37,220 bases of DNA, taken from contig CALUSW010000009.1 of the NCBI GenBank assembly GCA_944323535.1, forward strand, positions 1-37,220, in the 5' to 3' direction. Below, one piece after another: positions 1 to 37,220 of this stretch; the stretch's first letter is position 1, and each line of letters begins with the position of its first letter. Both the position numbers and the translations under genes were made by a program. The stretch is from Candidatus Gastranaerophilales bacterium (GTDB lineage Bacteria > Cyanobacteriota > Vampirovibrionia > Gastranaerophilales > Gastranaerophilaceae). The notes under the pieces are model-generated. The model made no database searches. It saw nothing but the letters and a program-made list of their open reading frames with translations, and was not told the origin of the DNA.

Positions 1-62
1 CAAAATGACACCTAATGAATTTAGACAGTATTTACAATCATCCTACTGATTGATTATAGTTT

Positions 63-497
63 TTGGGGTACACTTCAGTTCCACTTGCTGTTTTATATCC
101 GGATTATATAGTTCGTTTCTTTAGAAAGGATTCTGTATTTTATCCGCCTGAAGTCCATGGTACAGCTAAAGTAGACGGTGAAATCTTTTGTATAGATAAA
201 TCGAAAACAAATCTTGCTATATTACATGTTCAAAATCGTACAATATCAGGATGGTTGTCTATAATTGATTCTTATACAAATCTTGAACTTGAAAAATGGA
301 TTAAAGCAGATAAAAAAATTAATTTCTGGGCGCATTCCTGGAAAAGTCTGTTTATTATATTTGAAAAATTCTTGTTTAAAAGAGGATATAAAAACGGTAT
401 ACGGGGCTTTATAATTTGTGTTATAGTTTTTGGATTCTACAAATTTGTTCTTGGCTGTAAGTATTGGGAATATCTGTTGAATAAAAAAGAGCCGTAA
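63..497 (+). pseudogene. 5'-truncated glycosyltransferase family 2 remnant (WaaE/KdtX-like C-terminus)
   Basis: The open frame translates to a segment resembling the C-terminal third of WaaE/KdtX-type family 2 glycosyltransferases: YPDYIVRFFRKD, then a histidine in EVHG, a histidine strand (ILHVQNR), and a terminal membrane-associated part with FLFKRGYKNGIRGF. Family members are usually 250-300 residues with the nucleotide-sugar binding half first; here that half is absent. In-frame stops lie at 51-53 and 57-59, the only initiator is a TTG at 63, and no Shine-Dalgarno precedes it, so the fragment is probably not translated as an enzyme. The family call comes from motif recall, not a search. 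The stop codon sits in the loop of a terminator hairpin. Confidence 0.55.
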
Positions 498-505
498 GGC
501 TCTTT
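487..505. terminator. Bidirectional intrinsic terminator between convergent genes
   Basis: AAGAGCC and GGCTCTT form a 7 bp stem with a GTAA loop, preceded by an A-run and followed by TTTCTT. It lies between the plus-strand remnant and the minus-strand DUF4870 gene and could serve both. The loop contains the stop codon of the upstream frame. Confidence 0.7.
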
Positions 506-506
506 C

Positions 507-875
507 TTATTTTAAAAATTGATATGTTAAAGGAAACTTATATTCACTGTTTCCGCTGACTTTAACGACAGCTATAATTAAAACTATAAGATTAATAATA
601 CAGATTAATGTGCCGCCAAGGATATATATTATTTGTCCTAAAACAGGAATAATATTAATCAATATTAAAGCCAGACCCGTTACAAAAAGTGTAAGTTCAA
701 AATTTACTAAATTAGTTAAATATTTTTTTGCTTCAAGCTGCATTTTATCCTTATTAATTGCCCACACAATCAGAGGAACTAAAAGTCCAAGAATAATTCC
801 GCTTAGAGTTACTAATACAAGTGTGTTTCTGTCTTTCCCATAGTCAGCAGTTTTTTTAATTTCTTCGTTTGACAC
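507..875 (-). CDS. DUF4870 (Tic20-like) small membrane protein
   Basis: A 122-residue protein with a charged N-terminus and about three hydrophobic segments (roughly residues 20-40, 58-80 and 82-105). The pattern NLVNFELTLF followed by two helices and a C-terminal YKFPLTYQFLK matches DUF4870 proteins, which end in a Y-x-[YF]-P-L motif. These are small inner-membrane proteins of unknown function. The start is GTG at 875, chosen because AAAGGAG lies 7 nt upstream. It is monocistronic, ending against a terminator. Confidence 0.85.
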   Translation of the reverse strand: MSNEEIKKTADYGKDRNTLVLVTLSGIILGLLVPLIVWAINKDKMQLEAKKYLTNLVNFELTLFVTGLALILINIIPVLGQIIYILGGTLICIINLIVLIIAVVKVSGNSEYKFPLTYQFLK

Positions 876-1069
876 AAATTTCTCCTTTAAATTAACATTA
901 CGGACTAATTATACAGATATTTTTTAATTGCGACAAGATAGGTTTTTTCTGGTAAAGAAATATTTTGCTAATATTCAATATAATTTCGTATAAGAAAATA
1001 AATAGGCATTGTGCTAAAAAGAAACAGAAAAAAGAAAAAAATTAAAATGTCCCCTGAGTTTTTTATATC

Positions 1070-1090
1070 ATCCCGAATTTATTTCGGGAT
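1070..1090. repeat. Palindromic repeat, ATCCCGAA...TTCGGGAT
   Basis: Eight-base arms ATCCCGAA (1070-1077) and TTCGGGAT (1083-1090) with a 5-nt loop. Same family as the units at 1252-1272, 21241-21261 and, with changed but compensating arms, 1169-1189, 21089-21109 and 34751-34771. Confidence 0.75.
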
Positions 1091-1168
1091 CTTACCGGTT
1101 CGAAACTAAAGCATTAAGCTGAAAAAATGCTGTTTTTTGTAAAAACAAGCTCACACAAAATTTTTAAG

Positions 1169-1189
1169 ATACTGAAACAAGTTCAGTAT
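1169..1189. repeat. Palindromic repeat, ATACTGAA...TTCAGTAT
   Basis: Eight-base arms at 1169-1176 and 1182-1189 with a 5-nt loop, followed by GACA. Arm bases differ from the other units but remain complementary. Confidence 0.7.
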
Positions 1190-1251
1190 GACAAAAATTT
1201 TGCTTCGTTTTATAAAATGGATTTAGCAAGACAGGTTTGTTTATTAATGTC

Positions 1252-1272
1252 ATCCCGAACTCGTTTCGGGAT
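1252..1272. repeat. Palindromic repeat, ATCCCGAA...TTCGGGAT
   Basis: Arms at 1252-1259 and 1265-1272, preceded by TGTC. This is the best-conserved unit of the family in the window. Confidence 0.75.
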
Positions 1273-1488
1273 CTGCCCAATAGGGAATGAAGGCTTAAAG
1301 CCGGTAAGATACTTTATGATATGTTCTTCTCTTTCTGTCCATTCTGTTGGGGTATGAAGGAACGGATATTTTTCACAAAATCAAAAATTTTGGAAAGAAC
1401 AGTTATAACAAACCTGTAAACTCCTGCCTCTTATTCCATTCGATTAATATTTTACCTAAAATAATCAGTGCTGTGTTTGAACTCATAA

Positions 1489-2056
1489 TTATTTTTCCAT
1501 TGCTTCTTTTGTTACTATTTGTTGTATAGTATTTTTTATATCTTTTACATCGGAAAATCCTTCTATAATTTTAATTTTAAAATTTTTTAAAATTAAAATT
1601 AGTACATTCAAAAAAAAATAAAGGCAAGTATTTAGCTGAATAAACTTTTTTTATTTCATTAATATATATTTTTTTTCTTAATTTGTTTCCAATAATATGC
1701 ATTATAGAGTTGTTCGATATTATCAAGATTTCGGAAAAACGAATTTTTATAGATAAAATTATTGAAATTATGATAAAAATTAAAGATATTATATATGTAA
1801 AAATGTTAAAAAGAGAATATTTGCTTAATAAAGTTGGAAAAATCAAACTAATTAACCCGTATATAGCAAATATAACAAGCATTAAAACAGTATATATTAT
1901 GTTATCAGAATAAAAGTTATATTTAATAATATTTTCATTCTTACATAAAAATTCTTTGGATAATTCTAATGATTTGGTATTTTCTTTTTCTTTTAGTTTT
2001 TTTAATACCGGTGTAAGAGTGAAAAAGACCAATATGTAAACAGTAACAAAATACAT
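1489..2056 (-). pseudogene. Frameshifted membrane protein with PH-like C-terminal part
   Basis: The intact start (ATG at 2056, GGAGG nine bases upstream) leads into a membrane protein with one N-terminal hydrophobic segment and two further ones around residues 50-75 and 82-103, then a stretch (EILIISNNSIMHIIGNK, later YINEIKKVYSAKY) resembling bacterial PH-like domains. The frame stops at 1577-1579 in a T-run. Removing one T at about 1579-1582 lets translation continue for about 30 more residues, beginning FKIKIIEGFSDVKDIKNTI, to a stop at 1489-1491. The continuation reads as a natural end of the domain. Either a one-base insertion has broken the gene or the homopolymer was misread. Confidence 0.65.
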
Positions 2057-2237
2057 ATAATAATGCCTCCGTTTTATTTAAAGGTTTGTTCATAGTTTGT
2101 AGACCGTAGTTTGTTAGGTTTGGTTAAAACAATACAGGCTGAATAATCTCTAAAATTGATTATATTGTAAAATTATTAATGCAGCTTTATATTTTATCTT
2201 TTTGTTAATATAATATCTATAATTAAGAGGATACAAT

Positions 2238-3275
2238 ATGTTCCAAAAGTTAGAATTATTCTTTAAGAAAGAGAAAAAGAAATTCAAATATGTCAGCTGC
2301 GAGTATATACAGCACGGATTTAACGTGGATTATGAAGATATAAAAATGTGTTGTTTTAATTGTCATGAAGGCGGCGGAAGACAAATTCTGATTGACAATT
2401 ATAAAGGTGAAATGATTGATTGGAACAAGTTCTTTAAAGAAAAACGCAAAATGCGTGAGTTAAATAAGAAGGGGATTATTCTTGAGCGCTGCAAGGGATG
2501 TTTTTTCTTAAAAGAACGTGAATGGGATGATGAAGACTATATAAATTATATGGTATTTAATCATTGGACACAGTGCAACTGCAAGTGTAAATACTGTTTT
2601 ACAAATGAGCAGTCGGATTATTTTAATGAGCGTAAGAATTATAATATGTATCCCGTTATAAAAAAGCTTGCAGATATGGGAAAAATAAGAGGCGGGGGAG
2701 AAATCGGCTTTGGAGGCGGAGAACCGGCTTTACTTCCGGAGTTTGAACCTATGGTTAATATGCTTCTTGATTGCGGCTGCGACAATATAAGAGTGCATTC
2801 TTCGGGTGTAAAATATTCTAATGCGATTGAAAGAGGTCTTGCCGAAGGGAAGTTAACTCTTGTTGTTTCGGTGGATTCGGGAACCCCCGAAACTTACGAA
2901 AATATTAAAAGAGTTAATCATTTTAACAAAGTTTGGGAAAATCTTAAAAAATATGCCGCTTCTCAAACAACTGATTTATATAAAGCTAAAACAAAATATA
3001 TTATTTATCCGGGGTTTAATGATAACAAAGAAGAACTTGATAAATGGCTGGATTTAACGGTTGAAGCCGGAATTAAAAGTGTTGTTCTTGATGTTGAGGG
3101 CGGCTGGTATGTAAATAATAAATATAATGTACCCGATTATATGTATGATTTGCTTGAATATGCCGAACGCAGAACAAAAGAATTAAATATGAAAAATGTA
3201 GAATTCTATGATCGTGCAAATGATATGAGGATACACAAAGACGAGTATAAAAAATTAAGAGAAAATGAACAGTAA
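2238..3275 (+). CDS. Radical SAM enzyme with cysteine-rich N-terminal extension
   Basis: A 345-residue radical SAM protein. The iron-sulfur motif CX3CX2C is at Cys113, Cys117 and Cys120 and is followed by the SAM-binding GGGEP stretch near residue 160. Unusually, about 110 residues precede the cluster motif and contain further cysteines (21, 38, 39, 42, 85, 88) that could bind an auxiliary cluster. The C-terminal half keeps the strand pattern of a TIM-barrel (VVSVDSGTPETYENI, KYIIYPGFND). Substrate unknown; the family includes peptide-modifying enzymes and many uncharacterised ones. ATG at 2238 has AGAGG upstream. Its last 11 bases overlap the MATE exporter, so the two are probably co-translated and may act together. 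Confidence 0.85.
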   Translation: MFQKLELFFKKEKKKFKYVSCEYIQHGFNVDYEDIKMCCFNCHEGGGRQILIDNYKGEMIDWNKFFKEKRKMRELNKKGIILERCKGCFFLKEREWDDEDYINYMVFNHWTQCNCKCKYCFTNEQSDYFNERKNYNMYPVIKKLADMGKIRGGGEIGFGGGEPALLPEFEPMVNMLLDCGCDNIRVHSSGVKYSNAIERGLAEGKLTLVVSVDSGTPETYENIKRVNHFNKVWENLKKYAASQTTDLYKAKTKYIIYPGFNDNKEELDKWLDLTVEAGIKSVVLDVEGGWYVNNKYNVPDYMYDLLEYAERRTKELNMKNVEFYDRANDMRIHKDEYKKLRENEQ

Positions 3276-4608
3276 AGATATTATACAAGCCGAAACACAT
3301 AAAGGATACAAACATTATTTTACAGAGTTGTTAATTCTCGCTTTCCCGCTATTAATAGGGAATCTCGGGCATACTTTAATCGGTGCTACGGATATTCTTG
3401 TTGTTGCTAAGTATAATATAAATTCTCTTGCTGCAATAAGTATTGCTAATTCAATATTATTTACCATATTTATATTCGGACTCGGAATATTGGCTGCAAT
3501 ATCCATAATTCTGTCAAATATGAGAGGCTCAAGGCAAAGAACAAAAAAATATCTTCTCTCAAGCCTTGTTTTTGCTTTCATTATGGCTTCAATTTTTACA
3601 ATGCTTTGTTATTCAACAAAATTTCTGGTTGATAAAATGGGCTTTGAAGCTGAATTGGTTCCATATATAAAAGAATATATTTCGATAGTTTCTTTTTCTA
3701 TATTCGGAATGTATATATATCAGGGAGTTAAGGAATTTCTTCAATCTTATGAAATAGTTAAATTCCCTAACCTTATATTATTTGTTGCGGTAATTTTAAA
3801 TCTTATCTTTGATATAGTTCTGGTATTCGGATTTGGACCTGTTCCTTCAATGGGGTCAAAGGGTGCTGCAATAGCAACATTTTCCGTTAGAATACTAATG
3901 GGAATAATAATGCTTATTTATGTATTTCGGTTTATTGATTTTAAAGCGAAAATTGATTTTACTTATATGAAACATCTGATAAAAATAGGTTATCCTATAG
4001 GAGCTGCACTTCTATTGGAATTTCTTGCTTTTAATATTATAACAATACTTGTCGGAAGAGAATCGGGGCTTTTATCGGCTACTCATAATATAATAACAAC
4101 AATATCTTCTTCAACATTTATGGTGCCGTTGGCTATATCAACAGCCGTTGCTATAAAAGTTGCATATTATTACGGCGCTAAGAAAAGCGAAGAAATTAAA
4201 AGGTATGCATGCGCAGGGTTAACAATAGGAACAGGGTTTATGGTGTTTTCATCAATAATACTGGCACTTTTCCCCAGACAGCTGATAAGATTGTTTACGG
4301 ATAACCCTGATGTTTTAAATATTGCAATGCCAATAGTTCTTGTTGCAGCGATGTTTCAAGTTTTTGACGGATTTCAGGTCGTGGCAGGAGGCATCTTAAA
4401 AGGGTTTAAAATGACTAAAGTTGTTTCTCACTGTGTATTTCTCGGATATTGGCTTGTTGGTATGCCGGTTGCTTATGTTCTTGTGTTCAAAAATAACTAT
4501 TCGCTGAAAGGTTACTGGATAGCACTTGCGGTATCTCTATTTTGTATGGGTATAGCGCAGGCGCTTATAGCTAAATACAAGTTTAATAAAATAAAGGATT
4601 TATCATAA
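3265..4608 (+). CDS. MATE family efflux transporter
   Basis: A 447-residue, very hydrophobic protein of about twelve membrane segments in two homologous halves, the usual length and layout of MATE (NorM/DinF-like) cation-coupled exporters in the cytoplasmic membrane. Characteristic parts include LAFPLLIGNLGHTLIGATDI in the first helix and VVAGGILKGFKMTK in the second half. The start codon lies inside the end of the radical SAM gene. Such exporters move drugs, metabolites or small secreted products; the overlap suggests it may export what the radical SAM enzyme modifies, but that is inference. No other biosynthetic gene follows. Confidence 0.9.
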   Translation: MNSKDIIQAETHKGYKHYFTELLILAFPLLIGNLGHTLIGATDILVVAKYNINSLAAISIANSILFTIFIFGLGILAAISIILSNMRGSRQRTKKYLLSSLVFAFIMASIFTMLCYSTKFLVDKMGFEAELVPYIKEYISIVSFSIFGMYIYQGVKEFLQSYEIVKFPNLILFVAVILNLIFDIVLVFGFGPVPSMGSKGAAIATFSVRILMGIIMLIYVFRFIDFKAKIDFTYMKHLIKIGYPIGAALLLEFLAFNIITILVGRESGLLSATHNIITTISSSTFMVPLAISTAVAIKVAYYYGAKKSEEIKRYACAGLTIGTGFMVFSSIILALFPRQLIRLFTDNPDVLNIAMPIVLVAAMFQVFDGFQVVAGGILKGFKMTKVVSHCVFLGYWLVGMPVAYVLVFKNNYSLKGYWIALAVSLFCMGIAQALIAKYKFNKIKDLS

Positions 4609-4621
4609 TCAGGAGTCCTGA
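4609..4621. repeat. Perfect 13-base palindrome after the MATE gene
   Basis: TCAGGAGTCCTGA begins immediately after the stop codon of the MATE gene. It has no loop and no T-run, so it is a poor terminator; a protein-binding site or chance palindrome are the alternatives. The rest of the 160-base gap up to pyrH shows only the promoter-like motif at 4730. Confidence 0.35.
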
Positions 4622-4729
4622 ATATTTCATCAGGCAAAAAATTAAGAGAGTCTTATAACCAAAATTTTGTTCAGGCTTATTAAATGATTACAAATCTTTA
4701 TTTTTTATACATTCTGTACTAATTTAAGG

Positions 4730-4735
4730 TATAAT
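4730..4735 (+). promoter_or_regulatory. Putative -10 box of the pyrH operon
   Basis: Perfect TATAAT about 35 bases before the pyrH start, in the AT-rich gap after the MATE gene. No clear -35 box is seen 16-18 bases upstream, so the assignment is moderate. Confidence 0.4.
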
Positions 4736-4770
4736 AATATTATTGTTTTGACATTTTAATACGGGTGTAT

Positions 4771-5496
4771 ATGGGAGAGAACTTAAAATATAAAAGAATT
4801 CTGCTAAAACTTTCGGGAGAAGCGCTTTTGGGGAAACAAGAGTTCGGTATAGATCAGGCGCCTCTTGAAATGATAGCAGCTGAAATAAAAGAAGCTTACG
4901 AAGCGGGTGCCGAAATAGCAATTGTCGTCGGCGGCGGAAATATATTCAGAGGTGTGAAAAATTCTGCTAAATACGGAATGGATCAGGCAACCGGAGATTA
5001 CATAGGCATGCTCGCTACGGTTATGAATGCATTGGCTCTTCAAAGTGCTCTAAGAAAAATTGATGTGCAATGCCGTGTCCAGACTGCAATAGATATGAAT
5101 AAAATCGCGGAGCCTTATATAAGATTTAAAGCAATAAGACACCTTGAAAAATCAAGAGTTGTAATCTTTGCTGCAGGAACGGGAAATCCTTTCTTTACAA
5201 CAGATACCGCTGCAGCCCTCAGAGCTTCTGAAATAGGCGCAGAAGCAATGCTTATGGCAAAAAACGGAGTTGACGGAGTATATTCAGATGATCCGAGAGT
5301 TAATCCTAATGCAAAAAAATACAGTAACATTACTTATGATGATATAATTATTAAAGGGTTAAAAGTTATGGATACTGCATCCTGCGCACTTTGCAAACAA
5401 AATTCCATACCCATTGTGGTATTTGATTTTGCGGCAAAAGGCAGCATAATTAAAATATTAAAAGGCGAAAATATAGGAACATATGTAGGAGGTTAA
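4771..5496 (+). CDS. pyrH: UMP kinase PyrH
   Basis: UMP kinase phosphorylates UMP to UDP with ATP in pyrimidine nucleotide synthesis; it is a cytoplasmic hexamer of the amino acid kinase fold. Visible family motifs are KLSGEAL near the N-terminus, the phosphate-binding [22 protein letters not shown], and [13 protein letters not shown]. The length of 241 residues is typical. ATG at 4771 is preferred over an in-frame GTG at 4765 because family members begin shortly before the lysine-rich first strand; neither has a strong ribosome-binding site. It opens a run of six closely packed genes, and pyrH-frr adjacency is conserved across bacteria. Confidence 0.97.
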
Positions 5497-5497
5497 A

Positions 5498-6058
5498 ATG
5501 ACAGTTGAAGCATTATTTTCAACAGGAACAGATAAAATGGAGAAGGCAATTAACCAGATGAAAAAAGAATTTGCCTCAATAAGAACGGGAAGGGCTAATC
5601 CTATGATTTTGGATAAAGTTCTTGTTGAATACTATGGGGTTCCTACTCCTTTAAGACAATTATCGCAGGTAAGTGTACAAGACGGTACTACTCTTGTTAT
5701 TGCACCTTATGATAAAACTATTTTGAAAGATGTTGAAAAAGCTTTAGTAAAGGCTGATTTGGGTATAAATCCAAATTCTGACGGTATTGTAGTAAGGCTT
5801 GCTTTTCCGCCTTTAACAACTGACAAAAGAAAAGAAATCTGTAAAGAAGTTAAAAAAGTATGTGAAGAGTCTAAAGTGGCTATACGTAATATCAGAAGAG
5901 ATATGGCTGATGAACTTAAAAAACTTGAAAAATCAGAAAATCTTTCAGAAGATACGGTAAAAGATAATCAGGACAAAATACAAAAAACTACAGATAAATA
6001 TATTAAAATAGCTGATGATTTGGCTGCAGAAAAAGAAAAAGAGGTATTAACAGTATAG
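5498..6058 (+). CDS. frr: Ribosome recycling factor
   Basis: A 186-residue ribosome recycling factor, which with EF-G splits post-termination ribosomes. It shows the signature SIRTGRANPMILDKV, the beta-hairpin region VEYYGVPTPLRQLSQVSV, and the conserved LPPLT-like element (FPPLTTDKRKE) followed by the long charged helices of the tRNA-mimic three-helix bundle. AGGAGG lies 5 bases before the ATG. It begins one base after the pyrH stop, so the two are surely co-transcribed. Confidence 0.97.
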   Translation: MTVEALFSTGTDKMEKAINQMKKEFASIRTGRANPMILDKVLVEYYGVPTPLRQLSQVSVQDGTTLVIAPYDKTILKDVEKALVKADLGINPNSDGIVVRLAFPPLTTDKRKEICKEVKKVCEESKVAIRNIRRDMADELKKLEKSENLSEDTVKDNQDKIQKTTDKYIKIADDLAAEKEKEVLTV

Positions 6059-6954
6059 TGGCTGTATTAGATTCTCTTTTAAAGAACAGAGTTGTAACCG
6101 GTTTTACTATCGGTGCTGTTGTTTTTTCTTGTATATTGCTGGGAGGTAAATATCTGCTTGCTTTTTTACTTGTATTTATTGTAATAGCAGCAAAAGAATA
6201 TGCAGATATACTTAAAAATAAGGGCTTTTTGCCCTTTTTTAAGGTTATTTTGGCAGTATCCGTTTCTATGATTCTGGTTTCTGCCTGCGGTTATGATAAT
6301 TTATTTCCGCTTGTTTTGTTAATAGGGACGATAGGTTCTTTCCTTGCCGTACTATTTAGGGGCAGACAGCCGTATATAGCAAATGTTGCGACAACAATCC
6401 TCGGATTTCTAATCGCCTGGATGCCTTGCCACGTTTGCTTAATAAGGCAGATGGGACCTGAGGTATCATTGTTTAATATAACATTTAAACAGGGACTTTA
6501 TTTCCTTATATTAATATTTTTTGTTATATTGTTCACCGATATTGCCGCTTATTTCTTTGGTATAAGATTCGGAAAACATAAACTATCGCCTGTAATAAGC
6601 CCTAAAAAAACAATTGAAGGTGCTGCTGCAGGAGGTATATGCGCTGTTATTTCAGGGTTAATTATAGGAAAATTAATAGGAATTTCTCTATATCATTCTT
6701 TTGTTTTGAGTTTGTTAATTACTGTTTTTGCGCAGCTTGGCGATTTATCGGAATCTCTTATTAAACGTGATGCAGGAGTTAAAGATTCCGGAAATTCGCT
6801 CCCCGGACACGGCGGTTTTTTGGATAGGGCGGATAGTTACCTGTTTTCGGTTCCGGTTGCGTATTATTATATCAAATATTTTATCCTTGCCGGTTTAACT
6901 TTTCCCGCGTTGACCGAGTTTATTAGAAAGTTATTTTATGTTATCTGCAGCTAG
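6058..6954 (+). CDS. cdsA: Phosphatidate cytidylyltransferase
   Basis: CdsA makes CDP-diacylglycerol from phosphatidate and CTP, the branch point of phospholipid synthesis, in the cytoplasmic membrane. The 298-residue protein has about eight membrane segments and the family signature near the C-terminus: SLIKRDAGVKDSGNSLPGHG followed by GFLDRADS, plus SPKKTIEG in the preceding loop. The GTG start shares its G with the frr TAG stop. Overlap at both ends marks it as an internal operon gene. Confidence 0.95.
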   Translation: MAVLDSLLKNRVVTGFTIGAVVFSCILLGGKYLLAFLLVFIVIAAKEYADILKNKGFLPFFKVILAVSVSMILVSACGYDNLFPLVLLIGTIGSFLAVLFRGRQPYIANVATTILGFLIAWMPCHVCLIRQMGPEVSLFNITFKQGLYFLILIFFVILFTDIAAYFFGIRFGKHKLSPVISPKKTIEGAAAGGICAVISGLIIGKLIGISLYHSFVLSLLITVFAQLGDLSESLIKRDAGVKDSGNSLPGHGGFLDRADSYLFSVPVAYYYIKYFILAGLTFPALTEFIRKLFYVICS

Positions 6955-7666
6955 AAAAAATCAACTTTTAGAGTTGATGCAATGTTTAAATATAAAACTG
7001 ACGGATGAAATTATTTTAGATGAAGCGCTTACTCATCCTTCTTATAATTTTGAATCAAACAGAGAGGATGCTCCTGATTATGAGCGTTTGGAGTTTCTCG
7101 GGGATTCTGTTTTAAGGCTTGCGGTAAGCAATTATTTGTTTGATAAATACAAAAATTATCCGGAAGGAAAATTGACAAAAATAAGGAGTTATCTGGTAAG
7201 TGATGATTTTTTGTTTAAAATAGCACTTAAATTGCAGATTAAAAAGTACTTAAATCTGGGAATTCATGAAGAAAAAAACGGAGGCAGAGAAAAAGAGTCC
7301 ATACTGGCATGCAGTATGGAAGCAATACTGGGTGCTATCTTTAAAAATTGCGGGTTTAACTATGTGCAGGAATTTATATATAAAATTTACAATGATATGT
7401 CTATAAATTTTGAAGAAATTTTGTCTTTATATAATTCAAAGGAGATATTGCAGCAATATACACAGGGTTTGGGAAAAGATTTACCTGTATATAGAGTTAT
7501 AGAGGAAAAAGGTCTTGAACATAATAAAATATATGTTGTAAATGTATCATACAGAGGTGAAGAACTTGGTGTCGGAACGGCAAGAACAAAAAAAGAAGCA
7601 GAGAAAAATGCTGCATTAAGTGCGGTTAAAAGACTTAATTTAATTTGCGGGGAGGAAAATGAATAA
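6938..7666 (+). CDS. rnc: Ribonuclease III
   Basis: RNase III cleaves double-stranded RNA in rRNA maturation and mRNA turnover. The 242-residue protein has the N-terminal catalytic domain with the signature ERLEFLGDSVL (about residues 50-60) and the second acidic helix SMEAILGAIF, then a C-terminal dsRNA-binding domain ending in TKKEAEKNAALSAVKRL. The ATG lies inside the end of cdsA (17-base overlap). Confidence 0.97.
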   Translation: MLSAARKNQLLELMQCLNIKLTDEIILDEALTHPSYNFESNREDAPDYERLEFLGDSVLRLAVSNYLFDKYKNYPEGKLTKIRSYLVSDDFLFKIALKLQIKKYLNLGIHEEKNGGREKESILACSMEAILGAIFKNCGFNYVQEFIYKIYNDMSINFEEILSLYNSKEILQQYTQGLGKDLPVYRVIEEKGLEHNKIYVVNVSYRGEELGVGTARTKKEAEKNAALSAVKRLNLICGEENE

Positions 7667-8306
7667 AATTATAGTTGCTCCATCCATTTTGTCAGGTGAT
7701 TTCGCAAATTTGGAAACAGAAATAAAAAAATTGGCGCAGAATGGAGCTGATTGGATTCATGTTGACGTGATGGACGGACACTTTGTGCCGAATTTAACAA
7801 TCGGTGCTCCTGTTGTTAAGTCATTGCGAAAAGTTTGTTCTATTCCGCTGGATGTTCATCTTATGATTGATAATCCTCAAAAATATATTAAAGATTTTGC
7901 GCATGCCGGCTCTGATGTTATTACATTTCATTATGAAGCGGCGAAAGAAAATACGGTTGATTTAATTAATTTGATTAAATCTTTTGGGAAAAAAGCCGGT
8001 ATTTCCATAAAGCCTAAAACCTTAGTAAAAGAAATAGTTCCCTACCTTGAACTTGTTGATATGGTTTTAATAATGACTGTTGAACCGGGATTCGGCGGAC
8101 AAAAATTCATGCCGGAATGTGCGGAAAAAATAAAAGAATTAAAAGAACATCTGCAAAAAAATATTATAATAGAGGTAGACGGCGGTATAAATAAAGAAAC
8201 TGCGTCATATTGTAAAAATCTGGGTGCCAATGCACTTGTGTCGGGGAATTATATTTTCTCCGCTCCGGATATGAAAGAAGCTATAAATTCGTTGAGGGAA
8301 CTATGA
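7659..8306 (+). CDS. rpe: Ribulose-phosphate 3-epimerase
   Basis: Rpe interconverts ribulose 5-phosphate and xylulose 5-phosphate in the pentose phosphate pathway. The 215-residue TIM barrel shows APSILSGDFANL, the metal-binding HVDVMDGHFVPNLT, LDVHLMIDNP, and the phosphate-binding VEPGFGGQKF and VDGGI. GGAGG lies just before the ATG, inside the rnc end. It overlaps the following gene by 4 bases (ATGA). Confidence 0.97.
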   Translation: MNKIIVAPSILSGDFANLETEIKKLAQNGADWIHVDVMDGHFVPNLTIGAPVVKSLRKVCSIPLDVHLMIDNPQKYIKDFAHAGSDVITFHYEAAKENTVDLINLIKSFGKKAGISIKPKTLVKEIVPYLELVDMVLIMTVEPGFGGQKFMPECAEKIKELKEHLQKNIIIEVDGGINKETASYCKNLGANALVSGNYIFSAPDMKEAINSLREL

Positions 8307-9229
8307 AGATAACGCAGGGTCTTGTAGAACAGCATATCCATGGCGCCTTCGGGATTGATTTTATGCAATGCAGCGTTGAAGAGCTTCTTCAGGCTGCAGA
8401 TATGCTTTCAGAGAAAGGGGTAACAGCTTTTTTCCCTGCTATAATGACTGATGATACAGATACTATTAAAGAAAGAATTAATATAATAAAAAAGGCAAAG
8501 TCAAAACAAAAGAAACATTCGGCACAAATAATCGGTATTCATCTTGAAGGCCCGTTTATAAATCCCGAAAAAGCAGGGATTCATGAAAAGAAGTATATTT
8601 TGCCTCTTAATAAGGATTTATTTAAAAAAATTGAAGATGATATTATTAAGATTATAACCATAGCTCCAGAACTTGATTTAACAGGTGAATTTCTTCAATA
8701 TCTTAAATCAAAAAATATAAAGATATCTGCAGGGCATACTCTTGCAAGCGACCTGTCAAAAGTTAATCAGGTTACACATTTATATAATGCGATGGGTGCT
8801 TTTTCGCACAGAGATGTTTCTACAGTTGTGTCTGCTCTATATTATGATATATATACTGAAATTATTGCAGACTCATTACATGTATCAGATAAAGTTTTGG
8901 CTCTTACTTTTAAAATCAAAAATATAGAGAAACTACTGTTAATAAGTGATGCACTTCCTCTTGCTCATTGTAATAAAAAAGAACATATATTTGCAGGGCA
9001 GAAAATATACAATAAAGAAGGAAAGCTTGTTAATGAATACGGAACTATAGCCGGTAGTTCATCTCTTTTATGCGATATTATAAAAAATCTTGCGGATAAA
9101 AATCTCCTAAAATTTGAAGATGCTGTTAAAGCCGCATCTTCAAATCAGATAAAATATCATAATATCAATAATAATCTTAAAGTATATTGGAATGATTTAA
9201 ATCAAATAGAAAAAACCGAATTTATTTAA
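8303..9229 (+). CDS. nagA: N-acetylglucosamine-6-phosphate deacetylase-like amidohydrolase (short form)
   Basis: The metal-dependent amidohydrolase motifs of NagA are present in order: QHIHG (His11, His13), HLEGPFINPEKAGIH (Glu82), SAGHT, THLYNAMG, IADSLHV and LLISDAL. NagA removes acetate from GlcNAc-6-phosphate during amino-sugar use and cell-wall recycling. At 308 residues it is clearly shorter than the usual 370-390: the protein starts right at the HxH motif, so the N-terminal part of the small beta-domain is missing, and the end is shortened as well. The start ATG overlaps the rpe stop, so no upstream extension is in frame within the operon. Probably active, but the substrate could differ. 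Confidence 0.82.
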   Translation: MKITQGLVEQHIHGAFGIDFMQCSVEELLQAADMLSEKGVTAFFPAIMTDDTDTIKERINIIKKAKSKQKKHSAQIIGIHLEGPFINPEKAGIHEKKYILPLNKDLFKKIEDDIIKIITIAPELDLTGEFLQYLKSKNIKISAGHTLASDLSKVNQVTHLYNAMGAFSHRDVSTVVSALYYDIYTEIIADSLHVSDKVLALTFKIKNIEKLLLISDALPLAHCNKKEHIFAGQKIYNKEGKLVNEYGTIAGSSSLLCDIIKNLADKNLLKFEDAVKAASSNQIKYHNINNNLKVYWNDLNQIEKTEFI

Positions 9230-9759
9230 AATATGTTCGTTTCAGGAGTTGTTTTAGCATAAAACCCGAAAGGAACTTTTTTAAATGAGTTAATTTCCTT
9301 TTTAAGTTTGTAATTTTCTTTATTTAATTCATTAATTTTAAAACGCATTGTTTCATTTTCTGTTTTAACACGTATAAGCTCCATAACAACATCATCCATA
9401 CCGTCAAGTTTTTCATCCAAAACCGAAGTGATTTTTTCGGTCATTGATTTTTCAATATTCCTTAACGTATCAACAAGCTGTAAAATAGAAGCACTTGAAA
9501 TTGAATTTGTACCTTTATGAATAACATTCTTGGACGAAACCGGAGTCATATATTTGCTGCTGTTTTTTGAAGAAGCCGCCTTTAATGCATCAGCGTCATC
9601 CTGAGTAAAATATGTAAGACCTCTTTCGTTTCTTTTAAGTTTAATGTCCGCTATTTTACACAGCTCCTGAATTTGGGAGTTATCAATCCCCAGCATTTCC
9701 CTGATTTCTTTAGGTGAAAATTCTTTACCTTCAATTTTCTCTACCATTGATATTCCCAT
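9226..9759 (-). CDS. MerR-like helix-turn-helix protein with C-terminal coiled coil
   Basis: Residues about 10-60 (EFSPKEIREMLGIDNSQIQE through RNERGLTYFTQDDADAL) read as a MerR-type winged helix-turn-helix ending in the Y-F-T/S-x-x-D-x-x-x-L element that normally follows the wing. A serine-rich linker (about 65-95) leads to a long coiled coil (about 100-165). This resembles MerR-like proteins with a dimerising tail rather than a metal sensor; no cysteine-rich sensor end exists. ATG at 9759 was chosen because AAGGGG lies 9 bases upstream; in-frame ATGs at 9795 and 9747 are alternatives. Convergent with the nagA-like gene, overlapping it by 4 bases. Confidence 0.65.
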   Translation of the reverse strand: MGISMVEKIEGKEFSPKEIREMLGIDNSQIQELCKIADIKLKRNERGLTYFTQDDADALKAASSKNSSKYMTPVSSKNVIHKGTNSISSASILQLVDTLRNIEKSMTEKITSVLDEKLDGMDDVVMELIRVKTENETMRFKINELNKENYKLKKEINSFKKVPFGFYAKTTPETNIF

Positions 9760-9927
9760 AAAAACAATCCCCTTATGATTTGTTAGCATGAACACTGCTA
9801 CGAATATTATATATGTTTTTAAAATTTTTGTCTAAGAAAAACAAGTATCTTTACATAACTTTTCAATTAAAAAAATATATAATTTATGATAGTATAAAGA
9901 GGATAGAAAAAATCGGGGAGAAGTTTG

Positions 9928-11313
9928 ATGAAATGTATAATTTTAGCGGGAGGTTCGGGGGAAAGGTTATGGCCTGTTTCAAGGGAACTTTACCCGAAAT
10001 CTCTTTTAAAGTTATATAACGGAAATACTTTACTTCAAAATACTTATGAATTGGCTGCTGAAATTGTCAAAGAAAAAGACATTATAACAATAACAAATAT
10101 CAGACAGCTTGATGATATAAGGCTTGAATTAAAAAAAGTTTCCAAAAAACCGGTAATTATAGCGGAACCTATGTCCAAAAATACCGCACCGGCTATTGCC
10201 TCGGCTTTGTCTTATATTCAATCTTCGAAAGACGAAATTGTTTTAATTTTGCCGGTTGATTTTAGTGTGGAAGATAAGCAGTCTTTTATAGAATCTGTAA
10301 ATGCTGCAAAAAAACCGGCCAGTGGAAATTATATAGTTACTTTCGGGGTAAAGCCTTCTTATTTTGAGGAAGGTTTTGGTTATATACAAACCGGAAAAGA
10401 ATTAAAAACCGGATATAAAGTCGAACGATTTATAGAAAAACCAAAAAATAATGAATTTGAAAAAAGTATTAACAATGAGAATATTTTCTGGAATTGCGGA
10501 ATATATGCAGGGAAAGTGTCGGTTATAATGAAAAGCCTTCAAAAATATTCGCCGCAGGTATGTAGTAATTTTTCTAAAGAAATGTTTGATGAAAATAATA
10601 AAATCAAATATGAATACTATGAAAATATTCCTGAAATATCAATAGATTATGCCGTAATGGAAAAAGCTGATAATCTTGCGTTTATTGAACTTCAAACCAA
10701 ATGGGCTGATTATGGTTCCTGGCGTGCTTTATATAATAACAGCGAAAAAGATTCAAAAGGAAATGTTATAAGCGGTAATGTATTATCCGATAATATAAAA
10801 AATTCATTTATATATTCGTCAAAAGAACTTGTTGCGGTATCAGGAATGAATAACACTATTGTAATAGAAACAGAAGATGCAGTATTGGTTTGCGATAAGT
10901 CGAAATCATCAGAGATAAATAAGATTGTAAGAAAATTAAAACAAGAAGATAACCCTTCTGTAATATCACGTAAAACTGTTTTCAGACCATGGGGCTTTTA
11001 TACATGTCTTAATGGCGGAAATGGCTGGCTTTCAAAAATAATTACGGTTTCCCCGGGGCACAAATTATCACTGCAATCACATAATTACCGTTCCGAGCAC
11101 TGGGTTGTTCTTGAAGGTACTGCTACCGTTATATTAAATGATAATAAGCATGTGCTTCAAAAATGCCAGAGTATTGATATTCCTGTAAAAGCAAAACATT
11201 CTCTGCAAAATCATACAAAAACGCCGCTTAAAATATTAGAGGTTCAAAAAGGTGATTATATAGGCGAAGATGATATAATCAGGTATGAAGATATGTACGG
11301 AAGATTAAAATAG
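9928..11313 (+). CDS. manC: Mannose-1-phosphate guanylyltransferase / mannose-6-phosphate isomerase
   Basis: A bifunctional enzyme of GDP-mannose synthesis. The N-terminal nucleotidyltransferase (to about residue 340) begins with the pyrophosphorylase signature GGSGERLWPVSRELYPK and contains RFIEKPK and WNCGIY. The C-terminal cupin domain, a type II phosphomannose isomerase, has FRPWGFYTCL, SLQSHNYRSEHWVVLEGTA and a final EVQKGDYIGEDDIIRYEDMY, with the metal-binding histidines in the second stretch. 461 residues is a normal length. ATG at 9928 (after GGGGAG) is preferred to the TTG just before it. GDP-mannose feeds surface polysaccharide or GDP-fucose; no glycan cluster is in view. Confidence 0.95.
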   Translation: MKCIILAGGSGERLWPVSRELYPKSLLKLYNGNTLLQNTYELAAEIVKEKDIITITNIRQLDDIRLELKKVSKKPVIIAEPMSKNTAPAIASALSYIQSSKDEIVLILPVDFSVEDKQSFIESVNAAKKPASGNYIVTFGVKPSYFEEGFGYIQTGKELKTGYKVERFIEKPKNNEFEKSINNENIFWNCGIYAGKVSVIMKSLQKYSPQVCSNFSKEMFDENNKIKYEYYENIPEISIDYAVMEKADNLAFIELQTKWADYGSWRALYNNSEKDSKGNVISGNVLSDNIKNSFIYSSKELVAVSGMNNTIVIETEDAVLVCDKSKSSEINKIVRKLKQEDNPSVISRKTVFRPWGFYTCLNGGNGWLSKIITVSPGHKLSLQSHNYRSEHWVVLEGTATVILNDNKHVLQKCQSIDIPVKAKHSLQNHTKTPLKILEVQKGDYIGEDDIIRYEDMYGRLK

Positions 11314-11345
11314 ATATATGAATTTTCTAATACAGTATTTAATGC

Positions 11346-11351
11346 TATAAT
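11346..11351 (+). promoter_or_regulatory. Possible -10 box of ftsH
   Basis: TATAAT 34 bases before the ftsH start in the 71-base gap after manC. The -35 region is poor, so read-through from manC is an alternative. Confidence 0.35.
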
Positions 11352-11384
11352 TTTGTAAAAGGTTGTTATTATAAGGATTTTAAA

Positions 11385-13253
11385 ATGAATAAAAATCAAT
11401 CGATGGGAATATGGCTTATAGTTGGTATTTTGGTTCTTGCTCTGGCATCTATGTTATTTGCGGGACCTTCCACATCTACAAAAACATTGACTTATACAGA
11501 GTTTTTGTCAAAAGTAAAAAATGCTGAGATAAAAGAGGTTTTGATAGATAATGATACTGTAATTGCAGTACCTGTGGAAGAAGGCATAAAGTCAACAATT
11601 AACGGAAAAGAAGCCGTTACTGCTTCTTTAAGATATAAAGTAAATATTCCCTTAAATGATGACAGTTTATATTCAACTCTGGAAAGTAATAACGTAAATA
11701 TAGAAATAAAAAAGTCAAATGAATCATCGTCAATGATGGGAATTATGGGAACGGCGCTGCCGATTTTACTTATTATTGCTTTTTTTATAATTCTTGCCAA
11801 AATAATACAAACAGGCGGATCGCAGGCTTTGTCTTTCGGAAAAAGTAAAGCTAAAATGATGCTTGACAGCAAGGTTAAAGTTACATTTAAAGATGTTGCC
11901 GGTATTGACGAAGAAAAACAGGAACTTGAAGAAATTGTTGATTTCTTGAAAAACGGAGAAAAATATCTTAAACTCGGCGCTAAAATTCCGAAAGGTGTAT
12001 TACTTGTCGGTGCTCCCGGTACCGGTAAAACTTTAATGGCTAAAGCGGTTGCAGGAGAAGCCGGTGTTCCTTTCTTTTCAATAAGCGGTTCCGATTTTGT
12101 TGAAATGTTTGTCGGTGTTGGTGCTTCAAGAGTTCGTGATTTATTTGAACAGGCAAAAAAACATCAGCCCTGTATTGTTTTTATAGATGAAATAGATGCG
12201 GTAGGCAGACAAAGAGGTGCCGGTTTAGGCGGCGGACATGATGAAAGAGAACAGACCTTAAACCAGTTGCTGGTTGAAATGGACGGTTTTGACGGAAATA
12301 CAAATATTATTATTCTCGCTGCCACGAACAGACCGGATATTCTTGATAATGCTCTTTTAAGACCCGGACGTTTTGACAGGCAGATTATGGTAAGTCTTCC
12401 GGATGTTAAAGGAAGAGAAAAAATTCTTGCTGTGCATGCCAAGGGTAAGCCGTTAGATAAAGATGTTGATTTGAAGGTGCTTGCGAAAAGAACTCCCGGG
12501 TTTACCGGAGCGGATCTTCAAAGTCTTTTAAATGAATCTGCCCTTTTAGCGGCGAGAAGAAATAAAACGGTTATTAACATGGCAGAAATAGATGATGCAA
12601 TTGACAGAGTTATCGCCGGTATAGAAAAGAAAAGTAAAGTAATGACTGATGAAGATAAGGAAATAACTTCTTACCATGAAGTAGGTCATGCTTTGCTTGC
12701 AAAATTGTTAAAAAATTGTGATGAACTTCATAAAGTTACAATTATTCCGAGAGGTTATGCTCTTGGTATAACCTGGACAAAACCGGAGGATAACAAAGTC
12801 CATGTTAGTAAAGCTAAACTGCTTGATCAAATTACAATGACTCTTGGAGGCAGAGTTGCAGAGGAAATTGTATACGGACCTGATAAAATCTCGACGGGAG
12901 CATCAAGCGATCTTGAAAAAGTAACCGAAGTAGCAAAAAAAATGGTTTCACAATGGGGAATGTCCGAGAAAATGGGAGCAATGACCTACGGAAAATCACA
13001 GGAACATGTATTTATGGGACGTGATTTCGGTACAACACGTGATTTCTCTGAAGAATTTGCTGCTGATTTAGACAGGGAAGTCAAAAAAATAATAGACGGA
13101 AGATATGAAATTGCAAAACAGCTTCTTTCCGAAAACAGAGATTTACTTGATGCTATTGCTAAAGAATTATTGGAAAAAGAAACTTTAGACGACGATGATG
13201 TTACGGAAATTATTGTTAAAATTAAAGGAGATTCGTTTAATGATAAATTATAA
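11385..13253 (+). CDS. ftsH: ATP-dependent zinc metalloprotease FtsH
   Basis: Membrane-bound AAA+ protease that degrades misfolded membrane proteins and regulators. The 622 residues show a first membrane helix (about 8-27), an extracytoplasmic domain of about 90 residues, a second helix (about 120-143), Walker A GAPGTGKT at 209-216, Walker [12 protein letters not shown], the second region of homology [20 protein letters not shown], and the zinc site HEVGH at 431-435. The usual motif is HEAGH; Val in place of Ala keeps both histidines and the glutamate. Length and order are complete. Confidence 0.97.
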
Positions 13254-13285
13254 CGGGAATTCTATTAAAAAAGGAGGAATATAGT

Positions 13286-14002
13286 ATGGCTTCTTTAATA
13301 AATTCTCTGCGTAATATATCAAGTGATTCCTTTTGGGCTCCGAAATTGGCTTTTTTATCTTTTTTTATATATATAATACTTGATAATGAAGAACAGATAA
13401 GTCAGGTTGGTTCGGCTATTCCGTTATTCTCTCTTTTTATTATTATAGTTTTTATGGGTTGTGCATCAGTAATGATGAACAGAAATATAAATAATAAAAC
13501 TCCGCTGCTGCCAGGGTTATTTAGTCTTCCAGAGGTTTTTGTAAAATCAATAGGTTGTACAATTTCAATGATACCCGGAACTGTAATTTATGTTTTTTGT
13601 ATATCATATATTCAAAAATATTTAATATTTGAAACTTTTGTAATGATAGTTATATATTCCTGTGTTACTTTATTCTTTCTTCCTTTTATCTGTATTCCTG
13701 CTGTATTATACAGTGTAAACGGAAAATTAAAGGATGCTTTCAGGTTTGATATAATTTTTGCAGGTTCCGGCAACTTTGTCGTTCAGGTTTTATCTTATAT
13801 TATTCAATATTTCTTTATAATAGCTTTGTTTGCTTATTTATTATATAAATTGTTTGTTTCTATGCTTGGAGAAGAATCTATATTTATCCCGATAGTGTAT
13901 AGTATAACAATAGTTGTATCGTTTCTTTCTTTCTTCTCTTTTTGTGCTGACTTATATGAGGATGTGATTCCGCCGCTTAAATCAAAAAGGGATATTTTTT
14001 AA
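13286..14002 (+). CDS. Hypothetical polytopic membrane protein
   Basis: A 238-residue hydrophobic protein with about six membrane segments, no motif that I recognise, and a short polar C-terminus ([15 protein letters not shown]). Its layout loosely resembles DUF4013-like membrane proteins but I would not assign it. It has an excellent ribosome-binding site (AAGGAGG) and starts 32 bases after ftsH, so it is probably transcribed with it. Its 3' end overlaps the convergent uvrB by about 20 bases. Confidence 0.8.
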
Positions 14003-15967
14003 TTTTTTAATCTGGTTTCTTATTTCTGCAGCCCTTTCAAAATCAAGAATAGAGGCTGCTTTTTTCATTGATTTTTCTAATTTATCCAATAACTTGGGCA
14101 AATCTTTTTCTGATATGTTATTTTCTGCCATTTCTTCAGCTACAATATCTTCAATATTTCTGTAGCTTGCAACCAGCTGCAGCAGATTATTTTCTATGGG
14201 TTTTTTTATTGTTTGAGGTGTAATATTGTGAACTTTATTATATTCAAGCTGCAGAGTTCTTCTTCTTTGAGTTTCTTTTATAGCCCTGTCCATACTGTCG
14301 GTAATTTTATCAGCATACATTATAACCTTTGAACAGACATTTCTTGCTGCTCTTCCTATAGTCTGGATAAGACTGGTTTCTGACCGCAAGAAACCCTCTT
14401 TATCCGCATCCATTATTGCGACAAGCGATACTTCCGGAATGTCAAGACCTTCTCTTAACAGGTTTACGCCTATTAAAACATCAAAAAGCCCGAGTCTTAA
14501 ATCTCTTAGTATTTCAACACGCTCTATTGATGTTATTTCACTGTGAAGATATCTAACTTTTATTCCCAGCTGCTGCAGATAGTCGCATAAATCTTCCGCC
14601 ATTTTTTTTGTCAGGGTAGTAACCAAAATCCTTTCTTTTTTATCTGTTACTTTTTTAATTTCTGATATTAAATCATCCACCTGATTAAGTGTGGGTCTAA
14701 CAAATATTTCAGGGTCAACAAGACCTGTCGGTCTTATTATTTGTTCCACAATCTGAGATGATGTTTCTTTTTCAAAATCAGAAGGAGTCGCTGATACATA
14801 TATTTTTTGATTTACTTTCTGCCAGAATTCTTCAATCTTTAAGGGTCTGTTATCTTTTGCGCTCGGCAGTCTGAAACCGTAGTCAACAAGAACCGTTTTT
14901 CTTGCCTGATCACCGTTATACATCGCTTTTAATTGCGGAATGGTTACATGCGATTCATCTATAACAAGTAAAAAATCATCATTAAAATAATCAAGCAGAG
15001 TAGCCGGTGCACTCCCTTTCGGACGTCTTTCTATTATTCTTGAATAATTTTCTATACCGCTGCAGTAGCCCATTTCTTTTATCATTTCTATATCATAATT
15101 TGTTCTTTGATATATTCTCTGGGCTTCAATAAGTTTGTTTTCAAACTCAAATTTCTTTACCTGTTCAGATAATTCCTGCCTTATTAATTTTATTGTTTCT
15201 TCTTTATCTTCATCTCCTGAAATATAATGTACGGCAGGGAAAATCACTGTAGTATTTACATCTTCCAGTATTTCGCCGGAAACGGGATTTATTCTTGATA
15301 TTCTTTCGATTTCATCTCCGAATAGATAAATTCTTGTGACCATTTTTTCGTATGCAGGCATGATCTCTATTATGTCGCCTCTCGGACGGAAGGTTGAGCG
15401 TGTCAATTCCAAATCATTTCTGCTGTATTGAATATTAACGAGCTCTTTTAAAAATGCATTTCTGTCTATTTCGTCGCCGACTTCTATTTTTAATGCGCCT
15501 TTAAAATATTGTTCCGGCAAACCTAAGCCGTATATACAGCTTACCGATGCAACAACAATTACATCATTTCTTTCATATAAACTTCTTGTTGTATTATGGC
15601 GAAGTCTGTCTATTTCATCATTTATAGTTGCGGATTTTTCAATGTATGTATCACTGCGCGGAATATAAGCTTCCGGCTGATAGTAGTCATAATAGCTTAT
15701 AAAATATTCAACCGCATTATTGGGGAAAAGCTCTTTAAACTCATTATAAAGCTGGGCGGCAAGAGTTTTATTATGCGCAATAACAAGAGTTTGTTTCTGC
15801 ATTTTTTCTATAACATTTGCTATTGTGAAAGTTTTTCCGGAGCCTGTAATACCCAGAAGAGTCTGGGCATCATAACCGTTTAATAGCCCCTCCGTAAGTT
15901 CTTTAATAGCTTTAGGCTGATCTCCCGACGGTTTATATTTTGAATTTATTTTAAATGGCTTTTCCAT
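13982..15967 (-). CDS. uvrB: UvrABC system protein B
   Basis: Damage-verifying helicase-like subunit of nucleotide excision repair. Visible are the Q-motif region [10 protein letters not shown], Walker A GITGSGKT (residues 39-46), the beta-hairpin region [20 protein letters not shown], the DESH box in [11 protein letters not shown], helicase motifs V and VI ([23 protein letters not shown]) and a C-terminal UVR domain ([20 protein letters not shown]) that recruits UvrC. 661 residues is normal. The ATG at 15967 has no Shine-Dalgarno but a TACAAT six bases upstream, so its transcript may be leaderless. Confidence 0.97.
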
Positions 15968-16049
15968 ACGAATATTGTATCTTAAAGCATATAATTTGGG
16001 TATGATTGATAAATTAAAAAAGATTTTATTATTTTCTGTTATTTATAAT

Positions 16050-17855
16050 TTAAATATTGTTATTTAAGTTTTCTGCTTTTTTAATTATAAATTTATAGTA
16101 TTTGCTTATTACTTTTTTTAATAATTTATTTTTAGAGTTTGTATAATAATATTTAAGGTTTTTAATTATATTAAATCTGAGCTTGCCATATTTTGCAATG
16201 TATAAATATTGCCACTGGCAGCCAATTGAACTATCAAAAACCGTTTTCATTTTTTTGTTAATTAGATTCATAATATTGGATTTGTAATTTTCATAATCAG
16301 CAGAATAATTAATTAAGCTTTTGTAATATTCACGATGTTTAAAAAGGATAGAATTTTCAGGAAAGAAAAGGTTTCTGATAGTTGATATTGCATCTATATT
16401 TCCGGCATTTTTTTTAATGAAATCGAAAGCAGCCTTCATTTCTTCTTTTGTTTCGGTAGGAAAACCGAAAATTAAATAAACAGAATTTAAAATACCTGCT
16501 TTATGTGAATTTTCTAAAATTTTTTCTGCGGTTTTAATGTTTATATTCTTGTTAATAATATCATTACAAATACGCTGTGAAGTTGAATCTAGCCCCCAAT
16601 GAACTGCAATGCATCCTGATTTTTTAATTTTCTTTAATAATTCTGGATTGAATTCTTTTTCTAATCTTGCATAGATATTATATTTTATATTAATATTTCT
16701 TTCGAGTAAGAGGTCAGCAACTTTTGATATATATTGAGGGTGCAGTGCATTGTCCCAAAAAGCAAAATATTTGGTATTGTATTTTTTTGATAAAAACTCT
16801 ATTTCATCAACAAGCCTTTTTGCACTCATAATTCTAAAATGTTTTTCTTCTCCGGAGCAAGAGCAATATATGCATTTGCCCCAATAGCAAGAAGTTGACA
16901 TTGATGCACGTACAGGCAAAACAAGTTCCGGAAGGAAATAATCATTTTCTTTATATCCGGAAAAAGATTGAAATGGTAGTTGGTTAATATTTACTAACTT
17001 TTCACATTCGTTAAATTGTAATTTATCATTATTGAGATAAATAAGATTTGAAACATCACTGATTGGGATATCTTTGTTAACAAATTTTGCTAACTCAAGA
17101 ACTGTATTAGTGCTTTCCCCTACGGCAATAGAATCAAAAAATATACCGAATAATTCTTTTAAATTTTTGATTCTTTTAAAATTTTCTTCAAAGAAATTGC
17201 CTCCGATTGTTAAATGCACATTTTTATTAATTTGTTTTATAGCGTAACACAGCAATAATCCGGAAATTAAATCGTTATAATTTATAATTTGAACACCAAT
17301 AATATCAGGTTTTTTGCTTAGAATAATTGAAGCTTTTTGCAAGTAGAAATCTTTTAGACAATTATAATTGCAGTTAAAAATAAATAAAATATCATCAGGA
17401 GTAATACAGAAATCATTTTCATTATAATAAGCAAATGAAGCCAATAAAGGTATATGAATGTTTTTAATGTGGAATAATAAATTTTGATAATACCAGTAAA
17501 TAGAGAAAGAATACATTATTTTTTTATTTTTTGCGAGATTTCTATATATTTCAAAGTTACGAGCATTTTTGCTAAGCCAAGATAAACTTGTCAAAAAATT
17601 ATCTTTTTGTCTTAATAAAGTATCTTTGAAGTAAGGATGAAAATTATAATATTCTTTTTTTTCACAAAAGGATAAAAATTTGTTGTATTCTTGTAAAATT
17701 TTATTATTATCCAAATAATCTAAATAATCTGCATTTAAATTAATATATTGGCAATTAATGCCATTGTTTTCTAAAACCCCGATTAAAGACGGAATTCCCG
17801 GTATTGGCATTATGTCCGAAGCGTATATTACCGGTTTTAGAAATAGATACAGCAT
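16050..17855 (-). CDS. B12-binding-domain radical SAM enzyme, substrate unknown
   Basis: A 601-residue protein with the layout of B12-dependent radical SAM enzymes: an N-terminal Rossmann-like cobalamin-binding domain (start LFLKPVIYAS..., PGIPSLIGVLENNGINCQYI, then KPDIIGVQIINYNDL and HLTIGGNFFEENF) followed by the radical SAM core. The cluster cysteines are Cys323, Cys328 and Cys331, giving CX4CX2C instead of CX3CX2C. Later core parts include AFWDNALHPQYI, YARLEKEFNPELLKKIKKSG, VHWGLDSTSQRI and YLIFGFPTETKEEM. Such enzymes methylate or otherwise modify unreactive carbons of natural products, including peptides. An in-frame stop three codons upstream fixes the ATG at 17855. The short peptide gene at 17997-18179 lies just upstream on the same strand, suggesting a modified peptide. 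Confidence 0.85.
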   Translation of the reverse strand: MLYLFLKPVIYASDIMPIPGIPSLIGVLENNGINCQYINLNADYLDYLDNNKILQEYNKFLSFCEKKEYYNFHPYFKDTLLRQKDNFLTSLSWLSKNARNFEIYRNLAKNKKIMYSFSIYWYYQNLLFHIKNIHIPLLASFAYYNENDFCITPDDILFIFNCNYNCLKDFYLQKASIILSKKPDIIGVQIINYNDLISGLLLCYAIKQINKNVHLTIGGNFFEENFKRIKNLKELFGIFFDSIAVGESTNTVLELAKFVNKDIPISDVSNLIYLNNDKLQFNECEKLVNINQLPFQSFSGYKENDYFLPELVLPVRASMSTSCYWGKCIYCSCSGEEKHFRIMSAKRLVDEIEFLSKKYNTKYFAFWDNALHPQYISKVADLLLERNINIKYNIYARLEKEFNPELLKKIKKSGCIAVHWGLDSTSQRICNDIINKNINIKTAEKILENSHKAGILNSVYLIFGFPTETKEEMKAAFDFIKKNAGNIDAISTIRNLFFPENSILFKHREYYKSLINYSADYENYKSNIMNLINKKMKTVFDSSIGCQWQYLYIAKYGKLRFNIIKNLKYYYTNSKNKLLKKVISKYYKFIIKKAENLNNNI

Positions 17856-17996
17856 TAATAATTACCCATATCAGTTTTATGCAATGAATTTTACCTTCCT
17901 GTTAAAAATTGTTTTTTTGAGTAGTGCGTTAAAAAGGCAATCAACTGGACTACGATGATGAACCGGTAGTATGCTAGTGATACTGGATTATATAAA

Positions 17997-18179
17997 TTAA
18001 AATTTAGAAGACTTTACCATAGTATTATATACTATCAAGTTTTCATCAACAAATATATCATCTTCATTTAAGGCTGTTTCATTTTCATCTGTTTGCCCGG
18101 AAGGGAATAATTCATATGATTCCGAACTCTGATTTTTGTTAAACATTTCTTTCATTGAATCTAAAAAGTTTTTCTTCAT
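17997..18179 (-). CDS. 60-residue peptide, candidate RiPP precursor
   Basis: A small soluble peptide beginning MKKNFLDSMKEMFNKNQ: a basic, amphipathic first part (about 1-16), an acidic middle (about 25-50, with ENETALNEDD) and a short C-terminal end NLIVYNTMVKSSKF. It contains no cysteine and no signal peptide. ATG at 18179 is chosen because AAAAGGA lies 7 bases upstream; an in-frame ATG at 18206 has none. Position upstream of, and in line with, a B12-type radical SAM gene (141 bases between) is the usual arrangement of a RiPP precursor and its modifying enzyme. No known precursor family is recognised, so function is inferred from context only. Confidence 0.55.
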   Translation of the reverse strand: MKKNFLDSMKEMFNKNQSSESYELFPSGQTDENETALNEDDIFVDENLIVYNTMVKSSKF

Positions 18180-18382
18180 TGTTGTATCCTTTTTGTATTT
18201 ATGCATTTTCTATATAAAATTCTTATAAGTAAGATATCTTTGCACAACGTACGGCTGTATTGATGATTAGTTCTTAATTTAAAACAAAAAAATAGTGATA
18301 TTAGAATTTATCCATAATATATTTCATTTCTAACTGATCAAAAAATTAATATAGAAATAACTAACAGCGTTATACAGTGTTA

Positions 18383-18417
18383 AAAGCTCTTTGTAAATAT
18401 ATAAAGAGCTTTATAAT
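18383..18417 (+). promoter_or_regulatory. Inverted repeat overlapping the XRE gene promoter
   Basis: Perfect 10-base arms AAAGCTCTTT (18383-18392) and AAAGAGCTTT (18403-18412) separated by 10 bases run directly into TATAAT (18412-18417), about 48 bases before the XRE start. There is no T-run after it on the plus strand, so an operator for the XRE protein (autoregulation) is more likely than a terminator. The remaining bases of the 18180-18464 divergent spacer show nothing else firm. Confidence 0.5.
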
Positions 18418-18464
18418 TCCTTCCTGTCAAAAATGAATTAAATTAAAATTAATTAGAGGAACTA

Positions 18465-18746
18465 ATGAAAAAATCATTTGGTAAAAGAATTAAAGAATTA
18501 AGAGTAAGAAATCATTATACACAGGAAAAACTCGCTGAAATTTTAGATATAGGTGAAAGAAATTTAAGTAAAATAGAGTGCGGAGTGAATTTTGTTAGTT
18601 CTGAAACTCTTGAGAAATTATCTTCTGCATTAAACGTACCCATAAAAGATTTATTTGACTTTGATCACCTTAATGAAGATACTCTAAAAAAAGAAGAACT
18701 TATAAGTTCTATTCAAAATAATATCATAGATATAGATATTGTATAA
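18465..18746 (+). CDS. XRE-family helix-turn-helix regulator
   Basis: A 93-residue protein with a Cro/C1-type domain over about residues 7-65: GKRIKELRVRNHYTQEKLAE, then ILDIGERNLSKIECG as recognition helix region, then SSETLEKLSSALNVPIKDLF. The last 25 residues form an acidic tail ending DIDIV. AGAGG lies just before the ATG. It is divergent from the peptide/radical SAM genes and precedes the TPR gene; a perfect inverted repeat covers its putative promoter. Role as local regulator is inferred. Confidence 0.9.
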   Translation: MKKSFGKRIKELRVRNHYTQEKLAEILDIGERNLSKIECGVNFVSSETLEKLSSALNVPIKDLFDFDHLNEDTLKKEELISSIQNNIIDIDIV

Positions 18747-18784
18747 AATATATCTTGCTATAAAAAAGTAATAAATATACGAAC

Positions 18785-18813
18785 TTTACTATTTTTATTA
18801 TTAAAAATATAAT
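18785..18813 (+). promoter_or_regulatory. Promoter placing the TPR gene start at or near +1
   Basis: TTTACT (18785-18790), 17-base spacer, TATAAT (18808-18813), then seven bases to the ATG at 18821. The expected transcription start coincides with the start codon, implying a leaderless mRNA. No Shine-Dalgarno is visible. Confidence 0.5.
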
Positions 18814-18820
18814 AAAATAG

Positions 18821-20611
18821 ATGAATATGAGTAATATATCACAATATCTAAAAACAGCATTTGAATATAAAAACAGCGGAAATTATAAGGAAGCTATAGA
18901 TTATTTTTATAAAGCTCTTGCTCTTGATAATGACAGTCTGGAAATAATATGTGAACTGGCTTTTTTGTATGGAAAATTGTGCCAGTATGATAGAGCTGTA
19001 AGTTTATATGAACAATTTTTGCAGAAAAATCCTGATGATAACTCTGTTAAATATAATTATGCTATGTTGTGCAAACAAATAAAAAATTATGTTAAAGCAG
19101 AAAAAATATTAATAGAATTGTTTGAAAAAGGATATGATATTAATCGTGTCGCAGGAGAACTTTTTGAAATATTCCTGAAAAATAAGGAATATGAAAAAAT
19201 AATATCGTATTATATTAGAAAAACAAATGTTTTAAATACAAGTTTAAATTTATATTATATAGGTTTAGCGTATTTAAAAACTGAAAAAAGGAATATTGCT
19301 GAGGAACTTTTTAAAAAATCTTTTGAATTGGATAAAAATAATATAGAATCAGGTATTATTATTGTTGAAATGCTTTTTGAACAAGAACTATATAATGAAG
19401 CGGAAGAGCTTATTTTACAACTATTAAAACTTTCTGAAAATGACAGGTTGTTTTATATACTTGCCGAAATATATTATTTAAGAAATGAAATCGATAATGC
19501 TATTAAATATTATTCTTATGCAATTAAAATAAATGACAAAAATCCTGTATATTTCTTTAAAATTGGTGTTGCATTCTCTCTTAAAGGATTTTTTAATGAA
19601 GCAGAAGAAAGTTTTTGCAGAGCAATAACTCTTGAACCTGAAAATTTAACATATAACTATGCATTGGCTTATTTATATTATATGAATAAAAAATATGTGT
19701 TATCAGAAAAAATAACTGATAATTTGTTGTTAATAAACGGAGAATATATTCAGGCTCTTGCTTTGAAATTAATTTTGTTAACAGCTAAAAATGAGGCAGT
19801 TCAGGCTTCAAAAATCTTAGAAAAAATTATTCATAAAGATGAAAAAGATGATTTTGTTTATCATGCAATTGCCGGTTATTATGAAAAATTATGTATATGG
19901 GATAAAGCCATTAACGCTGTAAAAGAGGCTGTCAGGCTTAATGGTAATTCTGTTGAATATTTATACAAGCTGGCTAAGTATTATTATAATCTCGGTCAGT
20001 TTGAAAAGAGTATTGATATATGTGATGAAATTATAGTAAAAAATCCTAAATATATAGATACTTATATATTGTTGGCAAATATATTTTTGACAAAAAAAGA
20101 TTATAAAAAGGTGCTGGACTATGCAAAACAAATATTAAATCTTGATATTAATTGCTTTGATGCCTATTTTTTAATTGGAATTGTTGATTATGAACACAAA
20201 CAATATGAAAGTGCTATAAATAACTTTAAAACAGCTGTTTCAATACGTCCGGATAATGAAAAATGTTATATGAAAATAGCATTATGTTATTTTATTTTAG
20301 AAAAATATGAAAATGCTTATTTCTATTTTAAAGAAGCCGCGGAAATAGATATAACAAATCCGGAATACAGATTTTATATGGCAAAATGTTGTATTGAAAC
20401 AGGCGATAGAGAGAATGCAATATCAAATTTCTCAATTATGAAACGACTGGCACCGTCAAATTTGGAATATATTAAAGAATATGCTGATTATATGAAACTT
20501 ATCGGAAATGAGAGAAAAGCGTTATCAATATTAAAATCAACTGCTAAATCTGTTTCATCGAAAGAAGAAAAAGAAAAAATAAAAGAAATTATGATTCAAA
20601 TAAAAAAATAA
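18821..20611 (+). CDS. Large tetratricopeptide repeat protein
   Basis: 596 residues made almost wholly of about 15 TPR units of 34 residues, from KTAFEYKNSGNYKEAIDYFYKAL-like units at the N-terminus to ERKALSILKSTAK at the end. The consensus W/L-G-Y-A-F-A-P positions are visible (for example FKIGVAFSLKGFFNEAEESF, FLIGIVDYEHKQYESAINNF). No signal peptide, catalytic domain or membrane segment is seen, so it is probably a cytoplasmic protein-interaction scaffold. It starts 74 bases after the XRE gene but seems to have its own promoter. Partner unknown. Confidence 0.92.
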   Translation: MNMSNISQYLKTAFEYKNSGNYKEAIDYFYKALALDNDSLEIICELAFLYGKLCQYDRAVSLYEQFLQKNPDDNSVKYNYAMLCKQIKNYVKAEKILIELFEKGYDINRVAGELFEIFLKNKEYEKIISYYIRKTNVLNTSLNLYYIGLAYLKTEKRNIAEELFKKSFELDKNNIESGIIIVEMLFEQELYNEAEELILQLLKLSENDRLFYILAEIYYLRNEIDNAIKYYSYAIKINDKNPVYFFKIGVAFSLKGFFNEAEESFCRAITLEPENLTYNYALAYLYYMNKKYVLSEKITDNLLLINGEYIQALALKLILLTAKNEAVQASKILEKIIHKDEKDDFVYHAIAGYYEKLCIWDKAINAVKEAVRLNGNSVEYLYKLAKYYYNLGQFEKSIDICDEIIVKNPKYIDTYILLANIFLTKKDYKKVLDYAKQILNLDINCFDAYFLIGIVDYEHKQYESAINNFKTAVSIRPDNEKCYMKIALCYFILEKYENAYFYFKEAAEIDITNPEYRFYMAKCCIETGDRENAISNFSIMKRLAPSNLEYIKEYADYMKLIGNERKALSILKSTAKSVSSKEEKEKIKEIMIQIKK

Positions 20612-20617
20612 GGGGAC

Positions 20618-20945
20618 TTATATAATTCTCACCGAATATTGTCCGAACAAAATTTCACGATAAGCCAGCGGCGTGAGTGAAATTTTGAGAGCGGCGTATT
20701 GAAAAGCGGATTGCGAGCAGAGGGTGCAGCCTATTCGGCTTGTGAAGAGCGAAATTCCGGACGGACGGAGTGAAACGAGTCCGAAAAGCAATAGCGAAGC
20801 TGACGGCAACGAAGTAAAGTCAGCGGCAGCAATGAGCATAAAGGAATTTTAAGAGAGCAAGACGAGCAGGGCGAGAACCCGTTTAATGCGAGCAGCCAAG
20901 CAGGTAAGTATTAAAGTGGAAATGTTGAATTTTCGCTTTAATACG
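20618..20945. other. GC-rich intergenic stretch with several inverted repeats
   Basis: About 330 bases clearly richer in G+C than the surroundings, with no convincing gene; short open frames lack ribosome-binding sites. It contains perfect inverted repeats: AAAATTTCAC/GTGAAATTTT (20649-20658 and 20677-20686), GCTGAC/GTCAGC (20799-20804 and 20819-20824) and GTATTAAAG/CTTTAATAC (20908-20916 and 20936-20944), plus repeated purine-rich GCGAGC-like words. It could be a structured RNA, a degenerate repeat element or imported DNA. It does not match RNase P RNA, tmRNA or 6S RNA landmarks that I can recall. Confidence 0.4.
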
Positions 20946-20960
20946 ACACTAGATTATATG

Positions 20961-21223
20961 AATGAAAATATGTTGTCACCCTGAACTGGCTGCAAAATCC
21001 GTTGAGACGATGTCGAAACGTGATTTTATGCCCCTGCCTGGTGTTTCAGGGGCTTACAAGCTTTATGTTATAATTATCAGATGGTAAGATTCTGAAATAA
21101 ATTCAGAATGACAAAATAAGCATAACTCGTTTCAAATTGGTGTTCTTGAACTATTTTTTGAACACATCTATTGTAAGCTTCCTTATTTCCTGTAACAAAA
21201 AGAGCTGTAAATTCAGTATGACA
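20961..21223 (+). repeat. Long direct repeat, copy A (MITE-like)
   Basis: Nearly identical to 34641-34884 apart from a 19-base indel and a few substitutions. The core (20974-21223) starts TGTCACCCTGAACT and ends with the inverse of TGTCATACTGAATT, which are imperfect terminal inverted repeats. It also contains the palindrome ATTCTGAA/TTCAGAAT (21089-21109) of the short repeat family. Copy A carries an extra hairpin CCCCTG/CAGGGG that copy B lacks. No coding frame is present, so it is probably a non-autonomous mobile repeat. Confidence 0.8.
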
Positions 21224-21236
21224 TTTTTAAATATGT

Positions 21237-21261
21237 TGTCACCCTGAACTTGTTTCAGGGT
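21237..21261 (+). repeat. Palindromic repeat, ACCCTGAA...TTCAGGGT
   Basis: Arms at 21241-21248 and 21254-21261, preceded by ATATGTTGTC as in the long repeats. It begins directly behind copy A, so repeat units are stacked here. Confidence 0.7.
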
Positions 21262-21372
21262 CTGACCAATGGAAACCGAAAATTTCAAACCGGTCAGGTG
21301 CTGAAACGATTTCCGAGTGACTATTTTAGCTATTTATGATGTAAATTACTATATAAATCTAAAAATAAAATA

Positions 21373-21400
21373 TTGACAATGAAAATTGAAATGTTAATAT
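21373..21400 (+). promoter_or_regulatory. Promoter of the tRNA-Ala gene
   Basis: Perfect TTGACA (21373-21378), 16-base spacer, TAATAT (21395-21400), about 20 bases before the tRNA. The best -35 box in the window, as expected for a stable RNA gene. Confidence 0.6.
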
Positions 21401-21419
21401 AAAAGCACAGAGAAGCTGA

Positions 21420-21495
21420 GGGGGATTAGCTCAGTTGGTAGAGCGCCTGCTTTGCACGCAGGATGTCAGGAGTTCGAGTCTCCTATCCTCCACCA
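21420..21495 (+). tRNA. tRNA-Ala (anticodon UGC)
   Basis: A complete 76-base cloverleaf. The acceptor stem 21420-21426 pairs with 21485-21491 and includes a G3-U70 wobble, the identity element of alanine tRNA. The D arm is GCTCAGTTGGTAGAGC, the anticodon stem CCTGC/GCAGG encloses TTTGCAC (anticodon TGC), and the T arm is AGGAG-TTCGAGT-CTCCT. The discriminator is A and the CCA end is encoded. It has its own promoter and terminator. No duplicated 3' end, which would mark tRNA-targeted integration, is visible in the window. Confidence 0.97.
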
Positions 21496-21502
21496 TTTAA
21501 TC

Positions 21503-21529
21503 AAGAGGCTTGTTTAAAGCCTCTTTTTT
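21503..21529 (+). terminator. Intrinsic terminator after tRNA-Ala
   Basis: AAGAGGCTT and AAGCCTCTT form a 9 bp stem with a 5-base loop followed by a T-run, starting 7 bases after the CCA end. A second, weaker hairpin (AAAAGAGAA/TTCTCTTTT) lies at about 21575-21593 and may terminate the WYL gene on the other strand. The rest of the gap to 21705 shows nothing else. Confidence 0.85.
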
Positions 21530-21704
21530 AGTGCAAAAAACCGCACTGTGCCTGCTTTTAGAACAGCTGCTTTAAAAAGAGAATTTCTCTTTTCTTTTTT
21601 ATGCTGATTATTGTGATTGAATCTGATTAAATTCTCTTTTTATAAATTTATTACCCGCTTGATGTAGAAAAAACTTGTATCAATATAATAACATTACATC
21701 AATT

Positions 21705-22754
21705 TTAAAAAGTTGATTTTTTTATATACTTATTTAAAATCTTATTCAACATATTCATATACTTTTCTCTCAACTCTTTCGGGGCAAGGATTTCTACATT
21801 TGTACCCCATTTAAAAATGTTCCAGAGGATTGATTTTGTGCCGGAGGATTTAAATGTTACAATTACAGCACCGTTTTTCTGCTGTTTTATTTCTTGGGTC
21901 GGGTGGAATTTGTATTTCATTACATCATCTGCGATTTCTTTTTTGAATTTTAACTTGACCTGTACCGGATCATCATGAAAAATTCCAAAAGATGATTCTG
22001 CCCATTTTTTCAGGTTAAATGCAGCATCAGGAGTAAAGTATTCCTCTGTAATTTTTATATCCGAAATTCTGTGAAGTAAATATTGTTTGATTTTGCCGTT
22101 CTCTTTGGCTACAAGATAGTGTCTTTCACCATACAGAATGCCATAAGGTTCAACAACGACGGTTTTCTTTGGTTTCAGTCCTTTTTGTATCCGGAATCCT
22201 GCGAGATTCTTTTCTTCCAGAGGATAATAATCCTTTGCCTGATAACTAAATTCAAGTTTTTTCATTGATTTTATTGCAGTTCTGATAATTAAAAGCAGAT
22301 TAGAGTTAATATTAAAACCGGCACACTGTCTTACAGCAAAACCTTCTGATTCAAGTAAAACATCTGTATCTGTTTCTATGGAATGCAGGTTCGGATTATT
22401 GCACATTTTTATAGTATTGATAACTTTATCCAGCACAGGCAGTTTGTCTTGCATATTATTAATTTTGCATAATTCTTTAATACTTGTTAAGTCAGCTATA
22501 TCATCTGCTGAAAAGTTTGAAAGATTTACGGGTTTGCCTTTAAAACCCCAGCGTTTTACTTTGCTGTTTGTTTGCAATTCCGTTACCTGTGGATAAAGAG
22601 AAAGAACGATATCTTTCATTCGCTGTGCGGTTCTTCTTGATACGGAGTAAGTCGCTTCAATCTCTTTCAGGCTTACACCGATTGTTCGGGATTGCATAGT
22701 CATAATAAGGTCGATTATATTCAAAATACGTTCAAATCTTAATTCGTTTTCCAT
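21705..22754 (-). CDS. WYL-domain transcriptional regulator
   Basis: 349 residues with an N-terminal winged helix (about 8-65: SLKEIEATYSVSRRTAQRMK) and a WYL domain at about 170-270 (VVEPYGILYGERHYLVAKEN, YLLHRISDIKITEEYF), followed by a WCX-like C-terminal part (WNIFKWGTNVEILAPKELRE). In the domain's name motif the first residue is His rather than Trp (HYLVA). WYL proteins sense ligands, often nucleic acids, and are frequent near phage-defence and mobile genes. The ATG has AAGGA upstream and follows the small frame 22763-22996 and the WG-repeat gene, likely one operon. Confidence 0.92.
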   Translation of the reverse strand: MENELRFERILNIIDLIMTMQSRTIGVSLKEIEATYSVSRRTAQRMKDIVLSLYPQVTELQTNSKVKRWGFKGKPVNLSNFSADDIADLTSIKELCKINNMQDKLPVLDKVINTIKMCNNPNLHSIETDTDVLLESEGFAVRQCAGFNINSNLLLIIRTAIKSMKKLEFSYQAKDYYPLEEKNLAGFRIQKGLKPKKTVVVEPYGILYGERHYLVAKENGKIKQYLLHRISDIKITEEYFTPDAAFNLKKWAESSFGIFHDDPVQVKLKFKKEIADDVMKYKFHPTQEIKQQKNGAVIVTFKSSGTKSILWNIFKWGTNVEILAPKELREKYMNMLNKILNKYIKKSTF

Positions 22755-22762
22755 AGTTATCC

Positions 22763-22996
22763 TTATAGTCTAAAATCTTTATGTACAAATTTGCCGCCGG
22801 CAATAAGTCCGCCCTCACATTCAAATTCCAGATTCTCAATCCATTTTCTGAATTTCGGGTTTTGACATATTTCATATAGCTCGGGATTAAGGTATTTTAA
22901 ATTCCTTTCTGCTGAATAGGAATTCAGTCTCCGCCTTCTTGCAATGAAAAAAGATATCCTGTCTTTGATAATCTTTAAGAACTTCAATTTCATCAT
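22763..22996 (-). pseudogene. Short frame overlapping the WG-repeat gene: shifted C-terminus or separate small gene
   Basis: The last 50 codons (NLKYLNPELYEICQNPKFRK, then LEFECEGG and IAGGKFVHKDFRL) look protein-like and stay open where the WG frame has stopped. The first 35 codons overlap the WG gene in the +1 frame. Either a one-base change split the natural C-terminus off the WG protein, or this is a small gene started at the ATG at 22996, which has GGAG 7 bases upstream by coincidence or design. Its stop lies 8 bases before the WYL start. No family recognised. Confidence 0.4.
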
Positions 22997-23681
22997 ATTC
23001 ACACTCCATTATAATTTCATTTTTTACATTAATAACACCGTACTTTTTGCAGTTCTCCTTTTGAACTACAAAATATTCATCTGCCGAGGTAAAAATATTA
23101 ATTTTTTTATATATAAAATCAATAATTTTTTTACCTGAAGAATCAATTATGCCTGTTCTGTCTCCTGTTCTTGCAATATAAAACCTTTTACCAGATATCC
23201 TGTCGTATTGCATTAACGAATCAAATACAGGTTCTGTTAAGATTCTTCCAGACAAATCCATTAAGCCTTTTTTGTTTTTGCTCTCATAAATATAATTAAA
23301 ATCCCGGTAGATGATTTTATCATATTTGCATTCAACAAATATGTTCCAATCATTATCAACAATTCCCCATTTATCAAATTTAACAATTTTATGATTATTA
23401 TGCTCTTCTATTCTGATCGGTTCATCAAATTTGAAATCAACAATTAGGTTTCCACAAATATCAATTATGCCCCATTTACCGTTTAATCTCATTATGCAGT
23501 ATTTATCATTATATAAAATCTGGTTTGTTTTAAACTCGCTCAAGTCGTCATATATAAAATCACATAAAATTCTATTGTCTAATGAAACAAGTCCTGTTTT
23601 ACCCTTAGAAACAGCGATTACATAATCAGGAAATTGCGACATAATCAATTTGTCATATTCGAGCGTTTTAATATTATACAT
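22887..23681 (-). CDS. WG-repeat protein
   Basis: 264 residues containing about six WG beta repeats of roughly 35-45 residues, each with G-[KL]-[WTYK]-G-[IVL]-[IMV]-[DN] and a following Y/F-D-[DEK] element: KTGLVSLDNRILCDFIYDDL, KWGIIDICGNLIVDFKFDEP, KWGIVDNDWNIFVECKYDKI, KKGLMDLSGRILTEPVFDSL, RTGIIDSSGKKIIDFIYKKI, KYGVINVKNEIIMECEYDEI. WG repeats probably form a beta-propeller-like binding surface; function unknown. There is no signal peptide. The C-terminus may be truncated by a frameshift (see 22763-22996). First gene of a probable WG - small frame - WYL operon. Confidence 0.88.
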   Translation of the reverse strand: MYNIKTLEYDKLIMSQFPDYVIAVSKGKTGLVSLDNRILCDFIYDDLSEFKTNQILYNDKYCIMRLNGKWGIIDICGNLIVDFKFDEPIRIEEHNNHKIVKFDKWGIVDNDWNIFVECKYDKIIYRDFNYIYESKNKKGLMDLSGRILTEPVFDSLMQYDRISGKRFYIARTGDRTGIIDSSGKKIIDFIYKKINIFTSADEYFVVQKENCKKYGVINVKNEIIMECEYDEIEVLKDYQRQDIFFHCKKAETEFLFSRKEFKIP

Positions 23682-23821
23682 AGCATACTCCTGTATTAAT
23701 CTTTATAATTTAAGTTTAATACATTAGTGTGTCAAAAGCGGACACATATCAAGTAACTTTTGATAAATTAAGATACAAAATTTAACGTCAAAAGATGCTT
23801 TGCTTCTATATATAACATAAG

Positions 23822-24043
23822 TTAAAGAATAAAATCAAAAAGATATTTTATATCAATATCAAGTGCATTTGCAATCTGTTCAAGATTTTTAACCGTAATA
23901 TTAGTTTTTCCTCTTTCCAGAAGTCCGACAAAAGAGCGGTTTAAATCGGCTTTTTCTGCTAAAGCCTCCTGCGAAAGCCCACGATCTGTTCGTATAATTC
24001 TTACTTTATGACCGAGTTTTTTTATAGTGTTTTCATTTTTCAT
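23822..24043 (-). CDS. Small XRE-family regulator
   Basis: A 73-residue protein that is little more than a Cro/C1 helix-turn-helix: KLGHKVRIIRTDRGLSQEAL, AEKADLNRSFVGLLERGK, then TVKNLEQIANALDIDIKYLF. It is divergent from the GIY-YIG cassette with 174 bases between, so it may control that cassette, its own gene, or the downstream WG/WYL genes. Stand-alone XRE proteins of this size are common control proteins of restriction-modification and mobile elements. Confidence 0.9.
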   Translation of the reverse strand: MKNENTIKKLGHKVRIIRTDRGLSQEALAEKADLNRSFVGLLERGKTNITVKNLEQIANALDIDIKYLFDFIL

Positions 24044-24217
24044 ATTATACCTATTTTATTTGTGTAGAAATGTGTTTACCAGTTCTTGCTATATGCAAAT
24101 GCGTATGTTAATAATCATTTTGTGGTATACTATTATCAAAAGTTGAATAAAAAGCATGTGCCGGATTTGACATGGTAATGGTGTATACTGGTGTGAACAG
24201 CAAGAAAGGAGAAAAAG

Positions 24218-24682
24218 ATGTTTAGTGAATACAAAAAACACAAAACTACTGTTAAAGATTTGTATCAAAGACTCAAAGAGCTTCCTGATACCTGCGGAAT
24301 TTATATTGTAGAAGCTCCTAAAGGTAGGAAAATAGAATTTCTGTCTTCAACAACTGCACCTGAAACATACAAGGGCAAAAATTTGCTTTACGATAGTAAA
24401 ACTCTTCAGGAAAAATTTAACAACGGCGATAAAGAAATTCTTTATATAGGGAAAACTACATGCCGGCAGGGACTCAGAAACCGCCTTGGCAGTTATATAA
24501 AATACGGATATGGTCATGAAGTTGCACACAGAGGCGGGCGTGCTCTATGGCAGATAAAAAACAGCGGGGATTTAACTGTTTATTATTATGAATGTGAAGA
24601 CGCAAACGGACTTGAGCAAAAATTATTAAAAGAATACAAAAACAAATACAATGTATTACCTGTTGCAAACCATAGGATTTAA
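24218..24682 (+). CDS. GIY-YIG nuclease-like protein
   Basis: A 154-residue protein with the GIY-YIG fold elements in order: CGIYIVEA (about residue 27), EILYIGKTTC (about 77), the arginine in GLRNRLGSYI, the glutamate helix NGLEQKLLKEY (about 133) and a terminal Asn in LPVANHRI. These cover the catalytic Tyr, Tyr, Arg, Glu and Asn positions, so it should be active. The domain fills the whole protein, so the target is unclear. AAGGAG lies before the ATG. It is the first gene of a three-gene cassette ending at the terminator at 25750. Confidence 0.88.
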   Translation: MFSEYKKHKTTVKDLYQRLKELPDTCGIYIVEAPKGRKIEFLSSTTAPETYKGKNLLYDSKTLQEKFNNGDKEILYIGKTTCRQGLRNRLGSYIKYGYGHEVAHRGGRALWQIKNSGDLTVYYYECEDANGLEQKLLKEYKNKYNVLPVANHRI

Positions 24683-24686
24683 ATTT

Positions 24687-25250
24687 ATGTCAGAATATGA
24701 AGATATACTTGAAGAATTTAATAATGATAAAGAGAGGTCGGTAGTTGATCGTGCTATCGCACTTGCTAAAAACAACGAAGAAAAGGCAAATATAACTATT
24801 GCACAAAAAGGAATAGAAGATTATATTCAGCTAATAATAACAATTATTATTGTTATTGCCGGTGTAAACTGGCTTTTTGATATACCGCTTCTCTGGCACA
24901 GTTACGGGCACTTTGGATTTTTGACTCATTTTGGCACATGTTTTAAAGAATTGTATTTTGGTTGGGGGTACAATCACGATAAATTCCTGTTTTCTTTAGA
25001 AGGAATACGAAGTTATATATATGTGATTCCTGCTATATATGACAAACTGGGATTTTGGAAATTTCACTGGTGTATGTTGACCCAGTTTTCGCCTATTTGG
25101 GGTTTTACTCCTCTTTGCGTGTTTATTCAATACATACTTTATATTAAAGCAGAAAATCTGAATAAAGAAGCTAAAGCTCTTGCTAAATTTTTAGATAAGA
25201 AAGCCCGTAATGAAGCAAAAAATAATTTAGGAGAAAATACGGATGAATAA
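24687..25250 (+). CDS. Hypothetical membrane protein of the GIY-YIG cassette
   Basis: 187 residues from the ATG at 24687 (AGGAT upstream). An acidic N-terminus of about 45 residues is followed by a strong membrane helix (LIITIIIVIAGVNWLF), an aromatic middle region rich in Trp, His and Phe, a second helix near residue 140-160 and a charged C-terminal tail. No domain is recognised. It begins 4 bases after the nuclease gene and overlaps the next gene by 8 bases. Confidence 0.8.
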   Translation: MSEYEDILEEFNNDKERSVVDRAIALAKNNEEKANITIAQKGIEDYIQLIITIIIVIAGVNWLFDIPLLWHSYGHFGFLTHFGTCFKELYFGWGYNHDKFLFSLEGIRSYIYVIPAIYDKLGFWKFHWCMLTQFSPIWGFTPLCVFIQYILYIKAENLNKEAKALAKFLDKKARNEAKNNLGENTDE

Positions 25251-25719
25251 ACATTTAGCTTTACTGATATGGATATTAATAGTTATTTTACAGCCTTATA
25301 TGGCAAAGGCAGTAGTTACTGTGGTAAATGCCGTTGAAAATTCTCAAGTTAAATATGATATATCTGACGAAGCACAATATGCAGAATATGAAAAAGAATT
25401 AGAAAAAGCATCAGAAACACCGGAAATAAAAGAAGAAGATATCGAAAAAAAAGCAGAAGAATTAACGCAGGAAAGATTGCTCGCTGCAAAAGAGATCTAC
25501 AATCAGCAGCTAAAACAACTTGAAGCCGAAAAAGCAAAATTACCGGCAGATTCTGTCTGGAATCAACTAAGAGCTAATATTGACAAACAAAAAGCTGATT
25601 TAGATAAACAATATCAGGAAGATATAAACAGGATTAAAAATTCCAGAGCAGAAATTTTGGAAGACGCCAAAAATGAAATATTATTTCAAATGGAAAATAA
25701 TGGTATGGGTTATGAATAG
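25243..25719 (+). CDS. Secreted or anchored coiled-coil protein, third gene of the GIY-YIG cassette
   Basis: 158 residues: an N-terminal hydrophobic segment ending PYMAKA (signal peptide or anchor, about 1-23), then an almost uninterrupted charged helix rich in Glu, Lys and Ala (about 45-150). No catalytic motif is seen. AGGAG lies inside the preceding gene. Topology places the coiled coil outside the cytoplasm. Its link with a GIY-YIG nuclease is unusual and its role unknown. Confidence 0.8.
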   Translation: MNKHLALLIWILIVILQPYMAKAVVTVVNAVENSQVKYDISDEAQYAEYEKELEKASETPEIKEEDIEKKAEELTQERLLAAKEIYNQQLKQLEAEKAKLPADSVWNQLRANIDKQKADLDKQYQEDINRIKNSRAEILEDAKNEILFQMENNGMGYE

Positions 25720-25749
25720 TTAAAAATCATAATTTTATAAAAAAATACC

Positions 25750-25778
25750 AAAATCGACTCTAAAAGAGTCGATTTTTT
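25750..25778 (+). terminator. Intrinsic terminator of the GIY-YIG cassette
   Basis: AAATCGACTC and GAGTCGATTT form a 10 bp stem around TAAAA, followed by a T-run. Confidence 0.92.
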
Positions 25779-25882
25779 GTGTTCCTTTTTACAAAACTTA
25801 ACATAAAAAGTATAAATTTTATATTCATTAAATATAAGAAAAATATAAAAATGCTATACAAATATTAAGTAATGTAACAATT

Positions 25883-25905
25883 TTCAAAAAATGCCATTTT
25901 TTGAA
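25883..25905. promoter_or_regulatory. Palindrome upstream of the ParB-methyltransferase gene
   Basis: Arms TTCAAAAAAT and ATTTTTTGAA around GCC, about 95 bases before the methyltransferase start. It may be an operator or a weak terminator. Nothing else firm is seen in the 25779-25998 spacer except the strong AAAAAAGGAG ribosome-binding site at its end. Confidence 0.4.
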
Positions 25906-25998
25906 CACTCAAAACGAACATTTCCTGAAAATCGGGATAATAATATACAGCTTTTAAAAAAGTAGTCGATACAAAAAACAAAAAAAAGGAGAAAAATT

Positions 25999-27312
25999 AT
26001 GGCAAGAAAAAGAAAAGCTGTATTAGAAAAAGAACAACAAAATCTGAAAATTGAGTATCTGGAAACAAAAGAACTCAAACGGTATGAAAGAAACGTTAAA
26101 ATTCATACTAAAAAGCAGATTGAAAAACTCAAAGCCAGTATCCGGAGATTTGGAATGGTAACTCCGCTTATAGTAAATAAGGAGAATACCATAATTGCAG
26201 GGCATGGCAGATTTCAGGCACTTGAAGAACTCGGATACAAGGAAATTCCCGTAATACGACTGGAACATCTTTCCGAAACCGAAGTGAAAGCATATCGTCT
26301 AGCTGACAACAAAATTGCCGAGGATGCATTTTATGATTCGGAACTGCTAAAAGTAGAAATCGAAAATATTATGTTGAACGAAGATTTTGTAATTACAGAT
26401 ACAGGCTTTGATATATCAGAAATAGACGCAATTGTTCTTGATGATTACACTGTAAAGCAGAAGAAACAAGATAAAGCGGATGAAGTTAAAACTTTAGAAA
26501 TTCAGAAATGTGTTAAATCCGGTGATATATGGAAACTCGGAACTCATCTTTTACTTTGCGGTGATGCAACAAATAAAAGTCATTACCAAAAATTAATGCA
26601 AAATGATAAGGCAAGCCTTATTATCACAGATCCGCCTTATAATGTTCCTATTTCAGGTCATGTGTGTAAAACAAAACATGATGAGTTCGAGATGGCATCA
26701 GGTGAGATGACAAAAGCTGAGTTTGAGGATTTCAGCAAAAATTTCATGCAACATCTTGTTTCGTTTTCAAAAAACGGTTCACTGCATTACATTTTTATCG
26801 ATTGGAGAGGTATAAACACTTTTCTTAATGCAGGTGCAACAGTTTATTCCGAACTTAAAAATATTTGTGTATGGAATAAGCTAAATGGTGGAATGGGCAG
26901 TATGTACAGAAGCCAGCACGAATTTATCTGTGTTTTTAAAAACGGAGATATGCCGCATGTGAATAATATAGAGCTGGGTAAAAACGGAAGATACCGGACA
27001 AATATCTGGGAACACGCAGGTATTAGTGCAACAAATCCAAAATCATTAAATCTGCTAAAAATGCATCCAACAGTAAAACCTGTCGGATTACTTCATGAAA
27101 TTATCTTAGATGCTTCAAAAGCCACAGATATTGTGCTGGATCCTTTTGGCGGTTCCGGTTCAACTTTGCTTGCCTGCCAGAGAGCCAAACGAAAAGCCAG
27201 AATTATTGAGATATCTCCACATTATTGTGACTTGGTAATTCATCGTTTTGAAGAACTTACCGGTATAAAAGCAGAATTTGTTATAAATATTTCAGAACAG
27301 AAAGAGGTTTAA
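25999..27312 (+). CDS. ParB-domain DNA methyltransferase (beta class)
   Basis: 437 residues joining two domains. Residues about 15-110 form a ParB/sulfiredoxin-like domain (KIHTKKQIEKLKASIRRFG, TIIAGHGRFQALEELGYKEI). Residues about 170-430 form an N6-adenine/N4-cytosine methyltransferase with the catalytic DPPY at 211-214 and the SAM-binding DPFGGSGST from 381; catalytic motif before SAM motif is the beta-class order. The end EISPHYCDLVIHRFE is also typical. Such fusions are common on phages and integrative elements and usually act without a partner restriction enzyme, giving self-marking or regulation. Target sequence unknown. Confidence 0.92.
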   Translation: MARKRKAVLEKEQQNLKIEYLETKELKRYERNVKIHTKKQIEKLKASIRRFGMVTPLIVNKENTIIAGHGRFQALEELGYKEIPVIRLEHLSETEVKAYRLADNKIAEDAFYDSELLKVEIENIMLNEDFVITDTGFDISEIDAIVLDDYTVKQKKQDKADEVKTLEIQKCVKSGDIWKLGTHLLLCGDATNKSHYQKLMQNDKASLIITDPPYNVPISGHVCKTKHDEFEMASGEMTKAEFEDFSKNFMQHLVSFSKNGSLHYIFIDWRGINTFLNAGATVYSELKNICVWNKLNGGMGSMYRSQHEFICVFKNGDMPHVNNIELGKNGRYRTNIWEHAGISATNPKSLNLLKMHPTVKPVGLLHEIILDASKATDIVLDPFGGSGSTLLACQRAKRKARIIEISPHYCDLVIHRFEELTGIKAEFVINISEQKEV

Positions 27313-27313
27313 G

Positions 27314-27526
27314 ATGAAAAAGAAAAATTATCAAAAGGAAATAATAAACGAGCTTATAGATTTTTACAGAAACAGAATCAGGTTTATAAAATTAGCCAAA
27401 AAAATTGATAAACAGCAATATGGTGCTATTTCGACATTCTGTGATTTAGATTTTATTGAAAATGCTTACAAACAAGAGATACAGTTATTAAAAGAGGTAA
27501 AGAAATATGGAAAAAAAGGAAACTAA
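27314..27526 (+). CDS. Small basic hypothetical protein
   Basis: 70 residues, lysine-rich, predicted helical, no recognised domain; contains one cysteine pair-free stretch TFCDLDFIENAYKQEIQLL. AGAGG lies 6 bases before the ATG, at the end of the methyltransferase gene. It overlaps the next gene by 20 bases. The tight spacing supports it being real. Confidence 0.7.
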   Translation: MKKKNYQKEIINELIDFYRNRIRFIKLAKKIDKQQYGAISTFCDLDFIENAYKQEIQLLKEVKKYGKKGN

Positions 27527-28115
27527 AAAAAGAACCAATTGGAAGAACGCATACAATAGATTGGTAAAAATGTTAAAAGAACATTATTTACCATATATGT
27601 TATTCTTTATAGAAGAAATTATTCCCAAAATGACAGAACAAACGTTTAACGGCTTATGTAGTGAATATTCTTTAAAGCCGGAAATAATTTTAGAATTAGC
27701 AAGTAAATTAGGGAAAACTTTAAATTTTGCAAAGGAAGAGAAGCCGGAATCTAAAACTGAAGACCCGCAACCCGAAGATATCGATCCTGACTATAAAGTA
27801 GGCTATAAACATCCGCCTAAACATACCCGATTTCAAAAAGGCAACAAAGGTAATCCTAAAGGCAGAAAGTCTAAAAAAGGCATACCGATTATGGATTTGC
27901 TTTTGGAAGATCTGGATAAGAAAATTCGTATTAATGAAGGTGGCGAAACTAAAGAAATCTATAAAAGGGAAGTAATAACTAAAGATTTGTCCAAATCTCT
28001 AATATTAGGAAAACCGATTCCAAGAAATAACCTAAATTTAATAAATCATTTAGATCGATATGCCGCAAGAAAAGAGGTTGTTGAAAAAATCTTTAATGAT
28101 GATAATAATTGTTGA
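27507..28115 (+). CDS. DUF5681 domain protein
   Basis: 202 residues. The middle carries the DUF5681 signature VGYKHPPKHTRFQKGNKGNP followed by KGRKSKKG (about residues 91-120), a basic, glycine-rich patch that suggests nucleic-acid binding. DUF5681 proteins are found beside ParB-methyltransferases and terminase genes on mobile elements. The first 75 residues are helical without assignment. The start overlaps the preceding gene. Confidence 0.85.
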   Translation: MEKKETKKRTNWKNAYNRLVKMLKEHYLPYMLFFIEEIIPKMTEQTFNGLCSEYSLKPEIILELASKLGKTLNFAKEEKPESKTEDPQPEDIDPDYKVGYKHPPKHTRFQKGNKGNPKGRKSKKGIPIMDLLLEDLDKKIRINEGGETKEIYKREVITKDLSKSLILGKPIPRNNLNLINHLDRYAARKEVVEKIFNDDNNC

Positions 28116-28162
28116 TTCTATGTATCTTTTGAGTGAGTAATATTCTCAAAGGATTAACATTT

Positions 28163-28585
28163 ATGCTTGCAAATTACGACAAATACACAAAAAAGGAGCT
28201 TACTGAACTTTATGAGAAAGAGTTCGGGAAAGCTCCTTTTTCATATCTAAGCAGAATCTTTTTGACAAAATATCTTATTTATAAAGAACAAGCCAGCAAA
28301 TACGGAGATTTGACCGCATCAACGCAAAAACAGCTAAACAAACTTATTCATGTATATCAATTAAATAAAAATATAATGGATAAAGATATTAAAAAAACAA
28401 AGAATTTTTATATACAGACAGGAACAAAACTTGTACGGGAATTTAAAGGGAAACGCTATGAGGTAATTGCGTTGGATAAAGGTTATGAATTTAACGGAAA
28501 AATATACAAAAGCCTTTCAGCAATAGCAAATGAAATCACAGGCACAAGATGGAACGGTAAAATATTTTTCGGAGTAAAAAAATGA
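28163..28585 (+). CDS. DUF2924 domain protein
   Basis: 140 residues from the ATG at 28163 (AAAGGA nine bases upstream), preferred to the upstream in-frame GTG. The C-terminal half is diagnostic: GTKLVREFKGKRYEVIALDK, then GYEFNGKIYKSLSAIANEITGT and RWNGKIFFGV, matching DUF2924. The family is nearly always next to a serine recombinase and may be an accessory or directionality factor; that role is inference. Its stop overlaps the recombinase start (ATGA). Confidence 0.9.
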   Translation: MLANYDKYTKKELTELYEKEFGKAPFSYLSRIFLTKYLIYKEQASKYGDLTASTQKQLNKLIHVYQLNKNIMDKDIKKTKNFYIQTGTKLVREFKGKRYEVIALDKGYEFNGKIYKSLSAIANEITGTRWNGKIFFGVKK

Positions 28586-30228
28586 AAAAATTCAGATGTG
28601 CAATCTATACCCGCAAATCAACAGAAGAAGGATTAGAACAGGATTTTAATTCTCTGGATGCCCAGAGAGAAGCCTGCGAGGCTTATATAAAATCCCAGCA
28701 GCACGAAGGCTGGATTTTGATAGAAAAACAATACAACGATGGTGGATTTTCCGGCGGAAATTTAGACAGACCGGCATTAAAAGAGCTGTTTAATGATATA
28801 AAAAATGACAGAATAGATATTGTAGTTGTCTATAAAGTTGACAGACTAACCCGTTCCCTGCTTGATTTTGCAAAAATTGTCGAACTTTTTGACGCACATA
28901 GTGCAAGTTTTGTTTCCGTAACACAAAATTTTAACACAACAACATCTATGGGCAGGCTGACATTAAATATACTGCTTTCCTTTGCCCAATTTGAAAGAGA
29001 AGTAACAGGAGAAAGGATTCGTGACAAAATTGCCGCATCAAAAAAGAAGGGAATGTGGATGGGTGGTCGTGTTCCGATAGGATACGAAAGAAAGGATAAA
29101 AAACTGATTATAGAAACAAGCGGTGCCGCAAAAGTAAAGAAAATATTTGAAAAATATATTGAATTAAAGAGCGTTCCTAAACTGAAAACTTATCTTGCCT
29201 GTGAAAATATCAGAACAAATACAGGAAAAAACTTTGATAAAGGGCAGTTGTACCATATTCTGCAAAACAAAACTTACACAGGGAAAATTGTGCATAAAAA
29301 CAATGTTTATGAAGGAGAACATGCTGCGATTATTGAAGAAAATCTGTTTAATCTTGCCCAAGATTTACTACAGGCAAATAAAGTAGATGAAAGCCGAAAA
29401 CATAATGCCTCAAACTCATTGCTTGCAGGCAAAATATATGATGATAAAAATAATCGGATGACGCCTGTTCACAGTAAAACAAGAAATAAAAAATACAGGT
29501 ATTATGTTAGCCAGCCAATCTTAAAATTCGACAAAACAAAAGCCGGTTCTGTATCAAAACTTCCAGCTGAAGAAACAGAAAAATTTGTAATAGATGAGAT
29601 AAGAAGCTATTTTTCTGATGCAAAACAGCTTCAGAATTATATTGCAGAACTCTCTGTTTTAGAGCAAAACAGGATTTTAGAAGCAGTTAAATCCGGAAAA
29701 TTTGATAATTATACTCTTGTACGTTCTGTTTTAGAAAGAGTAACTATTTCAAGAGAATGGACAGAGATGATTTTATCCAAAAGCCGGATTAAAAAATTTC
29801 TTTATGATTTAGGTGGAAATATTTGCACAACTTCAGATTTCAAGGAACAAGCGGAAGATTATCTGACAATAAAACGGGATATAAGAATAAAAACAGGCAC
29901 TTCCAAAGGCTGCAATACTTTGATAATCCGAAATGATAAAGCCGAACCACCTCATATAAACGAAACACTTATAAAAGCGATAGTTAAAAGCTTTTACTGG
30001 CATAAACTGTTGTTGGAAGGCAAAGTTAAAAATACAAAGGATATTCAGAAACTTGAGAACATGAAAGACAACAGTTATATAAAACAGGTTTTAAATCTGA
30101 GATTTCTCTCTCCCCGAATTATTGAAGCTATATTAAACGGTACACAACCACATGAACTAACCGTAACAAAACTGTTTAATATAAAGACTTTAAACTGGAA
30201 AGAACAGGAACAATTAATATTGCTTTAA
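28582..30228 (+). CDS. Large serine recombinase
   Basis: 548 residues. The N-terminal resolvase domain (about 4-150) has the catalytic serine at position 13 in YTRKSTEEG and the arginine stretch VVYKVDRLTRSLLDFAKI. The recombinase domain follows (about 165-270: GYERKDKKLIIETSGAAKVK), then a domain with SLLAGKIYDDKNNRMTPVHS but without the zinc-ribbon cysteines, as in the proteobacterial DUF2924-linked group. The C-terminal 150 residues are helical. It should integrate or excise the element by a site-specific serine mechanism. All catalytic parts appear intact. Confidence 0.94.
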   Translation: MKKFRCAIYTRKSTEEGLEQDFNSLDAQREACEAYIKSQQHEGWILIEKQYNDGGFSGGNLDRPALKELFNDIKNDRIDIVVVYKVDRLTRSLLDFAKIVELFDAHSASFVSVTQNFNTTTSMGRLTLNILLSFAQFEREVTGERIRDKIAASKKKGMWMGGRVPIGYERKDKKLIIETSGAAKVKKIFEKYIELKSVPKLKTYLACENIRTNTGKNFDKGQLYHILQNKTYTGKIVHKNNVYEGEHAAIIEENLFNLAQDLLQANKVDESRKHNASNSLLAGKIYDDKNNRMTPVHSKTRNKKYRYYVSQPILKFDKTKAGSVSKLPAEETEKFVIDEIRSYFSDAKQLQNYIAELSVLEQNRILEAVKSGKFDNYTLVRSVLERVTISREWTEMILSKSRIKKFLYDLGGNICTTSDFKEQAEDYLTIKRDIRIKTGTSKGCNTLIIRNDKAEPPHINETLIKAIVKSFYWHKLLLEGKVKNTKDIQKLENMKDNSYIKQVLNLRFLSPRIIEAILNGTQPHELTVTKLFNIKTLNWKEQEQLILL

Positions 30229-30615
30229 CCAGATTATCCGGAAAATCCTATTTATATACACCCGCCATTTTTTATGAATTTCAATAAATACATAAATTAT
30301 CATTTATCGGATAATTATTTTAATTGTCATTTATTATTGCAGTGAGCGGATTTTAGGGCAAAATCCCCAAATTCCCATTAACTTCCCATTAGCGTGTTTA
30401 AAATTCCCATTTTTTACTTTTGAATTTTCGGTTAAATTCCTTGCTATATCTATCTTTAAGGTGTTTTTATGGTATCAGTATTTTAGCATTTTTTTTATTT
30501 TTTGCAAGAAATTAATTTATGTTGCTATAAACATTGCACGGATAATTGTTATGATTTTTTTTGAATAATTGTTTTACAAAAAATTTTTAATATATTAAGT
30601 TTAAAAAAATTATTT
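30229..30615. other. Intergenic region with short repeats after the recombinase
   Basis: No gene on either strand. Three copies of TTCCCATT occur at 30372-30379, 30383-30390 and 30404-30411 (spacings 11 and 21, about one and two helical turns). ATTATCCG occurs at 30233-30240, and its complement CGGATAAT at 30308-30315 and 30539-30546; the second lies in the inverted repeat AATTATC/GATAATT (30295-30301 and 30310-30316). These could be recombinase attachment or binding sites. The promoter-free 3' ends of two convergent genes meet here. Confidence 0.45.
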
Positions 30616-32073
30616 TTAATCAAAATCCTCCATAAGACAATTTTTCAATTCAATTATATTAAGATTATCAATATCATAATTGTAAATTGATGCAATTATC
30701 AATTGGTGATTTGAAAAATCTCGTTTTAATATTTCAATCATTTTATGAATATTCATATCATCTACTTCTTTCCCTCTAGGCGAATCAAGAATAATAGGGA
30801 CATTTATATATTTATAGTCTTCAAGTATTTTTATATAAGCAAGCCTAAATGCAAAAACTATGCAGTGAAAAATGGCTCCACTTAAAGATTTTAAATCAGA
30901 TGTAAAAATATAATCATTTGACGCACTGACATATCTTTCATCTACTCCCATTTCTTTTGCATAATTCGAAATATAATTATGCAATTCATTTATAAGTTGA
31001 TTATTGCTTTTAGTTTTTTGATCAATTTCTGATTTAAGTTTTGTTCTTTGGTTTTCAAGTTTTTTAATCATATTTTCAACACTGATATAATTAATGTTTA
31101 TTTTAGAAATATCTGAATCAAATTTTGAGATAATATCCTCTGTTTCTGTTTGAAATAATAAATTATCTGTGAGCTGTTTACGTTTATATATCTGTATCAT
31201 TTTATCAATATTTGAAATTTTTGAATTGACAATATTTATTTTAGCTGCAATATAATTTATATTATCTTTAAAGCCTTCAATAGTTTTTTCATTTACGGGG
31301 GTTCTATTACCATTTTCGTCTATAACATGTAATTTCATATCTGTAATATATTTACGGAAACCCATATTCTTCTTTAGCACATTCATTAAGCGTTCTTGCT
31401 CAATAATTAAAGGTCTTTTTTCAAATTCAAGGAGAGCAATCTCTTTTTCAAGTTTATCATTATATGAATCATATTCTGTAATTTTATTTAATTTGTTAAT
31501 TTGATTTTGATAATTAGCAACAGACAACATACTTCTATACTTTTTTATTTGAAATTCTATATATGATAACTCTTCATATAAATTAAAACAATTAATGTCT
31601 CCTATCCCCTGAATAAATTTGTCAATATTAAAACGAATAGAACCAATCACAACGCCTCTATTAAGTAATGTCCAACCTTTTTCTTGATCTACATACATAG
31701 GTGCTAGTATATTATCAATAATATTTTTATTATTATTTTCAAAAATTAGACTATGCAGTTCTTGAACATTTGCAGGTATTGAAAAATATAGTTCTTTACT
31801 ATCGGTAATATTTTGGACATAACAGTAAACATCTCTTCTTTTTATCAAAAGATCTTTATTCGAATCAGTATTAATAGTTAATTCAAATTTGCATTCTTCA
31901 AATTTAAAATTTTTTGTATTTGGAATATTAAACCCCAGGGAATACAATAATGCTCGAAGAAGTGTAGTTTTACCGACACTATTTTTCTTACTGTAGATTA
32001 AATTATAGTTATCCTCAAAATAAAAAGTTCTACTAAATAAGCCAAATATAATTTTTAATTTTTTTAATCGCAT
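30616..32073 (-). CDS. SMC/ABC-like ATPase of a candidate defence pair
   Basis: 485 residues with the RecF/SMC/Rad50 layout: an N-terminal P-loop (SKKNSVGKTTLLR, residues 28-40), a long coiled-coil middle (about 180-375), and a C-terminal part with LKSLSGAIFHCIVFAFRLAY as signature-helix region and Walker B IILDSPRG (Asp430). The first glycine of the classical P-loop is Lys29, and the Asp is followed by Ser-Pro rather than Glu, features seen in several divergent defence ATPases. It is shorter than typical LmuB. AAAAAAGGAG lies inside the end of the nuclease gene, which it overlaps by 10 bases, so the two proteins are surely made together. Best guess: sensor ATPase of a Lamassu/ABC-3C-type system. 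Confidence 0.8.
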   Translation of the reverse strand: MRLKKLKIIFGLFSRTFYFEDNYNLIYSKKNSVGKTTLLRALLYSLGFNIPNTKNFKFEECKFELTINTDSNKDLLIKRRDVYCYVQNITDSKELYFSIPANVQELHSLIFENNNKNIIDNILAPMYVDQEKGWTLLNRGVVIGSIRFNIDKFIQGIGDINCFNLYEELSYIEFQIKKYRSMLSVANYQNQINKLNKITEYDSYNDKLEKEIALLEFEKRPLIIEQERLMNVLKKNMGFRKYITDMKLHVIDENGNRTPVNEKTIEGFKDNINYIAAKINIVNSKISNIDKMIQIYKRKQLTDNLLFQTETEDIISKFDSDISKININYISVENMIKKLENQRTKLKSEIDQKTKSNNQLINELHNYISNYAKEMGVDERYVSASNDYIFTSDLKSLSGAIFHCIVFAFRLAYIKILEDYKYINVPIILDSPRGKEVDDMNIHKMIEILKRDFSNHQLIIASIYNYDIDNLNIIELKNCLMEDFD

Positions 32074-33095
32074 ATATTGGCTCCTTTTTTAATTTTATCT
32101 ATAATATAACGATTTGAAATTATTTTACTTAGAATTACTTTTACTAAGCAATTTTTCGTATATTCATCTATATTACTAATATCAAATTCATTTAAATATT
32201 TACCATATTCTTCATTAATAAATTTTTCTGTTCGTTCTTTCCAAGTTAAATTATTTAAATAACCAACAAAATCGTTTAATACCTTGTTGATAAATATAAA
32301 TTCTTCAGTTTTATTGTCTATAATTGCTCGGTATTTATGTTCTATTTCATTGATTATAGCATCATCACAATCTTGTAAGTATTTATCATGTCTATCAAAA
32401 TTACAAGCTTCAGCTATTAAAGCCCACATCATTTCTTTTTTCTTTATTTGTATAGCCGAATTAGGAATTGTTGCATTATGAAAAAAATCTCGTTGCCATA
32501 TCTCAAGCATTTTTCGTGGAGTATAAGGAGAATGTATATCAAGCTGTTCTAAAAACTCACTTACAGCTTCTTTAATTGCCTTGTCTCGATTATTTTTGTC
32601 ATCGCCATAAAAAGGTAATACATAGACTTTTAATTTATTTGTATCAATAGAATAATTATTTTGGGTTATGATACGAGCAACTTTTTCTTTACATTTTTGA
32701 GGTAATTCATTATAACCTAATTTGGTTCTTCCTATAAAATATTGGATTGATGCTTTATCATTAAATGGATTTGAATGATTTGTAATATAAATTAAGTTTT
32801 CTGCATCTCCATTATTATAAGCATTGTTTAATGTTCTAATTCCTTCTTTTAATTTACTTAATAGATTCGCAGTTGAATCTATATTTTCTATTGACTTTGC
32901 TTGAGAATAAATTATATTGTTATTTTCCAACTTAATTTCAATATCTTCTGTTTGAGCTTCCACTTTTATAGATTTTGCGGATTTAATATTTTCAAGCATT
33001 AACAAAATTGCTGCATTTGTTTGAAAATCCCAGCCAAAAGCAGATGCAGAGGCATTAGAATCGTTATTTTGATTTTGTAAATTATTTCTTACCAT
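32064..33095 (-). CDS. DUF4297/Cap4-type nuclease effector
   Basis: 343 residues. The first 70 match the DUF4297 (Cap4-like dsDNA nuclease) pattern: FGWDFQTNAAILLMLENI (Gly21, Gln25), then EAQTEDIEIKL with Glu50-Asp51, and IIYSQAKSI with Gln65 and Lys67, the E/D-QxK catalytic arrangement of a PD-(D/E)XK enzyme. The remaining 250 residues are helical with no SAVED or other nucleotide-sensing domain recognised; they may bind the partner ATPase. Overlap with the SMC-like gene suggests an effector-sensor pair as in Lamassu or ABC-three-component systems. No small third component is seen unless it lies in the C-terminal region. Confidence 0.75.
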   Translation of the reverse strand: MVRNNLQNQNNDSNASASAFGWDFQTNAAILLMLENIKSAKSIKVEAQTEDIEIKLENNNIIYSQAKSIENIDSTANLLSKLKEGIRTLNNAYNNGDAENLIYITNHSNPFNDKASIQYFIGRTKLGYNELPQKCKEKVARIITQNNYSIDTNKLKVYVLPFYGDDKNNRDKAIKEAVSEFLEQLDIHSPYTPRKMLEIWQRDFFHNATIPNSAIQIKKKEMMWALIAEACNFDRHDKYLQDCDDAIINEIEHKYRAIIDNKTEEFIFINKVLNDFVGYLNNLTWKERTEKFINEEYGKYLNEFDISNIDEYTKNCLVKVILSKIISNRYIIDKIKKGANICD

Positions 33096-33153
33096 CGTCC
33101 GTTAAATTCCTGTTAAATTTATTTAAATTAACATAATAATGACAACATTTGAG

Positions 33154-34164
33154 TTATTTATCTTTTAGTTGCAACAATTTTATATTTTCTTTTTGAAGCA
33201 TATCCGCAAGTTCTTCTTCTGTTGGGAGAACTGTTTTATACTTGCTTGCAAAAATCTGCCGGCTTTCCTGCAACACAGAATATTTAACCATAGTTTCGGA
33301 TTTATCCGTACAAAAAATTATGCCGATAGTCGGATTGTCGTCCGCTCCACGCTTTAATTCATCAAACATTCTGACATACATATCCATTTGCCCGATGTCT
33401 GCGTGGGATAACTTTGTTGTTTTTAAATCAATAACCACAAAGCATTTTAACAGATAATTGTAAAACACCAGATCCGCATAGAAATGGTCAGTTTCCGTAC
33501 TAATTCTAAATTGGCGGGCAACAAAAGAAAATCCTTTGCCCAATTCAAGTAAAAACTTTTGTAAATTATTGATTAAAGCTGATTCTAAAGCACTTTCTTT
33601 GCCTTCGATATTTTCAGGCAAATTCAGAAATTCCAAGACATACGGATCTTTAATAAATTCTTTTGTATCAATAACGGCAGGCAAACATTTTTCAGTGGTA
33701 TTTACTCCTTCTTGAGTTGATAAAAGCCTGTGATAATAACCGCTCTTGATATTGCGTTCAAGCTGGCGGTATGACCAATTTTGTGATGCAGCTTCTTTTA
33801 GATAATAATTCCTTTCTTCCGGATTATCAATCCTTATAATCCTTGCTATATTTGACCAGGATAAATTCGCTAGACACTGTCTGTCGAATTCAGGATATGC
33901 AATATAAAAACTTCTCATACTTTTCAAATTTGCTTCTGAAAAGCCTTTGCCAAAAGTATCCGTAAGGTATCTTGATAAATTTTCGATAAGTTTAGTCCCG
34001 TATTCCGCACGGGAAGCACCGCCCTGTTCTTCTTCTACAATACGCTGTCCGATTTTCCAGTATGTTTCAACCATAATGGAATTCACTGTATGATATGCTT
34101 TAGCCCGTGCTAAGTTCAGTAATTCTGCTATATCACTATAAATTTTGGCGACTTCATTTGCCAT
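33154..34164 (-). CDS. DUF1016 / YhcG-type PD-(D/E)XK nuclease protein
   Basis: 336 residues from the ATG at 34164, chosen for GGAGGT just upstream over an in-frame ATG at 34233. The N-terminal DUF1016 domain is recognisable by VETYWKIGQRIVEEEQGG and YLTDTFGKGFSEANLKSMR; the C-terminal nuclease domain by DHFYADLVFYNYLLKCFVVI with the DLK motif, then ADIGQMDMYVRMFDE and GIIFCTDKSE. The family is frequent in defence islands and beside restriction-modification genes, function unsettled. It lies 58 bases upstream of the nuclease-ATPase pair in the same direction and may be co-transcribed. Confidence 0.92.
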   Translation of the reverse strand: MANEVAKIYSDIAELLNLARAKAYHTVNSIMVETYWKIGQRIVEEEQGGASRAEYGTKLIENLSRYLTDTFGKGFSEANLKSMRSFYIAYPEFDRQCLANLSWSNIARIIRIDNPEERNYYLKEAASQNWSYRQLERNIKSGYYHRLLSTQEGVNTTEKCLPAVIDTKEFIKDPYVLEFLNLPENIEGKESALESALINNLQKFLLELGKGFSFVARQFRISTETDHFYADLVFYNYLLKCFVVIDLKTTKLSHADIGQMDMYVRMFDELKRGADDNPTIGIIFCTDKSETMVKYSVLQESRQIFASKYKTVLPTEEELADMLQKENIKLLQLKDK

Positions 34165-34267
34165 AAATACCTCCAGATAAGTTAATTTTAACATGAAAAT
34201 ATACGAAAATACTGATTTTATAAGTAATAACAATATAACCTGAAATACTAAATAAAAATTTTGTCAA

Positions 34268-34303
34268 TTAAACTAATGTTGTTATTAAACTAATTATTAG
34301 TTT
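34268..34303. promoter_or_regulatory. Repeated AAACTAAT operator-like sites
   Basis: TTAAACTAAT occurs twice as a direct repeat (34268-34277, 34285-34294, spacing 17), and the second copy forms a near-continuous palindrome with ATTAGTTT (34296-34303). The cluster lies about 100-140 bases upstream of the DUF1016 start, a place for a repressor site. Which protein binds is unknown. Confidence 0.4.
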
Positions 34304-34374
34304 GTATCATATTAGATATTTTTATGTTTAAGTATCAAGAGAATAATGCTATCCGGACTACCAGCACCAGAACT

Positions 34375-34416
34375 AAAAAGGTTTGAAATCATTGGGTTTT
34401 GGACCTTTTTATTTTT
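34375..34416 (+). terminator. Orphan terminator-like hairpin
   Basis: AAAAAGGT (34375-34382) pairs with ACCTTTTT (34403-34410) around a 20-base loop, followed by a further T-rich run on the plus strand. No plus-strand gene lies upstream, so it either ends a small RNA or is a remnant. Confidence 0.4.
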
Positions 34417-34640
34417 TGTCTGTGTCCACCCTGCGTCCATTTAGCTGTTTTGAATTAAATTCTAATTGTATAAATTAAGTATAATTGACAACGAAATTGA
34501 GAAAAAGTGACAGAGAAGTTGTCTTTCAAAAATGATTTTTTAAAAAATTGTCGAATATCTTTTGCAGGAGCATTTTCAAAAATTCGAGTCATTTTATATA
34601 TTTTATATATTCTTTCTTGCTGAGATTGTTTGTCAAAATA

Positions 34641-34884
34641 AATGAAAATATGTTGTCACTCTGAACTGGCTGCAAAATCCGTTGAGACGATGTCGAAACG
34701 TGATTTTATGCCCCTTTACAAGCTTTATGTTATAATTATCAGATGGTAAGATTCTGAAATAAATTCAGAATGACAAAATAAGCATAACTCGTTTCAAATT
34801 GGTGTTCTTGAACTATTTTTTGAACACATCTATTGTAAGCTTCCTTATTGTCTGTACAAAAAGAGCTATAAATTCAGTATGACA
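34641..34884 (+). repeat. Long direct repeat, copy B (MITE-like)
   Basis: Second copy of the repeat at 20961-21223, same orientation, lacking a 19-base segment. The core is 34654-34884 with the same imperfect terminal inverted repeats. It ends 15 bases before the stop of the next TPR gene. Together with copy A it brackets the accessory region. Confidence 0.8.
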
Positions 34885-34899
34885 GTTTTATTTTATTTT

Positions 34900-35559
34900 T
34901 TAGTCTTTTTGGGGCAGCAGATTTAGAGATTTGGAAAAATCATTTTCTGCTTCCGAATCCTGGTTTAATAACTTTTCCGTTGCTCCGCGCATAAAATAAT
35001 AATGTTCATTTGTATTCGAGAGATTAATTGCATTTGTGTAATCTTCTTTCGCATTTTCATAATTTTTCTTTTCAAAGTTATAGAATGCGCGTTGTGAATA
35101 TAAAAGGCTGTTTTTGCTGTTTCTTATTATTGCGCCGTTGTAATCATTTATTGCACCCTGAATATTGTTAATATAGTATTTTATTTGTGCTCTTTTTGTG
35201 TAGTATTCATAGTTTTTGTAATCTAATTCTATTGCTTTATCATAGCATTTAATTGCTTCATCGAATTCTTTTATTTTTCGGTGTACATCTGCTTTCAGCG
35301 CATATAGTTCAGCATTATTCGGAAATCTTTGTATTGCTTTTGTATAAAAATCAATGGCATTTAAAAAAGAACGGTTTTTTCTGTTTACTCTTGCTATGGC
35401 TTTATATGTATTAAGGGATTTACTATTAAGTGATAGTGCAATAAACAGATAGTAAAGTGCTTTCGGATATTCTCCGAGATTTTCTTTAGAAATACCTTTG
35501 TTATACATTATATGAAAAATAAAAAATCTTCTTATTTTGCCAAAACCAAACAGAAACAA
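34900..35559 (-). CDS. TPR-repeat protein
   Basis: 219 residues with about five TPR units after a basic, hydrophobic N-terminus (FLFGFGKIRRFFIFHIMYN), for example NAIDFYTKAIQRFPNNAELY, EAIKCYDKAIELDYKNYEYY and NAKEDYTNAINLSNTNEHYY. Probably a protein-binding scaffold, possibly membrane-tethered by its N-terminus. The start is TTG at 35559 with AAGAGG nine bases upstream; an ATG at 35508 is the alternative. It starts 13 bases after the UPF0210 gene, so is likely the last gene of that operon. Confidence 0.85.
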   Translation of the reverse strand: MFLFGFGKIRRFFIFHIMYNKGISKENLGEYPKALYYLFIALSLNSKSLNTYKAIARVNRKNRSFLNAIDFYTKAIQRFPNNAELYALKADVHRKIKEFDEAIKCYDKAIELDYKNYEYYTKRAQIKYYINNIQGAINDYNGAIIRNSKNSLLYSQRAFYNFEKKNYENAKEDYTNAINLSNTNEHYYFMRGATEKLLNQDSEAENDFSKSLNLLPQKD

Positions 35560-35572
35560 TATTAATTACCTC

Positions 35573-36940
35573 TTAATTATTCAGACTGTGAATAGGCGCC
35601 GGAATTCTCCCGCCTCTGTTTATAAATGTTTCAGATGAAAGCCTGTTAACGGGAATAATAGGCGCCTCGCCCAATAATCCTCCATATACGGCATAATCGC
35701 CTACATCCTTATTAGGAACAGGAATTATTCTTACTGCCGTAGTTTTTTTATTTATCATTCCTATTGCCATTTCATCGGCAATAATTCCTGATATGGTGCT
35801 TTCGGGAGTATTCCCGGGGATTGCTATCATATCAAGACCGACTGAGCATACACAGGTCATAGCTTCGAGCTTATCAAAAGAAAGGACTCCCTTTTTTGCA
35901 GCTTCAATCATACCTGCATCTTCCGAAACGGGAATAAATGCGCCGGATAAACCTCCTACATAGGAGCTTGCCATAATCCCGCCTTTTTTAACTGCATCAT
36001 TAAGCATTGCAAGAGCTGCCGTTGTACCGTGGGCGCCGGCATGTTCAAGCCCCATCGCCTGAAAAATTCCTGCTACGCTGTCGCCTATAGCTGGAGTCGG
36101 TGCAAGTGATAAATCTATAATACCAAATGGAATATTCATTTTCTTCGCCATTCTTCTGCCGACAAGTTCTCCCGTTGAAGTAATTTTAAACGCAATTTGT
36201 TTTATTTTATTTGCAAGTTCGCCAAAGTCAGCATTTTTTGGCAGGTTTTCAACGGCTGCTCTTACTACGCCGGGGCCTGATACTCCGACATTGAGCGCGC
36301 ATTCAGGTTCGCCGTATCCGTGGAAAGCTCCAGCCATAAATGGATTATCACCGGGGACATTGCAAAAACATACAAGTTTTGCTGCTCCTATTCCGTCTTC
36401 GTCTTTTGTTAAAAAGGCCGTTTGTTTTATTATACTGCCCATTTTTTTGACTGCGTCCATGTTAATTCCGGCTTTTGTAGAAGCAAGGTTTATTGACGAA
36501 CAGACTCGCTTTGTAGATTTCAGCGCTTCCGGAATACTTTCAATCAATGCAATGTCGCCTTTTGTGCAGCCTTTTTCAACAAGAGCTGAAAAACCGCCTA
36601 TAAAATTAACATTTACTTCTTTTGCCGCTTCATCCAAAACTTTTGCAAGATAAACATAATCATATTCTTTGCAGGATTCACCGATAAGTGATATTGGCGT
36701 AACTGCAATTCTTTTATTTATTATCGGAATAGAATATTCATCTTCAATTTCAGATGCATATTGATATAGATTTTTAGCATATTTTACAATTTTATTGTAG
36801 ATTTTATCGCCCGTTTCTTTTACATTATCACTGCAGCAATCGCGCAGGCTTAATGCCAGTGTAACTGTTCTTATGTCCAGATTATGGACTTTTATCATAT
36901 TTATTGTTTCAATAATAGATTTTTCATTAAAGAAAGACAT
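35573..36940 (-). CDS. UPF0210 (DUF711, PFL family) protein
   Basis: 455 residues matching the UPF0210/PFL family throughout: [24 protein letters not shown]-like region, [64 protein letters not shown] and a C-terminal [13 protein letters not shown]. Structures of the family resemble glycyl-radical-like barrels but it lacks a known reaction. It is almost always encoded after a UPF0237 ACT-domain protein, as here (10 bases between, with AAGGA before its ATG), which suggests amino-acid regulated activity. Confidence 0.95.
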
Positions 36941-36950
36941 TAACTAATCC

Positions 36951-37220
36951 TTAAATTGTATGCATTTTGTCGAATATTTCTTTTTTCTGTATCCAGATTT
37001 CCATTCCCAATTTTTTGCCTGATTCTGTTACAGCATCTTTTATTTCTTTAAAAGAATATTTTGATTTACTTATATCGCCCAGTAAAAACATCATAAAGCA
37101 TCCCTGCATAATTGTTTGCCTTATATCTTCAATATTTACTTCGTATTTTGCAAGAACAGCCGCAATTTCAGCTACAATACCTATGCCGTCTTTGCCTGAT
37201 ATTGTCACAATTATTTTATT
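36951..37220 (-). CDS. UPF0237 ACT-domain protein (partial, cut by window edge)
   Basis: About 90 residues visible of a single ACT domain: TISGKDGIGIVAEIAAVLAK, NIEDIRQTIMQGCFMMFLLG, then KLGMEIWIQKKEIFDKMHTI. It resembles GcvR-like ACT proteins that bind amino acids. The frame stays open to the window end, and the family normally has a few residues before the first strand, so the true start probably lies beyond 37220; the GTG at 37208 encodes an internal valine. Paired with UPF0210. Confidence 0.93.
   Translation of the reverse strand, partial: NKIIVTISGKDGIGIVAEIAAVLAKYEVNIEDIRQTIMQGCFMMFLLGDISKSKYSFKEIKDAVTESGKKLGMEIWIQKKEIFDKMHTI

Follow-up and report, generated by a model that had tools for sequence, protein, structure and literature searches.

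The stretch of DNA analyzed here, referred to as the window, comprises 37,220 nucleotides from a Candidatus Gastranaerophilales bacterium and carries a compact set of genes between a TPR-repeat gene and uvrB. The order on the minus strand is (i) a 60-codon ORF (18179-17997), (ii) a gap of 141 bp, (iii) a 601-codon gene (17855-16050), and (iv) uvrB (15967-13982). The plus strand carries, divergently from the peptide ORF, a gene for a 93-residue XRE protein (18465-18746), which is followed by the TPR-repeat gene. Handles such as G024 denote the genomes compared, G000 being the window's own, and C54 and C11 are contigs of the latter. The features of the locus and the basis of each assignment are as follows.

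17997..18179, minus strand: candidate precursor peptide of 60 residues, type A (ORF; relatives; leave-one-out profile)
18187..18191, minus strand: ribosome-binding site AAGGA of the peptide (sequence; the counterpart in the C54 paralogue is AAGAAGGATAAA-ATG)
16050..17855, minus strand: cobalamin-type radical SAM enzyme of 601 residues (Pfam/NCBIfam, alignment, tree, predicted model)
18465..18746, plus strand: XRE-family regulator, divergent, part of the cassette (domain match; related XREs at TupA-peptide loci)
18369..18397, minus strand: candidate promoter TTTACA-17-TATAAC for the peptide transcript (comparison with the G024 locus)
18383..18412, unstranded: inverted repeat AAAGCTCTTT-ATATATTTAC-AAAGAGCTTT across the -35 box, a possible operator for the XRE protein (retained in G024 in part only)
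18301..18327, minus strand: remnant of the first codons of a TupA-like ATP-grasp gene, MKYIMDKF* (aligned to the G024 TupA start, MKYLLD...)
13982..15967, minus strand: uvrB, conserved right-hand neighbor marking the insertion site
18821..20611, plus strand: TPR-repeat protein, conserved left-hand neighbor of uvrB in cassette-less genomes

The sequence-only reading of this DNA had described a 60-residue ORF with a good ribosome-binding site, a cobalamin-type radical SAM gene 141 bp downstream on the same strand, a divergent XRE gene beyond the peptide, and the absence of a protease or transporter beside the pair; each of these is borne out. Elsewhere in the window, two genes at 30616-34233 match the candidate defence system PDC-M46 (A, E 4e-114; B, E 2e-165) and lie beside a YhcG/PDC-S02 nuclease gene. 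The segment 24218-30228 has the look of a mobile element that integrated there, with a GIY-YIG-like gene, a ParB/N6-N4 DNA methylase, and a large serine recombinase. At 2238-4608, another radical SAM gene, unrelated to the first and with a weak viperin-like match, overlaps a gene for a MATE-type transporter.

The candidate precursor begins with ATG, spans 60 residues (MKKNFLDSMKEMFNKNQSSESYELFPSGQTDENETALNEDDIFVDENLIVYNTMVKSSKF) with no Cys, and has its ribosome-binding site AAGGA 8-12 nt before the start codon. An alternative in-frame ATG at 18206 would give a product of 69 residues; it has no ribosome-binding site, and the starts of the relatives match the M(K)K position. The 14 N-terminal residues (MKKNFLDSMKEMFN) are leader-like and are followed by an acidic middle, just as described from the sequence alone, and the last 10-14 residues are predicted to form the core. 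No Pfam or NCBIfam model matches the peptide; the sequence-only reading, too, had recognized no matching precursor family. Compared with the C54 paralogue, the first 14 codons differ at 3, 1, and 6 sites in codon positions 1, 2, and 3, respectively, a coding-like pattern in a small sample. When the window peptide and the C54 paralogue are withheld from the profile, the window peptide ranks first among 26,613 short ORFs not used for training; the E value of 0.018 is modest, and the weight comes mostly from the conserved position beside the enzyme. Leave-one-out profiles for the other type A members rank most of them between 1 and 13 and do not recover that of G052; because these results are weaker, position counts for as much as sequence in defining type A. 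The type A leader is drawn from only eight members and their similarity is weak, though the window peptide ranks first. Among 288 genomes, no convincing match to type A peptides appears beyond the known loci.

The 601-residue enzyme (17855-16050, minus strand) is stop-free and matches the Pfam Radical_SAM model with an E value of 9.5e-20, while its match to the B12-binding model is sub-threshold (E 0.0012; 19.1 vs 32.1 bits). Its AlphaFold model has a pLDDT of 90.5 and a pTM of 0.90, and the best PDB matches to it are OxsB, TsrM, MgmA, AprD4, CysS, and TokK, with which the sequence profile search agrees. The model and the fold search place it among the cobalamin-dependent radical SAM enzymes, with a B12 Rossmann domain and a barrel bearing the cluster cysteines, and thus support a complete cobalamin Rossmann and radical SAM architecture. 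In the predicted secondary structure, a B12 Rossmann domain carrying a long helical insertion (about residues 40-180) can be made out ahead of the radical SAM barrel. The cluster motif C323-YWGK-C328-IY-C331 (CYWGKCIYC, CX4CX2C) has three cysteines that are invariant across all aligned relatives.

The best NCBIfam match of the enzyme is TIGR03975, a RiPP maturation radical SAM C-methyltransferase (E 1.2e-26), at 93.4 bits against a curated cut-off of 281.85 bits; PhpK and ApyD also match, likewise far short of their cut-offs, and in the NCBIfam scan no RiPP radical SAM family model is matched at anything near its threshold. The Pfam and NCBIfam scans returned only radical SAM and weak B12-binding matches, with no RRE in or near the enzyme. 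An RRE is common in RiPP systems yet missing from many. The Cys-free peptide and the lack of a SPASM match in the window enzyme place the pair outside the sactipeptides and ranthipeptides. Points that count against a RiPP reading include these low family scores, the short Cys-free core of the window peptide, the lack of an RRE, a protease, and a transporter alongside it, and the weak sequence support within type A.

Support for that reading comes from C54 and from related genomes. The proposal that the locus is RiPP-like implied homologous peptides beside homologous enzymes, and the short precursor gene and the modifying-enzyme gene are indeed conserved together in C54 of the same genome and in G024, G029, G052, and G021. 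On C54, a second peptide copy (MKKDFFNSIKEMFGQKSANSGQEDLFPINETT...) lies about 0.3 kb before an enzyme that is 52-61% identical to that of the window and is frameshifted. The nearest enzymes in other species, those of G024 (50%) and G029 (45%), have similar peptides slightly upstream (MKNFFESFKNMFNS... and MSFFNFLSKGNS..., respectively) and a PurD-like ATP-grasp gene between peptide and enzyme. In G052 and G021, the peptides are of the MFE type, and the surrounding clusters are larger and also contain GT8 and radical SAM/SPASM genes along with two of the B12-radical SAM type. The related peptides of these four genomes are found with the order TupA-PurD-enzyme or TupA-GT8-enzyme. A tree of 33 enzymes places every peptide-adjacent enzyme, including that of the window, in one 14-row clade (100/100), which also contains three enzymes with no peptide found; within it, the window enzyme is sister to the C54 enzyme (100/97). 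The retention of the peptide beside the enzyme and the single enzyme clade, both read from sequence comparison, support the RiPP interpretation. Neither of the two outcomes that the sequence-only reading had named as refuting it, a peptide missing beside the enzyme in relatives or a frame with no sign of coding, was observed.

Three further arrangements were observed in these genomes. The paralogous precursor of C54 is out of frame at a 12-G run (G000:C54 7250-7265) in an AT-rich genome, possibly a phase-variable switch, decay, or an assembly error. In G021:C7 (2470-19900), an entire cluster of TupA, the peptide, GT8, a radical SAM gene, and two B12-radical SAM genes is duplicated in tandem, over about 10.7 kb. 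In G002:C5 (4231-18062), B12-radical SAM genes of about 550-580 residues stand in a tandem row of eight, and no obvious peptide gene lies between them.

The same comparisons bear on whether the enzyme acts instead on a small molecule, lipid, or polysaccharide, as relatives of BchE, HpnJ, and OxsB do, with the adjacent ORF being unrelated. The enzyme gives generic matches to the HpnJ, BchE, and BzaD models, many of the related radical SAM genes in these genomes lack a peptide neighbor, and glycosyltransferases lie close to some loci. Since wider members occur at housekeeping loci, the enzyme family as a whole is not RiPP-specific. However, in five genomes relatives of the peptide recur next to enzymes of this clade, and the chromosomal sites, among them the ftsZ side and the uvrB side, are unrelated; an enzyme with a non-peptide substrate and an unrelated ORF beside it is improbable.

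Comparison of the insertion site suggests how the cassette arose. The TPR gene and uvrB are directly adjacent in most genomes of the genus. In G024 the gap between them contains an XRE gene (71% identical), TupA, and a type A peptide, and in G034 the site holds a PurD-TupA-PurD-peptide group; in G011 the enzyme adjoins uvrB and no peptide was found. The intergenic DNA on the XRE side of the window aligns with that of G024 through the promoter (TTTACA-17-TATAAC in the window, TTGATT-17-TATAAT in G024) to the TupA start, where MKYIMDKF* gives an alignment score to the G024 TupA start that was reached by 4 of 2000 shuffles. On the basis of this aligned DNA, the window cassette probably once held a TupA gene. 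The relic is visible only in the alignment, as tblastn for TupA remnants in the window returned noise only. Likewise, a plain promoter/terminator consensus scan showed no excess over shuffles and did not list the promoter at 18369-18397, for which the G024 comparison alone is informative.

XREs that are 71-73% identical sit divergently beside TupA-peptide loci in G024 and G033, and further relatives occur at others. The idea that every TupA-peptide locus includes a divergent XRE was rejected, as one is present at about half of those with enough upstream sequence; that share makes the XRE the likely regulator of the cassette. The inverted repeat running from 18412 to 18383 over the -35 box is a possible XRE operator.

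The loss of TupA raises the question of whether the cassette is what is left of a TupA-type RiPP cluster in decay and now yields no product, a reading compatible with the RiPP interpretation of its parts. In the window, TupA is deleted to its first codons; on C54, both peptide and enzyme are frameshifted and TupA contains a stop; and G011 retains the enzyme next to uvrB without a detectable peptide. Given the broken C54 copy and the lost window TupA, the cassette may be decaying in this genome. In the window itself, however, the peptide frame, ribosome-binding site, promoter, and all enzyme motifs are intact, and the 601 enzyme residues are stop-free with a confident predicted fold, so that a defunct cassette is a doubtful, if real, possibility. 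The comparisons are based on comparative genomics with one genome per species, many of them MAGs, and errors of assembly may account for the frameshifts.

A TupA-like ATP-grasp gene (PF14305) precedes the peptide in most of the related loci. Among the 96 distinct examinable TupA-like genes obtained by searching the relatives with TupA, 59 have a directly following peptide, 52 being of type B and 7 of type A. Type B peptides start -16 to +43 bp from the TupA stop in 51 of 52 cases, and a few of the 59 peptides lie somewhat farther than about 40 bp. The window peptide falls outside a definition by a start within about 40 bp after a TupA-like gene, its TupA being missing save for the start relic. 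The type B leader has the form LSxEEIxELYSDIIE, and the cores are Cys/Gly/Tyr-rich and divergent. Per residue, the alignment score is 2.05 for the leader vs 0.73 when shuffled and 0.54 for the core vs 0.53 when shuffled; Cys accounts for 11.6% of core and 0.1% of leader residues, with at least two Cys in 35 of 43 cores. A fixed leader joined to a diverged core is the sequence pattern expected of RiPP precursors. Of 147 genomes, 23 contain the type B leader, and every one of these belongs to the window's genus; copy numbers, given as lower bounds, are at least 33 in G009 and at least 36 in G022. These peptides are covered by no Pfam or NCBIfam model. Direct homology between types A and B was not supported by the hhalign profile-profile comparison, which aligned 2 columns; their shared "DD-I/F-...-LI" look therefore counts only as a resemblance. 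Structure prediction for TupA was poor (pLDDT 62).

Two other loci with TupA-like genes deserve mention. On contig C11 of the window's genome, a 39-residue Cys/Gly-rich peptide (MKKLYIKRMVKFSYIVAGGCCHFFCGNWGGTQTSHWDAN; G000:C11 4167-4286, minus strand) directly precedes genes for a radical SAM/SPASM enzyme, an intact TupA-like ATP-grasp, and a B12-radical SAM enzyme; a MerR-like gene is divergent from them, and the whole is another candidate RiPP cluster. At G007:C23 7561-8490, a TupA-like gene has an in-frame TAG between two otherwise continuous halves and is directly followed by an intact type B peptide.

The family also informs the alternative that the window peptide is a small partner or regulatory protein, either an enzyme adaptor or a signal read by the XRE, rather than a matured substrate. 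A short, acidic, Cys-free peptide whose divergent XRE is kept with the cassette would suit such a role, as would the G021/G052 pair, in which the C-terminal half of the peptide is better conserved than the N-terminal half. This pair is the exception: C-terminal parts differ among all other type A members, the type B relatives combine a fixed leader with a freely varying Cys-rich core, and several different modifying enzymes share the same peptide position. A partner or regulatory function is improbable.

The favored reading, held at a probability of roughly 0.7, is that a small RiPP-type cassette lies between the TPR gene and uvrB, in which an XRE-controlled precursor undergoes leader-guided modification by the B12-radical SAM enzyme. 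The XRE protein would repress or activate the promoter driving the 60-residue precursor, the conserved N-terminal part (MKKNFLDSMKEMF...) would serve as the leader recognized by the adjacent enzyme, and the enzyme would modify C-terminal residues (about LIVYNTMVKSSKF). Judged from gene context and sequence, the peptide is probably modified chemically by the B12-type radical enzyme. Cobalamin radical SAM enzymes in RiPP pathways usually methylate carbon, and C-methylation is therefore the default guess and the most likely modification. Maturation would be finished by a general protease and an exporter encoded elsewhere in the genome. The ancestral cassette would have carried a TupA-like ATP-grasp gene directly before the peptide, joined in relatives by a PurD-like ATP-grasp; such a step is expected to form an amide or ester bond. 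With TupA deleted in the window and an intact TupA on contig C11, this step may be lost or supplied in trans.

More broadly, the related enzyme-peptide loci of the genus apparently constitute a large made-then-modified peptide family that is new to the literature; of the open-access papers covered by the search, none links TupA/PF14305, Melainabacteria, or Vampirovibrionia to such peptides. It is somewhat better than an even bet that the window locus represents, in reduced form, a new Gastranaerophilales RiPP class, in which a TupA-like ATP-grasp gene is directly followed by a precursor of the leader type whose core is hypervariable and usually rich in Cys, with optional tailoring by B12-radical SAM, SPASM radical SAM, PurD-like ATP-grasp, or GT8 enzymes and dozens of copies in some gut species. 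Gastranaerophilales are mostly uncultured gut relatives of cyanobacteria with small genomes. If the assignment is true, a genus-wide, highly expanded peptide system, with the TupA-type ATP-grasp as a new hallmark enzyme and with tailoring by B12-radical SAM enzymes, would offer a large and so far untapped supply of modified peptides and would hint at the way these bacteria deal with their neighbors or host. The TupA-like ATP-grasp family would also gain a testable peptide substrate.

Four known systems invite comparison. (i) TsrM, CysS, TokK, OxsB, and MgmA/Mmp10 share the predicted fold and domain order of the window enzyme, a cobalamin Rossmann domain and a radical SAM barrel, but are only 12-16% identical to it. 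Substrates in this group are free tryptophan, carrier-bound or small molecules, or protein glutamine. TsrM is a cited case of methyl transfer by a cobalamin radical SAM enzyme (PMC4632189). (ii) Graspetides and other ATP-grasp RiPPs resemble the wider genus family in having an ATP-grasp ligase gene directly beside the precursor gene; in the genus family, however, the ATP-grasp is of the TupA type (PF14305) or PurD-like, and the window copy is without one. The graspetide survey PMC8939145 does not mention TupA. (iii) The TIGR03975 (rSAM_ocin_1) systems likewise pair a short leader-type peptide with an adjacent radical SAM enzyme that is of the cobalamin type and has about 600 residues, whereas the window enzyme scores 93 vs 282 bits and has a CX4CX2C motif, and its peptide matches no precursor model. 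(iv) Streptide-type systems, whose Rgg regulation is described in PMC8326336, employ SPASM enzymes in contrast to the cobalamin type found here, and the 93-residue XRE of the window has an HTH domain match only; the two nonetheless share a common plan of a short Cys-free peptide, one radical SAM enzyme, and an XRE-type regulator.
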